NCBI RefSeq assembly: GCF_015223105.1
Contig: NZ_JADFTZ010000001.1
Location: forward strand, 434,001 to 498,000
Direction: 5' to 3'
Length of the DNA stretch: 64,000 nucleotides
From: Flavobacterium proteolyticum
GTDB lineage: Bacteria; Bacteroidota; Bacteroidia; Flavobacteriales; Flavobacteriaceae
Below the pieces are notes generated by a model that worked only from the letters and a program-made list of their open reading frames with translations, was not told where the DNA came from and did not search any database. The translations under genes and the position numbers were made by a program. Numbering within the stretch: position 1 is the stretch's first letter; each line of letters begins with the position of its first letter. Shown in pieces: positions 1 through 64,000 of the stretch.

Positions 1-88
1 TAATGATTTAGAATTTTATAACAAAGAGAAAGTAAAGTTCAATAATTTCAATAAAATGTTCCAACGTTTTGGCAGAGAAATGGAATAA
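1..88 (+). CDS. 3' end of an unidentified protein
   Basis: Only about 28 codons are inside the window, read from base 2 to the TAA at 86-88. The visible residues are polar and rich in Asn, Lys and Phe, ending MFQRFGREME. The frame is supported by its stop being followed by a strong terminator hairpin. No family can be assigned from this piece. Confidence 0.5.
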   Translation, partial: NDLEFYNKEKVKFNNFNKMFQRFGREME

Positions 89-106
89 CTAATTTCTAAA
101 ACACAA

Positions 107-148
107 AATGTTCCAAGTGAAAGAAATTTCGCTTGGAACATTTTTTTT
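107..148 (+). terminator. Rho-independent terminator
   Basis: A 16-base stem (107-122 with 127-142, one G-T pair) around a 4-base loop is followed by a T run. It ends the partial gene upstream. Confidence 0.8.
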
Positions 149-164
149 ATGCTAATTTTACAAC

Positions 165-803
165 ATGAACTTCAACTGGATAAAAACAAATAAATGGATC
201 AAAAAGATTTTCAATAATCTGGTTTGGGATATTCCAAATTTAGAGAAAAAAATCTATTTAACCTTTGATGATGGCCCAATCCCTGAAGTTACTGAATGGG
301 TTTTAGATATTTTAAAATCGGAAGACATAAAAGCCACTTTCTTTTGTATAGGTGATAACATCCAGAAACATCCAGCAATTTATAAAAGAATACTTGCTGA
401 AGGTCACCAAACCGGAAATCACACTTTCAATCATTTAAACGGTTGGAAAACTGAAACTAATCAGTATATCGAAAATTTCAAATTGTGTAAAACTGAACAC
501 TTAAAATTGAACACTGAACACTCTTTTCTATTTCGTCCTCCTTACGGAAAAATTAAACCAAGTCAATCAAAAGCAATTCGAAATTTAGGGTACAAAATAA
601 TTATGTGGGATGTGTTAAGTTATGATTTCGACTCAAACATTTCTGCAGAAAAATGTTTAGAGAATGTAATTTCAAATACACAACAAGGAAGCATTATCGT
701 ATTTCACGATAGCTTAAAAGCAGAAAAAAATCTGAAATATGCATTGCCTAAAGCAATACAAATTTTAAAAGATAAGGGGTTTGTTTTTGATGTAATTTCT
801 TAG
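165..803 (+). CDS. Polysaccharide deacetylase (NodB domain)
   Basis: A 212-residue carbohydrate esterase family 4 protein, expected to remove N-acetyl groups from peptidoglycan or another amino sugar polymer. The family motifs occur in order: TFDDGP at 33-38 (catalytic and metal Asp), GNHTFNH (His-x3-His metal site), RPPYG (catalytic Arg), and the late FHDS with the catalytic His. Almost the whole chain is the catalytic domain. No cleavable signal peptide is obvious, only a short basic/aromatic N-terminus, so the location is uncertain. The part coding KTEHLKLNTEHS contains the word GAACACT three times on a 7-base grid (495, 509, 516). The stop codon overlaps that of the convergent thioredoxin-like gene. 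Confidence 0.88.
   Translation: MNFNWIKTNKWIKKIFNNLVWDIPNLEKKIYLTFDDGPIPEVTEWVLDILKSEDIKATFFCIGDNIQKHPAIYKRILAEGHQTGNHTFNHLNGWKTETNQYIENFKLCKTEHLKLNTEHSFLFRPPYGKIKPSQSKAIRNLGYKIIMWDVLSYDFDSNISAEKCLENVISNTQQGSIIVFHDSLKAEKNLKYALPKAIQILKDKGFVFDVIS
495..522 (+). repeat. Period-7 GAACACT array inside a coding sequence
   Basis: GAACACT begins at 495, 509 and 516; the 502 slot is degenerate. The array lies in frame inside the deacetylase gene, between its metal-site His pair and the RPPYG motif. Confidence 0.6.
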
Positions 804-1096
804 GCTTGTTCTTGCACTAACGAAATTAAAGTGTTGGCATCAAGTTCGCCACTTTGTCTCCATACCATTTGACCTTCTTTGTAAATCATTAAAGTAGGCA
901 AACCTTTAATACGAAGCGCATCGGCTAATTCCTGATTTTTATCCACATCAATTTTAATTACACGAGCCTTGTCTCCTAAAGCAGCCGCAACATGACGAAT
1001 TACTTCATTCATAGCTACTGAAGGTTCATTCCACTCTGTAAAAAAATCGATTAGTACAGGTACTTGAGCATCGATAAGTTCTCCAAATTTTGACAT
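800..1096 (-). CDS. Thioredoxin-like protein lacking both active-site cysteines
   Basis: A 98-residue protein with a full thioredoxin fold pattern: VLIDFFTEW, then a conserved-looking VIKIDVDKN strand, then GLPTLMIYKEG with the cis-Pro loop. The redox motif WCGPC is replaced by WNEPS (22-26), so disulfide chemistry is not expected; a binding or chaperone-like role is inference. The ATG at 1096 is preferred over the in-frame GTG at 1135, because the promoter element at 1157-1150 would start transcription only a few bases before the GTG. The gene is convergent with the deacetylase, with overlapping stop codons. Confidence 0.85.
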   Translation of the reverse strand: MSKFGELIDAQVPVLIDFFTEWNEPSVAMNEVIRHVAAALGDKARVIKIDVDKNQELADALRIKGLPTLMIYKEGQMVWRQSGELDANTLISLVQEQA

Positions 1097-1149
1097 AAAT
1101 TGCAATTTATTAGTATCAAAAATATTAATTTTCACACGAAAATAATATA

Positions 1150-1157
1150 CAAATGTA
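1150..1157 (-). promoter_or_regulatory. Candidate -10 element for the thioredoxin-like gene
   Basis: On the minus strand the bases read TACATTTG, a match to the Bacteroidota TAnnTTTG element, 53 bases before the ATG. I see no clear TTG at the -33 spacing. Confidence 0.45.
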
Positions 1158-1171
1158 GCATTTTTACTGAA

Positions 1172-2398
1172 TTATGCTACTTTTTCTCCTTTTTTTAGTT
1201 CAATAACCGTTATTTCGGGCATAATTCCTACCCTACCAGGATAAGCATGAAAGCCAAAACCACGATTTACATAAATATATCTTCCAGCATTTTCATACAA
1301 TCCTGCCCATTGTTTGTAAACATATTGTACTGGACTCCATTTTACCCAACCTGGTATTTCTATCCCAAATTGGAATCCGTGTGTATGTCCTGATAATGTT
1401 AAATGATAATGATTGTCATCGTGCTGAATTTTCTCATCCCAATGACTCGGATCATGACTCATTACAATTTTGAAATCTTCTTTAGACAAACCTTTAGAAG
1501 CTAAATTTAAATCGCCACGTTCACCAAATTTTCTTCCCCAGTTTTCAACTCCAACGATTGCCAATTCTTGATTGTCTTTTTTGATTTTCACATGTTCGTT
1601 TAACAACAATTTAAAATCAATTTTATTATGAATCGATTTGATATTTTCAAAGTTTTGAACCTTATCTTTTTTTGATGGCCAATCTACATATTCCCCATAG
1701 TCATGATTTCCTAAAACAGAAAATTTTCCATATTTAGGATTATGAATTCCTTTGAACGTATCAATCCATGGATCCATTTCGGTAGCATGAGTATTCACAA
1801 TATCACCCGTAAACAAAACCATATCCGAATTTTGTTCATTAATCAAATCAATTGCATATTGAATTTTTTCTGCATCATCAAAACTTCCACTGTGAACATC
1901 CGAAATATGTGTAATCGTTGTTCCATCAAAAGCATCTGGCAAATCAGGAAAAAAAAGCGTTTGTCTGATTACTTTGTAATTATATTTTCCAATGGTAATT
2001 CCGTATAAAAAAGAAGCAAACGGAATAGCCGCTATTCCTAAAGCAATCTGACTCACAAAACGCCTTCTTTCTGGCAAAAAACCTTCTGAATCACTGTTAA
2101 CCAAAGAAAATAAACCCACAAAAAAACGAACAATATCTTCTCCGAATAAAATAATTGTCAATAATAACTTTGGCACATAAAGTAACAATAACAAACCAAA
2201 AGTCGTCATGGTTTGTGGCGTTTGGCCAACACTTCTGTCAAAATGATATAGTTGATAAATAATATATGCTAAGGCAATAGCAGAGGTTACATAATAAAAT
2301 ACAAAAAACCACTTTGATTTTATCAAAGTCTTAAATGCCTGAAAAGCATAGATTTCAAGAATGATTACAAATACTAAAAAAACAATCCAACGAATCAT
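1172..2398 (-). CDS. Membrane-anchored metallophosphoesterase
   Basis: About 408 residues. The N-terminal third holds several hydrophobic helices, and the C-terminal part is a calcineurin-like phosphoesterase. The metal-site motifs are in order: HISDVHSG, FTGDIVN, LGNHDYG, MSHDPSHW and SGHTHGFQFG. This arrangement resembles the YaeI/YkuE-type phosphodiesterases, but the substrate is not known from sequence. The start is the ATG at 2398 (MIRWIVF); an upstream in-frame TTG at 2416 would add six residues. The gene probably precedes the thioredoxin-like gene on the same strand, but that gene has its own promoter candidate. Confidence 0.85.
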   Translation of the reverse strand: MIRWIVFLVFVIILEIYAFQAFKTLIKSKWFFVFYYVTSAIALAYIIYQLYHFDRSVGQTPQTMTTFGLLLLLYVPKLLLTIILFGEDIVRFFVGLFSLVNSDSEGFLPERRRFVSQIALGIAAIPFASFLYGITIGKYNYKVIRQTLFFPDLPDAFDGTTITHISDVHSGSFDDAEKIQYAIDLINEQNSDMVLFTGDIVNTHATEMDPWIDTFKGIHNPKYGKFSVLGNHDYGEYVDWPSKKDKVQNFENIKSIHNKIDFKLLLNEHVKIKKDNQELAIVGVENWGRKFGERGDLNLASKGLSKEDFKIVMSHDPSHWDEKIQHDDNHYHLTLSGHTHGFQFGIEIPGWVKWSPVQYVYKQWAGLYENAGRYIYVNRGFGFHAYPGRVGIMPEITVIELKKGEKVA

Positions 2399-2466
2399 TA
2401 GCTCTTTTTTTTGCAAAGTAACTACAACTTTGTCAATTCGATACGTATTTATTAAAATTTTAACGA

Positions 2467-2505
2467 TTAAAAAAGGCTGTAAAACTAATAAGATTTACAG
2501 CCTTT
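2467..2505 (-). terminator. Terminator after the DUF4394 lipoprotein gene
   Basis: A 12-base perfect stem (2472-2483 with 2494-2505) has a six-T run on the minus strand just beyond it. Part of the stem, AAAGGCTGT, recurs in the terminator near 19880. Confidence 0.8.
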
Positions 2506-2526
2506 GAAATTAATAACTAAAACTCT

Positions 2527-4059
2527 TTAAAATCCTAAGCCAACAGCCATTGCCGAAACAGTTGGAGAGAAATTCACAACACGTGTTGCAGCTCCAGTTG
2601 TTAGATTAATTCTATAAACAGCTTGTGTACCATTTACTGTTAAAATTGAGAAGGCTTCATTACTATTTCCACCAATATCAAATCCGTTAATTGAAGAAGC
2701 TGTTACACCTAAACTTCCCACTAAAACTAAAGTTCCATTATTTGGTGGATTTTGCAAATATAAATTGTTATTACTAGTGTCAATTACAAAAAGTTGCGTA
2801 GCTGTTGATAGAGCAAAATTATTAGTATAGGCAGCAGCAGTTACTGATGGTGTTCCTGGATTTAAGTTTCCATCAGTTGCTACAACTGTTCCTAAATCTG
2901 GGTGTAAACGTAAGTTTTGTCCTGTATTGCTAACTAAGCGAATTCTATCCACTGTTGGGTTAAAATCAAAACCAAAATCTGTACCAGAAAGCGCCGGAGT
3001 CAACCCAGAACCTACAGCCGTTACTTGACCATTAGCCGTATTAATTGTTAACAATCTACTTTGATTTGTAACTGCATACAAAGCACCATTTGCTGGTCTG
3101 AAATCTAATCCTACGATTTGTTCGTTAGCATTCATACCAGTTAAGACAATTGAATTAGATGAACCTAGAATTGGATGAATTCTATATAACATATTTGATG
3201 TTGATGTTGCATAAGCAATTGGTTTCGATTTAAAAGCAACCTCTACAATTTGTTGAGAAAAAGTTCCAATCCAAGTAGCTTTTCCAGACATTAAACTGAT
3301 TGTATATAATCTTGATTCATTATTTTTATTATTCACTGCCATTGCATAGTTGGAATCTGGTAAAATATCCAATCCTCCTACACCTTCAAAATCTACTTCT
3401 AAAGCCCCTACAAGTTCTAAAGCCCCATTATTTGGTGGGTTTTGAAGATATAACTTGTCAGTAGTATAATCAATATCATACAACATAGTTGCTGTACTTC
3501 CCGCAAAACTGTTTGTATAACCAACTGCTTCAATTTTAGTATTCATAACACCATTGATACTACCATCTGTAGCCACAACTGTTCCCAACTCTGGATGTAA
3601 TCTTAAATTTTGACCATTATTAGAAACTAAGCGAATTCTATCTACTGTTGGATTAAAATCAATTGAACTTGAAGTTCCTTCAATCTGTGGTGAAAATGAA
3701 GCTGCACCTATTGGAGTTGCCAAACCAGAAGTTTCATTAATAATGTACAAACGGCTAGTAGAACCTAAACCATACAATTGACCTGTAGCAGGTCTGTAAT
3801 CAATACTCAAAATGTTTTCTCCTGATTGTAATCCGGTAATTGTTAGATTACGAATAGGAGCTTCCAAATTTCTAGCATTAAAATAGTAAATTTTGTTATC
3901 ATTAGTTAGTGCAGTAAAATTTACCAAAGGAGCCACTTCAGGCATTGGAGTTGGTTCTGGTTGTGGCATTGGAGCAGTATCATCATCAGAACATGCTACA
4001 AAAATTGTCAAAAGACTCATCAGTAAAACTGATTTCAGAGGGAATAAAATTTGTCTCAT
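2527..4059 (-). CDS. Surface lipoprotein with two DUF4394 domains
   Basis: About 510 residues. The signal peptide ends in a lipobox with Cys (LTIFVAC) followed by SDDD, an acidic stretch like the lipoprotein export signal known in Bacteroidota, so the outer surface is likely. A Pro-rich linker follows, then two homologous halves, each with the DUF4394 pattern: a RPA(T/N)G block, LYxIN strands, and FNPTVDRIRLVSN followed by NLRLHPxLGTVVATDG. The repeats suggest a beta-propeller-like shape; the function is unknown. ATG 4059 is chosen; a GTG at 4080 is in frame. The gene is divergent from polA. Confidence 0.8.
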   Translation of the reverse strand: MRQILFPLKSVLLMSLLTIFVACSDDDTAPMPQPEPTPMPEVAPLVNFTALTNDNKIYYFNARNLEAPIRNLTITGLQSGENILSIDYRPATGQLYGLGSTSRLYIINETSGLATPIGAASFSPQIEGTSSSIDFNPTVDRIRLVSNNGQNLRLHPELGTVVATDGSINGVMNTKIEAVGYTNSFAGSTATMLYDIDYTTDKLYLQNPPNNGALELVGALEVDFEGVGGLDILPDSNYAMAVNNKNNESRLYTISLMSGKATWIGTFSQQIVEVAFKSKPIAYATSTSNMLYRIHPILGSSNSIVLTGMNANEQIVGLDFRPANGALYAVTNQSRLLTINTANGQVTAVGSGLTPALSGTDFGFDFNPTVDRIRLVSNTGQNLRLHPDLGTVVATDGNLNPGTPSVTAAAYTNNFALSTATQLFVIDTSNNNLYLQNPPNNGTLVLVGSLGVTASSINGFDIGGNSNEAFSILTVNGTQAVYRINLTTGAATRVVNFSPTVSAMAVGLGF

Positions 4060-4164
4060 AATTAATTTGTTTTTCTTCACTTACGAAAAACATGAAATCA
4101 TGGTTTTATTTTATGAGATTTTTTCTGTAATAAACAAAAAAGACCAAAAACACATATATTTTTA

Positions 4165-4172
4165 TAACTTTG
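4165..4172 (+). promoter_or_regulatory. Candidate -10 element for polA
   Basis: TAACTTTG matches TAnnTTTG and ends 23 bases before the chosen ATG. It argues that transcription starts downstream of the long upstream reading-frame extension. No good -33 TTG is visible. Confidence 0.55.
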
Positions 4173-4195
4173 AAAAATTAAAGAACACCAATATT

Positions 4196-7048
4196 ATGTC
4201 ACAAAAACGCCTTTTTTTACTCGATGCTTACGCCTTAATTTTCAGAGGTTACTATGCTTTTATAAAAAATCCTCGTATCAATTCGAAAGGAATGGATACT
4301 TCTGCCATTATGGGATTCATGAATTCTTTAATGGATGTAATTAAACGCGAAAAACCTGACCATTTAGCCGTAGCATTTGATAAAGGCGGAAGTGATTACC
4401 GTTTCGAAATGTATCAAGAATACAAAGCGCATCGTGACGAAACACCTGAAGCGATTAAAATTGCTGTTCCCTATATTCAAGAATTGTTGAAAGCAATGCA
4501 CATTCCAATTATCGAAAAAGCAGGTTTTGAAGCAGATGATTTGATTGGGACATTAGCCAAACAAGCCGAAAAAGAAGGTTTTCAAGTGTTCATGGTAACG
4601 CCAGATAAGGATTTTGCCCAATTGGTTTCGGAAAATATTTTCATGTACAAACCTGCCCGAATGGGGAATGATATCGAAATCTGGGGAATTCCTGAAGTCT
4701 TAGAAAAATTTGAAATCGAGCGTCCTGACCAAGTAATAGATTTCTTAGGAATGATGGGTGATTCTGCCGATAATATTCCAGGATTGCCTGGTGTGGGAGA
4801 AAAAACAGCTAAGAAATTCTTAGCAGAATATGGCACTTTAGAGAATTTATTAGCTAACACGCACCAATTGAAAGGCGCGATGAAAGATAAAATCGAAGCC
4901 AACAAAGAATTAGGGCTTTTATCTAAAAAGTTAGCTACTATCCTACTCGATTGTCCGGTGACTTTTGATGCGGATGATTTTGAATTATCAAAACCAGATG
5001 TGGAGAAAACCGATGCTTTGTTTCAGGAATTAGAATTCCGCCAAATGAAAGCGCAGTTTGATAAATTATTTGGTTCAGGTAAAGAATATGATGAAATTGA
5101 CACTAACGGAACAACTTCAGATTCGCCACAACCCACTAAAAAATCTCCTGCAAAAAAATCAAACGAAGATCAATTCGACTTATTTGGTTTTAGCGATGAA
5201 TCGGATGAACCAACTGCGAATCATTCGTATTATGCTACATTAGAAAATACAACGCATTTCTACCAAATAGTTCAAGGTGATTTGCCAGTAAAATTGTTAA
5301 TGCAGAATTTATTAAATCAAACTTCGGTTTGTTTTGATACGGAAACTACTGGAATTGACGCTTTGAATGCTGAATTAGTAGGAATGTCATTCTCTTTTGA
5401 AAAAAGAAAAGGATTTTATGTTCCGTTTCCAGAAAATCAGGAGGAAGCCCAAACGTTAATTGAAAAATTCAGACCATTCTTCGAAAATGAAAGCATCGAA
5501 AAAATCGGTCAGAATATGAAATACGACTTGAAAATTCTTTCGAATTACAACATTCAAGTCAAAGGGAAATTATTCGATACCATGATTGCGCATTATCTGA
5601 TTAATCCAGATATGCGTCATAATATGGATGTGTTATCGGAAACCTATTTGAAATATGCTCCAAAATCGATTGAAACTTTAATTGGTAAAAAAGGGAAAAA
5701 TCAATTGTCGATGCGTGATGTTCCTTTGGAAGACATCAAAGAATATGCGACTGAAGATGCTGATATTACTTTTCAATTGAAGGAACATTTCCAACCAATT
5801 TTAGAAAAAGTAGGTACGAAAAAATTGTTTGACGAAATCGAAATTCCGTTAGTTCCTGTTTTAGCGGATATGGAAAAAGAAGGAATTCGCTTAGATGTAG
5901 ATTTTCTAAAAAGTATGTCGGTTGACATGCAAAAAGAAATCGATGCGTTAGAACAACAAATTTATGAAACCGCTGGTGAGAAATTCAATTTAGCTTCTCC
6001 AAAACAGTTGGGCGATATTTTATTCGACAAACTAAAAATTGGTGGCGCGAAACAAAAGAAAACTAAAACCGGTCAATATGCCACTGGCGAAGAAGTGTTG
6101 AGTTATTTGGCAAATGAAAATCAAATTGTGCGAGATATTTTAGAATGGCGTCAAATGGTGAAATTACAAAGTACGTATATTGATGCTTTACCAAACCAAG
6201 TCGACAAAAAAACAGGTCGCGTTCACACCGATTATATGCAAACGGTTGCCGCTACAGGTCGTTTGAGTTCGAACAATCCGAATTTACAAAACATTCCAAT
6301 TCGTACCGAAAGAGGAAGACAAATTAGAAAAGCCTTCATTGCTCGCGATGAAAACTATACCTTACTTTCTGCCGATTATTCTCAAATTGAATTGCGTATT
6401 ATTGCCGCTTTATGTGGTGAAGAAAACATGATTAAAGCATTTCAAAATCACGAAGACATTCACAAAAGTACGGCTGCAAAAGTGTTCAATGTTCCTTTAG
6501 ATGAAGTGACAAAAGAGCAAAGAAGTCACGCCAAAACCGTAAACTTCGGAATTATTTATGGTGTTTCAGCTTTTGGATTGAGCAACCAAACTAACTTATC
6601 TCGAAAAGAAAGTGCGGAATTAATTGAAGCGTATTACAAAACGTATCCAAGATTAAAATCGTTCATTCAAGAACAAGTTGATTTTGCTAGAGAAAACGGT
6701 TATGTAGAAACTATTTCAGGAAGAAGACGTTATTTAAAAGACATCAACTCAGCCAACGCAATTGTTCGTGGCGGTGCGGAACGAAATGCGGTGAATGCTC
6801 CAATTCAAGGTTCGGCTGCGGATATTATCAAAATTGCGATGATTAACATTCATAAAAAACTGACTTCTGAAAATTGGAAATCAAAAATGTTATTGCAAGT
6901 ACATGACGAATTAGTATTTGATGTGCACAACTCCGAATTAGAAAAAATTCAACCAATGATTAAACATGAAATGGAAAATGCCTTCAAAATGGCAGTTCCG
7001 TTAGATGTGGAAATTGGATTGGGCAAGAATTGGTTGGAAGCGCATTAG
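4196..7048 (+). CDS. polA: DNA polymerase I
   Basis: A 950-residue polymerase for Okazaki-fragment processing and repair. All three modules are present. The 5' nuclease/flap domain covers about 1-290, with TPDKDFAQLV and GDSADNIPGLPGVGEKTA. The 3'-5' exonuclease has intact catalytic motifs: DTETTG with D381/E383, then GQNMKYDLKIL, then YATEDADITF, so proofreading is predicted. The polymerase domain has motif A SADYSQIELR (D727), motif B with KTVNFGIIYG, and motif C QVHDELVFD (D904). The frame is open for about 100 codons upstream, but the ATG at 4196 is chosen because the protein then begins MSQKRLFLLDAYALIFRG as the family does. Confidence 0.97.
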   Translation: MSQKRLFLLDAYALIFRGYYAFIKNPRINSKGMDTSAIMGFMNSLMDVIKREKPDHLAVAFDKGGSDYRFEMYQEYKAHRDETPEAIKIAVPYIQELLKAMHIPIIEKAGFEADDLIGTLAKQAEKEGFQVFMVTPDKDFAQLVSENIFMYKPARMGNDIEIWGIPEVLEKFEIERPDQVIDFLGMMGDSADNIPGLPGVGEKTAKKFLAEYGTLENLLANTHQLKGAMKDKIEANKELGLLSKKLATILLDCPVTFDADDFELSKPDVEKTDALFQELEFRQMKAQFDKLFGSGKEYDEIDTNGTTSDSPQPTKKSPAKKSNEDQFDLFGFSDESDEPTANHSYYATLENTTHFYQIVQGDLPVKLLMQNLLNQTSVCFDTETTGIDALNAELVGMSFSFEKRKGFYVPFPENQEEAQTLIEKFRPFFENESIEKIGQNMKYDLKILSNYNIQVKGKLFDTMIAHYLINPDMRHNMDVLSETYLKYAPKSIETLIGKKGKNQLSMRDVPLEDIKEYATEDADITFQLKEHFQPILEKVGTKKLFDEIEIPLVPVLADMEKEGIRLDVDFLKSMSVDMQKEIDALEQQIYETAGEKFNLASPKQLGDILFDKLKIGGAKQKKTKTGQYATGEEVLSYLANENQIVRDILEWRQMVKLQSTYIDALPNQVDKKTGRVHTDYMQTVAATGRLSSNNPNLQNIPIRTERGRQIRKAFIARDENYTLLSADYSQIELRIIAALCGEENMIKAFQNHEDIHKSTAAKVFNVPLDEVTKEQRSHAKTVNFGIIYGVSAFGLSNQTNLSRKESAELIEAYYKTYPRLKSFIQEQVDFARENGYVETISGRRRYLKDINSANAIVRGGAERNAVNAPIQGSAADIIKIAMINIHKKLTSENWKSKMLLQVHDELVFDVHNSELEKIQPMIKHEMENAFKMAVPLDVEIGLGKNWLEAH

Positions 7049-7057
7049 GAAAGTGTT

Positions 7058-7080
7058 CAGTGGACAGTAGCAGTTGGTAG
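7058..7080 (+). repeat. Short CAGT word array after polA
   Basis: CAGT occurs at 7058, 7065 and 7071 (steps of 7 and 6) directly after the polA stop. It uses the same word as the array near 46330. Confidence 0.4.
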
Positions 7081-7113
7081 TTTATAAAAACAATTAAAAA
7101 CAAATATTTAGAT

Positions 7114-7536
7114 ATGAAGAAAATTTTATTAGTAGCCGTTTTAGCAATTTTGGCTTCATGTGAAAACATTACAACAAAAAACAATGCTCCTGAAGATATT
7201 GAATTTGCTAAAGAATTAGCAACTAAATTTTATGAAGAATTATCTAATAAAGACACAACCAAAATTAGTAGTTACTTAGACAAATCTATTCCTAAAGAAG
7301 AACTTGGCAAATTAGTCAATAAAAACCTACAAGACTATGGGGAAATAATTAAAGTTGACATCAATAAAACTCAAACTTCTAGCGTAACAAAAAATGATGT
7401 TAATGAGACAAAATATAGTATGGAAATATTAACCATTTACCAAAAAGGCAAAACTCTTGATGAGATTTCATTTACAAAAGACAACAATAAAGGAATCACA
7501 CTAAATTCATATTTAGTCCATGAGGTAATTGAATAA
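7114..7536 (+). CDS. Small lipoprotein of unknown function
   Basis: A 140-residue protein with a lipoprotein signal peptide: basic start, hydrophobic core, and lipobox LASC with Cys16. The mature part (FAKELATKFYEELSNKDTTKISSYLD) has the look of small NTF2/DUF3887-like domains, in which a helix pair precedes a curved sheet, but this is only a weak resemblance. The gene stands alone between polA and the arsR-type gene and ends in a terminator. Confidence 0.7.
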   Translation: MKKILLVAVLAILASCENITTKNNAPEDIEFAKELATKFYEELSNKDTTKISSYLDKSIPKEELGKLVNKNLQDYGEIIKVDINKTQTSSVTKNDVNETKYSMEILTIYQKGKTLDEISFTKDNNKGITLNSYLVHEVIE

Positions 7537-7558
7537 GAAGTCTCAAATATTTATTACA

Positions 7559-7597
7559 AACCCGATACGTTTCAAAACCTATCGGGTTAATTTTTTT
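7559..7597 (+). terminator. Terminator after the small lipoprotein gene
   Basis: Nine-base perfect stem AACCCGATA/TATCGGGTT (7559-7567 with 7580-7588), followed by a seven-T run. Confidence 0.85.
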
Positions 7598-7621
7598 AAA
7601 ATCATTTTGCCATTTCAAATA

Positions 7622-7645
7622 ATATTTAGATATTTGTCTAAATAT
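7622..7645. promoter_or_regulatory. Palindromic operator candidate for the ArsR-type regulator
   Basis: Perfect nine-base arms ATATTTAGA and TCTAAATAT flank a six-base centre, ending 10 bases before the regulator start codon. Position and symmetry fit the autoregulatory operator of a dimeric ArsR/SdpR repressor. Confidence 0.65.
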
Positions 7646-7655
7646 ATAAATTAAT

Positions 7656-7910
7656 ATGAACGCAATTTTTAAAGCCTTAAACGACGAAACCAGAAGAGAT
7701 ATTCTGGAATTGCTGCGCAAACAGGAAATGACGGCTGGCGATATTGCGGACCAATTTCATATTTCAAAACCCAGTATTTCGCATCATTTGGATATTTTAA
7801 AACGTGCCGATTTAGTCACGAGCGAGAAAAAAGGGCAATTTGTAGTCTATTCGTTAAACACTACAATTGTTGATGATATTTTACAATGGATTATTACTCT
7901 AAAAAAATAA
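7656..7910 (+). CDS. ArsR-family repressor, SdpR-like
   Basis: An 84-residue winged helix protein. The helix-turn-helix core is MTAGDIADQFHISKPSISHHLDILKRADLV, followed by the wing EKKGQFVVYSL. There is no metal-binding Cys motif, as in the SdpR-type autorepressors. It lies two bases before an SdpI-family gene, the same order as sdpR-sdpI in Bacillus, where the membrane protein both confers immunity and sequesters the repressor. A perfect palindrome lies just upstream. That the pair senses something at the membrane is inference. Confidence 0.85.
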   Translation: MNAIFKALNDETRRDILELLRKQEMTAGDIADQFHISKPSISHHLDILKRADLVTSEKKGQFVVYSLNTTIVDDILQWIITLKK

Positions 7911-7912
7911 TT

Positions 7913-8554
7913 ATGGAAAAGTTGAAAAAAGAAATTCCGTTTTTAGCAATTGCTATAATTCCTTTTGCTTATCTAATTTACATTTGGAATCGTTTACCAG
8001 AAAAAATTCCAATGCATTGGAATGGTTCTGGAGAAATTGATCGTTATGGTGATAAAAAAGAACTTCTTGTAATGTTATTTATGCTAGTTGGAATCACTTA
8101 TTTTGTTTTTCTTATTATTCCGTCTATTGACCCAAAACAAAAATTACAAAACATGGGCAACAAACTGAATAATTTACGAATGATTCTAACTTTATTCATG
8201 TCGGGTTTAGCGGTTTTTATTTTGTACAGTGTGCAACAAAAAAGTAGTAATCCAGGATTTGTGTTTGCTATTATTGGCTTGCTTTTTGCTTTCTTAGGTA
8301 ATTATTTCAAAACCATAAAACCGAATTATTTCATTGGGATAAAAACACCTTGGACGTTAGAAAACGAAGAAGTTTGGAAAAAAACACATGAATTGGGCGG
8401 AAAACTATGGTTTGTAGGCGGACTTTTAATGGCATTGACATTTGTATTGCCAAATGAAATGCAACTATATACTTTTTTAGGAATTACTGCCGTTATTAGT
8501 ATTGTTCCTATTGTTTATTCGTATTTGGAATTCAAAAAAATCAAAAATCAGTAA
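7913..8554 (+). CDS. SdpI-family membrane protein
   Basis: 213 residues with an N-terminal DUF1648 domain, recognisable by LPEKIPMHWNGSGEIDRYGDK, followed by an SdpI domain with about six membrane helices and the typical KPNYFIGIKTPWTLENEEVWKKTH segment. In Bacillus subtilis SdpI gives immunity to the SdpC toxin and binds SdpR; here no SdpC-like toxin gene is visible. The ATG at 7913 is preferred; an earlier start would overlap the repressor gene. It is probably one operon with the repressor, the serine hydrolase and the following membrane protein. Confidence 0.85.
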   Translation: MEKLKKEIPFLAIAIIPFAYLIYIWNRLPEKIPMHWNGSGEIDRYGDKKELLVMLFMLVGITYFVFLIIPSIDPKQKLQNMGNKLNNLRMILTLFMSGLAVFILYSVQQKSSNPGFVFAIIGLLFAFLGNYFKTIKPNYFIGIKTPWTLENEEVWKKTHELGGKLWFVGGLLMALTFVLPNEMQLYTFLGITAVISIVPIVYSYLEFKKIKNQ

Positions 8555-8598
8555 CAAAATACTATCTTAACTACTAATTAAAAAAAAACAGAAACACC

Positions 8599-9966
8599 AT
8601 GAAAAAATTACTTCTTTTTGTATTTGCTTTTTCGAGTTTCACTTTTGCTCAAGATAAATTTACTCGAATGGATAGTTTGTTGAACTATTTATACGAAAAC
8701 AACAAATTCATGGGTTCGTTAACCATTCGTGAAGGTGAAAATGTGGTTTTTAATAAAGCGTATGGTTTTGCCGATGTAGAAAAGAACATCAAAGCCGATC
8801 GATTAACACGTTACAAAATAGGTTCGATTTCCAAAACTTTCACAGCCGTAATGGTAATGCAATTGATTGAAGAGAAAAAACTAACCTTGCAAACCAAATT
8901 AAATCGTTTTTATCCAAAAATTAAAAATGCAGAAAAGATTTCGATTTACGATTTATTGCACCACAGAACTGGAATTGTAGATTATATAAATCAAGACACT
9001 ACATTTCATACTTCACTAGATAAAAAACATTCTAAAGAAGATATTTTAAAAGTAATTACTTCATTTAAATCTAATTTTGAACCAGGAAGCAAATACGAAT
9101 ATAGTAATTCAAACTTCTTCATTTTAGGCTGTATTATCGAAAAGTTGACTAAAAAATCATACGCTGAAAATTTACAAAATCGAATCGTTAAAAAAGCAGA
9201 ATTAGGCACTTACGAAAATAAAACTGAAATGACGGCTAAAGGCGCGGTTACCAACAAAGTTTTCGTTCCTACAACCTATTACAAAGAAGAAGCAACAAAT
9301 ACGACAAATAGAGAAAGTTATTCCTATTATTTTGATGGGACCAATTGGGTGAAATCGTTAGAAAATCACAATTCAATTCCGTTTGCATCGGGTGGAATTA
9401 CTTCAACTACTGCCGATTTAACTAAATTTATTTATGCACTTTTCAATGGAAAACTAGTTAGCCCAACTTCTTTAGACCAAATGAAAGAAATTAAAGAAGG
9501 CTATGGAAAAGCTTTAATTCAGTTTCCATTTGGCGAAAGACGTTTTTATGGTCATGGTGGAAGAATTGAGAATTTCAGTTCGATGTTAGGATATTATCCA
9601 ACCGAAAAATTGAGTTTCTCATTAATTTCAAATGGAGATAATTTTGTACAAAATGATATTATCATAGGAATTTTGAGTATTTATTACAAAATGCCATTCC
9701 CATTTCCAAAGTTCATGAATATGGATAAAGCAGAATTAGCAAAATTCATAGGAACTTATGCGTCAAAAGATTTACCAATAAAAATCACAGTTTCTGAAAA
9801 AAATGGCGAATTGTTTGCTCAAGCTACTGGACAAGGTGCTTTTCCATTGACATTTAAAGAAGAAACCACTTTTGTTTTTGCAGCAGCCGGAATTGAAATG
9901 GTTTTTGGAGATAAGTCATTTGTGCTAATTCAAGGCGGAATGAAATTCAACTTTACAAAAGAATAA
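8599..9966 (+). CDS. Serine hydrolase of the beta-lactamase class C / PBP4* type
   Basis: 455 residues with a signal peptide ending about residue 17 (FTFA-QD). The catalytic SxxK is SISK with Ser76 and Lys79; the second-motif tyrosine is in YEYSNSNFF near residue 168; the third motif is replaced by GHGG. This pattern is typical of esterases and D-alanyl-D-alanine peptidases rather than true beta-lactamases. The last 110 residues form a small beta domain of DUF3471 type. It follows the SdpI gene by 44 bases and precedes the membrane gene by two bases, so it is probably cotranscribed. The substrate is unknown. Confidence 0.85.
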   Translation: MKKLLLFVFAFSSFTFAQDKFTRMDSLLNYLYENNKFMGSLTIREGENVVFNKAYGFADVEKNIKADRLTRYKIGSISKTFTAVMVMQLIEEKKLTLQTKLNRFYPKIKNAEKISIYDLLHHRTGIVDYINQDTTFHTSLDKKHSKEDILKVITSFKSNFEPGSKYEYSNSNFFILGCIIEKLTKKSYAENLQNRIVKKAELGTYENKTEMTAKGAVTNKVFVPTTYYKEEATNTTNRESYSYYFDGTNWVKSLENHNSIPFASGGITSTTADLTKFIYALFNGKLVSPTSLDQMKEIKEGYGKALIQFPFGERRFYGHGGRIENFSSMLGYYPTEKLSFSLISNGDNFVQNDIIIGILSIYYKMPFPFPKFMNMDKAELAKFIGTYASKDLPIKITVSEKNGELFAQATGQGAFPLTFKEETTFVFAAAGIEMVFGDKSFVLIQGGMKFNFTKE

Positions 9967-9968
9967 AG

Positions 9969-10679
9969 ATGCAAAACACCATCGCTACCATCAAAAGCAT
10001 TACCAATAGTAAATATCTCGATATTATCGGAGTGGTTTTGGTGGTGGGCGTTTCAGCGTATTTAGAATATTACAAAACCACTTACGATTTTAGTTTTGAC
10101 GGAAAGAATTACTCGTTTTATTTAGGCTACTTTTCCATTTTAAACACTTGCTTATCCATGATGGCGACTCGATTGGTTACCAAGAAAAACAACATTGGGA
10201 ATTTAATCAGCACTAGCAACACCTTATTAAGTGGAAGTATCGATTATCTTTTAGGAAATATCGGTGCGATTTTAACCTATCCCGTTTCGTTTTTTGGAAA
10301 TTATTTTGCTTTCCGAATTTGGAAAAAGAAACAATATTTAAATGCAATTGATACAATCTTTTTTCGAAATATGGCAATAGGTTTACTGCTTTCGTTAGTA
10401 TTGAATTACATTGCTTTCACAACATTTTCGGATAAAGCGATTGATTGGAAATTGTTTTTTGCCATCGCTGTTCCAGCCGGAATTAGTTTTGGTGGCACCT
10501 TTAATATAGGAAGAATGTATCCCGACAATTGGATTAATTGGCAAGTGTATAATTTATTCAAAATCATACAAAATGTAATATTGATGAACATTGCCAACAC
10601 CGCAAAATATGTGTTTTATATGTTCAATGCAATTTTAGGTTATATTACTTGGAAGGATGATAAAGCGAAACAATTATAA
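9969..10679 (+). CDS. PnuC-like integral membrane protein
   Basis: 236 residues with about seven or eight hydrophobic helices. Two internal segments resemble the pseudo-repeats of PnuC-type vitamin transporters: one includes KKNNIGNLISTSNTLLSG and FGNYFAFRIWKKK, the other NWINWQVYNLFKIIQNVI and FNAILGYITWK. The resemblance is moderate and the substrate cannot be told. It starts two bases after the serine hydrolase. Its stop overlaps the stop of the convergent lacI-type gene (TTATAA). Confidence 0.6.
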   Translation: MQNTIATIKSITNSKYLDIIGVVLVVGVSAYLEYYKTTYDFSFDGKNYSFYLGYFSILNTCLSMMATRLVTKKNNIGNLISTSNTLLSGSIDYLLGNIGAILTYPVSFFGNYFAFRIWKKKQYLNAIDTIFFRNMAIGLLLSLVLNYIAFTTFSDKAIDWKLFFAIAVPAGISFGGTFNIGRMYPDNWINWQVYNLFKIIQNVILMNIANTAKYVFYMFNAILGYITWKDDKAKQL

Positions 10680-11696
10680 CTTCCTCGTAGATTCTCTCTG
10701 ACGCAATTCTGTTTTAATTACAACCGTTTGTGGTTGGTAAAACTCATCTTTAGAATTTAACTTATGGATTAACAGTTCAGCTGCTTTTGCTCCAATTTCT
10801 GGCGCGTGTTGGCTCACAGTTGACAAACTCGGTGTTAATCTTCTTGACCAAACACCATCGGCAAAACCAATAATATTTAACTCTTCTGGTATTTTGATTC
10901 CTTGTTTCAACGCCATTTTCATAGATGCAGTTGCACTATGCTCGTCTAAGGCAAAAATCGCATCCATCTTTTTTGAAGCAATTAAAGCTTGTAATTTCAC
11001 ATCAAAATCTTCTATTGAAGTTTCTAGAATAATCAAATTATCATCAATAGGCATATTGGCATCAGAAAGGGCTTTTTGGTAACCTTCAAATCGCAACTTA
11101 CCAACACTTAAATTATGAATCGTAGAAAGCAATGCAATTTTTTTACTTCCTAATTTTATCAAATGCGTTGTAGCATCATAAGCCGAATCAAAATCGTCTA
11201 CCACAACTTTATCGCAATTAATTCCATCAGCTACTCTATCAAACATAACGATAGGAGTTCCGCTGTTCATTATATCTTTAAAATGTTTGTATTCTTTTAA
11301 GGATTGCGTTTCTTCGGCAATTGCCACAATGAAACCATCAATAGTTCCATTATTGAGCATGTCCATCACTTGTTGCTCTTTGTTTAAAGATTCATTTGAA
11401 ATTCCGGTAATCACGTTATAACCTTTCTCCAACGCTACCTTTTCAATTCCACTAAAAACTTTCGCAAAAAAAGGATTGAGAATATTAGGTATGATTACAC
11501 CTATAGTATTGGTACGCTGATTTTTTAGATTCTTCGCAATACTATTAGGTTTGTAATTCTGCAAAGCGGCATACTCTTGAATTTTTATTTTGGTAGCTTC
11601 GCTGATTTCGGGGCTATCGCTTAATGCTTTAGATACTGTTGAAATTGATACACCAAATTCGAGGGCTATTTGTTTTAGAGTTGCTTTTGCTTTCAT
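10674..11696 (-). CDS. LacI-family transcriptional regulator
   Basis: 340 residues. The N-terminal helix-turn-helix ATLKQIALEFGVSISTVSKALSD and the hinge region NYKPNSIAKNLK are canonical. A periplasmic-binding-protein-like effector domain follows, starting TNTIGVIIPNILNPFFAKV and including VDGF-type and IIGFADG strands. It should bind a sugar or related ligand, but no carbohydrate gene is adjacent, so its regulon lies elsewhere or is broader. It is transcribed alone, towards the preceding operon. Confidence 0.92.
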   Translation of the reverse strand: MKAKATLKQIALEFGVSISTVSKALSDSPEISEATKIKIQEYAALQNYKPNSIAKNLKNQRTNTIGVIIPNILNPFFAKVFSGIEKVALEKGYNVITGISNESLNKEQQVMDMLNNGTIDGFIVAIAEETQSLKEYKHFKDIMNSGTPIVMFDRVADGINCDKVVVDDFDSAYDATTHLIKLGSKKIALLSTIHNLSVGKLRFEGYQKALSDANMPIDDNLIILETSIEDFDVKLQALIASKKMDAIFALDEHSATASMKMALKQGIKIPEELNIIGFADGVWSRRLTPSLSTVSQHAPEIGAKAAELLIHKLNSKDEFYQPQTVVIKTELRQRESTRKL

Positions 11697-11817
11697 AGAT
11701 AAAAGTTAAGAGGTAAAAATAGTGTATTTCTGTAATTTAAAAAAACAACTTTAAATGAATTTTAGCTAAGCAAATGATGTTTAACAAATTAGAAAAAACA
11801 ATATTTTCAAAAAGGGG

Positions 11818-11848
11818 TTTGCAATTCTAATAAATAGTTGTACTTTTG
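11818..11848 (+). promoter_or_regulatory. rplM-rpsI promoter
   Basis: A textbook Bacteroidota promoter: TTTG at 11818-11821, exactly 19 bases, then TACTTTTG at 11841-11848. The predicted start is near 11855, where the short hairpin TCCC/GGGA (11852-11855 with 11862-11865) could form at the 5' end of the leader. Confidence 0.9.
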
Positions 11849-11893
11849 CACTCCCTTTATTGGGAATGGAATGTTTAATTTAAATTAATTATT

Positions 11894-12349
11894 GTGAACA
11901 CATTAAGCTACAAAACAGTATCAGCCAACAAAGCAACTGCAGACAAGCAGTGGATTGTTGTGGACGCTGAAGGGCATAACTTAGGTCGTTTATCTACAAA
12001 AGTAGCGATGCTTTTAAGAGGTAAATACAAACCAAGTTATACACCGCACGTTGATTGTGGTGATAACGTAATTGTTATCAACGCAGAAAAAATCAACCTT
12101 ACTGGTAACAAGTTAGATGACAAAACTTACGTTCGTCACACAGGTTACCCAGGAGGACAAAGAACTTTAACTGCTAAAGTAATGCAACAAAAAAATCCTG
12201 CATTATTAGTAGAAAAAGCTATCAAAGGAATGTTACCTAAAAACAAATTAGGTGCTGAATTATTCCGTAATTTAAATGTATATGTAGGTCCTGAGCACAA
12301 ACATGCGGCTCAATCACCTAAAACCGTTAACCTAAACGATCTTAAGTAA
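11894..12349 (+). CDS. rplM: Ribosomal protein L13
   Basis: 151 residues of the large-subunit protein L13. The sequence has the family blocks WIVVDAEGHNLGRLSTKVA, HVDCGDNVIVINAEKI, RHTGYPGGQR and AVKGMLPKNKLG-like residues. The start codon is GTG at 11894, about 40 bases after the predicted transcription start. It overlaps rpsI by one base (TAATG), the conserved rplM-rpsI order. Confidence 0.97.
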   Translation: MNTLSYKTVSANKATADKQWIVVDAEGHNLGRLSTKVAMLLRGKYKPSYTPHVDCGDNVIVINAEKINLTGNKLDDKTYVRHTGYPGGQRTLTAKVMQQKNPALLVEKAIKGMLPKNKLGAELFRNLNVYVGPEHKHAAQSPKTVNLNDLK

Positions 12350-12735
12350 TGGGAGTTATTCACAAAATCGGTAGAAGAAAATGCGCTGTTGCACGTGTTT
12401 ATGTTTCAGAAGGAACAGGAAAAATCACTGTAAACAAAAGAGAATTCACTAACTACTTCCCAACTGCAACTTTACAGTACAAAGTTATGCAACCAATGTC
12501 TATGACAGAAAACGCATCAAACTTTGACGTTAAAGTAAACGTATATGGTGGTGGTACTACAGGACAAGCAGAAGCTGTAAGAATGGCTATCGCTCGCGCA
12601 ATGTGTGAGGTAGAAGCTGAAAACAGAGCTATCCTTAAACCAGAAGGATTATTAACAAGAGATCCAAGAATGGTTGAACGTAAAAAATTCGGTCAGAAAA
12701 AAGCACGTAAGAGATTCCAATTCTCAAAACGTTAA
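12349..12735 (+). CDS. rpsI: Ribosomal protein S9
   Basis: 128 residues of small-subunit protein S9. Family blocks are GRRKCAVARVYV at the start, GGGTTGQAEAVRMAIARA in the middle and the basic tail RKKFGQKKARKRFQFSKR, whose final Lys-Arg reaches the P-site tRNA in ribosome structures. It is translationally coupled to rplM by a one-base overlap. Confidence 0.97.
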   Translation: MGVIHKIGRRKCAVARVYVSEGTGKITVNKREFTNYFPTATLQYKVMQPMSMTENASNFDVKVNVYGGGTTGQAEAVRMAIARAMCEVEAENRAILKPEGLLTRDPRMVERKKFGQKKARKRFQFSKR

Positions 12736-12834
12736 TATTCGATATTTATCAGAATATATTTTCAGATTTATTTTTACAATTAAAATTGAATTAAAAACAA
12801 AGTTGTCGATATTCCTTGTAAAAAGGGAATTAGT

Positions 12835-12886
12835 TTAGCATCTAAATTTTCAAGACCAACGCAAGTGACTACTTGAAAATTGCTAA
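12835..12886 (+). promoter_or_regulatory. Structured leader before rpsB
   Basis: A nine-base perfect inner stem (12846-12854 with 12872-12880) is closed by an outer six-base stem TTAGCA/TGCTAA (12835-12840 with 12881-12886), with a five-base bulge on the 5' side. It ends 24 bases before the rpsB start. A third small hairpin, ATTCC/GGAAT, lies just upstream near 12810-12830. Autoregulation by S2 is known in other bacteria; here it is inference. Confidence 0.55.
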
Positions 12887-12910
12887 TCACGGAACGTAAA
12901 CTATTACACA

Positions 12911-13672
12911 ATGGCAAACAAAATTGACGTTAAAGAGTTATTAGAAGCAGGTGTACACTTCGGACACATGACTCGTAAATGGGATCCAAACATGGCTCCT
13001 TACATTTATATGGAGCGTAATGGTATTCATATCATTAACTTATATAAAACTGCAGCTAAAATTGAAGAAGCTAACGAAGCTTTGAAAAAAATTGCTGCTT
13101 CTGGTAGAAAAGTATTATTCGTTGCTACCAAAAAACAAGCGAAAGATATCGTTGCTGAAAAAGCAGCAGCTTGTAACATGCCTTACATCACTGAAAGATG
13201 GCCAGGTGGTATGTTAACTAACTTCGTAACTATCCGTAAAGCAGTTAAAAAAATGGCTTCTATTGATAGAATGAAGAAAGACGGTACTTTCATGACTTTA
13301 TCTAAAAAAGAAAGATTACAAGTTGATCGTTTAAGAGCTAAGTTAGAGAAAAACTTAGGTTCAATTGCAGATATGTCTAGATTACCAGCTGCATTATTCG
13401 TAGTTGACGTAAAAGCGGAGCATATCGCTGTTAAAGAAGCTCAAAAATTAAACATTCCAGTGTTCGCAATGGTAGATACGAATTCGGATCCACGTCCAAT
13501 TGACTTCGTAATTCCTGCAAATGACGATGCTTCTAAATCAATTGAAAAAGTTTTATCATTAGTTTCTTCTGCTATCGTTGAAGGTCTTTCTGATAGAAAA
13601 GTTGAAAAAGATGAATTACCAGCTAAAGAAGTAGAAGCTACTGAAGCTCCTGCTACTGAAACTGAAGCATAA
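12911..13672 (+). CDS. rpsB: Ribosomal protein S2
   Basis: 253 residues of small-subunit protein S2. Clear blocks are LLEAGVHFGHMTRKWDPNM, ITERWPGGMLTNF, MSRLPAALFVVDVKAEHIAV and the TNSDPRPIDFVIPANDDA segment. The C-terminal tail is rich in Glu, Ala and Thr, typical of this lineage. It is followed by tsf across a 136-base gap that holds a long inverted repeat. A structured leader precedes it. Confidence 0.97.
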   Translation: MANKIDVKELLEAGVHFGHMTRKWDPNMAPYIYMERNGIHIINLYKTAAKIEEANEALKKIAASGRKVLFVATKKQAKDIVAEKAAACNMPYITERWPGGMLTNFVTIRKAVKKMASIDRMKKDGTFMTLSKKERLQVDRLRAKLEKNLGSIADMSRLPAALFVVDVKAEHIAVKEAQKLNIPVFAMVDTNSDPRPIDFVIPANDDASKSIEKVLSLVSSAIVEGLSDRKVEKDELPAKEVEATEAPATETEA

Positions 13673-13681
13673 ATCAATTAA

Positions 13682-13770
13682 TTCCAAGAATTAAATTCCA
13701 AATTCCAAACTTGTTCTAACTATTCGTTAGCAATTTAGTAAAATTGGAATTTGGGATTTAGTAATTGGAA
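13682..13770 (+). repeat. Inverted period-7 TTCC/GGAA array between rpsB and tsf
   Basis: The left arm 13682-13708 and right arm 13744-13770 are complementary at 23 of 27 positions, counting the inner 16 bases as perfect but for one G-T. TTCC starts at 13682, 13696 and 13703; TTGG starts at 13744, 13751 and 13765, an exact mirror of the 7-base grid. The 35-base loop contains a further CTAAC/GTTAG hairpin. It could attenuate transcription into tsf. Confidence 0.75.
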
Positions 13771-13808
13771 TTTTTACTTTTATAAACAACAAATAAAAAA
13801 AATACAAA

Positions 13809-14630
13809 ATGGCAAATATTACTGCTGCAGACGTAAATAAATTAAGAACTATCACTGGTGCTGGAATGATGGATTGTAAAAAAGCATTAGTGGAGGCTGA
13901 AGGAGATTTCGATTTAGCAATCGAAAACTTAAGAAAAAAAGGTCAAAAAGTAGCTGCTAACCGTTCAGATAGAGAATCTACTGAAGGAGCTGCTGTTGCT
14001 GTTATCAATGCTGACAACACTGCTGGAGTTGCAATCACTTTAAACTGTGAAACTGACTTCGTAGGTAAAAACGAATCTTTCGTTAAATTAGCAAACGATT
14101 TAGCTAACCAAGCTTTAAACTATGCTACTAAAGAAGAATTATTAGCTTCTGATTTCAACGGAATCACTGTTGCTGAGAAATTAATCGAGCAAACTGGAGT
14201 TATCGGAGAAAAAATCGAAATCGGTGCTTTTGAAAGATTAGAAGGTGCTTTCGTAGGTTCTTACATCCACGCTGGTAAAATCGCTACTTTAGTGGCGTTA
14301 TCTGCTAACGTTGCTGGTGCTGACGAAGCTGCTAAAAACGTTGCAATGCAAGCTGCTGCTATGAACCCAATTGCTTTAAACGAAGCTGGTGTTGATGCTG
14401 CAATCATTGAAAAAGAAATTGAAATCGCTAAAGAGCAATTAAGAGCTGAAGGTAAACCAGAAGCAATGTTAGATAACATTTCTAAAGGTAAAATCCAACG
14501 TTTCTACAAAGATAATACTTTAGTAAATCAAGATTTCATCAAAGACAGTTCTATGAGTGTTGCTGCTTATATTAAATCAGTAGATGCAAACTTAACTGTA
14601 ACTGGATTTAGTAGAGTTGCTTTAGGATAA
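13809..14630 (+). CDS. tsf: Elongation factor Ts
   Basis: 273 residues, the nucleotide exchange factor of EF-Tu. The N-terminal UBA-like module with KLRTITGAGMMDCKKALVEAEGD, the catalytic TLNCETDFVGKN segment and the C-terminal GKIQRFYKDNTLVNQDFIKD module are intact. The length is near that of the Escherichia coli protein; from memory some flavobacterial homologues are longer, so the coiled-coil part may be short here. It is followed by a terminator. Confidence 0.96.
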   Translation: MANITAADVNKLRTITGAGMMDCKKALVEAEGDFDLAIENLRKKGQKVAANRSDRESTEGAAVAVINADNTAGVAITLNCETDFVGKNESFVKLANDLANQALNYATKEELLASDFNGITVAEKLIEQTGVIGEKIEIGAFERLEGAFVGSYIHAGKIATLVALSANVAGADEAAKNVAMQAAAMNPIALNEAGVDAAIIEKEIEIAKEQLRAEGKPEAMLDNISKGKIQRFYKDNTLVNQDFIKDSSMSVAAYIKSVDANLTVTGFSRVALG

Positions 14631-14654
14631 TCTTATTCTAAACTAAAAATACAA

Positions 14655-14689
14655 AACCTTAATTCTTTAACAAGAGTTAAGGTTTTTTT
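14655..14689 (+). terminator. tsf terminator
   Basis: A 13-base stem with one G-T pair (14655-14667 with 14672-14684) and a four-base loop, followed by T's. Confidence 0.85.
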
Positions 14690-14704
14690 CATTTTAAAAT
14701 ACTG

Positions 14705-14712
14705 TATATTTG
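14705..14712 (+). promoter_or_regulatory. Candidate -10 element for the TraB-fold gene
   Basis: TATATTTG matches TAnnTTTG and ends 25 bases before the TTG start codon. It supports that unusual start. Confidence 0.5.
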
Positions 14713-14737
14713 GAGTAAACGAAAAAATAAAATTACC

Positions 14738-17700
14738 TTGAAAAAAATCGCATTATTATTTGCCCTTATATCGGTTTCATTAGTTGCTCAAGAGAAAAAA
14801 TACCAAAGTTTATTGTGGGAAATTAGTGGAAATGGTTTACAAAAGAAATCATACGTTTACGGTTCTATGCATGTAAGCGATAAAGTATCCTATCATTTAT
14901 CGGATAATTTTTTTAAACATCTTCAAGAGGCAGATATCATTGCTAATGAAAGTGAACCAAGAACTTGGACAACGTTATTCGATTTGTTTAGTTTTTACAG
15001 TCAATATGCCAATCAAGGAAAGTTTTACACCAATTTTTATATTCAACCTATTGAAAAAGATAATTTATATCCACTTTTCAGAAGCAGCAATTACAACTTA
15101 ATAAGCCTTCTTACACGAACAAATGAAGCACAAAAAGACTATCAAGAAGAAACTTACCTAGATATGTTTATCTACAGAACAGGTAGAAAATTCAATAAAA
15201 AAACTGTCGGATTAGAAGATGTAAAAAAATCTACATTAAACATCATGAAGGCGCAAGCTAAAATGGACGAAACAGAAGTAGATAAAAACCGTCAAGCCAT
15301 TTTAAAAATCTTAAAAAATAAATCGTACGACCAAGCGCTTAACGATTTTTACAGAGAAAAAGATTTAGACATGATCGATTCGTTAACCATGTTAAGCTCC
15401 CCTAAATCATTTTTAAAAGCCATGCTTTTTGACCGAAACATAGAAATGGTTAAGAACATGGATTCAATTATGAAAACTGGAAGTTTATTCAGTGCCATTG
15501 GAGCGGCTCACCTTCCAGGACCAAAAGGCGTTATCGAATTACTTAGAGCTAAAGGATATAAAGTAACACCCGTTTTTGGAAACTACACCGAAAAAGGAAA
15601 AGCAGCTAAAAAACAAATAGAAGAATACTTTACCAAACCCGAATTAAAAAATAGAGCAACTGCAGATGGCATGATTTCATTACCTTTGTTTGAAATTGTT
15701 TTAGAAAATGGAGAAGATTTAGAATCTCCAGATTTAGTAAATGGTGGCTATGTAAACGTAAAAAGAAAACTATTAAACGACTTCTTGAATAAGAAAAACA
15801 AAACTTTTAATGTCAAAACATTAGACAGTTTGTTTTATGAAAATATTCCAGGGGAAATTCTAGAAAAAAAATCGTTTCAGGAAAAAAACTATTGGGTTTA
15901 CGACATTAAAAGTAAAACCAAAACAGGCAACGCACAACGTTATCGCTATTATATAACACCACTAGAAATTATTAGTGTAATTATGGGTGGCGAAGGCGAT
16001 TATGTTAGACGTTTTGAAGAAGATATTTTTTCTAAAATCGAGATAAAAAACAGCAAAAACACTTGGGAAAAAATTAGTCCAATAAAAGGAAATTTCGAAG
16101 TTCAAGTTCCGGCTTACAATACTTACACTGGAAACAAAAACAACGGCAAAGACAACTCCGACATTGCTATTACGGCTTTAGATGAAAAGAAAAAAAGCTT
16201 TTACTTTTTAATCGAAAAAACACTTTCTGAAATTGATAATTTAGAAAATTCAGAATACGAATTAAAACGAATTCACCAAGAATTTTACGCCCAACACGAA
16301 TTAGATTCTACCCAAACTAAATTCAATAAAGAACGAATTGCTTTCTTTTCAAAATCGAGTATTGAAAACAGAGAGATTCAACTAAAATCGCAATTAAACG
16401 GCAATAAATATTACCTTTTAGGAACAGTTAATGCAGAAGATACAGATACCAAACGTTTTTTCGATTCATTTGAAATTAAACCTTCATTAGAATCTGAAAG
16501 TTATAGAATATTCCGTGATACAACGAATCATTTTAGTATTGAAATTCCAGAAAAACAAAACGAGCACTTAGACTTCTTGGTAGAAAAAGAACTTCAAAAC
16601 GGAAACAAAAAGAAAAATCATTTTACGACTCAATCTAAAAACTATCAATTTTTAGGAAGTAGTGGTTCAATAATACAGCTTAACTATTACAAATATCATC
16701 GTTATGAGTCAGAAAAATCATTAGATTCTATTTGGAAAAATTACCGAAAACAAATTATTGGAGACGTAAACGTAACTACAAATGAAACTCCAACTGATAT
16801 AGAAAATGATAATGAAGTAATTGAGGTAACCACTCCTGGGGAAAATTTTAATTTGGCTTCAGAATATATGTTCTCAGATTGGGATAAAAAGTTATTTCCA
16901 AGAGAAGAAAAACTAAAAATTATCGATGAAAAAATTAGTTTCGATAAAGATAATAACATTCACGTGTTTGAAGCCATGGTTTCGAAACCAAGTTCAAAAC
17001 AAGCCATTAAATATAAATTATTACTAAACGGAAACACTATTTATGAACTATCAACATTGGTTGCAAAAGACTATGACAACAAAGATCCTTTTGTAGAAAA
17101 AACATTTAATTCTATAGCTTTAGAAAATAAAAAAACAGAGAACATTTTAGAGAATAAAATGGACTTATTCTTAAATGATGTAAGAAGCAAACACGATAGC
17201 ATCCGTTATTCAGCTTTAAAATCTATCGATTATTTAACGATAGAAAAAGCGGATTTACCAAAGTTTAAAACCTTGTTGAATACTTTTAAATTTAGAGATG
17301 ATGAAACCGAAATTTTAGGGGAATTATATGAAAAATTAGGACGAATTAAATCACCAGAAGTTATTTCCTATCTAGAAAATGCTTACAAGAAAGAAAAAAC
17401 AAATACGGTTATTCAATTTGCTGTTTTAAGAGCATTAGCCTTTCAAAAAAGTAAAGAAGCTTACAAGAAAATTCAAGAACTATTAGAATATGATTTACCT
17501 GTTTCAGATAATGAATATGAAATTATTGGACTATTTAATCATTTTGAAGAAGATTTAGAAAACAGTCAGGTTTTATTTCCAAACATCTTTCAATACTACA
17601 GTATAAAAGAGTTTCATGAACCTATTGTTTCTTTTACACATCAGCTTTTACTTAAAAATCATGGCAATGCAAAGAAGTTAAAGTCGTACAAAAAAATGAT

Positions 17701-18445
17701 TTTAACCAATGCAAAACTCGAGTACAAACGTTTAGCTAGTTGGAAAAGCAAACAAAACTTCAAAAACGAAGATGAAGATGAATATTATGAAGAAGACGAA
17801 GCTCCAATAGAAGATTTTATAAGTTATTATACCATTTTATATCCGTTTAAAGCAGAAAAAGATGTGGCACAGTTAATTAAAAAAGCAACCGATTTAAAAA
17901 TTGAAAAATTAGATTTGGCTTTTGCTGAAGTACAATTGGAAAAAACTAATCAAGTTGATTCTCAAACGATGGATAAAATTGTTGAAAATGAAAAAATTCA
18001 ATTTATTGGATTCTTAATGATGCATCACATGAAGCAAAATTCGTTTTTAACAAAATATGACCCAAAAACTATTGCTTTGGCTGCCGAAATTTACTCTGAA
18101 GACATCGATAAGAAAAAAGATTCATTGTCCTTCTATGATTCTAAAGAGATTCGATTCAATGGTAAAAAAATCACGTATTTCTTTTTCAAAAAAATCAATA
18201 TCGAAGAGAACTCATACAACACCAATCAACAAAAAATTAGCGGTATAGCATTTATAACAGAAAACGGAAAAATTAACATCAAGGAATATTGCAAATTAAT
18301 TGCTACAACTTATTTAGAAGAAAAAGAAATAGATGCAATAATTAAAAGCATGATTGACGAATCGTTAAACGATAATCACAGAAGAGCTTCCTATGGTAAA
18401 TTAAAAATAAACAATAATCTTTTTGAAAACTTAGAAGAATATTAA
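14738..18445 (+). CDS. Large exported protein with TraB/GumN-fold domain and HEAT-like repeats
   Basis: 1235 residues beginning at a TTG codon with a signal peptide (MKKIALLFALISVSLVAQ). The first 290 residues are a TraB/GumN (Tiki-fold) domain: GSMH at 42-45, a Glu in IANESEP, and the second GxxH box GAAHLPG near 255. These motifs carry the proposed metal and catalytic residues. The following 900 residues have no clear family; around residues 800-900 there are helical repeats of HEAT type, and an acidic EDEDEYYEEDE patch lies near 1010. Most family members have only the first domain, so the long tail is unusual. The next gene starts one base after its stop. Confidence 0.75.
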   Translation: MKKIALLFALISVSLVAQEKKYQSLLWEISGNGLQKKSYVYGSMHVSDKVSYHLSDNFFKHLQEADIIANESEPRTWTTLFDLFSFYSQYANQGKFYTNFYIQPIEKDNLYPLFRSSNYNLISLLTRTNEAQKDYQEETYLDMFIYRTGRKFNKKTVGLEDVKKSTLNIMKAQAKMDETEVDKNRQAILKILKNKSYDQALNDFYREKDLDMIDSLTMLSSPKSFLKAMLFDRNIEMVKNMDSIMKTGSLFSAIGAAHLPGPKGVIELLRAKGYKVTPVFGNYTEKGKAAKKQIEEYFTKPELKNRATADGMISLPLFEIVLENGEDLESPDLVNGGYVNVKRKLLNDFLNKKNKTFNVKTLDSLFYENIPGEILEKKSFQEKNYWVYDIKSKTKTGNAQRYRYYITPLEIISVIMGGEGDYVRRFEEDIFSKIEIKNSKNTWEKISPIKGNFEVQVPAYNTYTGNKNNGKDNSDIAITALDEKKKSFYFLIEKTLSEIDNLENSEYELKRIHQEFYAQHELDSTQTKFNKERIAFFSKSSIENREIQLKSQLNGNKYYLLGTVNAEDTDTKRFFDSFEIKPSLESESYRIFRDTTNHFSIEIPEKQNEHLDFLVEKELQNGNKKKNHFTTQSKNYQFLGSSGSIIQLNYYKYHRYESEKSLDSIWKNYRKQIIGDVNVTTNETPTDIENDNEVIEVTTPGENFNLASEYMFSDWDKKLFPREEKLKIIDEKISFDKDNNIHVFEAMVSKPSSKQAIKYKLLLNGNTIYELSTLVAKDYDNKDPFVEKTFNSIALENKKTENILENKMDLFLNDVRSKHDSIRYSALKSIDYLTIEKADLPKFKTLLNTFKFRDDETEILGELYEKLGRIKSPEVISYLENAYKKEKTNTVIQFAVLRALAFQKSKEAYKKIQELLEYDLPVSDNEYEIIGLFNHFEEDLENSQVLFPNIFQYYSIKEFHEPIVSFTHQLLLKNHGNAKKLKSYKKMILTNAKLEYKRLASWKSKQNFKNEDEDEYYEEDEAPIEDFISYYTILYPFKAEKDVAQLIKKATDLKIEKLDLAFAEVQLEKTNQVDSQTMDKIVENEKIQFIGFLMMHHMKQNSFLTKYDPKTIALAAEIYSEDIDKKKDSLSFYDSKEIRFNGKKITYFFFKKINIEENSYNTNQQKISGIAFITENGKINIKEYCKLIATTYLEEKEIDAIIKSMIDESLNDNHRRASYGKLKINNNLFENLEEY

Positions 18446-18446
18446 T

Positions 18447-19100
18447 ATGTTTCAAAGAAAAAAAGACATTATATACGTTGTTTTAGCTGGAATTTTTATT
18501 ACCAATGCTTTAGTAGCGGAATTAATTGGAGGAAAACTTATCCATGTTGGCAACACCGTAATGAGTTTAGGTATTTTACCTTGGCCAATTGTGTTCATCA
18601 CAACCGATTTAATCAATGAATATTTTGGTGAAAAAGGAGTAAAAAAACTATCCTTCATAACAGCTGGATTAATTGCCTACACCTTTTTCTTATTGCTAAT
18701 TGGGCTTCAAATTCCAGCAGTAAAAGGCGATGGCTTAATAACCGACGAACAATTCACTGCTGTTTTCGGGCAAAGTATGTGGATTATTGTGGGAAGTATT
18801 ACGGCTTTTTTAGTTTCCCAATTAATTGACGTTACCATTTTCCATTTTGTCAAAAACCGAACAGGAAAAAAGATGATTTGGTTAAGAAGTACGGGGTCAA
18901 CAGTGATTTCGCAACTTTTTGATAGTTTCATTGTACTCGGAATTGCCTTTTGGCTACCGGGAAAAATCGATACCAAAATGTTTATTGCATCTGCATTAAC
19001 AGGCTACACTGTGAAGTTGTTAATTGCTGTTGGATTAACGCCTCTAATTTACTTAGGTCATTATTTAATAGAAAAATATTTAGCAAAAGATGGAAAATAA
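18447..19100 (+). CDS. yhhQ: Queuosine precursor transporter (YhhQ/VUT family)
   Basis: 217 residues with about six membrane helices. The family signature is clear: NALVAELIGGKL near the start, PIVFITTDLINEYFGEK, and RSTGSTVISQLFDSFIV. Members import queuine or preQ precursors for tRNA modification. It starts one base after the TraB-fold gene and overlaps tag by 11 bases, so it belongs to a four-gene run. No queuosine synthesis gene is in the window. Confidence 0.9.
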   Translation: MFQRKKDIIYVVLAGIFITNALVAELIGGKLIHVGNTVMSLGILPWPIVFITTDLINEYFGEKGVKKLSFITAGLIAYTFFLLLIGLQIPAVKGDGLITDEQFTAVFGQSMWIIVGSITAFLVSQLIDVTIFHFVKNRTGKKMIWLRSTGSTVISQLFDSFIVLGIAFWLPGKIDTKMFIASALTGYTVKLLIAVGLTPLIYLGHYLIEKYLAKDGK

Positions 19101-19650
19101 AACCCGTTGCGCTTGGTGCGAAAAAGACGATTTATATAGAAATTATCACGATAACGAATGGGGAAAGCCGGTTTATGAAGATGAAACTATTTTTGAATTC
19201 CTAATTCTAGAAACGTTTCAAGCAGGATTGAGTTGGTATACTGTTTTAGCCAAAAGAGAAAATTTCAGAAAAGCATTTGACAATTTCGATTTAATGAAAA
19301 TAGCGAATTATTCGGAAGACAAAATGGATGCATTAGCAGAAGATGCTGGAATTATTCGAAACAAATTAAAAATCAAAGCTACCGTTACTAATGCACAAGC
19401 TTTTATAAAAGTTCAGGAAGAGTTTGGGACATTCTCTAAATATATTTGGGGCTTTGTAGATGGAAAACCTATTGATAACAAACCCAAAACCCTAAGCGAT
19501 ATTAAAGCTACTACTCCAATTTCAGATGCTTTAAGCAAAGATTTAAAAAAACGCGGATTCAAATTTGTGGGTTCAACAGTTATGTATGCGCACATGCAAG
19601 CTACCGGAATGGTAAATGATCATGTTTTAGATTGCCACACAAGAAAATAA
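19090..19650 (+). CDS. tag: DNA-3-methyladenine glycosylase I
   Basis: 186 residues. The N-terminal [22 protein letters not shown], the [19 protein letters not shown] block, and the late DHVLDCHTR with zinc-ligand Cys and His match the Tag family, which removes 3-methyladenine in base excision repair. It overlaps the transporter gene by 11 bases and is followed after four bases by the VF530 gene. Confidence 0.96.
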
Positions 19651-19654
19651 AAAA

Positions 19655-19867
19655 ATGAACAACGACCCACTTCACGGAAAATCTTTAAAAACGATTGTAG
19701 AACAATTGGTTGACTTTTATGGTTTTGATACTTTGGCAGAACTTATTAACATCAATTGCTTCAAAGAAAATCCATCGGTAAATTCTATTCTGAAATTCTT
19801 AAGAAAAACCGATTGGGCAAGAAAAAAAGTGGAAGAATTGTATGTGAGAACTTTGCCGAAGCTTTAA
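19655..19867 (+). CDS. VF530-family DNA-binding protein
   Basis: 70 residues matching the VF530/DUF2132 family throughout: [40 protein letters not shown] and [12 protein letters not shown] solved family member is annotated as DNA-binding; the cellular role is unknown. It is the last gene of the run, and a terminator lies 5 bases after the stop. Confidence 0.9.
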
Positions 19868-19871
19868 AAAC

Positions 19872-19898
19872 AAAAAGGCTGTCATCTGACAGCCTTTT
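19872..19898. terminator. Bidirectional terminator between convergent operons
   Basis: AAAAGGCTGTCA pairs with TGACAGCCTTTT (19873-19884 with 19887-19898), flanked by A and T runs. It can serve the VF530 gene and, on the other strand, the LamG gene ending at 19993. Confidence 0.85.
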
Positions 19899-19992
19899 AT
19901 TTACAAACTATAAATATAAATACCTAGTAAAGTTAATATTACATAAAGTAGTATTAATAAAATTTCAAACTTATATTTATAGAGAAACTTCA

Positions 19993-22900
19993 TTAATTTT
20001 TAATCAATTTATGTGACTCAGAATTACCATTGGCATCTGTAGCTTTTAATAAATAAACTCCAGTATTAATGTTTGAAATATCAATACTATTTGTTCCACT
20101 TACTAATTGTTGGTTGTATACCAATTTCCCTAACAAATCATAAATTTCAACAGCAATAACTTGTTGCGAAACAATATTAAAAATTCCAGTTGAAGGATTT
20201 GGATAAATAGCAATTCTAGTTACATTGTCAAAATCTGAATTTCCTAAAGTTGCACAAGTATTACCTGTTGTAATTGTTGATCCTGATCTCCAGTTTGAAG
20301 TAGCTCCTGTTAAAGCAAAACTAGTTAAAATTCCATTATTTGCATTACTAGAACTATCAAGAAGTGAAGTAACCGATGAATTATTCACAATATCATTTCC
20401 TTGGTTAAACTTATAATAAGCAACTAATTCAGGTTGTGTTTGTGCTTCACAATTCATTGTATTCATAATATCTGTAGCTGTTAAAGCCATATCCCACAAT
20501 TTAACTTCGTCTATATCACCATCAAATCTTTCAGACGTGTTAGATCCAATACTAAAACTAGTTGTTCTCGAAGGAATTACTCCTGTTTTTGCAGATGAAT
20601 TAGCTAATATTCCGTCAATATAGATTCTCATTGTAGTTCCATCCCAAGTTCCTGTAACATGTTGCCAAGTATTTAGAACAACAGAACCTACAGCTGATAC
20701 ACTTGTATAACCACTTCCGCTATCTAACCAAAAAGCATAATTTGCTCCATCACGTCTTAGCATCATTTGCATAGAATTATTATTCGTTGGATAATTATAA
20801 TTACCTACAATAGTTCCTAAACCAGAATTAGTTTCAGATCTTACCCAAGCTTGGATAGTAACTTTTGTTTTACCTGTAAAATAAGTAGTTAATCCAGAAC
20901 CCAAATCTACCACATCATCAATTCCATCAAAATTCAAATGAGTTGCAGGTGCAGGTGCGTTAACTGTTACCACAATTTCAACTCTAGCACTCTCACAACC
21001 ATTTGCATTTGTTGAAGAAACCCAGTAAGAAGTATTTCCAACTGTTGCTGTTGAAGGAGTTGGTGCAGAAGCTGAACCAACTCCTCCAGATGCAGTTGTG
21101 TACCAAAGTAATCCCGTACCATTTGTTCCAGTAGTTGCTGTTAAAGCCGAAGCTGTAGAGCCTTGAGTATAAACAACTGGAGTAGTTACTGTTGCAACTG
21201 ATGGAATTATCGAACCTGTTATTACAGGAGAACCTGCCAACCAGTTTGATGTTGCAGCTGTCAAAGTAAAATTAGTTAACGTTCCATTTGGACCCGTAGA
21301 TGCTGTTAAAGTAGTTATTGCTACATTATTAGATGCATCGAAACCTTGATTAAATTTATAGTATGCAATTAAACCAGTTTCTGTCCCTTGTAATTCACAA
21401 TTCTTTGAACCATTAATTTGTTCTGCTGTTCTAACATTTGTCCAAATTCTAACTTCATCTATATTACCTGTGAATCTTTCTGGACTAGCAGCTTGATTAT
21501 TTCCTATCATTAAGTTATTAGTAGTTGTTGCAAAACTACTTTCAGTTACACCTGTTGTTGTACCAGCTAAAACACCATTAATATAGATTTTCAAATCAGA
21601 ACCATTCCATACTCCTGCAATATGTTGCCAAGTATTAACTAAGACAGCATTACTAGCGGTAACATTTTTGAAAACCCCTGGAGTACCGCTAATCCAAAAA
21701 GTATAATTTGCATTATCTCTTCGCATTAAAAACTGCATATTACCACCCGTTGGATTTGCATAATTCCCAACAATTACTCCTAATCCTGTGTTTGTAGAAG
21801 GTTTTACCCAAGCTTCCACTGTAATAGTGTTTAATGGGTCTAATACAGAATTTAATGTATTACCACAATTCACTATATCGTTAACACCATCAAAGTTTAA
21901 ATGAGTTGCTGGAGTTGTAGAATTAACAATAACAACTATTTGAGAACGTGTACTCTCACAACTAAATTCCGTACTTGAAACATAATATGATACGGTACCT
22001 ACTGTAGCGGTGCTTGGTGTTGGTGCTGTTGTACTTCCTATACCACCCGTTGCTGTTGTGTACCATAACAAACCTGTACCACTACCTGTTGCAGTTAATG
22101 CAGCTGCTGTATCTCCTTGATTATATATTACAGGTGATGTTACTATTGGTGCCGAATTATTACTTTGTCTAACAATAATTTTTGTTCTTGTGCTTTTACA
22201 ACCATTAGAATCTGTAAAATCTACATAATAAAAACCAGTTGCTAATGCCGTTGATGAAGCTAACGCTGTTCCTCCTATAGCTTGACTGTACCAATTTATG
22301 GTAGCACTTGGAGCTGGAATTAAGTTAGCGACTGTTGCACTAGTACAAAAAGTATGATCTGACGCTACAGGTGGGGCTGGCAAAGTCACACTTGGTGTGT
22401 CTGCTATCCAATTTGAAGTAGCTCCATTTAGTGCAAAATTTAATAGTTCTCCACTATACCTTTCTCCATTATCAATCAAATAATTTATGGTTGAATTGTT
22501 TGCTCCTGCAACTCCTTGATCAAAAAAATAAGAAGCAATTACATTTGAATCATTTGGAGCAGGTTCACAAGTTGCATTTGGAATAACAGAGTTATTTAAT
22601 ATATATATTCTATCAATAGAACCTTGATAAGGGCCATAAGTATTATGAGTACCAAAATCCGAGTTTCCTATATCTCGTAAAGGAGGATGCACAAAACTTC
22701 TCGGTGATGTTAAACCAGTTTTAACCAATACTCCGTTTATATATAAGCTAGGTTGCTTATTTGTATATACTACTGTAACCCTAGTCCAGCCAGAGATTGC
22801 AACTGGATGTACTAACAAGGCAGGTAAATATCCTCCTGCGTGTTCAAATACGCAAATACCATTTGTACCCACAGAGACTCCAGCACCTGAATGGGTTGCA

Positions 22901-23901
22901 TCATCTACACCATAAGCCCCAACAAGCGTCGGAAATAAAGGATAAGATTGTCCTGTACTACCTGTAATTCCCGCAGTTGCTTCAGTAGGTAATGTAATTG
23001 CTTTTTCAGGTTTTACCCAAAGATCCATTGTAAAATTGTTAGACACTGCAAAGTCAAAAGTAGAAACTTTTACATAGTCATCTACACCATCAAAATGTAA
23101 TGATTTCCCAGTTGAACTTAAAGGTTTAACTAAAACTTTAATTTCTGCTCTTGGTCCTTCGCATCCTGTATTTTGAGAAACATAATAAGATGTTGTTCCT
23201 ACTGTATTGGTAAGAGGAGTTGGAGCGGTTGTACTTCCAGTTCCCCCTGTAGGTGTTGTGTACCAAAACAAATTAGTTCCTACAGCAGTTAAAGGCAAAG
23301 CCTGTTGATTCAAATTATAAACAACATTTGAATTAACTGTTGGTTTTGGCGTAGAACATATTGGATTTAAAGTAGGATATCTATCATAGGATGTCAATGA
23401 AGCGATTTGAAATTGATATGTACTATAGATATCATAGTTAGAAGATCTTGAAATACAAAACTCAATTTCAGTTCTTGTAGTTGTAGATAAAGAGATATTA
23501 TTATTGGAATTATCCGATTTGAAAAAACCTCCTGTAAAACTCCCTGTAGAAATCTGTTGAGTGGTTCCTGTATTATTAGTTACAAATACAGAATTAATAA
23601 AATAAAAATCATTCGCAGTAGAAGATGTTATTGATGTCCAAGCACCACCATTTTTTCTATACTGCAAAGGACTTAAATTAAAACTCCCACTACCTGAAGT
23701 TGAACTATTGTAAATTTCCATTCTTAACCTAAGTGGCTGATTAACAGCTCCTACTAACGTCGCTGCGTTTGTTGCGGCTTTCCAAGTTGAAGCGGTTTGA
23801 TTTCCATCGTCATTTCGCCATCGGTAGTTTCCTTGACGAGCGCTTGCATTCATTAAAAAAGAATGCAACAAGATGAAAATAAATAATAATTTTTTTGTCA
23901 T
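19993..23901 (-). CDS. T9SS-exported LamG-domain surface protein
   Basis: 1302 residues with a signal peptide ending near MNASA. After an N-terminal domain of unknown type come three concanavalin/LamG-like domains starting near 264, 665 and 985 (HFDGVDDYVKV, NFDGVNDIVNCG, NFDGIDDVVDLG). Each is preceded by an Ig-like repeat with the form LxWYTTxxGGxGSxxAPTP. A different Ig-like unit with SDHTFCTSATV lies near 510. The last 75 residues are a type A T9SS sorting domain (IYPNPSTGIFNI, then TGVYLLKA). Adhesion or glycan binding is inferred. The start overlaps the stop of the acyltransferase-like gene by four bases (ATGA). Confidence 0.88.
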   Translation of the reverse strand: MTKKLLFIFILLHSFLMNASARQGNYRWRNDDGNQTASTWKAATNAATLVGAVNQPLRLRMEIYNSSTSGSGSFNLSPLQYRKNGGAWTSITSSTANDFYFINSVFVTNNTGTTQQISTGSFTGGFFKSDNSNNNISLSTTTRTEIEFCISRSSNYDIYSTYQFQIASLTSYDRYPTLNPICSTPKPTVNSNVVYNLNQQALPLTAVGTNLFWYTTPTGGTGSTTAPTPLTNTVGTTSYYVSQNTGCEGPRAEIKVLVKPLSSTGKSLHFDGVDDYVKVSTFDFAVSNNFTMDLWVKPEKAITLPTEATAGITGSTGQSYPLFPTLVGAYGVDDATHSGAGVSVGTNGICVFEHAGGYLPALLVHPVAISGWTRVTVVYTNKQPSLYINGVLVKTGLTSPRSFVHPPLRDIGNSDFGTHNTYGPYQGSIDRIYILNNSVIPNATCEPAPNDSNVIASYFFDQGVAGANNSTINYLIDNGERYSGELLNFALNGATSNWIADTPSVTLPAPPVASDHTFCTSATVANLIPAPSATINWYSQAIGGTALASSTALATGFYYVDFTDSNGCKSTRTKIIVRQSNNSAPIVTSPVIYNQGDTAAALTATGSGTGLLWYTTATGGIGSTTAPTPSTATVGTVSYYVSSTEFSCESTRSQIVVIVNSTTPATHLNFDGVNDIVNCGNTLNSVLDPLNTITVEAWVKPSTNTGLGVIVGNYANPTGGNMQFLMRRDNANYTFWISGTPGVFKNVTASNAVLVNTWQHIAGVWNGSDLKIYINGVLAGTTTGVTESSFATTTNNLMIGNNQAASPERFTGNIDEVRIWTNVRTAEQINGSKNCELQGTETGLIAYYKFNQGFDASNNVAITTLTASTGPNGTLTNFTLTAATSNWLAGSPVITGSIIPSVATVTTPVVYTQGSTASALTATTGTNGTGLLWYTTASGGVGSASAPTPSTATVGNTSYWVSSTNANGCESARVEIVVTVNAPAPATHLNFDGIDDVVDLGSGLTTYFTGKTKVTIQAWVRSETNSGLGTIVGNYNYPTNNNSMQMMLRRDGANYAFWLDSGSGYTSVSAVGSVVLNTWQHVTGTWDGTTMRIYIDGILANSSAKTGVIPSRTTSFSIGSNTSERFDGDIDEVKLWDMALTATDIMNTMNCEAQTQPELVAYYKFNQGNDIVNNSSVTSLLDSSSNANNGILTSFALTGATSNWRSGSTITTGNTCATLGNSDFDNVTRIAIYPNPSTGIFNIVSQQVIAVEIYDLLGKLVYNQQLVSGTNSIDISNINTGVYLLKATDANGNSESHKLIKN

Positions 23902-25400
23902 AGTTTTAATGATTTAATTGATAAAATAGTATTTATTGATAATATTAGAATTAATAAAATGTAGAATATATTTGGGTACTTTGAGTAAAATGTTTTTTCA
24001 TTATTATTTTTTGTTAATTGTGTATTTGTATAAGCTTCATTGGATTGATTTACTTCAACAATTTCTCCATTGTTTTTTATAAATCCCGAATAACCACAAT
24101 TACTACTAATGACAAAATCTCTATTGTAGGCAACTGCCATAATTCTTGCAATATAGAAATGATATAAACTGATGTAGGAATCTTTAAACCAACCATCATT
24201 ACTTAATACAAAAAAATAATTAGCCCCAAGATTAATTTCTTTTTGTACCTGTGAATTTTCAATTGATTCATTACAAATCAATACTCCTACTTTACCATTT
24301 GCAGTTTTAATTGGTCTTGAATCATTATTTGTAGTGTATTTTAATTTCAAATTATAGTAAAATGGTATCTGAAAATAAGACAACAATGGTTCTTCAAAGC
24401 CTTTTAATAAAATATTCTTTGAATAAAATTGCGGTGACTTTGAATTAGAAATAAAAGCGGCTGAATTCAATGTTTTATCACTGCTAACAGGCTTATTTAC
24501 ACCTATTACATGTATTGCATTACTTTGATTGATTTTTAAAAATTCTGCTACTAAATCGTCGTTCTCTTCAAACACCCAAGGTATAGTAGATTCTGGCCAT
24601 AGTATAAAATCAGGATTACTTTGTGAAGCTTGCTTACATAGCGAAAAATACTCTTGAGCTAATTGACTTCCATTTTTGGCATCCCAACTAATTTTGGGGC
24701 TAATGTTAGCTGTAGCAACACTTACTTTAATTTTTTTCGATTCCAAAGAATCATTTTTTACGTACAAAACATACCCCAACAAATAAAGTGATGGGAGAAA
24801 TACTATCAGATATTTTAGTAGTAATTTAGATTTACGATTAAAATAATCTGCTATACAGGCATTGATAAAAAAAACAATAAAAGTTAGTATTGCAACACCT
24901 CCATATTTACTAAATTGAACCAAATACAAACTATTACTAAGCGTAAATCCAACACGTAAGTTAAGAAATGGTATTCCAATAAATAAATAGGAAAGTAATT
25001 CATCAAATAATGTTAAAACACTTGCTATTGAAAGTAAACTTAAAGCAAAGTATTTAATTGAATAAAATTTCTTGATTATAAAAAAAAGATAAGACAAAAG
25101 AGCATATACCAAACTATAAATAATAGATAACAATACTATGACCGCTACACCAATAATAACCTCAGATGTATATTCTTTTAATGAAGAAAATATCCATTTA
25201 AAAAGAAACAAACCATAAATAAAACCAAAAACAGCGCCTTTTTTTAATGCGTTTTTAGCAGTTTTACTTTGAAACAAAAAATAAAAAAAAGGAACCCAAG
25301 AAATAAGTATCAAAATGACACACATTTCTGTATATGCTAAAGCCGATAAAAATGCAGCAATTATTGTTGAACTATATTCTTTATAAAGGTTTTTAAACAT
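23898..25400 (-). CDS. Apolipoprotein N-acyltransferase-like protein
   Basis: 500 residues. About seven N-terminal membrane helices are followed by a nitrilase-type periplasmic domain and a C-terminal helix, the Lnt architecture. The catalytic triad is recognisable: Glu in LWPESTIPW, Lys in YSKNILLKGFEEP, and Cys in GVLICNESIE, plus the SNDGWF loop. The sequence around the Cys (ICNES) differs from the usual ICYE. Together with the coupling to a LamG surface protein and the two-component pair, this suggests a dedicated paralogue rather than the housekeeping enzyme. It is translationally coupled to the downstream gene. Confidence 0.75.
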   Translation of the reverse strand: MFKNLYKEYSSTIIAAFLSALAYTEMCVILILISWVPFFYFLFQSKTAKNALKKGAVFGFIYGLFLFKWIFSSLKEYTSEVIIGVAVIVLLSIIYSLVYALLSYLFFIIKKFYSIKYFALSLLSIASVLTLFDELLSYLFIGIPFLNLRVGFTLSNSLYLVQFSKYGGVAILTFIVFFINACIADYFNRKSKLLLKYLIVFLPSLYLLGYVLYVKNDSLESKKIKVSVATANISPKISWDAKNGSQLAQEYFSLCKQASQSNPDFILWPESTIPWVFEENDDLVAEFLKINQSNAIHVIGVNKPVSSDKTLNSAAFISNSKSPQFYSKNILLKGFEEPLLSYFQIPFYYNLKLKYTTNNDSRPIKTANGKVGVLICNESIENSQVQKEINLGANYFFVLSNDGWFKDSYISLYHFYIARIMAVAYNRDFVISSNCGYSGFIKNNGEIVEVNQSNEAYTNTQLTKNNNEKTFYSKYPNIFYILLILILSINTILSIKSLKL

Positions 25401-25401
25401 A

Positions 25402-25428
25402 TTTTGAGATAATTCTATCTCAAAAGTA
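25402..25428 (-). promoter_or_regulatory. Promoter with overlapping palindrome before the Lnt-like gene
   Basis: On the minus strand TACTTTTG (25428-25421) matches TAnnTTTG. It overlaps a perfect ten-base inverted repeat, TTTTGAGATA/TATCTCAAAA (25402-25411 with 25416-25425), ending one base before the ATG. A repressor site or start-masking hairpin is possible. Confidence 0.55.
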
Positions 25429-25487
25429 TTATTTTAAAGAATTTTAATGCAGAACTTGGGATAAACAGCAAAAGTTTGTGGACGAAA

Positions 25488-26138
25488 TTAAAAATCAAAT
25501 GAAAAATTTCTAGAAATAGGCATTTCGAACTCGTTAATTTTTAAAGAAGAAGATTTCTTTTGCGTAACTTTTGATTTATTAACCACATAAGAACGATGCA
25601 CTCGACAAAATATATCGGAATCTAATTCTTTATAAAAGTTATCAAGAGTATTTCGGATGGTTATGGTTCTATTTGTTAATTGAATATCAACATAATTCTT
25701 ATCGCTTTTTAGAAAAAGAATGTCTTCAAAATTTACTTTTACCTCATCAAATCCATTTTTAACAATTACGTAATTTACCTTGTTCTTTATTTTGGCTAAT
25801 TCAATTGCAGCAATTAAATCGGATTCTTTAACTGGCTTTGTCAAATACGTAACAGGATTTACCTCAAAGGCTTTTAGCATGGTTTCCTTTTCGGTTTGGC
25901 CTGTAATAAAAATAATTTGACTATTTTCTACAAATTCTTTTGCCCATAAAATACCTGTATCTTTACCATTAAGATTGATATCCAATAAAACAATATCTGG
26001 TTTGTTTAGATTCATTTTTTCCGTTGCTTCCTCAACTGTAAAAGCTAACTCAACACCATTTAAACCATTATCATTTAGTAAATTTTTGATATAATTAGCA
26101 ATTAAAACTTGATCTTCAACTATTAATATTTTAGTCAT
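25488..26138 (-). CDS. LytTR-family response regulator
   Basis: About 216 residues. The receiver domain has the acidic pair in VEDQ, the phosphoacceptor Asp53 in LLDINLNG, and the Lys in YLTKPVKESD. The C-terminal LytTR DNA-binding domain includes ILFLKSDKNYVDIQL and FCRVHRSYVVN. The ATG at 26138 is preferred over the TTG six bases upstream. It overlaps the kinase gene stop by eight bases, so the two are cotranscribed, kinase first. Likely targets include the surface-protein operon 88 bases downstream, but this is inference. Confidence 0.9.
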   Translation of the reverse strand: MTKILIVEDQVLIANYIKNLLNDNGLNGVELAFTVEEATEKMNLNKPDIVLLDINLNGKDTGILWAKEFVENSQIIFITGQTEKETMLKAFEVNPVTYLTKPVKESDLIAAIELAKIKNKVNYVIVKNGFDEVKVNFEDILFLKSDKNYVDIQLTNRTITIRNTLDNFYKELDSDIFCRVHRSYVVNKSKVTQKKSSSLKINEFEMPISRNFSFDF

Positions 26139-27804
26139 TTTCAAATGATTTTATAAAATTTAAATGAAATCCGTTATTGATAATAATTTCTGGTTGTACT
26201 CCCAATTGTTGACATAATTGTTTTACCAAAATTGGATTAATCTCCTTAGAATTGTTTTTTTGACCATTATCAGAATAGCTAAATTCAAACTGATTTTGAA
26301 TCTTTATTATTTCAATTGCAATATTTTTTATTTGATCCTCTTTAAAAGCATATTTTACAGAATTCATGATTAATTCTGTCACCAATAAACCCATATACAT
26401 TGCAGAATCTGAATCTGAACTTATACTATCCGCTTTTAATTTTAAATCTATATTTTCATAAGTACATATTTCTGAAAAACTCTCTCCAATTTTTGCAAAA
26501 TACAATTGTAAATCTATCGTTTTTTTATCCTTTGAAGCATACAATTCCCTATGTAATAATGCAATTGACTGAATTTTGGATTGTAATCGAATTAAATCTT
26601 TATTTTCCTTATTCTCAGTTTTATTTTTTCTAATTGTTTCATTAATTAATAAACTGATTAATTGAAGATTATTATTAACCCGATGATTTGTTTCGCTTAC
26701 TAAAAACTCATTTTCTTTATTTAATTTTTCAAGCGTTTTTTTTGATTTTCTTATTTTGTTGCTATAAAACCATAAAGTTGCCAAACCAGTAAATAAAAAA
26801 AGTAGAATAACAAACAATAATAATAAATTCTTTCTTGATGCAACAAGTTCTTTTTCTTTCTTTTGAATAATATAATTATTTTCTAATAATTCATATTTTT
26901 TCTTGTTTTCATATTCATTTAATAGACTATTAATACCATTTAATGAATCTGAATAATGCATGGCGTTTTCATAATCTTTACTTAAAAAAGTAGTGTTTTT
27001 TAATTCATTATAAATCTGTTGCATTTGCCAAAGATTATTTATTTCTTTTGCTTTCTTTAATCCTTTTTGATAATAATAAATTGCTTTTGAGAAATAGCCC
27101 TCTTTTTGTTGGTAATATCTACCTAAATTGATAGAAACGTCAACATAAGCTATTTTTGCATCATATTTTTCCGCTACTTTGAAAGCTTTTAGAAAATAAT
27201 AAAGAGCGGTTTTAGGCTCCTCAACAAAACTTAAAAAACCTATTTCATTTAAAGTATAAACAATAATTGATTTATCTTTTATTTTAACTTGATCGGCAAG
27301 AATCAAATTACTCAGTTTGTGTATTTTTACAACAGAATCTTGAATATTATTATAATATTGTGCCAGAATTGCTATTCGTCTATTTAAATAGTGATATTTA
27401 TATTCCGAATTATTACTTTTTAAAAATAATTTTTCTGCTTTATATATAAAATCATTTGCTAAATTTCTATTTCCTACATATCTTGAAATTTCAGCCTTTA
27501 CAACTAAAATATGGAAAAGTTCATCTGTATCATTTAATTTACTAAAAGTCTTTTCTGCACTTTCAAGATAATAAAAACAACTATCAGATTTTGCTAAGGA
27601 TTTTAAAACTTCTGCATATCTAATTTTTATTAAAGCTTTTTTCTTAGGACTGATTTTTTCATTTCGAAGCTCACTAAGTATAATTACTCTCGCAGAATCA
27701 TATTGAGAATTTTCAATAAAATACTGCAATCGTTGATCAAAATTATTTTGTGAAAAAACACTTTGAAGAATTAAGCAAAAAAATATTGTAGTTATTATTC
27801 TCAA
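26131..27804 (-). CDS. TPR histidine kinase (HisKA_2 type)
   Basis: 557 residues. After a signal peptide (QSVFSQ) a periplasmic region of TPR-like helical repeats spans roughly 25-300. A coiled coil and a membrane helix (LLLLFVILLFLFTGLATLWF) follow. The cytoplasmic part has a HisKA_2 phosphorylation motif ETNHRVNNNLQL with His near 374, the N box LLVTELIMNSVKYAF and the G1 box YSDNG; the rest of the ATPase domain is short. This is the common Bacteroidota TPR-kinase/LytTR pairing. Confidence 0.9.
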   Translation of the reverse strand: MRIITTIFFCLILQSVFSQNNFDQRLQYFIENSQYDSARVIILSELRNEKISPKKKALIKIRYAEVLKSLAKSDSCFYYLESAEKTFSKLNDTDELFHILVVKAEISRYVGNRNLANDFIYKAEKLFLKSNNSEYKYHYLNRRIAILAQYYNNIQDSVVKIHKLSNLILADQVKIKDKSIIVYTLNEIGFLSFVEEPKTALYYFLKAFKVAEKYDAKIAYVDVSINLGRYYQQKEGYFSKAIYYYQKGLKKAKEINNLWQMQQIYNELKNTTFLSKDYENAMHYSDSLNGINSLLNEYENKKKYELLENNYIIQKKEKELVASRKNLLLLFVILLFLFTGLATLWFYSNKIRKSKKTLEKLNKENEFLVSETNHRVNNNLQLISLLINETIRKNKTENKENKDLIRLQSKIQSIALLHRELYASKDKKTIDLQLYFAKIGESFSEICTYENIDLKLKADSISSDSDSAMYMGLLVTELIMNSVKYAFKEDQIKNIAIEIIKIQNQFEFSYSDNGQKNNSKEINPILVKQLCQQLGVQPEIIINNGFHLNFIKSFEND

Positions 27805-27862
27805 ATGTTGTAAATTATATGTTTTAAATTTTATAAACTTAATAAAATTAATTCAAATGTGT

Positions 27863-28504
27863 TTAAAATTTACTTTTCAACACCATCAAAAAATCTTCTC
27901 TGTCAATTTCCACACAACCTAAACTTGCTAAATGGTCGTTGTAAACTTGACAATCTAATAAATGATAATTAGCTAATTCTAATTGTTTTGCTAAGGCTAT
28001 AAAAGCAAATTTACTAGCATTTGGTACTTTTGAAAACATACTTTCGCCACAAAAAACATGACCTAAATCAACACCATACAAACCACCAACTAGTTTGTCA
28101 TCTTGCCAAACTTCTACACTTTTTGCGATGCCTAATTCGTGTAATTTGCAATAGGCTTCTACCATGTTATCAGTAATCCATGTGCCTTGTTGGTCTTTTC
28201 GAGAAATCTTTTTACAGTTTAGAATTACGTCTCTAAAAGCAGTGTTGAAAGTAACTTTAAATTTCCTTTGATTGATGATATTGCGCATGCTTTTTGAAAC
28301 CTTCAAATCTTCAAAAAACAACACCATTCGTTCTGGCGGACTCCACCATAAAATAGGCTCATCATCTTCAAACCATGGAAATATACCCGAATTATAAGCT
28401 AATACGAGTCGTTCTGGTGATAAATCGCCTCCAACCGCTACAATCCCTTCAGGAGAGGCCATTTCTATTGGTGGAAAATATAATTCTTTGGTTAAAAAAT
28501 ACAT
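27863..28504 (-). CDS. aat: Leucyl/phenylalanyl-tRNA-protein transferase
   Basis: 213 residues. The family blocks GIVAVGGDLSPERLVLAYNSGIFPW, LWWSPPERMVL, GTWITDNMVEAY, VGGLYGVDLGHVFCGESMFS and LLDCQVYNDHLASLG are all present. The enzyme adds Leu or Phe to N-terminal Arg/Lys, marking proteins for ClpSP degradation. The start codon ATG at 28504 gives the typical MYFLTKELYFPP beginning. A period-7 inverted array lies just upstream. Confidence 0.96.
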   Translation of the reverse strand: MYFLTKELYFPPIEMASPEGIVAVGGDLSPERLVLAYNSGIFPWFEDDEPILWWSPPERMVLFFEDLKVSKSMRNIINQRKFKVTFNTAFRDVILNCKKISRKDQQGTWITDNMVEAYCKLHELGIAKSVEVWQDDKLVGGLYGVDLGHVFCGESMFSKVPNASKFAFIALAKQLELANYHLLDCQVYNDHLASLGCVEIDREDFLMVLKSKF

Positions 28505-28516
28505 CGGTTTAAATTT

Positions 28517-28592
28517 AGAATTCAGAAATTAGAATTTAGAAAAAGAAAAAGTCAGAAATTATAAAACTTCTGACTTCTAAATTCTGACTTCT
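28517..28592. repeat. Inverted period-7 AGAA/TTCT array
   Basis: AGAA begins at 28517, 28524, 28531 and 28538 (exact steps of 7), then 28544 and 28554. TTCT begins at 28568, 28575, 28582 and 28589 (exact steps of 7). The inner part makes the nine-base stem AAGTCAGAA/TTCTGACTT (28549-28557 with 28568-28576). It fills the gap between aat and the DUF3127 gene. Confidence 0.8.
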
Positions 28593-28597
28593 AACTT

Positions 28598-28978
28598 TTA
28601 AAAAGGTAAATCGTCGTGCTCTTCTTCGTTAAAGTTAGTTGCAGGTTCAAAAGCTGCTGCTGGTGGCATTGGTGGCATTTGAGGTGCTGCTGCTGGAGCT
28701 TCTGCTTGAACTTTTTCGATTCTCCAACCTTGGATAGAGTTAAAATATTTTGTTTCTCCTTGTGGATTTACCCATTCTCTTCCTCTTAAATTGATAGACA
28801 CTTTTACTTGCTCTCCAACATTATAATTGTTTAACAAATCGGTTTTATCTTGTGCAAACTCAATCAAAATGTGTTGAGGATATTGCTCTTCTGTAGTCAC
28901 TACAAGCTCTCTTTTTTTGAAAGAAGCACTTACTTGTTGTACAGGATTAATTAATTTTACTCTTCCTAAAACTTCCAT
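28598..28978 (-). CDS. DUF3127 protein with SSB-like acidic tail
   Basis: About 126 residues. The first 90 form the DUF3127 domain (MEVLGRVKLINPVQQV, KRELVVTTEEQYPQHILIEF, VKVSINLRGREW), described as an OB-fold-like family. A linker rich in Ala, Pro and Met follows, ending EEEHDDLPF. That final motif closely resembles the C-terminal DDDIPF tip through which single-strand DNA-binding protein recruits repair enzymes. A role in nucleic-acid transactions is inference. The ATG at 28978 is used rather than a TTG 39 bases upstream, which would overlap the flavin reductase gene. Confidence 0.85.
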   Translation of the reverse strand: MEVLGRVKLINPVQQVSASFKKRELVVTTEEQYPQHILIEFAQDKTDLLNNYNVGEQVKVSINLRGREWVNPQGETKYFNSIQGWRIEKVQAEAPAAAPQMPPMPPAAAFEPATNFNEEEHDDLPF

Positions 28979-28989
28979 AATACTAAAAT

Positions 28990-29865
28990 TTATTTTTTTG
29001 CTAATAACAATTTCCAAGCATCAATCGCTCTTCCATTATCTACATACTCTTTTGCTTTTTGAAATTTTGTATCCATATCATCAGCACTTAAAACCGCTTT
29101 GACTTCAAAATTTTCTTTTACAAATATAGCAATTTCTTCTTCTGTTGGGATATTTTCTATATTTCCTAATCTTGCTAAATCATTTCCTGTAAAATAACCA
29201 CTTTCTTTAATGAAATCCGGAATCACATCTACTCCAATTCCTAAAGTAGTTAATGGTTTTTCCACTTCAAACATACCAACATTAGAACGACTGTACCAAT
29301 TAGCTCCCATTCTGGCAACCAAGTCGATTTTGTGTTGGTCAATCATTCCGTTTGCATCTAAAATAGCTTCGTTGATGTGAATTTTTACCACTTCACAAAT
29401 TACTAAATTTCCAGCACCACCTTGGTCTCCTAATGCAATTACATCATTAATTTTACACTCAAATTGCACCGGACTTTCCGCAACACGAAATGGTTTTACT
29501 TTATCAGATTTTAACATTGTAAATCCAGCTTTTTCAAACTCATTCACGCCATCTGGATATTCAGTACTTGATAATGACATTTGTTCAACAATGTCATAAT
29601 TCACGACATTAATCACAACTTCTTTCGTGTTTTGTGCATTGATTAAAGTGTGTTTTGTTGTATTATCGCGCACACGTCTGGCTGGCGAAAAAATTAGAAT
29701 TGGCGGATTGGAACTAAATACATTAAAAAAACTAAATGGTGATAAATTTGGATTCCCATTACTATCCATAGTACTTGCAAAAGCAATAGGTCTTGGTGCA
29801 ACTGCACTTTGTAAATAACCTTGTAATTTTGCTGGTGCTATTTCTTTTGGATCGATGCTTAACAT
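28990..29865 (-). CDS. Flavin reductase-like FMN-binding protein
   Basis: 291 residues. The N-terminal 200 residues are a flavin reductase-like split-barrel domain (YLQSAVAPRPIAFASTMDSNGNPNLSPFSFFNVFSSNPP, and a HKIDLVARMG segment after a nucleotide loop). The C-terminal 90 residues are helical and acidic. The enzyme or its partner oxygenase is not identifiable. It has a strong promoter and is followed after 11 bases by the DUF3127 gene, so the two are probably cotranscribed. Confidence 0.82.
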   Translation of the reverse strand: MLSIDPKEIAPAKLQGYLQSAVAPRPIAFASTMDSNGNPNLSPFSFFNVFSSNPPILIFSPARRVRDNTTKHTLINAQNTKEVVINVVNYDIVEQMSLSSTEYPDGVNEFEKAGFTMLKSDKVKPFRVAESPVQFECKINDVIALGDQGGAGNLVICEVVKIHINEAILDANGMIDQHKIDLVARMGANWYSRSNVGMFEVEKPLTTLGIGVDVIPDFIKESGYFTGNDLARLGNIENIPTEEEIAIFVKENFEVKAVLSADDMDTKFQKAKEYVDNGRAIDAWKLLLAKK

Positions 29866-29880
29866 GTTGTAACTTTTTTA

Positions 29881-29910
29881 CAAAGATAACAAGAACAAGT
29901 GCAATTTCAA
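29881..29910 (-). promoter_or_regulatory. Promoter of the flavin reductase gene
   Basis: On the minus strand: TTG (29910-29908), exactly 19 bases, TATCTTTG (29888-29881), 16 bases before the ATG. The -33 element lies inside the period-6 CAA array. Confidence 0.75.
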
Positions 29911-29941
29911 GAGCAAAAATCAAATGCAAATACAATTACAA
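29890..29941. repeat. Period-6 CAANNN array
   Basis: CAA begins at 29890, 29896, 29902, 29908 and 29914, then after a one-base slip at 29921, 29927, 29933 and 29939. The spacer bases vary, so this is a phased word array rather than a simple tandem repeat. Confidence 0.75.
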
Positions 29942-29995
29942 GAATAAACATCAAATTAAAAAGGATTTTAGTATTTTTACTTCAAATACGAATAC

Positions 29996-31144
29996 ATGCA
30001 GTTTTCAGAAAGTCGAAATCTAACGCGTTGGTTTATCATATTAGCATCTTTTTTCATTGTAATCTTAATACTTTGGAATACCTACAACTTTTTCCAAATT
30101 TTCAAAAACGAAGAACGCGCAAAAATGGAATTTTGGGCAAGCGCTCAAAAAACATTAGCCAATGCCAATGAATATACAGATGTTGATCTTCCACTTCAAA
30201 TTATCCAAAACAATACTACAATTCCAATGATTGTTACTGATAGTAAAGATTCCATTATTAGTCACAATAACATTGATGAAGCAATTGCAAATGACACTGC
30301 TGCGCTTAAAGTCTATTTCAATTCGATAAAAAACGATAACCAACCCATAAAAATGCAACTTTCGGAAAAAAGTTATCAGTTGGTCTATTATGGAAATTCG
30401 CCTTTATTAAATAAATTAAAATATTATCCTGTTGCTTTATTATTGATTATCATTTTGTTTGGTGCCGTTGTTTATAATTTTTATCGTGCAACTAAGATGG
30501 CAACTCAAAATAAACTTTGGGCCGGAATGGCAAAGGAAACCGCACATCAAATTGGAACACCATTATCTTCTTTAATTGGTTGGTTGGAAATTTTAAAATT
30601 AGATAATGTAGAAGAAAGTACGATTATTGAAATAGAAAAAGATATTACTCGATTACAAACCATTACAGATAGATTTTCAAAAATAGGAAGCGAACCCGTA
30701 TTAGAAAAACGCGATATTGTTGAAGACACGAAAAACACAGTTGATTATTTACAAACTCGAGTTTCTCAGCAGGTAAACTTTAATTTTGAAGCTCCTGAAC
30801 ATCCTATTTTGGTTGATATTAATCCAGCATTACATAGTTGGACCATTGAAAATTTAGTCAAAAATGCGATTGATGCCATGAAAGGGAAAGGCAGTTTGAA
30901 TATCGTAATTTCTGAACTTGAAGATATTGTAAAAATCAGCATAACCGATACGGGAAAAGGAATTCCAAAAAACCAATTCACCAAAGTTTTTGAACCTGGG
31001 TTTACAACAAAAAAACGCGGTTGGGGATTAGGATTATCTTTAACTAAGCGAATTGTTGAAGAATACCACAAAGGAAAAATTAAAGTGGCTCATTCTGAAA
31101 TTGGAAAAGGAACTACCATGCAGATTAGTTATAAAACAACATAA
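29996..31144 (+). CDS. Sensor histidine kinase without an adjacent regulator
   Basis: 382 residues. Two membrane helices (about 12-32 and 142-163) bracket a small periplasmic domain of roughly 110 residues. The kinase core has the H box AKETAHQIGTPLSSLIGW with His184, the N box LVKNAIDAM, the G1 box ITDTGKGIP and the G2 box GWGLGLSLTKRIVEEY. The HQIGTPLSS form of the H box is usual for this Bacteroidota group. No response regulator is adjacent, so its partner is unknown. Confidence 0.92.
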   Translation: MQFSESRNLTRWFIILASFFIVILILWNTYNFFQIFKNEERAKMEFWASAQKTLANANEYTDVDLPLQIIQNNTTIPMIVTDSKDSIISHNNIDEAIANDTAALKVYFNSIKNDNQPIKMQLSEKSYQLVYYGNSPLLNKLKYYPVALLLIIILFGAVVYNFYRATKMATQNKLWAGMAKETAHQIGTPLSSLIGWLEILKLDNVEESTIIEIEKDITRLQTITDRFSKIGSEPVLEKRDIVEDTKNTVDYLQTRVSQQVNFNFEAPEHPILVDINPALHSWTIENLVKNAIDAMKGKGSLNIVISELEDIVKISITDTGKGIPKNQFTKVFEPGFTTKKRGWGLGLSLTKRIVEEYHKGKIKVAHSEIGKGTTMQISYKTT

Positions 31145-31145
31145 A

Positions 31146-31167
31146 AAATCCCGAATCATCGGGATTT
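31146..31167. terminator. Bidirectional terminator
   Basis: AAATCCCGA pairs with TCGGGATTT around ATCA, with A and T-rich flanks. It lies between the convergent kinase and HIT genes. Confidence 0.8.
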
Positions 31168-31171
31168 ATAT

Positions 31172-31561
31172 TTATAAGTTTGAAGCAATTTGTTCTGCTA
31201 ATTCTTGAAACTCTTCAGGTGTTAAACTGGTTTTTCTTTGAAAACGCATATCGACCATATCCTGAAGTGGAATTAAATGTACGTGAACATGTGGCACTTC
31301 TAATCCTACAACAGCGACTCCAATACGTTTGCATTCAACCGATTTTTCAATAGCCTTTGCTACTCTTCTAGAAAACTTCATTAATCCTAAATAATGTTCT
31401 TCTTCCATATCAAAGATTTTATTAATCTCTTGTTTTGGAATACAAAGTGTGTGTCCTTTCGCATTAGGATTCACATCTAAAAAAGCCAAATAATTTTCAT
31501 CTTCAGTAATTTTATAACAAGGAATTTCTCCGTTTACTATTTTAGTAAAAATACTAGCCAT
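31172..31561 (-). CDS. HIT-family nucleotide hydrolase
   Basis: 129 residues of the HINT branch. The beginning MASIFTKIVNGEIPCYKI, the middle HTLCIPKQEI, and the signature HVHVHLIP with His91, 93 and 95 identify it. Family members hydrolyse nucleoside phosphoramidates and acyl-AMP. It lies 13 bases after greA on the same strand, a probable two-gene operon. Confidence 0.95.
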   Translation of the reverse strand: MASIFTKIVNGEIPCYKITEDENYLAFLDVNPNAKGHTLCIPKQEINKIFDMEEEHYLGLMKFSRRVAKAIEKSVECKRIGVAVVGLEVPHVHVHLIPLQDMVDMRFQRKTSLTPEEFQELAEQIASNL

Positions 31562-31574
31562 TATAAATAAATTA

Positions 31575-32051
31575 TTAGTCTCTTGTAATTTCTAAAACAT
31601 CAAATTTTAACACACCGTTTGGCACGATAATTTCAGCTACTTCACCAACCGATTTTCCTAAAAGACCTTTTCCAATAGGAGAAGTTACCGAAATTTTTCC
31701 TGATTTTAAATCCGCTTCACTTTCTGCTACTAATGTGTATTTCATTTCCATACCATTAGCTTGATTTTTAATTTTAACGGTAGACAACACCAATGCTTTT
31801 GACAAATCTAATTGCGATTCATCAATTAAACGAGCATTTGCCACTAACTCTTCCATTTTAGAAATTCTCATTTCTAATAACCCTTGCGCTTCTTTTGCAG
31901 CATCATATTCTGCATTTTCAGATAAATCTCCTTTATCTCTAGCTTCTGCAATAGCTTGTGATGCTTTTGGGCGCTCTATACTTTTAAGTTGGTCTAATTC
32001 TTCTCTTAATTTTTTTAATCCTTCTGCGGTGTAATAAGATACTGTACTCAT
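31575..32051 (-). CDS. greA: Transcription elongation factor GreA
   Basis: 158 residues. The N-terminal coiled coil carries the acidic tip region EARDKGDLSENAEYDAAKE, whose Asp and Glu enter the RNA polymerase secondary channel to stimulate transcript cleavage. The C-terminal FKBP-like domain ends with SPIGKGLLGKSVGEVAEIIVPNG. A hairpin lies in its leader at 32078-32099. It is probably cotranscribed with the HIT gene. Confidence 0.96.
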   Translation of the reverse strand: MSTVSYYTAEGLKKLREELDQLKSIERPKASQAIAEARDKGDLSENAEYDAAKEAQGLLEMRISKMEELVANARLIDESQLDLSKALVLSTVKIKNQANGMEMKYTLVAESEADLKSGKISVTSPIGKGLLGKSVGEVAEIIVPNGVLKFDVLEITRD

Positions 32052-32077
32052 AACTTCATCGTTTATATAAATAGAAA

Positions 32078-32114
32078 GAATCCCACCTGCATGGGATTCC
32101 TTTTCACAAAGATA
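32078..32114 (-). promoter_or_regulatory. greA promoter and leader hairpin
   Basis: TATCTTTG on the minus strand (32114-32107) fits the -10 element. Just downstream a perfect eight-base stem, GAATCCCA/TGGGATTC (32078-32085 with 32092-32099), lies in the untranslated leader and is followed on the minus strand by a short T-rich stretch, so partial termination is possible. Confidence 0.5.
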
Positions 32115-32174
32115 GTGATTTATTTTTAATATTAATTTAAGTAATATTGTAATGTTTAGTCAAAAGTAATTAAT

Positions 32175-32182
32175 TAAATTTG
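32175..32182 (+). promoter_or_regulatory. Candidate -10 element for the Rieske-like lipoprotein gene
   Basis: TAAATTTG matches TAnnTTTG. It would put the transcript start at about 32188, so the second ATG (32209) has a 20-base leader while the first (32191) has almost none. Confidence 0.5.
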
Positions 32183-32208
32183 TTTTACAAATGAAAACAA
32201 AAAACCTA

Positions 32209-32631
32209 ATGAAAAAATTTCTTATTCTACTTTTAATCCCTTTATTTTTTGGATGTGACAAAGAAGATTTTCAAAACAATAACCCATATTTACCAAACTA
32301 TCCTGTAAACTTAAACATCAATATGAGTTTACCTCAATACAGTAATTTATTGAGTCCAGCTAATGCAGTTTACATCAATTCGGCTGGACAAGGAATTAGA
32401 GGAATAATCGTTTTTAATACAGGAAGTGGTTATGTTGCATACGACGCAGCTTGTCCTAATCAGTCTTTATCTTCTTGTTCCACTATGACTTTAAGTGGCA
32501 TTGATGCTATTTGTCCGTGTGACGATAAACGTTATAGTTTATTCTCTGGTTTATCTCAAGGCATGCAATATCCTATGAAACGTTATCGCATAGAACAAAC
32601 AAGTGAAGTTTCACTTCGTGTATACAATTAA
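32209..32631 (+). CDS. Rieske-like lipoprotein without histidine ligands
   Basis: 140 residues from the preferred ATG at 32209; the ATG at 32191 adds six. The lipobox places Cys16 after LFFG. The mature domain has the layout of a Rieske [2Fe-2S] protein: a first loop AACPNQ, further cysteines in SLSSCSTM, and a second loop ICPCDDKRYSLF. The CxH and CxxH pairs that bind the cluster have no histidines here, so a normal Rieske cluster is not expected. The role is unknown. A terminator follows. Confidence 0.7.
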   Translation: MKKFLILLLIPLFFGCDKEDFQNNNPYLPNYPVNLNINMSLPQYSNLLSPANAVYINSAGQGIRGIIVFNTGSGYVAYDAACPNQSLSSCSTMTLSGIDAICPCDDKRYSLFSGLSQGMQYPMKRYRIEQTSEVSLRVYN

Positions 32632-32632
32632 T

Positions 32633-32668
32633 AAAAAAGCCTGAAAGTTTATATTTTCAGGCTTTTTT
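32633..32668. terminator. Bidirectional terminator
   Basis: AAAAGCCTGAAA pairs with TTTCAGGCTTTT (inner parts of 32633-32646 and 32655-32668) between convergent genes, with A and T runs outside. The same stem core recurs at 43131-43158. Confidence 0.88.
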
Positions 32669-32686
32669 CAACTTAACTTAATTTAA

Positions 32687-34882
32687 CTAAAATTTTAAAC
32701 TCATTCCGAAAAGGAAATTAATACCTGCTTGCGGATAATAACCTGTTCCCTCTATTGTTACTGGAGTTGGTCCAGACCATGTATCATCATATGTGTAGAA
32801 ATACCCATTTGATTCATATTCTACGTTAAAGATATTATTTACCAACGCTGAAAAAACAATCGATTGAATTCCTTTATTGATTTGCCAATCGTAAGAAGCA
32901 TTAAAATCATTAATGAAATAACTATCCAATATAGAATTTTCTGAATCGATATTTCCCATATACTGTTCTCCAACAAATTTTGACAATAATGACAATTGTA
33001 ATCCTTTAACTGGCAAGTAAGTAAACCTATTTCCGAAAATAAAATTAGGTGAATACGCAATATTTGTATTCCCTAAATTTTGAACTACACCATCTCTTTG
33101 AAAATAGAAATCTTTATTTTGATTCTGACTCAAAGTTATATTTGGATTCAAAATCAATTTATTAGTAATTGCAATAGTAGATTCTACCTCTAAACCTAAT
33201 CGATAACTTTTTCCGCTATTTGTAAAAATTGGCGAACCTACATCGTTTAATGCCCCTGTCATAACCAATTGGTCATTATATCGCATGTAAAAAGCATTTG
33301 CTGATAATTTTACTTTTTTAGAATTGTATTTCCATCCCAATTCATAATCAAATAAACGCTCTGGTTTTACAGCGCCATTTTCGTAATCATCACGTCTTGA
33401 TTCTTTATTGGCAATTCCAAAATACCCATAAAATGCATTTTTAGTATTCAATTGGTAATTCAACCCTGCTTTTGGATTAAAAAATCGAAATGTATCGTTT
33501 ACATCATCGAATTTCACGCTTGTTGCATCGTAAAATACCATTCTGTATTGTAAATCGGCGAATAAATTCAACTTGTTAGTAACATTGTATGATGCTTTTG
33601 TATAGAAATTTACATCGTCTTTATTTCCATAATTATCATAATAACGATTTGGATTTGGAATATAATTCTGTGTCCAAACCACTTCACCATAATGCAATCC
33701 TAAGTAACGATTAGCAGCACCTCCAAATAACAAATCTGTTTTCGCTGTTTTATAATTTAAAGAGAAGGTAGCTCCGAAGAAATCATTATCTAACCAACGT
33801 TTTCTTACCAAATCAGAAATTGGATTACCATTAAAATCTGGTAAATTATAGTCGGTTAAATCTGCATCTTCTTTGTATTGTTCAAAATAGCCTTTCCCAA
33901 TGGTGTAATGCAATGCCGCATTCGAAATCCATTTCTCTGTCCATTTTTCTGTCCAATGCAATTGAAAATGGTTTTGCCAATAATTATCGGTTTCATTATT
34001 ATAGAATTTCATGTTGCCGAATTCATCGAAATACATTCCGGCAGGATTGAAGGTTCTATCATTTCTAAGTTTTTCGGGATCTTCAATTCCGTACCAAGCT
34101 TGATAGGTTTTCTCTTTTCCGCCAAACGCCATGAATTTCACAAGAGTTGACTCTTTAACATAATTAGCATTGAAAAAATATCCAAACATATTTGATGTTG
34201 CTCTATCGATAAATCCATCCGAAGCAATATTGGAAATTCGTCCATTCATTTCAAAATTATTATGCAAACCTGTTCCAAAAGACAAAGTATGCTTTCTGGT
34301 ATTAAAACTTCCGTAAGAATTTGAAATTTCAGCATAGGATTTTTCTTGATAGGATTTGGTTGCCATGTTCAAACTCGCACCAAAAGCACCAGCTCCATTA
34401 GTTGAAGTTCCTACCCCACGTTGCAACTGAACGCTTTCCAAAGACGAAGCAAAATCAGGCAAATTCACAAAGAACGTTCCTTGACTTTCGCTATCATTAA
34501 AAGGAATTCCGTTTAAAGTAACGTTAATTCGAGAACCATCGGAACCACGAACTCTCATGTACGTATAACCTACACCATTTCCCGCATCAGTTGTACTGAC
34601 TACAGAAGGCAAATATTGCAACAAAACGGGAACATCTTGACCCAGATTTCGTGGTGCAATTTCTTCTTTGGAAACGTTAGTGTACGTAATTGGGTTTTTG
34701 TCTTTTGCTCTAACAGATGAAACGGTTACTTCTTTAAGTTCTGTGGTTTTTAAACTGTCTTTCTGAGTTTCTTGTGAGAAAGAAACAAAAGGTAAAAGGT
34801 AAAAGGCAAAAGGCAAAAGGCAGCTAAAATAGCGACTTTTTGTTTTTGGCATTAAGCCATTTTTTTTGAATAAAGTTTTCAT
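32687..34882 (-). CDS. TonB-dependent receptor under TPP riboswitch control (thiamine uptake)
   Basis: About 731 residues. After the signal region comes a plug domain (LKEVTVSSVRAKDKNPITYTNV, then QDVPVLLQYLPSVV, then RVRGSDGSRINVTLNGIPFNDSES) and a 22-strand barrel ending in Phe (INFLFGMSLKF). No N-terminal carboxypeptidase-like domain is present, so it is not a SusC. A TPP riboswitch directly upstream points to thiamine or a precursor as ligand, as known for such receptors in Bacteroidota. The signal peptide core LLPFAFYLLPF is coded by a period-7 AAAAGG array. ATG 34882 is used; the frame is open 30 bases further. Confidence 0.88.
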   Translation of the reverse strand: MKTLFKKNGLMPKTKSRYFSCLLPFAFYLLPFVSFSQETQKDSLKTTELKEVTVSSVRAKDKNPITYTNVSKEEIAPRNLGQDVPVLLQYLPSVVSTTDAGNGVGYTYMRVRGSDGSRINVTLNGIPFNDSESQGTFFVNLPDFASSLESVQLQRGVGTSTNGAGAFGASLNMATKSYQEKSYAEISNSYGSFNTRKHTLSFGTGLHNNFEMNGRISNIASDGFIDRATSNMFGYFFNANYVKESTLVKFMAFGGKEKTYQAWYGIEDPEKLRNDRTFNPAGMYFDEFGNMKFYNNETDNYWQNHFQLHWTEKWTEKWISNAALHYTIGKGYFEQYKEDADLTDYNLPDFNGNPISDLVRKRWLDNDFFGATFSLNYKTAKTDLLFGGAANRYLGLHYGEVVWTQNYIPNPNRYYDNYGNKDDVNFYTKASYNVTNKLNLFADLQYRMVFYDATSVKFDDVNDTFRFFNPKAGLNYQLNTKNAFYGYFGIANKESRRDDYENGAVKPERLFDYELGWKYNSKKVKLSANAFYMRYNDQLVMTGALNDVGSPIFTNSGKSYRLGLEVESTIAITNKLILNPNITLSQNQNKDFYFQRDGVVQNLGNTNIAYSPNFIFGNRFTYLPVKGLQLSLLSKFVGEQYMGNIDSENSILDSYFINDFNASYDWQINKGIQSIVFSALVNNIFNVEYESNGYFYTYDDTWSGPTPVTIEGTGYYPQAGINFLFGMSLKF
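34787..34821 (-). repeat. Period-7 AAAAGG array coding a signal peptide core
   Basis: On the plus strand AAAAGG begins at 34787, 34794, 34801, 34808 and 34815, five exact 7-base steps. Being three units per 21 bases, it codes a seven-residue repeat (LLPFAFY then LLPF) in the receptor. Confidence 0.8.
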
Positions 34883-34978
34883 TCGTAAAATAAATACGAA
34901 TAAAAGGGGCAATTATTCCTTGGTTAAAAATTAAATATTGATACTCTTTGACGCCAATAAACGTGCACATTTATTTTT

Positions 34979-35059
34979 GTCAATTCCCTAAACAGCATTA
35001 TCTGTTCTAGGTTCTATGGGTATGATCTCAGCTCGTTATTTAGAGCACCCCTTTGAGAC
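34979..35059 (-). promoter_or_regulatory. TPP (thiamine pyrophosphate) riboswitch aptamer
   Basis: The minus-strand RNA has the conserved thi-box order: GGGGTGC near the 5' end, GCTGAGATCATACCC in the middle, ACCT, then CAGATAATGCTG and AGGGA at the 3' side. Ends GTC..AA and TTGAC can close P1. It lies about 100 bases before the receptor ATG. A GCCCCTTTT stretch close to the start codon (34910-34902) is complementary to AAAGGGG at the aptamer start (35054-35048), a possible switching pair. Confidence 0.92.
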
Positions 35060-35063
35060 GGGG

Positions 35064-35071
35064 CAAAGATA
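35064..35071 (-). promoter_or_regulatory. Promoter -10 element of the riboswitch transcript
   Basis: TATCTTTG on the minus strand. The predicted start, about seven bases further, falls on the first bases of the aptamer P1 stem. A TTG 21 bases upstream (35095-35093) could be the -33 element. Confidence 0.65.
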
Positions 35072-35074
35072 AGC

Positions 35075-35148
35075 CAATTTCAATGACAATTCCAATTCCA
35101 ATTTCAAACTTTCTTTTATTGATTTTTGAACTTGCGCTTGTTCTTGTG
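35075..35148. repeat. Inverted period-6 CAA/TTG array
   Basis: CAA begins at 35075, 35081, 35087, 35093, 35099 and 35105; TTG begins at 35126, 35132, 35138 and 35144. All steps are exactly 6 and the arms are inverted. It sits between the end of arfB and the riboswitch promoter. Confidence 0.8.
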
Positions 35149-35152
35149 TTTT

Positions 35153-35554
35153 TTAAAAGTTTGGTTTTTTTCTGTTTTGCTTCAAAACGCTCATTACTTT
35201 TTTGGCATTCAGGCGTTTTTCTTTTACCGCTCTTGGAATTTTAGTTTCTTTTCTTTCTTTTGGAACAACCAAAGCATTTTCAAGTAACTTAAAACATTTC
35301 TTTATGACTTTTTCTTTGTTTTTTAGTTGACTTCTGTCTTCTTCACTGGTCAAAATTAGGATTCCTTCTTGCGTTAATTTAGTTGCGAGTTTATTTTGAA
35401 GTAACGTTTTTTCTTCTTCTGTTAATCCTTTTGAATTGACTAAATCAAATGTCAGCACGACTTTAGAAGACACTTTGTTTACATTTTGTCCTCCAGCTCC
35501 GCTGCTTCGTACCGCTTTAAAAGAAAACTCAGATGCGATTATTGATTTATCCAT
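35153..35554 (-). CDS. arfB: Ribosome-rescue peptidyl-tRNA hydrolase ArfB
   Basis: 133 residues. The catalytic GGQ motif (21-23) lies in the release-factor-like sequence FKAVRSSGAGGQNVNKVSSKV. The C-terminal tail is strongly basic (KEKRLNAKKVMSVLKQNRKK), the part that enters the empty mRNA channel of stalled ribosomes. It overlaps the DUF4301 gene by eight bases and ends the operon that runs from the phosphopantetheinyl transferase gene. Confidence 0.94.
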   Translation of the reverse strand: MDKSIIASEFSFKAVRSSGAGGQNVNKVSSKVVLTFDLVNSKGLTEEEKTLLQNKLATKLTQEGILILTSEEDRSQLKNKEKVIKKCFKLLENALVVPKERKETKIPRAVKEKRLNAKKVMSVLKQNRKKPNF

Positions 35555-37082
35555 TATCAGGTTGGTGTGACGGTTTTAATAAATCATTTACTGTTTTCAC
35601 TGGATTAAAAGTTTCCAACGGAACCTCAACAAAAATAGTAGTCCATTTAGCCATAGCACCATTCCACAATCCAGGAAGTTCAAAAGCTTTAATTGGTTTA
35701 CCGTTTTTTGTTTTTTCGGTAATAAAAGCAGATTTCGGATCTACGAATTGCGTTAAATCAAATTTTTCACCTTTGAAGTTTTTTACACCACAAACAATGT
35801 CCACGGGATTAAAATGCGTAGCTTCTTTTGCTGTGTTTTTTTGCGATTTATTGTTCAAATCTATTTGAGAAGATTCAACAATTTGTAACGTTTGACGTCC
35901 TTTTTCATCTTGTACCCAAAATGGTCCCCCGCCTGGTTCTCCTTCATTTTTTACCATTCCACAAACACGAATAGGTCGATTTAAAACTTTAATTAAATAC
36001 TCAATTTTGTATTCGGTTTGGAAAAAATTGAACTCTTCTGGTAATGGAAAAGCAGTTTTATTTTCAGCAAAATCTTTGATTTCCAAAATTTGTTCTTCCG
36101 TTACATTTCCACTTGAAAGTAATTTTAGGTAATTGAAAATCTTGTATTGCATCCAAAGCAAAACACCTCCTAATAACTTTTTATTAGTTTCAATAACTTT
36201 TCTATGATTCTGAGATACGTTATCGATATTTTTGATAAAAATAATATCCGATTGTAAAGCATTCAAATTGTCGATTAAAGCTCCGTGTCCGCCAGGTCTG
36301 AAAAACAATTTATCATCTTCAACACGAAAAGGCGTATTATCTTCGTTAACCGCTAATGTATCAGTGGATTGATTTTGGTATGAAAAACTGATTTCACATT
36401 CTGAAAATTGATTGGTTATCTTCTCAAAATCGGGTTGAAATTCTTCGGTAATGGTGAAATGAATTTTTGTTTTTTGATTTTCTTTCTTGAAAAAATCGGA
36501 CTCAAAAATATTTTCTTCAATTGGAGTAATGATTCTCTCATCTCTCACATGAAAAGGCAAAATACCTTTTGGCTTGTTAGCAAAATCTAATCCTTCTTTA
36601 CTTAACAATGTTTTTATTAATGCATGATATTTTGCATCGTTTGATAGTGAATAATAATTCGGATACAATTGAATAGTTTTTTCCTTCAATTCTCTGTAAA
36701 AAGGAAAGTTTTTCAATCCAAAAATAAAAATGGAAATATCTTTAGCATTTCGCTTATTGATGTAACTATTGATGGTGTCGTTTTCAACATCAAAATCGTT
36801 CAAAAACTCATTCAAAAATTTGAACATACGAGTAGCTGCACCCGAAGCAGGCACAAACTTCTCAATAGAATAATTAGTTTTGTGTTTATCGAAATAGATT
36901 ACAAAATCATTCGTTTCCTCTTCTGAGAATTGCCAAATACCATCGCCTACTTTAGCAGAGCGAACTAGGTTAATTTTGGGAATTCCTTGGATAAAAAAAT
37001 CCAACTGCTGCTGAATTTTCTCGATTGAGTTTCCTCTATTTTGTATGTATATTAAATCGTCGTCTGTAAAAATCTTTTCCAT
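35547..37082 (-). CDS. DUF4301 family protein
   Basis: 511 residues with the DUF4301 pattern from the start: FTDDDLIYIQNRGNSIEKIQQQLDFF, VPASGAATRMFKFLNEF, the FFRPGGHGALIDNLN loop, and RVCGMVKNEGEPGGGPFWV. The GASGAATRMF and PGGHGAL loops are glycine-rich, as in nucleotide or sugar-nucleotide-binding enzymes, but no activity is established to my knowledge. It overlaps the PnuC gene by 31 bases and arfB by eight. Confidence 0.88.
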   Translation of the reverse strand: MEKIFTDDDLIYIQNRGNSIEKIQQQLDFFIQGIPKINLVRSAKVGDGIWQFSEEETNDFVIYFDKHKTNYSIEKFVPASGAATRMFKFLNEFLNDFDVENDTINSYINKRNAKDISIFIFGLKNFPFYRELKEKTIQLYPNYYSLSNDAKYHALIKTLLSKEGLDFANKPKGILPFHVRDERIITPIEENIFESDFFKKENQKTKIHFTITEEFQPDFEKITNQFSECEISFSYQNQSTDTLAVNEDNTPFRVEDDKLFFRPGGHGALIDNLNALQSDIIFIKNIDNVSQNHRKVIETNKKLLGGVLLWMQYKIFNYLKLLSSGNVTEEQILEIKDFAENKTAFPLPEEFNFFQTEYKIEYLIKVLNRPIRVCGMVKNEGEPGGGPFWVQDEKGRQTLQIVESSQIDLNNKSQKNTAKEATHFNPVDIVCGVKNFKGEKFDLTQFVDPKSAFITEKTKNGKPIKAFELPGLWNGAMAKWTTIFVEVPLETFNPVKTVNDLLKPSHQPDNG

Positions 37083-37666
37083 TCTTTATAGCCTAAAATA
37101 GCGATAATCGTAAATAGTATAAATTGAAAACTCGAAAAGGTCAAACCTTTATAAAAGTATAAAGGAATTGAAATTGCATCGGCAATTATCCATAAAATCC
37201 AGTTTTCGATTTTTCTTTTGGCCATGAGCCACATCCCAACAAAGAATAATCCTGTGGTAAGCGCGTCAACATAAGCTGTCCAATGGGTAAATTTACCAAA
37301 AAAATGGTAAACTAATACAACAAACGTTAAGGTAATTATAAAAATTAGCATTGAAATTAGAATTTCTTTTCGATTTATAGTTGAAATAGGAAATTCATCC
37401 GCACCGTTTTTTGTTTTAGACCATAAATACCAACCCAAAAAACTCATAATTGTATAATAGAAATTGATAATTAAATCGCCATACAATTGAAATTCAAACA
37501 AAATATAAACGTAAAGAATCGTGCTAACCAAACCCGTTGGGTACACCAAAATATTATTTTTTCGAGCAAATAAAACACTGACAACTCCAAATACAACGGC
37601 AATTAATTCTAATGCAATTAAGAAGTTGGAATAGTCTTTATATTGTGTAAATAAAAACTCTATCAT
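37052..37666 (-). CDS. PnuC/PnuT-family vitamin transporter
   Basis: 204 residues with about seven membrane helices. PnuC features are clear: FARKNNILVYPTGLVSTILYVYI, YYTIMSFLGWYLWSKT, and WILWIIADAISIPLYFYKGL followed by GYKEWKRFL. Family members carry nicotinamide riboside (PnuC), riboflavin (PnuX) or thiamine (PnuT). The TPP riboswitch and receptor two genes away make a thiamine substrate plausible but not proven. It is coupled by a four-base overlap to the GGGPS gene upstream. Confidence 0.88.
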   Translation of the reverse strand: MIEFLFTQYKDYSNFLIALELIAVVFGVVSVLFARKNNILVYPTGLVSTILYVYILFEFQLYGDLIINFYYTIMSFLGWYLWSKTKNGADEFPISTINRKEILISMLIFIITLTFVVLVYHFFGKFTHWTAYVDALTTGLFFVGMWLMAKRKIENWILWIIADAISIPLYFYKGLTFSSFQFILFTIIAILGYKEWKRFLQTTI

Positions 37667-38379
37667 AGCGAAAAGAAGTTACTATCGTTTTCAAAAGCTG
37701 TTCCAATTACCACCAAATCTGCACCTGCTTCATACACTTCTTGAATCGTTTTCATAGAACGAATACCGCCACCAACAATCAACGGAATTTGAATATTTTG
37801 CGATACAAAACGAATCATTTCTAATGAAACGTGTTGGTCAGCACCACTTCCCGCTTCTAGATAAATTAATTTTTTACCTAAAAATTCGCCTGCTTTTGCT
37901 GTTTTATAAGCTAATTCTATGTTGTTATTTTCAATCGGCTGTGTTTGACTTACACGTTGCACGGCGGTTTCTTTTCCTCCATCGATTAGCAAATAACCTG
38001 TTGGGATGATTTCCAAATTTGATTTTTCTAACGCTTCTACCGAATTAATATGATGTTCAATCAAATATTCTGGATTTCGACCTGAAAGTAGACTTAAAAA
38101 TAGAATTCCATCAGCTTCATTGGAAATTTGGGATGGATGACCTGGAAAAATTAAAATGGGTAATTGCGTTTCTCTTTTTAATGTCGCTATCAATTCATCC
38201 AAATGCGTTCCGCTAAAAGTACTTCCGCCGACAAAAATATGTGTTGCGGGTGAAGCTTTAATTTTTTCTGACAAAACCACAACTTGTTCTATCGAAACTT
38301 TTTCTGGATCGATTAGAATAGCCAATAGTTTTCGATTGTCTTTTTTAGCTTGAAGTATATTTGAATAGAGATTTTGCAT
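37663..38379 (-). CDS. Geranylgeranylglyceryl/heptaprenylglyceryl phosphate synthase
   Basis: 238 residues, a TIM barrel of the PcrB/GGGPS family that joins a polyprenyl diphosphate to glycerol-1-phosphate. Visible motifs are LLAILIDPEK, THIFVGGSTFSGTHLD, LPILIFPGHPSQIS, IIPTGYLLIDGG, YLEAGSGA and PLIVGGGIRS. The enzyme is archaeal-like and known in some Bacteroidota, where its lipid product is poorly understood. The ATG at 38379 is preferred to a TTG at 38406. It starts one base after the phosphopantetheinyl transferase stop. Confidence 0.92.
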   Translation of the reverse strand: MQNLYSNILQAKKDNRKLLAILIDPEKVSIEQVVVLSEKIKASPATHIFVGGSTFSGTHLDELIATLKRETQLPILIFPGHPSQISNEADGILFLSLLSGRNPEYLIEHHINSVEALEKSNLEIIPTGYLLIDGGKETAVQRVSQTQPIENNNIELAYKTAKAGEFLGKKLIYLEAGSGADQHVSLEMIRFVSQNIQIPLIVGGGIRSMKTIQEVYEAGADLVVIGTAFENDSNFFSL

Positions 38380-38380
38380 C

Positions 38381-39010
38381 TTAGTTATTTGGGAAAGCAC
38401 ATACAAAGATATAATCTTCTACTTTATAAAATTGAATATTAAACTTTTCTATTTGATTATTAAAATGCAATTCTGCCGAACATTTTCCATCGGAAAAAGA
38501 AAATTCATCTTCAAAAATATGTTCTGGGAAGCTGATTCCTTTTTCGTTTTTGATTTTAAAAATCGATTCTTTTACACCCCAAATGACAGTTGCTTTTTCT
38601 ATTTGTTCCGAAGTTGGAAGATTTTCTAAATGCTTTACTTCCATGAATCTCGGAGCAATTTTTAGTGTTTTTTCTTTGAGTTTTTCCAAATCAATTCCCA
38701 TCAATTCATCACTAATGCAAATACATGAAAATTCGTGCGAATGTGATATAGAAATATGTTTGCCATCACTTAAATGAGGCTTTCCAGCTTCATCATATGT
38801 TAAATCATAATCGGTGTAACCCAAATGTTGTAATAACATTCGAACCGCTAAAAATCCTCTTTGGTGCTCTTCCGATTTCATTCCTTCTAAACGAAAAAGC
38901 GAAGTATCTTTTAACGAAACGGCTCTAAATAATGAAGTTACGTCTTCAGTGATATACCAAAAGTACGCAGTAGTGGTTTCGTTTATATGTATAATTTTAT
39001 GTAGCGGCAT
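38381..39010 (-). CDS. 4'-phosphopantetheinyl transferase
   Basis: 209 residues of the Sfp type. The core motifs are DEAGKPHLSDGKHISISHS, LMGIDLEKLKEKTLKIAPRFM with the Mg-binding Asp, and VIWGVKESIFK. It converts apo acyl or peptidyl carrier proteins to the holo form. It is the first gene of the operon leading to GGGPS, PnuC, DUF4301 and arfB, and is divergent from ahcY. Confidence 0.93.
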   Translation of the reverse strand: MPLHKIIHINETTTAYFWYITEDVTSLFRAVSLKDTSLFRLEGMKSEEHQRGFLAVRMLLQHLGYTDYDLTYDEAGKPHLSDGKHISISHSHEFSCICISDELMGIDLEKLKEKTLKIAPRFMEVKHLENLPTSEQIEKATVIWGVKESIFKIKNEKGISFPEHIFEDEFSFSDGKCSAELHFNNQIEKFNIQFYKVEDYIFVCAFPNN

Positions 39011-39071
39011 TTATATTTTGTTGTTTTTCAAATCATTAGAAAACTAAACAATTCACAAATTAATAGAAATC

Positions 39072-39104
39072 TTTGAAAAAATAAAAAGATATTTTGTAAT
39101 TTTG
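39072..39104 (+). promoter_or_regulatory. ahcY promoter
   Basis: TTTG at 39072-39075, 21 bases, then TAATTTTG at 39097-39104, 36 bases before the ATG. Confidence 0.75.
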
Positions 39105-39140
39105 CACCCTAATTTTAGAATATACAAATATACATAATAG

Positions 39141-40457
39141 ATGAGTACACAAACATTACCTTATGTAGCTTATAAAGTGAAAGATATTTCGCTTGCAGCT
39201 TGGGGAAGAAAAGAAATTGAATTAGCTGAAGCTGAAATGCCAGGTTTAATGGCTTTAAGAGCTGAATACGGAGCATCTCAACCTTTAAAAGGAGCTAGAA
39301 TTGCGGGATGTCTTCATATGACAATTCAAACTGCAGTTTTAATTGAAACTTTAATTTCTTTAGGTGCAGAAGTTACTTGGTCATCTTGTAACATTTTCTC
39401 AACTCAAGATCAAGCTGCTGCTGCTATTGCTGCTGCTGGAATTCAAGTATATGCTTGGAAAGGTTTAAATGAAGAAGATTTCGACTGGTGTATTGAGCAA
39501 ACTTTATTCTTTGGTGAAGATAGAAAACCATTGAACATGATTTTAGATGATGGTGGTGATTTAACTAATATGGTTTTTGACCGTTACCCTGAATTAATTC
39601 CTGGAATTAAAGGTTTATCAGAAGAAACTACTACTGGAGTTCACCGTTTGTATGAAAGAATGAAAAACGGAACTTTATTCATGCCGGCAATCAACGTAAA
39701 TGATTCAGTTACTAAATCGAAATTTGATAACAAATACGGATGTAAAGAATCAGCTGTTGATGCTATTCGTCGTGCAACTGATGTTATGTTAGCTGGAAAA
39801 AGAGTTGTTGTTTGTGGATACGGTGACGTTGGAAAAGGAACTGCGGCTTCTTTCCGTGGTGCTGGTTCTATTGTAACGGTTACTGAAATTGATCCAATTT
39901 GTGCTTTACAAGCAGCTATGGACGGTTTTGAAGTGAAAAAATTAGATACTGTTATTGGTAATGCTGATATCGTAATTACTACAACTGGAAATAAAGATAT
40001 CGTAGTAGGTCGTCACTTTGAGGCTATGAAAGATAAAACTATCGTTTGTAACATTGGACACTTTGATAACGAAATCGATATGGCTTGGTTAAACAAAAAC
40101 CACGGTGCGTCTAAAATTGAAATCAAACCACAAGTTGATAAATACACTATCAACGGAAATGACATCATCATTTTAGCTGAAGGACGTTTAGTAAACTTAG
40201 GTTGTGCAACAGGTCACCCAAGTTTTGTAATGAGTAATTCATTCACTAACCAAACGTTAGCTCAAATTGAATTATGGACAAATAGTGCAGCTTATAAAAA
40301 TGAAGTATATATGTTACCTAAACATTTAGATGAAAAAGTAGCAGCGCTTCACTTAGCTAAATTAGGTGTTGAATTAGAAACTTTAAACTCAGAGCAAGCA
40401 GCTTACATTGGAGTTGAAGTACAAGGTCCATTCAAACCTGAGTATTACAGATACTAA
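39141..40457 (+). CDS. ahcY: Adenosylhomocysteinase
   Basis: 438 residues. It hydrolyses S-adenosylhomocysteine to homocysteine and adenosine, relieving inhibition of methyltransferases. Signatures seen are [47 protein letters not shown], the NAD-binding [29 protein letters not shown] and the C-terminal [22 protein letters not shown] with PEYYRY end. The gene stands alone with its own promoter and terminator. Confidence 0.98.
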
Positions 40458-40462
40458 TTTTT

Positions 40463-40493
40463 AGTAAAAAGTAAAAAATGATTAGTAAATAGT
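40463..40493 (+). repeat. Period-7 AGT array after ahcY
   Basis: AGT begins at 40463, 40470, 40484 and 40491, all on a 7-base grid with one empty slot, in AGTAAAA-like units directly after the ahcY stop. Confidence 0.5.
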
Positions 40494-40506
40494 CACTTAA
40501 TTATAT

Positions 40507-40536
40507 AAAACCCTTGCAGTAATGTGAGGGTTTTTT
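40507..40536 (+). terminator. ahcY terminator
   Basis: AAAACCCT pairs with AGGGTTTT, followed by more T's. Confidence 0.8.
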
Positions 40537-40588
40537 CTTTTAACAACTATTTTTCAACAAATTAGCAACAACTTGAAACTTTTGGCGT

Positions 40589-40596
40589 TAAATTTG
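40589..40596 (+). promoter_or_regulatory. Candidate -10 element for the DUF4407 gene
   Basis: TAAATTTG matches TAnnTTTG, 31 bases before the ATG. The leader is built of repeated AATCA/ATCATC words. Confidence 0.5.
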
Positions 40597-40627
40597 TACT
40601 AATCATCATCAATCAAAATCAATCATC

Positions 40628-41728
40628 ATGTTAAAACGTTTTTTTATGTTATGTTCGGGCGTAGATTCCGACATAATTAATGGCTGTTCTAATGGCGAGC
40701 AAAACAAATATGCCGGAATTGGAGCTACCGTTTTCTTCACAGCCGTAATGGCTTTTATTGCGAGTGCTTATGCTCTTTTTACTGTTTTCGATAATGCATT
40801 TATAGCTATTGCTTTCGGTTTAGTTTGGGGTTTGCTTATTTTTAATTTAGACCGATTTATTGTTTCAACTATTAAAAAAAGAGATAGCTTTCTAGACGAA
40901 TTTATTCAGGCAACACCACGAATTGCATTGGCGATTATTATTGCTATCGTAATTTCAAAACCTTTGGAAATTAAAATCTTCGAAAAAGAAATCAATACGG
41001 TTTTATTGAAAGAAAAGAACGAAATGATGTTGGCCAACAAAAAACAAGTAGCCAATTATTTTCAATCGGATTTAGACAAAAACAAAGCCCAAATTGATAG
41101 TTTAAAATCGGATATTCTTAAAAAAGAAAAAGAAGTAAATGATTTATATTCGGTTTACATTACCGAAGCCGAAGGAACTGCCGGAACTAAAAAATTAGGC
41201 AAAGGTCCGGTTTATAAAGAAAAACGTGAAAAACACGATGCTGCTTTGCAAGATTTAGCAACTTTAAAAACTACTAATCAAGCAAAAATCACCGATTTAG
41301 AAGCGAAAGCTAAAACTTTACAAACCGATTTAGACAAAAAAGTAACGGAAACCCAACCTATTATCGAAGGTTTCGACGGTTTAATGGCTCGAATTAACGC
41401 TTTGAATAAGTTACCATTCTTGCCTTCGTTTTTCATTATGTTGTTGTTTTTAGCGATTGAAACTTCGCCTATTATTGCCAAATTATTATCACCAAAAAGC
41501 GAATACGATTTCAAACAAGAAGATAACGAAATGGGCATCAAAAATATGCTAGCACAAAATCGTTATCAAAGCGAATTACAAAAGAAAACCGATGCCGAAA
41601 TTTACGATAAAGTCTATGCCGACATCAAAGAAGATAAAGAACTTTACAACTACAAAAAGAAAAGTGCTACGGAATTACTAAAACTTCAAGCGGATGGATT
41701 TGTAGAGAAGCAGAAGAAATCAATGTAA
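40628..41728 (+). CDS. DUF4407 membrane protein with coiled coil
   Basis: 366 residues. Membrane helices near 30-75 and 95-115 are followed by a long charged coiled coil (about 120-255), another membrane helix (LPFLPSFFIMLLFLAIETSPI near 265-285) and a charged cytoplasmic tail. The N-terminal CSGVDSDIINGC and the FNLDRFIVSTIKK segment after the second helix are typical of DUF4407. The function is unknown. The gene is monocistronic, with a terminator downstream. Confidence 0.85.
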   Translation: MLKRFFMLCSGVDSDIINGCSNGEQNKYAGIGATVFFTAVMAFIASAYALFTVFDNAFIAIAFGLVWGLLIFNLDRFIVSTIKKRDSFLDEFIQATPRIALAIIIAIVISKPLEIKIFEKEINTVLLKEKNEMMLANKKQVANYFQSDLDKNKAQIDSLKSDILKKEKEVNDLYSVYITEAEGTAGTKKLGKGPVYKEKREKHDAALQDLATLKTTNQAKITDLEAKAKTLQTDLDKKVTETQPIIEGFDGLMARINALNKLPFLPSFFIMLLFLAIETSPIIAKLLSPKSEYDFKQEDNEMGIKNMLAQNRYQSELQKKTDAEIYDKVYADIKEDKELYNYKKKSATELLKLQADGFVEKQKKSM

Positions 41729-41733
41729 GGCTT

Positions 41734-41773
41734 AACCGTAAAGTTAGCAAAGATTTACGCAAGGTTCGCAAAG
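41734..41773 (+). repeat. 40-base element with 9/12/9 spaced GCAAAG words
   Basis: It begins AACC, and G(C/T)AAAG-like words end in G at offsets 10, 19, 31 and 40. The same offsets occur in the left arm at 45076-45115. Confidence 0.7.
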
Positions 41774-41786
41774 GTTATTAAAAGAA

Positions 41787-41820
41787 AAACCCGATAAGTT
41801 TAAAAATTTATCGGGTTTCT
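41787..41820 (+). terminator. Terminator after the DUF4407 gene
   Basis: AAACCCGATAA pairs with TTATCGGGTTT (41787-41797 with 41808-41818), then T-rich sequence. It is close to the terminator at 7559. Confidence 0.85.
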
Positions 41821-41854
41821 TTTTATATTTTTTTGAGCTCTTTGCTATTAAATT

Positions 41855-43057
41855 TTATGGCAAATAAGAATAACCATTTCTACTTTTCCAAAGGAAATAT
41901 TTTTCTAAAATTACTTTATTGATATCATAAATTACATTTGGAATCATAATAGCAAAAGTTCTTGGTTTAAAAAGACTTGTCGATAATAACAATACTTCTT
42001 TTTTACCAGCATCCATAACACATAATCCAGGAATTCTGCCCCAAGCTTTTTCTTTAAGTTTGGTTTTACCTTCGGTAACTCTGATGATGTTTTCGGCTAC
42101 GATTTTACCCGTTTCATCACTTGGGTAACCTGTTTTTGGAGAAGCGAAAGGCACTTTTCCAGGTGTAAATGGAAGTGGAACATTCACAGCAATTCCAGCC
42201 GCCCAAACATTTGGATAATCTACGTGTTGGTAACTGTCTTTAACTGGAATATAACCTGTTGGTGTAGCATGTAATTCCGGAGAATTCGTCACAAACTCAA
42301 CACCAATAAATGGCGGCATCAACATTGAGAATTTATATGGCAACTCTTCACCGTTTGTTAATTTGATTTTATCTTCGGTAACTTCTTCAACTCCAACTTG
42401 TGTTTTGTAATGAATATTAAACATACTCATGAAGGATTTTAGCATGGTTTCTCCCATTGGCATTCCATCGATTCCAAAGTGTCCCAAATAATCTTCAGGT
42501 GTAATCCAATATAAATCAACTTTTTTACGAATATTTTGTTCGCGAAGCCATTTCTCTACATTGAATAAAAACTCGTAAGCCGCACCCATACAACCCGCAT
42601 TTTGAGTCGCACCAATTACAATTGGACCCGGATTTTTCTTGAATTCTTCCAAAGCTTTTCTAGCTTTCATGGCTCCGTTTGGAGTTCCAATATAATGCGT
42701 ATGTTCAGCAACACCTGGTGCTATATCGTATTTCACTTTTGGACCCGTTGCTACTACTAAATGATCGTATTTATAATCACCTTTGTCGGTCGTAACTACT
42801 TGGTTTTTCACATCTACTTTTAAGGCTTCTGCATTTACAAAATCGACTCCTTTTTTAGCTAAAATAGCATCCTTTCTAAAAGAAATATCTTTAATGTCTC
42901 GTCTTCCAAAAGGCACCCAAATCAATGATGGAATAAACAAAAACAAAGGTGATTTATCAATTAATATTACTTTATGTTGGTCTTTACCTTTTCTTTTTAT
43001 CTCTAAGGCTGCAGTCATTCCTGCGAAACTTCCTCCTATAACTACTGTTGTTGTCAT
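41855..43057 (-). CDS. Sulfide:quinone oxidoreductase-like flavoprotein
   Basis: 400 residues. The FAD-binding beginning VVIGGSFAGMTAALEIKR, the second dinucleotide site LVVATGPKVKY and the late VWAAGIAVNVPLP place it in the NDH-2/SQR superfamily. Two cysteines only are present: Cys156 in NAGCMGAAYEF and one near 344 in LCVMDAG. Their spacing matches the redox pair of SQRs that lack the third cysteine. The enzyme would pass electrons from sulfide to the quinone pool at the membrane, but the substrate is inferred. It is transcribed alone. Confidence 0.78.
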   Translation of the reverse strand: MTTTVVIGGSFAGMTAALEIKRKGKDQHKVILIDKSPLFLFIPSLIWVPFGRRDIKDISFRKDAILAKKGVDFVNAEALKVDVKNQVVTTDKGDYKYDHLVVATGPKVKYDIAPGVAEHTHYIGTPNGAMKARKALEEFKKNPGPIVIGATQNAGCMGAAYEFLFNVEKWLREQNIRKKVDLYWITPEDYLGHFGIDGMPMGETMLKSFMSMFNIHYKTQVGVEEVTEDKIKLTNGEELPYKFSMLMPPFIGVEFVTNSPELHATPTGYIPVKDSYQHVDYPNVWAAGIAVNVPLPFTPGKVPFASPKTGYPSDETGKIVAENIIRVTEGKTKLKEKAWGRIPGLCVMDAGKKEVLLLSTSLFKPRTFAIMIPNVIYDINKVILEKYFLWKSRNGYSYLP

Positions 43058-43130
43058 TTTGTTTTAATTTTATAGTGTAAAGTTACCTCATTATCAAAAC
43101 ATTATCTGTTACAAAAGTTACACAAACAAA

Positions 43131-43158
43131 AAAGCCTGAAACGTGAATTTCAGGCTTT
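43131..43158 (-). terminator. Terminator after the PH/SHOCT gene
   Basis: AAAGCCTGAAA pairs with TTTCAGGCTTT around six bases; the minus strand then has a T run. Confidence 0.85.
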
Positions 43159-43178
43159 AAATGACATTTATATTTTTA

Positions 43179-43883
43179 TTATAGATATTTTAAAATATCG
43201 GATTTTAATCGATCATATTCTCCTTGAAGGATTAATCCGTTGTCTAATAATTTTTTATAATTCTGAAGTTTAGCAAATAATTCGTCTTGAGTTAAATGCG
43301 CTAACCCTTTTTCTTCTGAAATTGGAGCCTCAACTTCCGTATCACGAATAACGTCATTTGGTGTCGGCATTAACTCTGCAAAATGCGTAACTTCTTCAGC
43401 TTGAATTTCCTCAACTACTTCTTGGGTTGGCGTTTCAATTGAAGCTTCTGCTTTAACTTCTTCTACAATTGGAGTTGCTACTTTTGGGTTTTTCAATAAA
43501 TCCAATTGCTCTTTAGCGTAAGTATATAATTTTCTCGCTTGATTTTTTGGTAAATAATCAACCGTATGTGTTAAATCAGAATTAGTAGTAAAGGTAAAAT
43601 CAGCTCCTAAAATACCTTCTTTTACAAACGAACCTGCGACATCATCCCAATCATAATCGATGAATTCCATTGACAAACCTAAGTTTTTAGGCTTACATAA
43701 AATGATACGTTTGTTGGTTACCACAATGCTATCTGGAAAAATTGTTACCGCTGGTTTTTTCTGAACCGCAATATAGCCTACTTCTTCATTCGACATTAAA
43801 AGATTCTCCAATTTAGCTGTGATTTTCTCAATAGCTTTTGGATCTTGATCTTCGTTTAATATTTTTTTTAAGTTGTCTATCAT
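43179..43883 (-). CDS. PH-domain protein with SHOCT-like C-terminus
   Basis: 234 residues. Residues 25-130 look like a bacterial PH domain (VQKKPAVTIFPDSIVVTNKRIILCKP, DYDWDDV). An acidic low-complexity linker rich in Glu, Val and Pro follows. The last 35 residues (LFAKLQNYKKLLDNGLILQGEYDRLKSDIL) match the short C-terminal (SHOCT) domain. The function is unknown; such proteins are often regulators or oligomerisation scaffolds. A -10 match, TACTTTTG, lies at 43924-43917 on the minus strand. Confidence 0.78.
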   Translation of the reverse strand: MIDNLKKILNEDQDPKAIEKITAKLENLLMSNEEVGYIAVQKKPAVTIFPDSIVVTNKRIILCKPKNLGLSMEFIDYDWDDVAGSFVKEGILGADFTFTTNSDLTHTVDYLPKNQARKLYTYAKEQLDLLKNPKVATPIVEEVKAEASIETPTQEVVEEIQAEEVTHFAELMPTPNDVIRDTEVEAPISEEKGLAHLTQDELFAKLQNYKKLLDNGLILQGEYDRLKSDILKYL

Positions 43884-43928
43884 GATAGTTACTTTGAATT
43901 TTCTTATTTAGTAGCACAAAAGTAATGC

Positions 43929-44300
43929 CTAATTATCAAATTTTAAGATTTCTTCTTTTACTTTTTTTGTTAAACTTGAAAAAATCAATTCATACGAATG
44001 ATTGATCAGATGAACTACTTTTTTATCTGGGACATCTTCGTTTACCTTCACTGTGTTCCAATGAATTTTACTCATGTGATAGCCAGGAAGAATTCCTTCA
44101 TATTTCTCACGTAATTCTACTGCAACATTTGGATCACATTTCAAATTTAAAGACGGTGTTCCTTTTTCCCATTCGGATAATGAAGTTAGACAAAACATTT
44201 TTCCACCTACTTTAAAAACCAAAGTATCTTCATCAAATGGAAAATGTTCAGTTACGCCTTTTTTGCTCAAACAGAACTCATATAATTGCTGAATATCCAT
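43929..44300 (-). CDS. MmcQ/YjbR-family protein
   Basis: 123 residues with the family pattern: FCLSKKGVTEHFPFDEDTLVFKVGGKMF, LNLKCDP, and PGYHMSKIHWNTVKVN followed by LINHSYELIFSSL. Members have a double-wing DNA-binding-like fold (CyaY-like) of unclear role. It starts eight bases after the cyclase stop, so the two are probably cotranscribed. Confidence 0.9.
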   Translation of the reverse strand: MDIQQLYEFCLSKKGVTEHFPFDEDTLVFKVGGKMFCLTSLSEWEKGTPSLNLKCDPNVAVELREKYEGILPGYHMSKIHWNTVKVNEDVPDKKVVHLINHSYELIFSSLTKKVKEEILKFDN

Positions 44301-44308
44301 TTTGATAA

Positions 44309-45067
44309 TTACTTTTCAATTTTATACAAAACAGGTTTTGATGGTGAAGCATCATTTTCAAACGAAGCGAACTGTAAATTCAATAGATAGCTTCCATCTT
44401 GAATTTCTTGATTAACGTATATTATTTCCGTAATCGTACAATTAAAGCGAGCTTCTTTATTGACTTGGTTTACGTCTTTTACATTCCAAAACGCTTTGTG
44501 TGCTAGTAATTTTCCTTCATCGTGTTCTTTGTCAACGCTAGGTAAATCAATTAACAAATGTTGGATGTCTTTTTCTCTAATAAAAATCGCAGCTGCTTCT
44601 TCTAAGTAAGGCGGATTCGTATTAGAGTAATTCAAATGCTTTTTGCTTTCTGGATTTGGTAAAGTTCTGATGATGATTGCTTCTGGCGAATTATCTTTCA
44701 ATGCTGATTCAACTTGCTCTTTTGTAATAACTAAATCTTCCCCAACCGATTTTGGCTCTACCGAAATCAATTCTGCTGTAAAGAAAAACTGTTTCAAACA
44801 TTGATTTATCGAATAAAAATCACGGGTAATATGTCCTAAACATTCCGTGTGCGTGCCATGCGCGTGAGGATTGAAGAAAATATTATTAAAATTGGTTGAT
44901 GATTTTCCCTCCGAAACTTTTCCTATCCAATCGCCCATTTTTACAGGTTCAATTTCAGGAGCATTTTGATACCAAGCAATTGGATTTTGTTCATTATTGG
45001 TTAATGGAATGGAAATATCAAAAGGTTTTGATAAATCAATTTGTATGTTGTTAATTTTAGCTAGCAT
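44309..45067 (-). CDS. Cyclase/kynurenine formamidase-like hydrolase
   Basis: 252 residues of the cyclase family (KynB-like). The metal-binding block is FNPHAHGTHTECLGH, with His68, His70 and His73. Other family positions are IIIRTLPN, LLIDLPSVDKEHDEGKLLAHKAFW and a final strand EIIYVNQEIQDGSYLLNLQ. The substrate is not certain, since no kynurenine-pathway gene is adjacent. It probably forms an operon with mmcQ-like and possibly hemW upstream, across the inverted 80-base repeat. Confidence 0.85.
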   Translation of the reverse strand: MLAKINNIQIDLSKPFDISIPLTNNEQNPIAWYQNAPEIEPVKMGDWIGKVSEGKSSTNFNNIFFNPHAHGTHTECLGHITRDFYSINQCLKQFFFTAELISVEPKSVGEDLVITKEQVESALKDNSPEAIIIRTLPNPESKKHLNYSNTNPPYLEEAAAIFIREKDIQHLLIDLPSVDKEHDEGKLLAHKAFWNVKDVNQVNKEARFNCTITEIIYVNQEIQDGSYLLNLQFASFENDASPSKPVLYKIEK

Positions 45068-45075
45068 AATAATTT

Positions 45076-45155
45076 AACCACAAAGGTCACAAAGTTTTTC
45101 ACTAAGTTCACAAAGCTTTGCTTTTCGTTGTGCTTTCTTTGTGTTCTTAGAGGTT
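45076..45155. repeat. 80-base inverted element with 9/12/9 spaced CACAAAG words
   Basis: The left arm 45076-45115 starts AACC and has CACAAAG-like words ending at offsets 10, 19, 31 and 40. The right arm 45116-45155 ends GGTT and mirrors this with offsets 10, 19, 30 and 40. There is no loop between the arms. It is related to the single arm at 41734-41773. Confidence 0.78.
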
Positions 45156-45160
45156 CATAA

Positions 45161-46309
45161 TCATTCCAAATTTAGTAAAAATAAGTCGGAAGCTATTCCG
45201 TCACTCAAAAACTTTCCTTTTTTAGTGGTTTTTAAGACAGTCTCGACTTCGCTCGACTTGACAAATTCTAATAATGATTGTTCCATGTGTTTTTTTGATT
45301 GATTTAATAAATAATCTAAATAGGTTTTTCCAAATTCTTGTTCGATTCTTTCTAATGAAACACCCCAAATTGTTCGTAAACCTGTCATAATATATTCGTT
45401 ATAACGGTCGGTTTTGGTTAACGTTTCGAATTCAATTGGCAATTTATTTTCTTGAATCGATTTGATATAAAGCGAATTATTAGAAATATTCCAACCTCTA
45501 TTTTTCCCATCATAACTGTGAGCTGACGGACCAATTCCGATATATTTTTTACCCAACCAATAACTCGAATTGTTTTTTGAGAAATGATTTTCTTTGCCAA
45601 AATTCGATAATTCGTAGTGAATGAATCCGTTTTCCGAAAGTTTATCGACTAAAATTTGGAAATGTTCTTGAGCCACTTCGTCATCAGGTTGCGGAATAAT
45701 TCCTTTTTGAATATACGAATGCAAAGCGGTTTTGGGTTCCACCGTTAACGCATAACTCGAAATATGAGGCACGCCAAAAGACAAAGCAGTTTCGATATTT
45801 TGCAACCATTTTTCATTACTCATCTCGGGAACACCGTAAATTAAATCGATGGAAATATTATCGAAATATTGAGTTGCTGTTTCCAAACACTTCTTAGCTT
45901 CTTCTGCATTGTGCGCACGATTCATGAGTTTCAAATCGTCTTCAAAAAAAGACTGAATTCCGATTGATAATCGGTTAACTTTATTTTTTGAGAGTTCAAT
46001 TATTCGATTTTCATTTAAATCATCTGGATTAGCCTCAACTGTGATTTCAGGATTTTCGACAACTTTATAGTTTCGATACACTTCGTCAATCAAAAATTTT
46101 AAATCTTCAATCGACAATATCGAAGGCGTTCCACCACCAAAATAAATCGTTTCTACTATCTCATCTTGAAATTCACTTTTACGCATTTCAATTTCTTTAG
46201 CCAACGCTAAAACCATTTCGTCTTTCTTCTTCAAATTAGTAGAAAAATGAAAATCGCAATAGTGACATGCTTGCTTACAAAAAGGGATATGGATGTAGAT
46301 TCCTGACAT
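45161..46309 (-). CDS. hemW: Radical SAM heme chaperone HemW
   Basis: 382 residues. The radical SAM cluster motif is CKQACHYCDF (Cys11, 15, 18), followed by YFGGGTPSIL, EANPDDL and NRLSIGIQSF, all typical of HemW, which delivers heme to respiratory proteins. The C-terminal HemN-type domain is present. Near the C-terminus the segment SSEVETV is coded by a TCGA-rich palindromic stretch (45236-45262) that looks like an inserted repeat. It lies downstream of ruvC on the same strand. Confidence 0.95.
   Translation of the reverse strand: MSGIYIHIPFCKQACHYCDFHFSTNLKKKDEMVLALAKEIEMRKSEFQDEIVETIYFGGGTPSILSIEDLKFLIDEVYRNYKVVENPEITVEANPDDLNENRIIELSKNKVNRLSIGIQSFFEDDLKLMNRAHNAEEAKKCLETATQYFDNISIDLIYGVPEMSNEKWLQNIETALSFGVPHISSYALTVEPKTALHSYIQKGIIPQPDDEVAQEHFQILVDKLSENGFIHYELSNFGKENHFSKNNSSYWLGKKYIGIGPSAHSYDGKNRGWNISNNSLYIKSIQENKLPIEFETLTKTDRYNEYIMTGLRTIWGVSLERIEQEFGKTYLDYLLNQSKKHMEQSLLEFVKSSEVETVLKTTKKGKFLSDGIASDLFLLNLE
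45236..45262 (-). repeat. TCGA-type palindromic repeat inside hemW
   Basis: Two TCGA words (45243-45246 and 45253-45256) sit within a GC-richer TCGACTTCGCTCGA core that stands out from the AT-rich gene. It keeps the reading frame. Confidence 0.5.
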
Positions 46310-46321
46310 TTTATTAGTATT

Positions 46322-46373
46322 CAGTCACAGTCGCAGTTTGCAGTACTGAGACCGAAAACTGAGACTGAAAACT
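46322..46373. repeat. Inverted CAGT/ACTG word array
   Basis: CAGT begins at 46322, 46328, 46334 and 46341; ACTG-like words begin at 46345, 46351 (ACCG), 46358, 46364 and 46371 (ACT, then A). The two arms are inverted and contiguous, filling the ruvC-hemW gap. Confidence 0.7.
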
Positions 46374-46926
46374 ATTTTTTAATTCTATCTTCATTCTGTT
46401 TTACAAAAGCATCCCAACCTGAGTAACTTTTCCCCACTTCCACTCGTCCTGAATTGAAAAAATGACAAACTGCTGCTGCCAAACCATCTGTTGAGTCGAG
46501 GTTTTTTGGTAATTCTTTTAAACCTAATAATTGTTGGAGCATTTTGGCTACCTGTTCTTTGCTGGCGTTTCCGTTTCCAGTGATGGCCATTTTTATTTTT
46601 TTAGGTTCGTATTCTGTGATAGGAATATCTCTTGAAAGTCCGGCTGCCATGGCAACTCCTTGCGCTCTTCCTAATTTCAGCATCGATTGCACGTTTTTCC
46701 CAAAGAAAGGCGCTTCAATAGCAATTTCATCTGGATTGTGTGTATCAATTAACTCAATAGTGCGTTCGAAAATGACTTTTAATTTCTGATAATGATTGTC
46801 GTATTTGGATAAAATGAGTTCATTCAACTGCAGAAATTCCATTTTCTTGTTGACTACTTTGATTAATCCAAAACCCATAATCGTCGTTCCTGGGTCAATT
46901 CCTAATATGATGCGTTCGTTTGCCAA
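46372..46926 (-). CDS. ruvC: Holliday junction endonuclease RuvC
   Basis: 184 residues. Catalytic acids are Asp11 in LGIDPGTT, Glu71 in AIEAPFFGKNVQS and the Asp pair in NLDSTDGLAAAVCHFF. The GNGNASKEQVAKML block is the family's DNA-contact region. It resolves recombination junctions with RuvAB, which are not in the window. It is divergent from the flippase-like gene. Confidence 0.96.
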   Translation of the reverse strand: MANERIILGIDPGTTIMGFGLIKVVNKKMEFLQLNELILSKYDNHYQKLKVIFERTIELIDTHNPDEIAIEAPFFGKNVQSMLKLGRAQGVAMAAGLSRDIPITEYEPKKIKMAITGNGNASKEQVAKMLQQLLGLKELPKNLDSTDGLAAAVCHFFNSGRVEVGKSYSGWDAFVKQNEDRIKK

Positions 46927-46933
46927 AATTTTG

Positions 46934-46961
46934 TTTCAAGTTTCAAGTTTCAAGTTCAAAG
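46934..46961 (+). repeat. Period-7 TTTCAAG array
   Basis: TTTCAAG begins at 46934, 46941 and 46948 (exact steps of 7), followed by a degenerate TTCAAAG. It lies in the 54-base divergent gap between ruvC and the next gene. Confidence 0.7.
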
Positions 46962-46980
46962 TTTTCGTTTCTTTGTACCA

Positions 46981-47910
46981 ATGATTTCAATTCCTCACAA
47001 AGCTAAGCAATTCCTTGTTTTTACCATCAAACTTTTGATTGTAATTGGTGCGTTTTATTTTATTTACGACCAAATTGCTGGAAATTCAAAGTTAGAATGG
47101 AGTAAATTCCAAACTTTAGTTTTAGAAAAAACTTCCGTCTTAACCATTATTTTCATTTTACTGTTTAGTGTTGCGAATCGTTATTTTGAGATTTTAAAGT
47201 GGCAGAATTTAGTGAGTTTTATCAAACCAATTTCCGTTAGCGAGGCAAGTAAACAAGTTTTGGGCGCTCTAACTGCTGGAATTTTCACGCCAAATGGTTT
47301 GGGAGAATATGCTGGAAAAGCTATGTTTTTCAAAAAAGAGCAAACTAAAAAAGTGGTGTTTTTAAACTTGATTTGCAACGGAATCCAAATGATTTTGACC
47401 ATTATTTTTGGAACTATTGGATTGATTTTAATTGGGTATTGGAAATGGGCTTTAGCGATTATTGGAATTGCAGTTATATTGTTTTTTGCTTCTATTCTTT
47501 CTAAAAACATCACTATTAAAGGGTATTCCATTCAGAAATTGCTACACAAAATAAACGAAATTCCTAAGAAGATTCACCGAAAAAATATTTTGCTTGGTGT
47601 TTGTCGTTACTTAGTTTTTTCACATCAGTATTACGTTTTATTTTTAGTTTTTGATGTAGATTTACCTTATTTTACTTTGATTAGTTCCATCGCAGCGGTT
47701 TATTTTTTAGCTTCATCGCTACCGAGTTTTCAATTTTTAGATTTTGCTGTAAAAGGGAGTGTGGCGATGTTTTTCTTCGGAAAATATGGTATTAACGAAT
47801 GGATTGTAATTTTCATTAGTACGTTAATGTGGTTTTTAAACGTAGTTTTACCTGTAGTGATTGGCAGTTATTATGTGATGCGATTTAAGTTGAATGACAA
47901 AAAAGCATAA
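46981..47910 (+). CDS. Membrane protein of the lysylphosphatidylglycerol synthase TM family
   Basis: 309 residues with about eight membrane helices, resembling the flippase-type domain of MprF and UPF0104. Typical positions are FSVANRYFEILKWQNLV, ALTAGIFTPNGLGEYAGKAMFF and FAVKGSVAMFFFG. There is no lysyltransferase domain, so a lipid-handling or flippase role is only inferred. The glycosyltransferase 170 bases downstream is on the same strand. Confidence 0.8.
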   Translation: MISIPHKAKQFLVFTIKLLIVIGAFYFIYDQIAGNSKLEWSKFQTLVLEKTSVLTIIFILLFSVANRYFEILKWQNLVSFIKPISVSEASKQVLGALTAGIFTPNGLGEYAGKAMFFKKEQTKKVVFLNLICNGIQMILTIIFGTIGLILIGYWKWALAIIGIAVILFFASILSKNITIKGYSIQKLLHKINEIPKKIHRKNILLGVCRYLVFSHQYYVLFLVFDVDLPYFTLISSIAAVYFLASSLPSFQFLDFAVKGSVAMFFFGKYGINEWIVIFISTLMWFLNVVLPVVIGSYYVMRFKLNDKKA

Positions 47911-47972
47911 CCGATTTTCTTTGTGCAAAAACGAAGTTTTCTTTGTCTTCTCATTATTTTTTCACACTTTTA

Positions 47973-48065
47973 CTATGTTTCTATGTGTTTTAAAATTTAA
48001 CACATAGTCACAATAGATTTTGACTGTGTTGATTTTAGGCGTTTCACTAAACATAACTCACATAG
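47973..48065. repeat. Inverted CTATG/CATAG word array
   Basis: CTATG words at 47973 and 47981, then after an AT-rich centre CACATAG at 48001 and CACAATAG at 48009, and CACATAG again at 48059. The core CTATGTGTT/AACACATAG is a perfect nine-base inverted repeat. It fills most of the gap between the two membrane-protein genes. Confidence 0.6.
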
Positions 48066-48080
48066 AACTAATTTTTAATT

Positions 48081-49184
48081 ATGCTGGAATTGATTCTTGG
48101 AACCGTTTTTCTCATTTACCTCCTGTTCATTAGGCAACTGATTTATGGATTTAATCGAATGAAACGCTTTTCGAGAAAGGAATTCACTTCAAAAACATCT
48201 TTTACCATTGTAGTTCCATTTCGAAATGAAAAAGAGAATCTTCCAAATATATTGCATTCGATTTCTTTGTTGCATTATCCGAAAGAATTAGTGGAAGTTA
48301 TTTTAGTGGATGATGATTCTGAGGATGAATTTAGAATTCAGAATTTAGAATTTAGAATTCAAATAGTAAAGAATGTTCGTAAATCAAATTCTCCAAAAAA
48401 AGATGCGATTGAAACCGCTATTCAAGTTGCCAAAAACGATTGGATTATAACTACCGACGCCGATTGTTTGGTTCAGAAAGATTGGTTGAAAATTTATGAT
48501 CAATATATTCAGGAAAATGAAGTGGAAATGGTAGCTTCTAGCGTTTGTTATATTCCGAAAAATAGTTTCTTATCCGCTTTTCAGAATTTAGATTTCTTGA
48601 GTTTACAAGGCGCTACGATTGGAAGCTTTGGAATCAACCAACCTTTTATGTGTAATGGCGCTAATTTTGCCTATTCAAAATCATTCTTCAAGGAATTAAA
48701 CGGATTTCAAGGTAATGAAACCATTGCTAGCGGTGACGATGTTTTTCTACTTCAAAAAGCGGTTTCAGTTGCGCCGAAGAAAGTTGGTTTTTTATTGGCT
48801 AAAGAAAGTATTGTCGCAACAAAACCAACAGAAACTTGGTCTGAATTATTTCAGCAAAGGGTTCGTTGGGCTTCAAAAAGTACAGGATATTCTTCTATTT
48901 ACGGTAAGTTGTTAGCGCTTGTGGTTTTTGGTGGTAATTTGACTTGGATTTTAAGCTTCTTACTTTGGTTGACAAGTGTATTGGACCAAAACATTTTCAT
49001 GCTTTTTGTCGCTTTGAAATTCCTAATCGATTTTATCTTGATTTACAAAACCGCTAATTTCTTCGAATCGAAATTACAAAATGTGTTAGCGAGTAGTTTG
49101 CTGTATCCGTTTTTTAGTGTTTCGGTGGCGGTGTATTCTTTGTTTGGGAAATATAATTGGAAAGGGAGAAAATTCAAGAAATAA
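48081..49184 (+). CDS. Family 2 glycosyltransferase
   Basis: 367 residues: an N-terminal membrane helix, a GT-A domain and about three C-terminal membrane helices. Motifs seen are TIVVPFRNEKENL, VILVDDDS (nucleotide-binding Asp), TTDADC (DxD), ASGDDVFLLQ and QQRVRWASK (QxxRW). This set suits a processive or lipid-linked sugar transferase. After DDDS the chain carries EFRIQNLEFRIQ, coded by a period-7 AGAA array that looks like an in-frame insertion of the intergenic type seen at 28517. The acceptor is unknown. Confidence 0.9.
   Translation: MLELILGTVFLIYLLFIRQLIYGFNRMKRFSRKEFTSKTSFTIVVPFRNEKENLPNILHSISLLHYPKELVEVILVDDDSEDEFRIQNLEFRIQIVKNVRKSNSPKKDAIETAIQVAKNDWIITTDADCLVQKDWLKIYDQYIQENEVEMVASSVCYIPKNSFLSAFQNLDFLSLQGATIGSFGINQPFMCNGANFAYSKSFFKELNGFQGNETIASGDDVFLLQKAVSVAPKKVGFLLAKESIVATKPTETWSELFQQRVRWASKSTGYSSIYGKLLALVVFGGNLTWILSFLLWLTSVLDQNIFMLFVALKFLIDFILIYKTANFFESKLQNVLASSLLYPFFSVSVAVYSLFGKYNWKGRKFKK
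48333..48357 (+). repeat. Period-7 AGAA array inside a glycosyltransferase gene
   Basis: AGAA begins at 48333, 48340, 48347 and 48354, exact steps of 7, with units AGAATTC and AGAATTT as in the intergenic array at 28517. It keeps the reading frame. Confidence 0.8.
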
Positions 49185-49191
49185 TTTTAAA

Positions 49192-49218
49192 CACGAATTT
49201 CACGAATTAGCACGAATT
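49192..49218 (+). repeat. CACGAATT triple repeat
   Basis: CACGAATT occurs at 49192, 49201 and 49211, just after the glycosyltransferase stop. TATAAG/TGTAAG words on a 9-base step follow near 49230-49245. Confidence 0.55.
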
Positions 49219-49328
49219 GTTTTTAACATATAAGTCATGTAAGTTTTTTGAAGTTGACAACTTTTTTCGAATTAAGTTCATATAAGATTTTGAAAATTAT
49301 TGAAATTTCTTAAATCTGTGTTCCTAAT

Positions 49329-49367
49329 TTGAAATTGAACTTGCCCTTGTACTTGAATTTGCCCTTG
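49329..49367. repeat. Period-6 NNNTTG array
   Basis: TTG begins at 49329, 49335, 49341, 49347, 49353, 49359 and 49365: seven words at exact 6-base steps, ending two bases before the stop codon of the next (minus-strand) gene. Confidence 0.8.
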
Positions 49368-49368
49368 C

Positions 49369-49854
49369 TTATTTCTCCATTTTGATAATCACCGGAAGCA
49401 CAAATTGCGTTTTTACTTTCACGCCTCTTTTAATCGCAGGTTCTACTTTTGGGAAATCAGACAATCTTGAAGTTAAAATACTATCGATTTTTGTTTTATC
49501 TGCTAAAGCGATGCTATCGTTTGGATATTGCGTTTCAAAGTGCAAGCTTGAATCGGGATTTACGGTAATTTTTACGTTGATGGTGTCGATTTCTGGATAT
49601 TCAACACGTAACGTATCAATTCCTATTCGCTCTTGAATGGTTTGCGTCATATAATCGAAGAAACATTGTCTTTTTATTTCCGCATCTTTTATCGTATCGC
49701 ATTGCAAAACTGATGGAAATTCATCGACTTCATCCCAATTGATTTTTTTCAATTCTTGTTCTAATAATTCTTTCTCATCAGGGACTTGTTTTTCGAAGAA
49801 CTGACAAGAAACTAATGAAACAAACAATATAAAAATAGCTGCTTTTTTAATCAT
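49369..49854 (-). CDS. TonB-C-like lipoprotein
   Basis: 161 residues with a lipobox Cys17 (LVSC). The C-terminal 90 residues (DTINVKITVNPDSSLHFETQYP, SRLSDFPKVEPAIKRGVKVKTQFVLPVI) have the strand-helix-strand pattern and the LP..xPA..xG.xV form of the TonB C-terminal domain. No membrane-spanning anchor exists, so it cannot act as a classical TonB. It is the last of three related tandem genes, four bases after the second. Confidence 0.72.
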   Translation of the reverse strand: MIKKAAIFILFVSLVSCQFFEKQVPDEKELLEQELKKINWDEVDEFPSVLQCDTIKDAEIKRQCFFDYMTQTIQERIGIDTLRVEYPEIDTINVKITVNPDSSLHFETQYPNDSIALADKTKIDSILTSRLSDFPKVEPAIKRGVKVKTQFVLPVIIKMEK

Positions 49855-49858
49855 AAAA

Positions 49859-50329
49859 TTATTGTAATGAATACATCAAAGGAAATGCATGTTTTACCTT
49901 AACCACTTTCCCTCTATGTTTTGCTGGTTCAAATTTTGGTAATTTTAATATTGTTTTTCTTAATTCTTCTTTTATTGACTCCGCTTGCGGTGGTCCAATA
50001 ATTTCTTGAACAACTGCTATCCCATTCTCATCAATTATAAACTTTGCAAGTAATTTCACAGTAATTCTTTGCTCAATTACATCCTCTGGAAATACAAAAT
50101 TCTTTTTAATATGATTCATTAATTCAGTTTGAAAACACTCTTGAGAATTTTCAACAGCAATTTCTTTACAATTTGGAAATGCAGGTGCTTGTTCAACTAT
50201 TGTCAAAGGTATAATTTCAGAATTTGAGTCAATAATCTGAACATCATTAATAATAACTGCCTTCTCTTTTTCTTGAGAAAATAAAATTATTGAAAAAACT
50301 AAAAAAAGCAGCTGAATTATTTTTCTCAT
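49859..50329 (-). CDS. Exported TonB C-terminal domain protein
   Basis: 156 residues with a signal peptide (FSIILFSQ). A Pro-Ala-Phe-Pro-Asn-Cys segment and a second Cys precede a TonB-C-like domain: LLAKFIIDENGIAVVQEIIGP followed by LRKTILKLPKFEPAKHRGKVVKVKHAFPLMY. Like its neighbours it lacks the N-terminal inner-membrane helix of a true TonB. It lies one base after the preceding gene in the run. Confidence 0.8.
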   Translation of the reverse strand: MRKIIQLLFLVFSIILFSQEKEKAVIINDVQIIDSNSEIIPLTIVEQAPAFPNCKEIAVENSQECFQTELMNHIKKNFVFPEDVIEQRITVKLLAKFIIDENGIAVVQEIIGPPQAESIKEELRKTILKLPKFEPAKHRGKVVKVKHAFPLMYSLQ

Positions 50330-50330
50330 A

Positions 50331-50945
50331 TTACTCTTGCATCTGAAAGTTTATAGGAATTGCATACATAATATTTATCGGCTTCCCATCGCAAGTAGCT
50401 GGAATAGCTGTTGGCAACGATTTAATTATGCGTATAGCTTCTTCTTCCAAAATCAATCCGTTTTTTGGACCATTAGCTTCTTTTATTTGCGGATTTCCTT
50501 CTTTATCAATAATAAAATGCACCATAACTCTTCCTTGCAATTCATGATCCATTGCAAATTCAGGATATCTAAACTTGTTATAGATATGCTTTCTTATATA
50601 ATCTGTAAAAGTAATTTTTTCTTCAAAACCTGTTGTTGGATTTTTTCTAATGTAATATGGCGATTCTTGATTATCACATTTAGGAAAATCAGCTACATCT
50701 TTTTTGACATTATCAGCTAATTTCGTCTTTTCAATTGAATCAGCTTGTCTCTTTTGTTGTTTTGCCACTTTACTTTCTTCAACACGAACCAAATAAGCCT
50801 CCCATTCTTTCTTTTTTTGTTCATCAATTTCCTTTTTAACTCTTGCCAATTCTTTCAAACGATCTTGAGTTGACATTTTTTTGTCTTGAGCTACAGCTAT
50901 ATTAACCATTAAAAAAGAAATAAAAAGTAAAAAAACAAAACGCAT
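50331..50945 (-). CDS. Exported TonB C-terminal domain protein with charged coiled coil
   Basis: 204 residues. A signal peptide (MVNIAVAQ) is followed by a highly charged helix (RLKELARVKKEIDEQKKKEW and beyond), then a TonB-C-like domain with YPEFAMDHELQGRVMVHFIID and IIKSLPTAIPATCDGKPINI. It is the first gene of the three-gene run and shares a back-to-back promoter region with the DUF456 gene. Confidence 0.8.
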   Translation of the reverse strand: MRFVFLLFISFLMVNIAVAQDKKMSTQDRLKELARVKKEIDEQKKKEWEAYLVRVEESKVAKQQKRQADSIEKTKLADNVKKDVADFPKCDNQESPYYIRKNPTTGFEEKITFTDYIRKHIYNKFRYPEFAMDHELQGRVMVHFIIDKEGNPQIKEANGPKNGLILEEEAIRIIKSLPTAIPATCDGKPINIMYAIPINFQMQE

Positions 50946-50973
50946 AAAATCAATAAATTAAAATTGTAAGAAA

Positions 50974-50989
50974 CAAAGTTATAAATTTG
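50974..50989. promoter_or_regulatory. Back-to-back divergent -10 elements
   Basis: Minus strand TAACTTTG (50981-50974) abuts plus strand TAAATTTG (50982-50989) with no base between. They serve the TonB-C-like run and the DUF456 gene respectively. Both promoters could hardly be occupied at once. Confidence 0.6.
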
Positions 50990-51010
50990 TTAGACAATAA
51001 CTAAAATCTT

Positions 51011-51508
51011 ATGGAATACTTTTTATTGATTCTGGGTTTGCTTTTAATGCTAGTCGGAATTATTGGAAGCTTACTTCCTGCTTTACCAGGTCCGCCTATT
51101 AGTTGGGTTGGAATTTTATTGCTTTATTTTTGTCCCGGAATGGAAACCAATTATTGGTTACTAGGCATTACTTTAGCAATTGCCATTGTAATTGGAATTT
51201 TAGATTATGTAATTCCGGCACAAGGCACGAAGTATTTCGGCGGAAGTAAATACGGAATTTGGGGGACAAACATAGGTTTAGTTGTTGGTTTATTCTTCCC
51301 ACCTTTCGGATTTTTAATTGGACCTTTCTTAGGTGCATTAATAGGCGAACTTATTTACAACTCAAACGAAGGAAAGCGCGCATTTAAAGCAGCTACGGGA
51401 TCGTTCTTAGGATTCTTAGCGGGAACGTTTATTAAGTTCTTAGTGAGTTTACTTTTCTTAGGAGTATTCTTTGTTGTGGTTTGGCAGAATAGAGGAATTT
51501 GGTTTTGA
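51011..51508 (+). CDS. DUF456 membrane protein
   Basis: 165 residues, nearly all membrane helix, with the DUF456 pattern: VGIIGSLLPALPGPPISWVG, DYVIPAQGTKYFGGSKYGIWG and GLFFPPFGFLIGPFLGALIGE, rich in glycine. The function of the family is unknown. It has its own promoter, divergent from the TonB-C-like run. Confidence 0.88.
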   Translation: MEYFLLILGLLLMLVGIIGSLLPALPGPPISWVGILLLYFCPGMETNYWLLGITLAIAIVIGILDYVIPAQGTKYFGGSKYGIWGTNIGLVVGLFFPPFGFLIGPFLGALIGELIYNSNEGKRAFKAATGSFLGFLAGTFIKFLVSLLFLGVFFVVVWQNRGIWF

Positions 51509-51544
51509 TAGCCTGAACGGAATACTAATTGCCTCTCTTTGTGT

Positions 51545-51565
51545 GCGCAGATTACAAATCTGTGC
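51545..51565. repeat. REP-like palindrome
   Basis: GCGCAGATT and AATCTGTGC around ACA form a near-perfect hairpin (one G-T) in GC-richer sequence between convergent genes. Confidence 0.5.
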
Positions 51566-51608
51566 TATCGCCCGTTGAACTTATTCAAGCAGTCATGTTA
51601 TTTCATCA

Positions 51609-51983
51609 TTATTTTGGCATATTTGCAATATCTTCTTTTGAAAACCCTGCTTTTAATATCAATGTAGTGTCTGTAATTTTTTCATCGAGATAAATTCTAC
51701 ATACTTCTGGCTTCTTATTAGAATAAATTACTTTGAAAAATTGTCCTATTTTTTCTCCTTTTTCATCCCTTGGTGCATCAGAACCAAATAAATTATTATT
51801 TACGTAATATTGATATCTTAAATACGCTCTTCTTCCTGCTCCTTTAAATTTCGTGACTTTCCCTACTGTTGTTATTCCATTTTTTTCAATTTCATTGTCG
51901 TAATTGTTTCCTTCATAAAGATTATACATAATCCAAATAACAACTAAAGCAAAAGCGATATAATTAAAATATTTAGTTTTCAT
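51609..51983 (-). CDS. Small membrane-anchored protein, DUF3592-like
   Basis: 124 residues: one N-terminal membrane helix (IAFALVVIWIMYNLY) and an exported beta-rich domain. The segment NGITTVGKVTKFKGAGRRAYLRYQYYVNNNLFGS resembles DUF3592-type proteins, in which a short beta domain follows a helix. The resemblance is weak and the function is unknown. It stands alone between convergent DUF456 and the tRNA region. Confidence 0.65.
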   Translation of the reverse strand: MKTKYFNYIAFALVVIWIMYNLYEGNNYDNEIEKNGITTVGKVTKFKGAGRRAYLRYQYYVNNNLFGSDAPRDEKGEKIGQFFKVIYSNKKPEVCRIYLDEKITDTTLILKAGFSKEDIANMPK

Positions 51984-52109
51984 TTATTATTTAATTTGTA
52001 ATTCCAATCCCAACTTCTTATACTACGCACTTCAGCGTGAATCCTTTCGCTTGCATAGTTTCCAATCACATACGAAAATAAGATTAATCTTATTGTTTTC
52101 CTATATTTT

Positions 52110-52250
52110 GAGCATAAAAAAGCTCTCGATTTGAGAACTTTAAATTATTTATAAAACTACGAAAAGTATAAAAATCAAAAAAGCTCTGCATAAATGCAAA
52201 GCTTTCCATTGGTCTAACTACTAAACCTTTTTGGTACTTTCGTACCTAAA
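52110..52250 (-). other. Intergenic region with extra hairpins downstream of tRNA-Asp
   Basis: Besides the tRNA terminator, the minus strand carries GGTAC/GTACC (about 52231-52244), AAAGC.TGCA/TGCA.GCTTT near 52180-52205 ending in a T run, and AAAG.TCTC/GAGA.CTTT near 52118-52142 also ending in a T run. No coding potential is evident across 51984-52319. A small RNA or decayed tRNA-linked unit is possible. Confidence 0.4.
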
Positions 52251-52282
52251 CAACACAACTATTTTAAATATTTTAAGAGGGC

Positions 52283-52310
52283 AAAAAAGCCTTTCTTTTA
52301 CGAAAGGCTT
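52283..52310 (-). terminator. tRNA-Asp terminator
   Basis: AAGCCTTTC and GAAAGGCTT pair around six bases, followed by six T's on the minus strand. Confidence 0.85.
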
Positions 52311-52319
52311 CCTCTTTAC

Positions 52320-52396
52320 TGGCGGTCTGGACGGGACTCGAACCCGCGACCCCATGCGTGACAGGCATGTATTCTAACCAACTGAACTACCAAACC
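52320..52396 (-). tRNA. tRNA-Asp (GTC)
   Basis: 77 bases with encoded CCA. The acceptor stem GGTTTGG/CCAGACC is fully paired (one G-T), the D arm has AGTTCAGTTGGTTAGA, the anticodon loop is CTGTCAC with anticodon GTC, and the T arm has GCGGGTTCGAGTCCCG. A terminator follows. Confidence 0.97.
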
Positions 52397-52482
52397 AGTG
52401 CTTGATTGCGAGTGCAAATATACTACGCTTTTTCATTCCTGCAAATATTTTTATAAAAAAAATCAAACTTTTTTTAGCAGTA

Positions 52483-53409
52483 TCAGCCAAACTTTTGTTT
52501 TTCAACCAAATACGTTAGTAAAATTTTTTCAAAATTTTCACCTACAGAAACGGGTACATAGCGAATTTGATACTGCATACACGTTGCTTCTATCGTTTTG
52601 AAATATTCTTGTACCACTTTTTGATATGATTCTTGCGTATTTTCGGCAAATAAATTAATTTCTTCTCCCGATTCTACATCAATAAATTTTCGTGGCGTAT
52701 TATCAAAATTGAAATTTAACTCGGTTTTTTCATCATACACATGAAAGACCACTACTTTATGTTTGTTGTGTTTTAAATGCTGAAGCGCTTTGAAAATTTT
52801 GTCGTTGTCTTCATTTTGGAACATATCAGTAAACAAAATTACCATAGAACGACGATGAATATTTTCAGCTATTTGATGTAAAAAAGTTACTGTATCCGTT
52901 TTTCGAGTGGTTTTGTTTTGAGATAAAACTTCTTCCAATTTGTTTAAAATCATGCGATGATGACGCTCGCTTCCTTTTTCTGGCGAATAATATTCATACG
53001 TATCCGAATAAACACTCAACCCAACCGCATCGCGCTGTTTTTTAAGCAAATTCATCAAAACCGCAGAAGCCAATACCGAAAACCCGATTTTACTTTCATA
53101 AAACGGCTGATTTTCTTTTAATTTAGGATAATGCATCGAAGACGAATTGTCTAAAATTAAATGACAACGTAAATTGGTTTCTTCTTCGTAACGTTTGGTG
53201 TATAATCTATCGGTTTTGGCGTATAATTTCCAATCGATATGCTTAGTGCTTTCTCCAGGATTGTAGATTTTATGCTCAGCAAACTCTGCCGAAAATCCAT
53301 GAAAAGGCGATTTGTGCATACCGGAAATAAAACCTTCGACAATTTGGTTCGCCAAAAGTTCTAAATGCTCAAAACTGGAAATTTTTTCTATTTGCTGCTC
53401 TAAATTCAT
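52483..53409 (-). CDS. DUF58 domain protein
   Basis: 308 residues. The DUF58 signature is FAEHKIYNPGESTKHIDWKLYAKTDRLYTKRYEEET, followed by a von Willebrand A-like part with LILDNSSSMH (MIDAS-like DxSxS) and a VILFTDMF strand. Family members usually sit beside a MoxR ATPase and Bat proteins; here no such neighbour is seen. It lies 31 bases after the tail-fibre-type gene on the same strand. Confidence 0.9.
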   Translation of the reverse strand: MNLEQQIEKISSFEHLELLANQIVEGFISGMHKSPFHGFSAEFAEHKIYNPGESTKHIDWKLYAKTDRLYTKRYEEETNLRCHLILDNSSSMHYPKLKENQPFYESKIGFSVLASAVLMNLLKKQRDAVGLSVYSDTYEYYSPEKGSERHHRMILNKLEEVLSQNKTTRKTDTVTFLHQIAENIHRRSMVILFTDMFQNEDNDKIFKALQHLKHNKHKVVVFHVYDEKTELNFNFDNTPRKFIDVESGEEINLFAENTQESYQKVVQEYFKTIEATCMQYQIRYVPVSVGENFEKILLTYLVEKQKFG

Positions 53410-53440
53410 ATCGTAAAGATAATGAATTAGAGTAACTTTT

Positions 53441-56400
53441 TTATTGCTTATTTAATAGCGCTTCTAATTTTGCTAATCTCTCTTCTAAAGAACTAATCTT
53501 TTCTTCTTGTTTTTGTATGTTTTTTTGCTGTTCTTTTATAGCTTCAATTAATAAAGGTGTAATAGCAGCATAGTCTACAAAATAATCACCATCTTTACTT
53601 TTCTGAATCGCTTCTGGTAGTACTTTTTCTAATTCTTGCGCCAATACCCCACTGCTTTTTATTGGTTCTTTTCCTTTTTCAATTTCTTTATGATCTTGTT
53701 TAAATTGATAAGTATAACCGCTAATTGCTAGAATCTTTTCAAGGGCATTATTTATTTTTTCGATGTTTTCCTTTTTATTTTTATCTGAAATTTGCACATA
53801 AGCACCAGCTGGAGAGATATAACTTTTTAAAGCAGTATTGTCATATGGATTAGTATTGGTAGCATCAAATTGATCTTCATCCAAAAAATATACCAATGCC
53901 GGTGGCTGACCTAAATTTCCATCACCAGGTGACCAAATAGAAACAGCATTTCCATCTCCATAAATTCCACCTGTTTCACCAACTCCTTCTCTTGAACTCA
54001 ACAGAAATTCGTTTTGTCCCGTTCCAAAATCTTGATTACCAGAAGAATGCGCAAAAACACTTGTATTATTGAGCTGTAATTCTTCTGCATCAGCTGGATT
54101 TTTATGAACTTTTACAACGCCATTAATTTTAATAATATCATTATCGAATTCGCCATAAATAAGAGGAGTTGATGAATTACTATTCTCTATGTATAATTTA
54201 TTAGATCCTATTTCATTATAACCTGCTTGATATCCAATTGCTATATTATCACTTCCACTTATATTATTATATAATGCCTCAGACCCAATAGTAATATTAT
54301 ATGCACCGTTATCATTATTAAATAAAGCTTGACTACCTATCGCAATATTTCTATTCCCAATAGTATTATTTACTAAAGTTGAAAAACCAATTCCAATATT
54401 TCCAACACCAGAGGTATTTCGAAATAAGGCATTAAAACCTAGTGCTGTATTTGAATTACCGGTAGTATTATAAAACATACTTCTTGTACCAACTGAAGTA
54501 TTACTACTTCCAGATACATTAAGTTGTAATGTAGCATTTCCAATAGCTACGTTATCTACCCCATTAATATTATCTTTTAACGTTGAATTTCCAACTCCCG
54601 TATTATAAACCCCCGTTGTATTATCTTCTAAAGAATTTAATCCTAAAGCTACATTATTACTACCTGAAGTATTATATCGTAACGCATTATTACCTAAAGC
54701 TAAGTTAAATGAAGCCGAAATACTTGAATTAAGAGCCATAGATCCTATGGCTAAGTTTGAATTACCAGAAACATTATTAGCCAATGCACTTGAGCCAATA
54801 GCTGTATTAAAATTACCAACCGTATTACCAAATAATGCTTGATATCCAATTGCACAATTATAACTAGCCGTTGTATTATTATGCAAAGCTTCAAAACCTA
54901 CCCCTAAATTATAACTACCTATTGTATTAAGTGTTAATGCTTTATGTAGTGCCAAATTAAAGCTTCCTGATGTATTCGAATTCAAAGCACCATACCCTAA
55001 AGCAACATTTGATGATCCATTAATATTTGCTCTTAATGCATTAACACCTATTGCTGTATTAGAAAAACCGGTGGTATTACTATTTAAAGCTTCTGCTCCA
55101 AATGCTGTATTGGTAATTTCAATTTTACCAGCAACAAGTCCATTTCTTTTGAATATTAAATCAACATTATCTGTAGTCCCAATAAAATTTGTTCCAGCAA
55201 CTGTAGCTGAATTTCCATTCGTAGACCAATAATTACTTCCAATAACCGCACTTACATTTTGCCAAGTAACATTACCAACACCATCAGTTTGCATAATTTG
55301 ACCTAAAGTTCCCCTGTTTGACGGTAATATATATTTATCAGCATCAGAAGTTCCTATCGCAACTCTTCCTAAAAAATAGCCCGCAAAACTATTCGCTTTT
55401 AAAGCACTTGAATACACACCATAATGCACGCCTCCAGCAGAAGGATTAATAGTGTTAAAAATTCCATATTTATTTCCTGTTCCAGAACCATTAATTTCAC
55501 TTTTTACGCCAACTAAACTACCATTACCTGAATTGGAAACAAAATTATTTAATCCATAAAAATCCCCATTGCCATTACCTAAAATTTCATTGTAAAAACC
55601 AAATTTTGCTTGACCTCCAATTCCATCAAAACTATTTCTATAACCGTAGTTAATTCCATTTGCTGTAGGATCATTAATAAATTGATTATAAGAACCTGTT
55701 TTAGGCTGCATACTGGTGTCTTCAAATTTGTTAAATGTTCCTAAGAGAGCAAAAGTTGGAGTTCCTGAAAAATAATTATAAAGCCCAACTTGTTGATTAG
55801 CGGTACCTGAAAACACATTATGAACTCCGTAGCGAACACCAGTTCCTGAATTAAAATTATTACTCAATCCAAATCGAGTTCCAGACCCCGAAACAAAAAA
55901 AGCATTTCTATATCCACAAACTTCATTTGAAGAAGTTCCGTTATATAGATTATTTGTACCAATACCCATCACAGAATTAGACAAACTCATTGAATTATTT
56001 AATCCATAATAAATCCCGTTAGTATTAATCCCAGAATTTATACTTGTTTTTAACACTTCTATGTTTAAATTATTACCTGGATTTATATGTTCGAAATTAG
56101 CAACTCTTGTCTTAGCAACATTAGATTCTTTTATATCTAATTTATAAAGAGGATTTACCTCTCCAATACCAACATTACCATTATGGAACATATTATCATT
56201 AATGCTTGTTGGAGCACTTGTAGTAGCAACTTTATACCAATCAGCATCCTCATTCCCTTTTAAAGAAATCCATGAAGTTGTCGTATTATCCCAATAATAA
56301 AATCCAGGTAAATTAACTCCTACTATTGTAGTCAAATACACCATCATTCCCTGCTGATCAGCTGTAGGATTAACTACTGGAAAAGCATCAATTTTAGGAA

Positions 56401-56548
56401 TTAAAATTCCATCTGTATTACTTGGAAAAGCTTGATTCGAGGATTTTATATCTAGCTGTGCATTGGGTGTCGTAGTGTTTATTCCAACCTGACTCGAACA
56501 AACCTGAATAAAAAATAACGATACAAAAACTGAAATATATTTAAACAT
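53441..56548 (-). CDS. Large surface protein with 17-residue repeats and S74 chaperone domain
   Basis: 1035 residues. A signal peptide is followed by a head starting SQVGINTTTPNAQLDIKSSN, common in Bacteroidota surface fibres. Residues about 482-784 contain some 17 repeats of 17 residues with the form AIGxxALxxNxxGxxN, like trimeric beta-roll adhesin heads. The C-terminus is a Peptidase_S74 intramolecular chaperone (SDKNKKENIEKI, SGVLAQELEKVLPEA, DYAAITPLLIEAIKEQQ) ending in a coiled coil. This domain trims and trimerises tail spikes and fibres. No T9SS sorting domain is seen. It is divergent from a LytTR regulator. Confidence 0.85.
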   Translation of the reverse strand: MFKYISVFVSLFFIQVCSSQVGINTTTPNAQLDIKSSNQAFPSNTDGILIPKIDAFPVVNPTADQQGMMVYLTTIVGVNLPGFYYWDNTTTSWISLKGNEDADWYKVATTSAPTSINDNMFHNGNVGIGEVNPLYKLDIKESNVAKTRVANFEHINPGNNLNIEVLKTSINSGINTNGIYYGLNNSMSLSNSVMGIGTNNLYNGTSSNEVCGYRNAFFVSGSGTRFGLSNNFNSGTGVRYGVHNVFSGTANQQVGLYNYFSGTPTFALLGTFNKFEDTSMQPKTGSYNQFINDPTANGINYGYRNSFDGIGGQAKFGFYNEILGNGNGDFYGLNNFVSNSGNGSLVGVKSEINGSGTGNKYGIFNTINPSAGGVHYGVYSSALKANSFAGYFLGRVAIGTSDADKYILPSNRGTLGQIMQTDGVGNVTWQNVSAVIGSNYWSTNGNSATVAGTNFIGTTDNVDLIFKRNGLVAGKIEITNTAFGAEALNSNTTGFSNTAIGVNALRANINGSSNVALGYGALNSNTSGSFNLALHKALTLNTIGSYNLGVGFEALHNNTTASYNCAIGYQALFGNTVGNFNTAIGSSALANNVSGNSNLAIGSMALNSSISASFNLALGNNALRYNTSGSNNVALGLNSLEDNTTGVYNTGVGNSTLKDNINGVDNVAIGNATLQLNVSGSSNTSVGTRSMFYNTTGNSNTALGFNALFRNTSGVGNIGIGFSTLVNNTIGNRNIAIGSQALFNNDNGAYNITIGSEALYNNISGSDNIAIGYQAGYNEIGSNKLYIENSNSSTPLIYGEFDNDIIKINGVVKVHKNPADAEELQLNNTSVFAHSSGNQDFGTGQNEFLLSSREGVGETGGIYGDGNAVSIWSPGDGNLGQPPALVYFLDEDQFDATNTNPYDNTALKSYISPAGAYVQISDKNKKENIEKINNALEKILAISGYTYQFKQDHKEIEKGKEPIKSSGVLAQELEKVLPEAIQKSKDGDYFVDYAAITPLLIEAIKEQQKNIQKQEEKISSLEERLAKLEALLNKQ
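54195..55105 (-). repeat. Tandem 51-base coding repeats
   Basis: About 17 units of 51 bases code 17-residue motifs such as AIGVNALRANINGSSNV and ALGYGALNSNTSGSFNL. Units differ at many third positions, so the array is old or under selection. Confidence 0.8.
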
Positions 56549-56564
56549 AAGTAGATTTTTTATT

Positions 56565-56572
56565 CAAAAATA
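56565..56572 (-). promoter_or_regulatory. Candidate -10 element of the S74 surface protein gene
   Basis: TATTTTTG on the minus strand, 17 bases before the ATG. The direct repeats at 56601-56630 lie about 29 bases further upstream. Confidence 0.55.
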
Positions 56573-56600
56573 TTTTTAAAAAACATTATTTATTAAATTA

Positions 56601-56630
56601 ATAGACAAATAACATTTTAAATAGACAAAT
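56601..56630. promoter_or_regulatory. Direct-repeat regulator site (LytTR type)
   Basis: ATAGACAAAT occurs twice, at 56601-56610 and 56621-56630, with a ten-base spacer, so the copies are two helical turns apart. LytTR proteins bind such paired direct repeats. The site lies between the S74 protein gene and a LytTR regulator gene. Confidence 0.65.
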
Positions 56631-56642
56631 GAAAAAAAATTG

Positions 56643-56650
56643 TATTTTTG
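56643..56650 (+). promoter_or_regulatory. Candidate -10 element of the LytTR regulator gene
   Basis: TATTTTTG matches TAnnTTTG. The predicted start near 56657 excludes a start codon at 56648 and supports the ATG at 56669. Confidence 0.6.
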
Positions 56651-56668
56651 GTTGGTATTTTTAAGTAT

Positions 56669-57373
56669 ATGAGTCGTTTAAATTGCATAATAATTGATGA
56701 TGAAGAAATTGACAGATTAACGATTTTATCGTATGTCAAGAAATTTTCATTTATCGAAATTAAAGGTGTTTTTTGTTCTGCAACAGAAGCACTAAACAGC
56801 AATTTGATCGATGACATAGACATCCTTTTTTCAGATATTGACATGCCAACTCTTTCGGGTTTGGAATTTAGAAAACAAGTAAAAAACATACCCGTTTGCG
56901 TGTTTATAACTTCACATCCTGAACATGCAGCAGAAAGCTTTGAATTAGAAACATTTGATTTTCTAATCAAACCATTACAATTTGATCGTTTTCAAAATAC
57001 AATTTCGAGAATTGAACTGTATTTTTCTATGCGAAATAAAGCCAATTTATTTGATAAAATTGAAAATCAAGATGAAATTTATATCAAAGAAGGGCATTCA
57101 CAAATTAAATTGAAACGCGAAGATATTCTTTATCTTGAAGCGTTAAAAGATTACACTTTAGTGGTTACTCAAAATAAAAAACATTGTGTATTGAGTAGTC
57201 TTGGAAACTTACTTAAAGAAAACCATTTTAATTCATTTGTGAGAATTCATAGAAGTTTTGCCATTCAAAAGAACTTCATAAAAAAAATTGGACCAAATGA
57301 CGTTTGTTTAAATAATAATATTTCAATTCCTATTGGTAGAAGTTATAAAGAAAACTTAAAACTTATAGTATGA
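56669..57373 (+). CDS. LytTR-family response regulator
   Basis: 234 residues. The receiver has the acidic pair IIIDDEEID, the phosphoacceptor Asp56 in LFSDIDMPTLSG, and Lys in DFLIKPLQFD. The LytTR domain includes ILYLEALKDYTLVVT and FVRIHRSFAIQKNFI. It overlaps the kinase gene by four bases (ATGA). A paired direct repeat upstream is a likely binding site for autoregulation and for control of the divergent surface protein. Confidence 0.92.
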   Translation: MSRLNCIIIDDEEIDRLTILSYVKKFSFIEIKGVFCSATEALNSNLIDDIDILFSDIDMPTLSGLEFRKQVKNIPVCVFITSHPEHAAESFELETFDFLIKPLQFDRFQNTISRIELYFSMRNKANLFDKIENQDEIYIKEGHSQIKLKREDILYLEALKDYTLVVTQNKKHCVLSSLGNLLKENHFNSFVRIHRSFAIQKNFIKKIGPNDVCLNNNISIPIGRSYKENLKLIV

Positions 57374-59430
57374 GGTTTGCAAAGTTCTTTTTGATACTAT
57401 TTTCTCTTTTATCTTTTGGACAAACCAATACATTCTTAGAAAAATTATCTAATCAATGTGAAATCATAAAGAACAATGGAGAATATAAGAAATTAATTCA
57501 GATTGCTTCGTTAGGCATATCCAAATCTGACAACAATTACGATAAATCAAAATTCAACTTTTACAAAGGTTATGGATTTGAATATGACAATAATCAATAC
57601 GATAAGGCTATTCCATATTTTGAAAATTCTTTAAAATTTGCTCAAAAAGGAAAGTATTTAGAACAAGAAACTCTTGCTTTAATGCGATTAAATTATTTGT
57701 ACTATTCTACTAAAAAATTTAAAGAAAGAGATCAATTAATTGAGTATATAAAAACGATTGTTGACACTACTAAAAGTGTTTATTCTAAAGGAATATTATT
57801 TGGAAGTTTGGGCGAATATTATTTAGACAAATCGGAAATTTCTAAGTTTATTGATTACAAATTAAAAGCAATTGAATTCCGAAAAAAATTTCCTAAAACA
57901 GATAATAATAATTTTGTAAATATTGGTATTTCGTATTCTCAAATTGGACAAGCTTACATAAAGATGAAACAATTTAGGAAAGGATTGGAATATTGCAACC
58001 TTGCAAAACCCTATTTGAAAGAATCTGCAAATGCAATGGCTTTTTTACACAATGATTTTATTAAATGTTATTGGGGTTTACAAAATTTAGATAGCCTAGT
58101 TTCGCACAGAAATAAAATTTACGGCTTAGTTACTAAAGACGATTCTTTGTTTTTGAGTTTAAGTTCTGCAAACAGATATTTAGCGGAATATTATGTAGAC
58201 AAAAAACAATTAAGCAAAGCAAATTCTTATTTAAAAGAAGCAGATTATTTTGGGTTAAAATCAAAGGACACTGAGATTTTAATGGAGATTAATCTTACTC
58301 GAGGCAAAATATTTTTTGAACAAAAAAACTATAAAGAAGCAATCTCAATTTTAAAAGAAGCTTCTGTTCATGCATATGAATTTGATAAAACAGTTTTTAT
58401 TACTATAAACAAACTTATTGCAAAAAGTTACAAAGCACAAGCAAATTGGAAGGAAGCATTGCATTATTTTGAAATTTATAACAAAGTAAATGAAGAGGTT
58501 TTAAAAGAATCTACAAAACAAAGCATTGCCAACGCCGAAGCAAAATTTCAAAATCAATACAAACAAGAAAAAATTGATTTACTTTCTGCAGAAAATAAAT
58601 TGAAAAATGCTGAAATCGAAAACTCAAAGAAGCAAAAAATATACTTTTTTATTGGTTTTTCTTTACTCTTAATAATTGCTTTTCTTTTATTTAAACAAAG
58701 TGAAAATAGAAAAAAATCGAATCTAAAACTACAAGTTTTAAATTACGAGCTTGAAGAAGCAAACAAAGCTAAACTTCGTTTTTTAAATATTTTAAATCAC
58801 GACTTAAGAAGTCCAGTTGCGAGTTTAATTCAATTTTTACATCTAAAAAAAGAAAGCCCAGATTTATTAGATGAGGTAAGTAAAACTCGTTTGGAACAAA
58901 AAACAATAGCTGGTGCAGAAAATCTTCTAAACTCAATGGAAGACATTTTGTTGTGGAGCAAAGGACAGATGGAAAACTTTAAACCTCAGCCAGAAAAAAT
59001 CAATATTTCTGAATTATTTCATGATATTAAAAATCATTTTTCTAGCACTGAAAACATTACAATTCAATTTGAAAATAATTCAAATATCAAATTATTTACC
59101 GACCAAAATTTCCTAAAAACCATAATGCGAAATTTAACTGGAAACGCCATAAAGGCTCTTGAAAATATTGATAACCCAATGATCATTTGGAAAGCTTGGA
59201 ATGAAAACAACACAACTTTTATTTCAATTACAGACAATGGTAAAGGAGCAACTATTGAGCAATTTAAAGCATTATACGATGAAAAAGAAATTGTTGGAAT
59301 TAAAACTGGTCTTGGACTTCATTTAATTAGAGATTTAGCCAAAATGATTGATTGTGAAATTAACGTAGAAACATCGGAAAACAAAGGAACCAAAGTTGTT
59401 TTAAAACAAAAAAGGCCCAACTTTCGTTGA
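57370..59430 (+). CDS. TPR sensor histidine kinase
   Basis: 686 residues. A signal peptide (SLLSFGQ) precedes a periplasmic domain with several TPR-like repeats (for example GYGFEYDNNQYDKAIPYFENSLKFA), a coiled coil and one membrane helix near 420-440 (IYFFIGFSLLLIIAFLLF). The kinase core has the H box LNILNHDLRSPVASL with His477, the N box IMRNLTGNAIKAL, G1 ITDNGKGA and G2 TGLGLHLIRDLAKM. It is translationally coupled to the regulator gene, which precedes it. Confidence 0.92.
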   Translation: MRFAKFFLILFSLLSFGQTNTFLEKLSNQCEIIKNNGEYKKLIQIASLGISKSDNNYDKSKFNFYKGYGFEYDNNQYDKAIPYFENSLKFAQKGKYLEQETLALMRLNYLYYSTKKFKERDQLIEYIKTIVDTTKSVYSKGILFGSLGEYYLDKSEISKFIDYKLKAIEFRKKFPKTDNNNFVNIGISYSQIGQAYIKMKQFRKGLEYCNLAKPYLKESANAMAFLHNDFIKCYWGLQNLDSLVSHRNKIYGLVTKDDSLFLSLSSANRYLAEYYVDKKQLSKANSYLKEADYFGLKSKDTEILMEINLTRGKIFFEQKNYKEAISILKEASVHAYEFDKTVFITINKLIAKSYKAQANWKEALHYFEIYNKVNEEVLKESTKQSIANAEAKFQNQYKQEKIDLLSAENKLKNAEIENSKKQKIYFFIGFSLLLIIAFLLFKQSENRKKSNLKLQVLNYELEEANKAKLRFLNILNHDLRSPVASLIQFLHLKKESPDLLDEVSKTRLEQKTIAGAENLLNSMEDILLWSKGQMENFKPQPEKINISELFHDIKNHFSSTENITIQFENNSNIKLFTDQNFLKTIMRNLTGNAIKALENIDNPMIIWKAWNENNTTFISITDNGKGATIEQFKALYDEKEIVGIKTGLGLHLIRDLAKMIDCEINVETSENKGTKVVLKQKRPNFR

Positions 59431-59440
59431 GCCTTGAATT
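59412..59440 (+). terminator. Terminator overlapping the kinase stop codon
   Basis: AAGGC.CAAC pairs with GTTG.GCCTT (59412-59421 with 59426-59435, one mismatch). The stop codon is inside the stem, and a T-rich run follows. Confidence 0.7.
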
Positions 59441-59453
59441 TCTTTTTCAAATA

Positions 59454-59771
59454 TTATAGTAATGCATCAATTGCATCTGTATACGTTTTCTTTGGAGCAA
59501 CACCAACTTGTCTTCCAACTACTTCTCCGTTTTGAAATACTAAAACTGTTGGAATGTTTCTAACTCCGTATTTTGCAGCAAATTCTTGGTTTGCGTCAAC
59601 ATCTACTTTTCCTACTACTGCTTTTCCTTCGTATTCAGCAGAAATTTCGTCGATAACTGGACCAACCATTCTACATGGACCACACCAAGCTGCCCAAAAA
59701 TCTACTACTACTGGTTTGTCTGATTTTAATACTACTTCATCAAAAGTAGCATCTGTTATTGCTAATGCCAT
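59454..59771 (-). CDS. trxA: Thioredoxin
   Basis: 105 residues of canonical thioredoxin, with the redox motif WCGPC (Cys30, Cys33) in [17 protein letters not shown], the cis-Pro in RNIPTVLVF and the helix end. It reduces protein disulfides. Unlike the thioredoxin-like protein at 0.8-1.1 kb, it keeps both cysteines. It has its own promoter, downstream of dnaE. Confidence 0.97.
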
Positions 59772-59806
59772 ATTATTTCTTTTTAGTTTTATACTTATTT
59801 GAATTG

Positions 59807-59814
59807 CAAATTTA
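59807..59814 (-). promoter_or_regulatory. trxA promoter -10 element
   Basis: TAAATTTG on the minus strand, with TTTG at 59834-59831 sixteen bases upstream, a little closer than the usual spacing. Confidence 0.55.
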
Positions 59815-59884
59815 GAAATTAATTATAAACCAAAGTGTATTTTAAAATTACTTTTGATTATACTCTCATTTGCAGAATTTATAC

Positions 59885-62800
59885 TTAATTCAATTTAAAA
59901 TTTACTTGCATGCGTTCCAATTCTTGAAGTAATTCCGATGAAATTTTTACTTTCAATTTTCGGCTTGGCATGGAAAGTTTTGTTTTTACAATGATTTCTT
60001 CTTTTTCAACCGGAACTTCCATATTCATTTCTACTTCTTCATCAGAATCTTCCGAAATTTCTTCTTCCACATCTACTGGATTTGAAACCGGAATATCTTC
60101 CACAATTCGCTTTATTCGCTCTAATTCCATCACTTCGAATGTTACTGAATTATCGCCTTTATTTTCAGAAAATATTCGGTTTAACTCCGTTATCACATGC
60201 TCTTTTACATCGTTGATTGGGAACATTAAAATCAATTTCTTGGCGAATGTTGGCAATACATCGGCTAACATTTTAGCATCTAAAAACTGAATTCTTGGAT
60301 CAGATTTTTTCCCAGTTTCACGATTTACCCAACCTTCTTTCACATTAATTTTAAAATACACAAATTGGTTTTGCAACAAGAAATGACGGTATTTTAAATA
60401 TTCTTCATCAAAAATTCGGAACTCGTAACTCTCGTCATAACCTTCTAAAACAAAGGTTGCCCAACCTTTTCCGTTTTTGGCGGTTCGATGTTGGACATTG
60501 GTTACAATTCCTCCAAAAGAAAGATTTTTACCCAAATGTTGCTCCAAATTTTTAAGCGATTCCAATTTAGCTGTACAGAAATATTTCATTTCAAATTTAT
60601 AATCATCCAAAGGATGTCCCGAAATATAAATTCCAACAACTTCTTTTTCTTTGGCTAATTTTTCCATTGTGCTCCATTCTTCGCATGGTGGCACTTGTGG
60701 TTCTGCGATTTGTACTTCCGAAGCATCACCAAACAAACTCACTTGCGATGAATTTTCGTTTTCTTGGAATTTCGAACCATAACGAATCGCTTTTTCTAAA
60801 AATGTAATTCCGTCGCCGTCATGATGGAAATATTGTGCTCGATGTGTTTCGGAAAAACCATCAAAACCACCTGCTAATGCTAAGTTTTCGAATGCTTTTT
60901 TGTTGGCAGCTCGCAAATCAATACGTTTCGCTAAATCGAAGATGGATTTATAATTTCCATCTTTTCTATTCTCAACAATGGTTTGAACTGCTCCTGCTCC
61001 AACACCTTTAATCGCTCCCATTCCGAAACGAACAGCGTAGTTTTCATTTACCGTAAATTTATAGTACGATTCATTCACATCTGGACCCAAAACAGCTAAT
61101 CCCATGCGTTTACATTCCTCCATAAAGAACGAAACTTGCTTGATGTCGTTCATGTTGTTAGAAAGCACCGCCGCCATATATTCCGCAGGATAATGCGCTT
61201 TTAAATACGCAGTTTGATACGCAATCCAAGCATAACAAGTAGAGTGCGATTTATTGAAAGCATAACTCGCAAATGCTTCCCAGTCGGTCCAAATTTTGTC
61301 TAATTTTTGTTCGTCGTGACCATTGGCTTTTGCTTGATCGATGAACTTAGATTTCATTTTATCCAAGACATCTTTCTGCTTTTTACCCATCGCTTTACGA
61401 AGTACGTCGGCATCACCTTTAGAGAAATTCGCTAATTTTTGTGACAAAAGCATCACCTGCTCTTGATAAACGGTAATTCCGTAAGTTTCTCCTAAATATT
61501 CTTCGCAAGCATCTAAATCGTAAGTGATAGGTTCTTCCCCATTTTTTCTACGAACGAAAGAAGGAATGTATTCCAATGGTCCTGGGCGATATAATGCATT
61601 CATGGCAATTAAATCGGCAAAAACTGTTGGTTTTAAGTCCTTCATGTATTTTTGCATTCCAGGTGATTCGTATTGGAAAACTCCAACCGTTTCACCTCTT
61701 TGGAACAACTCGTATGTTTTGGTATCATCAATTGGAAATTCGTCAGGATTCAAATCGATTCCTAAACGGTATTTTACCAATTTCACTGTGTCTTTAATTA
61801 AGGTTAGGGTTTTTAACCCTAAGAAGTCCATCTTCAACAAACCAGCGCTTTCCGCTACCGAGTTGTCAAATTGGGTTACATATAAATCCGAATCTTTTGC
61901 TGTAGTTACAGGAACGAAATTCGTAATATCATCAGGCGTAATAATCACTCCACAAGCGTGAATTCCGGTATTTCGCATCGAACCTTCTAAAACTTTTGCT
62001 TGTTGGATAGTTTCACCCGCTAAGTCTTCGGAATTGGCGATTTCGATTAATTCTTTAACTCGGTCAAATTCTTCTGAACGTAAGGCTTTTTTGACTTCAC
62101 TTTCGTCTTCGGCTAAAAATCTTGCTAAATTCCATTTTGATGGCATCATACCTGGAATTAGTTTCGCAATTCTATCCGCTTCAAACAATGGCAAATCCAA
62201 TACACGAGCGGTATCACGAATGGCTGATTTCGTAGCCATTTTACCATAGGTAATAATTTGCGCTACTTGGTTTGCTCCGTATTTATTGATTACATAATCC
62301 ATTACACGACCACGACCTTCATCATCGAAGTCGATATCAATATCGGGCATGGAAACACGGTCGGGATTAAGGAAACGCTCAAAAAGCAAATCGTATTTAA
62401 TCGGATCGATATTCGTAATTCCTAAACAATACGCAACAGCCGAACCCGCAGCCGAACCACGACCTGGCCCAACAGAAACATCCATTTTTCGTGCTTCGGC
62501 GATGAAATCTTGCACAATTAAGAAATATCCTGGATAACCTGAATTGGAAATCGTAAGCAATTCAAAATCAAGACGTTCTTGAATATCTGGTGTAATTTCG
62601 CCATAGCGTTTTTTAGCACCTTCCATGGTTAGATGACGTAAATACGCATTTTCGCCACGAACTCCACCATCTAATTTGTCTTCCTCTACTTCAAATTCGT
62701 CAGGAATTTTGAATTTTGGAAGTAATACATCGCGATATAGAGAATACGGTTCAGTTTTATCGATGATTTCCTGAATATTGATAATTGCTTCGGGTAAATC

Positions 62801-64000
62801 AGCAAAAAGTTGCTTCATTTCATCACCCGATTTGAAATAATATTCTTGATTTGGCAATCCGTAACGATAGCCACGTCCGCGACCAATTGGTGTTGCTTGT
62901 TTCTCACCATCTTTTACACACAATAAAATATCGTGGGCGTTAGCATCTTCTTTATTAACGTAATAGGTATTGTTGGTCGCAACTAACTTCACATTATGCT
63001 TTTTCGCGAAAGCTATCAATGTTTGGTTCACACGATTTTCGTCTTCTTGTTTGTGGCGCATTAATTCCAAATAGAAATCGGAACCAAATTGGTCTTTCCA
63101 CCAAATTAAAGCTTCTTCGGCTTGACTCTCTCCAACATTCAGAATTTTACTTGGAATTTCTCCATATAAATTTCCAGACAGCACAATGATATCTTCTTTA
63201 TACTGTTCTACGATTTTTCTATCGATACGCGGAACGTAATAGAAACCATCGGTATAAGCAATCGAAGACATTTTGGCTAAATTGTGATAGCCTTTTTTGT
63301 TTTTTGCTAACAGAACAACTTGATAACCGTTGTCTTTTTTGGTCTTATCTTTATGATCGTCACAGATATTGAACTCGCACCCTACAATCGGTTTAATTAC
63401 GGTTTCTGTTGGCTCTTCTCCGCTTTCGACTAATTCTTTGTTTTTAGCTTCAGCTGCTTTGTTGTGATTTAAAACAGCACTTACAAAATGAAAAGCGCCC
63501 ATCATGTTTCCAGTATCGGTCATAGCAACCGCTGGCATTTTGAATTTTGCCGAAGCTTTCACCAAATCATTAATTGCGATAGTCGATTGTAACACCGAAA
63601 ACTGCGTATGATTGTGCAAATGAGCAAAAGCAGCGTCTTTTAAATCGGATTTTACTTCTTCTGAAATTGTGGTTTGAACTTCCTCTTGCTCGATTTTTTT
63701 CAAACGCGCTCTAATTTCATCAGAGGCTTGTTTCAGATTGATATGTTTTAATCCGATTAATTGGATTTCACCTAGATTTTTTTCTCGGAAACTTCTGAAA
63801 TAGTCTGGTGTTACATCTAACTCTTCTTTGGTAAAAACTTCTCTTTTAATTAACTCAAGAAAACAACGCGTTGTTGCTTCCACATCGGCAGTGGCATTAT
63901 GTGCTTCTGCGAATGGTTGATTGAAAAGATATTGATGTAATTCTGTTAATGTTGGCAACTTGAATCTTCCGCCACGACCGCCTGGTAATTTTAATAAGTT
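59885..64000 (-). CDS. dnaE: DNA polymerase III subunit alpha, 5' end outside the window
   Basis: The frame is open to the window edge, so the N-terminus is missing. About 1371 residues are visible. The first 65 (LLKLPGGRGGRFK, then HNATADVEATTRCFLEL) are the end of a DnaQ-like 3'-5' exonuclease domain with its Exo III His and Asp, fused ahead of the polymerase as in Bacteroidota DnaE. Then come the PHP domain (AFAHLHNHTQFSVLQ), the palm with GPGRGSAAGSAVAYCLGI and MPDIDIDFDD catalytic acids, the helix-hairpin-helix region and an OB domain. The acidic C-terminal linker EEEISEDSDEEVEMN precedes a short basic end. Confidence 0.95.
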   Translation of the reverse strand, partial: NLLKLPGGRGGRFKLPTLTELHQYLFNQPFAEAHNATADVEATTRCFLELIKREVFTKEELDVTPDYFRSFREKNLGEIQLIGLKHINLKQASDEIRARLKKIEQEEVQTTISEEVKSDLKDAAFAHLHNHTQFSVLQSTIAINDLVKASAKFKMPAVAMTDTGNMMGAFHFVSAVLNHNKAAEAKNKELVESGEEPTETVIKPIVGCEFNICDDHKDKTKKDNGYQVVLLAKNKKGYHNLAKMSSIAYTDGFYYVPRIDRKIVEQYKEDIIVLSGNLYGEIPSKILNVGESQAEEALIWWKDQFGSDFYLELMRHKQEDENRVNQTLIAFAKKHNVKLVATNNTYYVNKEDANAHDILLCVKDGEKQATPIGRGRGYRYGLPNQEYYFKSGDEMKQLFADLPEAIINIQEIIDKTEPYSLYRDVLLPKFKIPDEFEVEEDKLDGGVRGENAYLRHLTMEGAKKRYGEITPDIQERLDFELLTISNSGYPGYFLIVQDFIAEARKMDVSVGPGRGSAAGSAVAYCLGITNIDPIKYDLLFERFLNPDRVSMPDIDIDFDDEGRGRVMDYVINKYGANQVAQIITYGKMATKSAIRDTARVLDLPLFEADRIAKLIPGMMPSKWNLARFLAEDESEVKKALRSEEFDRVKELIEIANSEDLAGETIQQAKVLEGSMRNTGIHACGVIITPDDITNFVPVTTAKDSDLYVTQFDNSVAESAGLLKMDFLGLKTLTLIKDTVKLVKYRLGIDLNPDEFPIDDTKTYELFQRGETVGVFQYESPGMQKYMKDLKPTVFADLIAMNALYRPGPLEYIPSFVRRKNGEEPITYDLDACEEYLGETYGITVYQEQVMLLSQKLANFSKGDADVLRKAMGKKQKDVLDKMKSKFIDQAKANGHDEQKLDKIWTDWEAFASYAFNKSHSTCYAWIAYQTAYLKAHYPAEYMAAVLSNNMNDIKQVSFFMEECKRMGLAVLGPDVNESYYKFTVNENYAVRFGMGAIKGVGAGAVQTIVENRKDGNYKSIFDLAKRIDLRAANKKAFENLALAGGFDGFSETHRAQYFHHDGDGITFLEKAIRYGSKFQENENSSQVSLFGDASEVQIAEPQVPPCEEWSTMEKLAKEKEVVGIYISGHPLDDYKFEMKYFCTAKLESLKNLEQHLGKNLSFGGIVTNVQHRTAKNGKGWATFVLEGYDESYEFRIFDEEYLKYRHFLLQNQFVYFKINVKEGWVNRETGKKSDPRIQFLDAKMLADVLPTFAKKLILMFPINDVKEHVITELNRIFSENKGDNSVTFEVMELERIKRIVEDIPVSNPVDVEEEISEDSDEEVEMNMEVPVEKEEIIVKTKLSMPSRKLKVKISSELLQELERMQVNFKLN

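Follow-up and report, generated by a model that had tools for sequence, protein, structure and literature searches.

The window, by which we mean the whole 64,000-nt stretch of Flavobacterium proteolyticum DNA analysed here, is part of a 2.83-Mb assembly and contains two divergent genes separated by an intergenic region of 120 nt. The first of these, on the minus strand (53441–56548), encodes a surface fibre of 1035 residues with a signal peptide recognized by eye, and is the predicted target of the regulation considered below. A Peptidase_S74 domain (chaperone of endosialidase, PF13884; residues 921–980, 52.8 bits, E = 5e-14) near the C-terminus places this protein among the S74 fibres. The second gene, on the plus strand (56669–57373), encodes a LytTR response regulator of 234 residues. 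Its receiver domain (PF00072, 45.9 bits) carries D10–D11, D56 and K101, which by homology we take to be the phosphorylation residues, and its LytTR DNA-binding domain (PF04397, residues 146–232) reaches 56 bits against a cut-off of 22.6. The regulator gene overlaps by 4 nt the gene of a TPR sensor histidine kinase of 686 residues (57370–59430, plus strand), for which HATPase_c scores above its cut-off and HisKA gives a match of 19.6 bits, below the cut-off of 26.9; a membrane segment starting at about residue 424 and the likely phospho-acceptor H477 were both located by eye. The receiver residues together with the adjacent histidine kinase point to a two-component system of the LytTR type.

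Two other loci of the same genome should be mentioned here. A second pair, composed of a TPR-like kinase and a LytTR-like regulator (by eye), lies at 25488–27804 of the window on the minus strand, with the kinase gene first; its only moderate match to the matrix described below (11.7 bits), at 27369–27404 (minus strand), falls inside the kinase gene and was rejected. The source genome also has a second S74 gene, encoding 694 residues (G000:C9:1213609; L291:9394–11478, minus strand), which has no site of the kind described below and may have a different control.

The repeat between the divergent genes

An exact 11-nt repeat, AATAGACAAAT, occupies positions 56600–56610 and 56620–56630 of the intergenic region, 20 nt from start to start; ATAGACAAAT lies within it, at 56601–56610 and 56621–56630. 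The exact 20-base period described in the initial annotation is confirmed, with an exact unit of 11 nt and a conserved unit of about 14 nt (AATAGACNAACNAC). We assign the two half-sites to the minus strand: the fibre-proximal half-site 1 (56600–56613) reads AATAGACAAATAAC on the plus strand and GTTATTTGTCTATT on the fibre strand, and the fibre-distal half-site 2 (56620–56633), the second copy 20 nt on, reads AATAGACAAATGAA on the plus strand. LytTR targets are described as repeats of 8–13 bp with about 12 bp between them, most often 9 + 12 = 21 (PMC4064291, PMC6193735). The repeats seen here are paired, direct and upstream of a −7 box, with a period of 20 instead of the usual 21; the 'two-turn spacing typical of LytTR' that had been claimed is therefore close to the norm without being exact.

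Matching promoter boxes had been noted on both sides of the repeats, and they are indeed present: TATTTTTG is found at 56643–56650 on the plus strand, before the regulator gene, and at 56565–56572 on the minus strand, before the fibre gene. Both copies fit TAnnTTTG, the −7 box of Bacteroidota sigma-A promoters, which is placed at −12 to −5 in PMC9723704. With the boxes set at this position, which gives inferred transcription starts, half-site 1 would lie at about −40 to −53 and half-site 2 at about −60 to −73 from the fibre start, the position of the former being conserved in the matrix of 99 loci presented below; relative to the inferred regulator start, half-site 2 would lie at −35 to −22. 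A scan of the region for sigma-70 promoters and terminators returned five promoter-like sites for 4.6 expected, and is uninformative because the phylum uses other promoters.

Judged on the window alone, the repeat is weak evidence and suggestive only. Of 20,000 dinucleotide shuffles of the 120 intergenic nucleotides, 154 contain an exact run of at least 11 nt at periods 19–23, and 28 contain one at period 20 alone. The search of the source genome for ATAGACAAAT-N10-ATAGACAAAT that had been suggested recovers the site itself as the single exact match, plus one further place with three mismatches; since the reversed-pattern control gives two matches at up to three mismatches, this second place stands at chance level. 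By the window-type and clade-B patterns (types A and B only; see below), we found no other convincing site in the source genome.

A paired repeat that accompanies one regulator family

Taking the stretches that surround closely related regulator genes (E up to 1e-55) and removing duplicates, we obtained 99 loci, including the window. Such genes are present in 79 of the 398 genomes of the genus, the source genome included. A matrix was seeded with the repeat and then refined on the 99 loci that it scores. Its consensus, AATAGAC(N)AAC(N)AC on either side of ATTTTA, is AATAGACNAACNAC twice, 20 nt apart. It scores above 5 bits in 94 of the 99 loci, against a maximum of 1.7 in mononucleotide shuffles, these counts not being independent events since many of the loci are closely related (44 form one lipoprotein class). 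The site of the window is among the more diverged, at 39.4 bits compared with 53.7 for the best. For 18 further LytTR genes from the genus, the matrix score of the upstream region does not exceed −5.4 bits. It reaches at most −0.5 bits upstream of 80 distant Bacteroidota LytTR genes; these are the best 80 loci of a single-sequence regulator scan, at most 38% identical and with their orientation fixed by tblastn, from which records near the source genome were possibly excluded. As the matrix was refined on its own loci, the check that counts is a matrix-free scan of periods: an exact run of at least 7 nt at period 20 precedes 31 of the 55 regulator genes of one class and 43 of the 44 of the other, and any other period from 8 to 44 is found in at most six loci.

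Five loci have no scoring site beside the regulator (L143, L145, L142_1, L110 and L124). In L124 a repeat is visible with a period of 21, and in L110 (genome G362) the kinase precedes the regulator and the site lies before the kinase gene. One of the 94 sited loci, L131, has a best match that is doubtful.

The site also follows the regulator from genome to genome. With up to three mismatches, the window-type site occurs in 64 of the 398 genomes of the genus, all of them among the 79 with a relative of the regulator; it occurs in none of the 319 genomes of the genus that have no close relative, and the reversed pattern has no match in the 398 genomes. The pattern of a second repeat type, that of clade B, matches ten genomes. 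True clade-B sites occur in eight of these, each of which also encodes a clade-B regulator; in the two others (G362 and G320) the matches are window-type sites within three mismatches. The clade-B regulator itself is present in ten genomes, two of which (G196 and G254) are missed by the site pattern.

The four exact runs of at least 11 nt at periods 19–23 in the whole 64-kb window could suggest a chance repeat in an A+T-rich intergenic region. This explanation, to which we assign a negligible probability, is refuted by the conservation in 94 of 99 loci, by the co-occurrence with the regulator (64 of 79 genomes compared with 0 of 319) and by the period scan: taken with its relatives, the repeat is far beyond chance.

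Target genes, spacing and the predicted mode of control

The target genes of the 94 sited loci, called automatically as the first ATG with at least 80 codons, fall into one lipoprotein family (44 genes), one fibre family (QVGINTT...; 29 genes) and a remainder of 21. A Pfam analysis of 45 of the 94 targets, some of whose ORFs are truncated at the edge of the stretch, identified Peptidase_S74 in 16 and a T9SS sorting tail in four. On the other side, an ORF of at least 150 residues starts near the regulator stop in 94 of 97 loci, with a 4-nt overlap in 67; its kinase domain was checked in the window alone. The class of 44 loci (L062–L109 and others) carries a small lipoprotein cargo (SCSxDDG...), often with collagen-like stretches; its site ends 5–53 nt before the regulator start codon, and many of its loci show TATTTTTG further upstream on the regulator strand. 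In L092 (G166; regulator at 5847–5146), the site and the CAAA on the target side (see below) are kept and the first gene on that side is 343 nt away; it encodes 308 residues with a DUF58-like start, and in the window such a protein lies behind the fibre. L092 is perhaps a cassette that lost its fibre.

On the target side, the TTTG of the −7 box appears as its complement, CAAA, whose first base lies 36 nt before AATAGAC in 74 loci and 35 nt before it in 16. The distance is thus 35 or 36 nt in 90 of the 94 sited loci, being 35 nt in the window, and the four others have no CAAA at either position. The 90 target −7 boxes begin with CA in 65 cases, TA in 11 and GA in eight, the window's own box fitting the consensus, and a TTG is found 17–23 nt upstream of the box in only 16 of the 90. 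These off-consensus target promoters are as expected of promoters that depend on an activator. They argue against a regulator that would bind the repeats and repress the fibre gene, or both divergent genes, until the kinase signal lifts the repression, as does the location of the half-sites, which at about −40 to −73, a conserved distance, would precede the promoter core instead of covering it. Repression would fit the overlap of the distal half-site with the regulator promoter in the window (−35 to −22 relative to its inferred start), and repression by a LytTR regulator has a precedent in AgrA at bsaA (PMC4227749); we nonetheless regard this mode as improbable.

The regulator side is less regular. 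Of the 44 lipoprotein-type loci, 32 show no TAnnTT(T/A) box between site and regulator; of the 50 others, 47 have a first such box that begins 0 to 25 nt beyond the site. A gap of 7 nt between the 36-nt site and the −7 box is common to the window, its nearest relative L061 and L116, and differs elsewhere.

Sites that do not directly precede a regulator gene separate the two sides. Of the 75 matches of the window-type search, 14 do not immediately precede a regulator gene; the clade-B search added three, and these 17 sites were examined. CAAA is found at 36 nt in 15 of them. The exceptions are one site of L118, without CAAA, and the site of L179, which has neither CAAA nor an ORF on the expected side and has an exported-looking ORF on the other. 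Four of the 17 front genes of the fibre family (L181, L137, L034 and L135, by eye from the QVGINT start), another is the G362 site that precedes the kinase gene, and for most of the remainder the product of the gene that they front appears, by eye, to be secreted or lipid-anchored. In L034, L135 and L137, which belong to clade B, a gene of 165–166 residues (MSxYKYVTPYW...) lies between the regulator and the fibre, with one operator before this gene and another before the fibre.

These sites also bear on whether the repeats could serve a different regulator or a leader RNA element. The lipoprotein-type repeats, 5–53 nt before the start codon, would belong to a leader if the regulator promoter were further upstream. 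Yet 15 of the 17 sites found elsewhere are upstream of a −7-like box and not in a leader, the occurrence of the repeats follows the regulator (64 of 79 genomes compared with 0 of 319) and the repeat type follows the regulator clade, so that we give this explanation very little weight.

Beyond the genus, the regulator is present in one of 299 genomes of the window's family (G495, with a site), and 23 of 246 genomes match it at the level of the order at E up to 1e-50. Fifteen loci outside the family were considered, 14 from family f5 and one from Chryseobacterium sp. ISL-6, and a site scoring more than 8 bits is present in 12 of them. For 11 of the 15 (ten from f5 and that of Chryseobacterium), the site is not upstream of the regulator: it follows the end of the regulator gene by no more than about 70 nt and keeps its orientation relative to the next gene, and a codirectional gene was found in ten (none in L281). 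The −7 box of these 11 loci is TAATTTAG in most of those inspected by eye. L270 has its site in the usual place, with CGAA at 36 nt instead of CAAA, and no site was found in the 3.7 kb examined in L273–L275. The position of the site after the regulator and before the next gene indicates that it stays with the target gene and not with the regulator promoter. In L276–L285, where the operator follows the regulator, the gene divergent from the regulator encodes what we take, from its start, to be an HflX-like GTPase.

Control of the regulator's own gene, which had been proposed along with that of the fibre, is only partly supported. In its strongest form, the repeats would only feed back on the regulator–kinase operon and the fibre gene would be an incidental neighbour. 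In LytTR regulatory systems, direct repeats that precede the system's own promoter do serve autoregulation (PMC6193735), and the spacing on the regulator side common to the window, L061 and L116 is in favour of such feedback. However, this spacing varies widely elsewhere, with 32 of the 44 lipoprotein-type loci lacking the box, whereas the spacing on the target side is kept at 15 of the 17 sites that are not directly upstream of a regulator; moreover, the site of the 11 loci outside the family lies away from the regulator promoter, before another gene. Feedback as the sole function is accordingly very unlikely. Autoregulation is plausible in the window and is not the conserved role.

The fibre had been named as the likely target of this two-component system, and comparison between genomes strongly supports this: the site accompanies the regulator (64 of 79 compared with 0 of 319 genomes), a distance of 35 or 36 nt is kept in 90 of 94 loci and four distant copies front fibre genes. 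The regulator very probably controls the fibre gene through the predicted operator, and activation is the most likely outcome. Our best explanation, which we hold with high confidence on these comparative grounds, is that the repeats form a binding site from which the LytTR regulator would switch on the fibre gene. The TPR histidine kinase would phosphorylate the regulator, two subunits of which would bind the two half-sites; separated by about two helical turns, the half-sites would face the same side of the DNA, with their nearer edge about 40 bp before the inferred fibre start. Once bound, the regulator would bring RNA polymerase to the fibre promoter, in which a −7 box is present and a good −33 box is not, and the fibre gene would thereby be turned on, activation being favoured over repression. 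In the window, binding would probably also damp the regulator–kinase operon, whose promoter the distal half-site overlaps.

Regulator clades, cassettes and known systems

In a FastTree phylogeny of the 99 regulator proteins, the groups defined by repeat types B (ten proteins), C (seven), D (four) and E (four) are each monophyletic with a support of 0.997–1.0, the clades having been named with the tree and the sites both in view. Twelve genomes contain two to four sited copies (30 loci), and the nearest site in other genomes belongs to the same clade for 27 of these 30. The similarity between proteins and that between sites show a correlation of 0.70, for a maximum of 0.51 in 2000 within-genome permutations. 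A region of about 25 kb in genome G273 contains types A, B, C and D. Because adjacent genes are inherited together, this tracking of clades speaks for consistency and not yet for insulation: co-descent alone could explain part of it, to which the distant sites provide a partial answer.

Some residues of the regulator vary with the repeat type. Clades B and E have N161 in place of D161 and share unlike half-sites (AAGGA and ATACAC), in opposite order (for example L139 and L127_3); they are not sister clades, in a tree whose backbone is weak. Clade D has C or S163 for T163 and N224 for R224, and T163 is aligned by profile alignment with the AgrA residue that we take to be H169. A residue-to-base code linking positions 161, 163 and 224 to the repeat type is, as read from these sequences, a correlation only.

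A single genome can have as many as four cassettes in about 25 kb (G273, G320). We tentatively suggest that they are expandable and insulated, each one combining a regulator, a TPR kinase and a matching operator that would drive its own giant fibre or surface protein, with unrelated cargo swapped into a promoter of fixed geometry; we see this as a possibility worth considering more than as a probable state of affairs. If it is true, signals could determine which surface fibre a bacterium makes, and at least five types of LytTR specificity would have arisen in one genus, constituting a natural base-reading code. The natural regulator–operator pairs (five types, up to four per genome) offer material for the study of how LytTR domains read DNA and of how paralogous systems stay apart. 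A testable rule also follows for flavobacterial surface proteins: a 36-nt operator, a fixed distance to the −7 box and one regulator family. Among the matches listed in the open-access literature (titles and abstract starts), there is no report on the control of S74 fibres of free-living bacteria, and we recognized none on LytTR or two-component control of S74 fibres in flavobacteria, most subscription journals being outside this scope.

AgrA of Staphylococcus aureus resembles the regulator by its LytTR domain, as detected by profile search (3bs1, E = 4e-4), and by a conserved motif, FhRhHRS, which reads FVRIHRS here. The two systems differ in the sequence of the repeats, the period (20 here) and the promoters, which are of the Bacteroidota type here; the partner is a TPR kinase, whereas AgrC is a peptide sensor, and the targets are surface fibres and lipoproteins. 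The positions of the sites can also be compared: the AgrA repeats are two direct repeats, intergenic and immediately upstream of the agr P2 and P3 promoters, the proximal ones centred near −60 (PMC4227749), and the proximal half-site would be near −46 here.

For AlgR of Pseudomonas aeruginosa (core CCGTTCGTC), the resemblance lies in the consensus target-strand half-site, TCGTTCGTC, which matches the core at eight of nine bases, whereas the half-site of the window, TTATTTGTC, matches it at only five of nine. In addition, AlgR sites are not necessarily paired direct repeats, according to PMC4064291.

The LytTR regulatory systems (LRS) such as HdrRM likewise have direct repeats just upstream of a promoter core, and LRS-like operons of Bacteroides also have repeats (PMC6193735). 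However, an LRS consists of a regulator and a membrane inhibitor and serves autoactivation, whereas here a histidine kinase follows the regulator in place of the inhibitor and the conserved target is another gene. The system described here is of the LytTR two-component kind, of which it is a new member, and its interesting part is the organization into expandable, and possibly insulated, cassettes.
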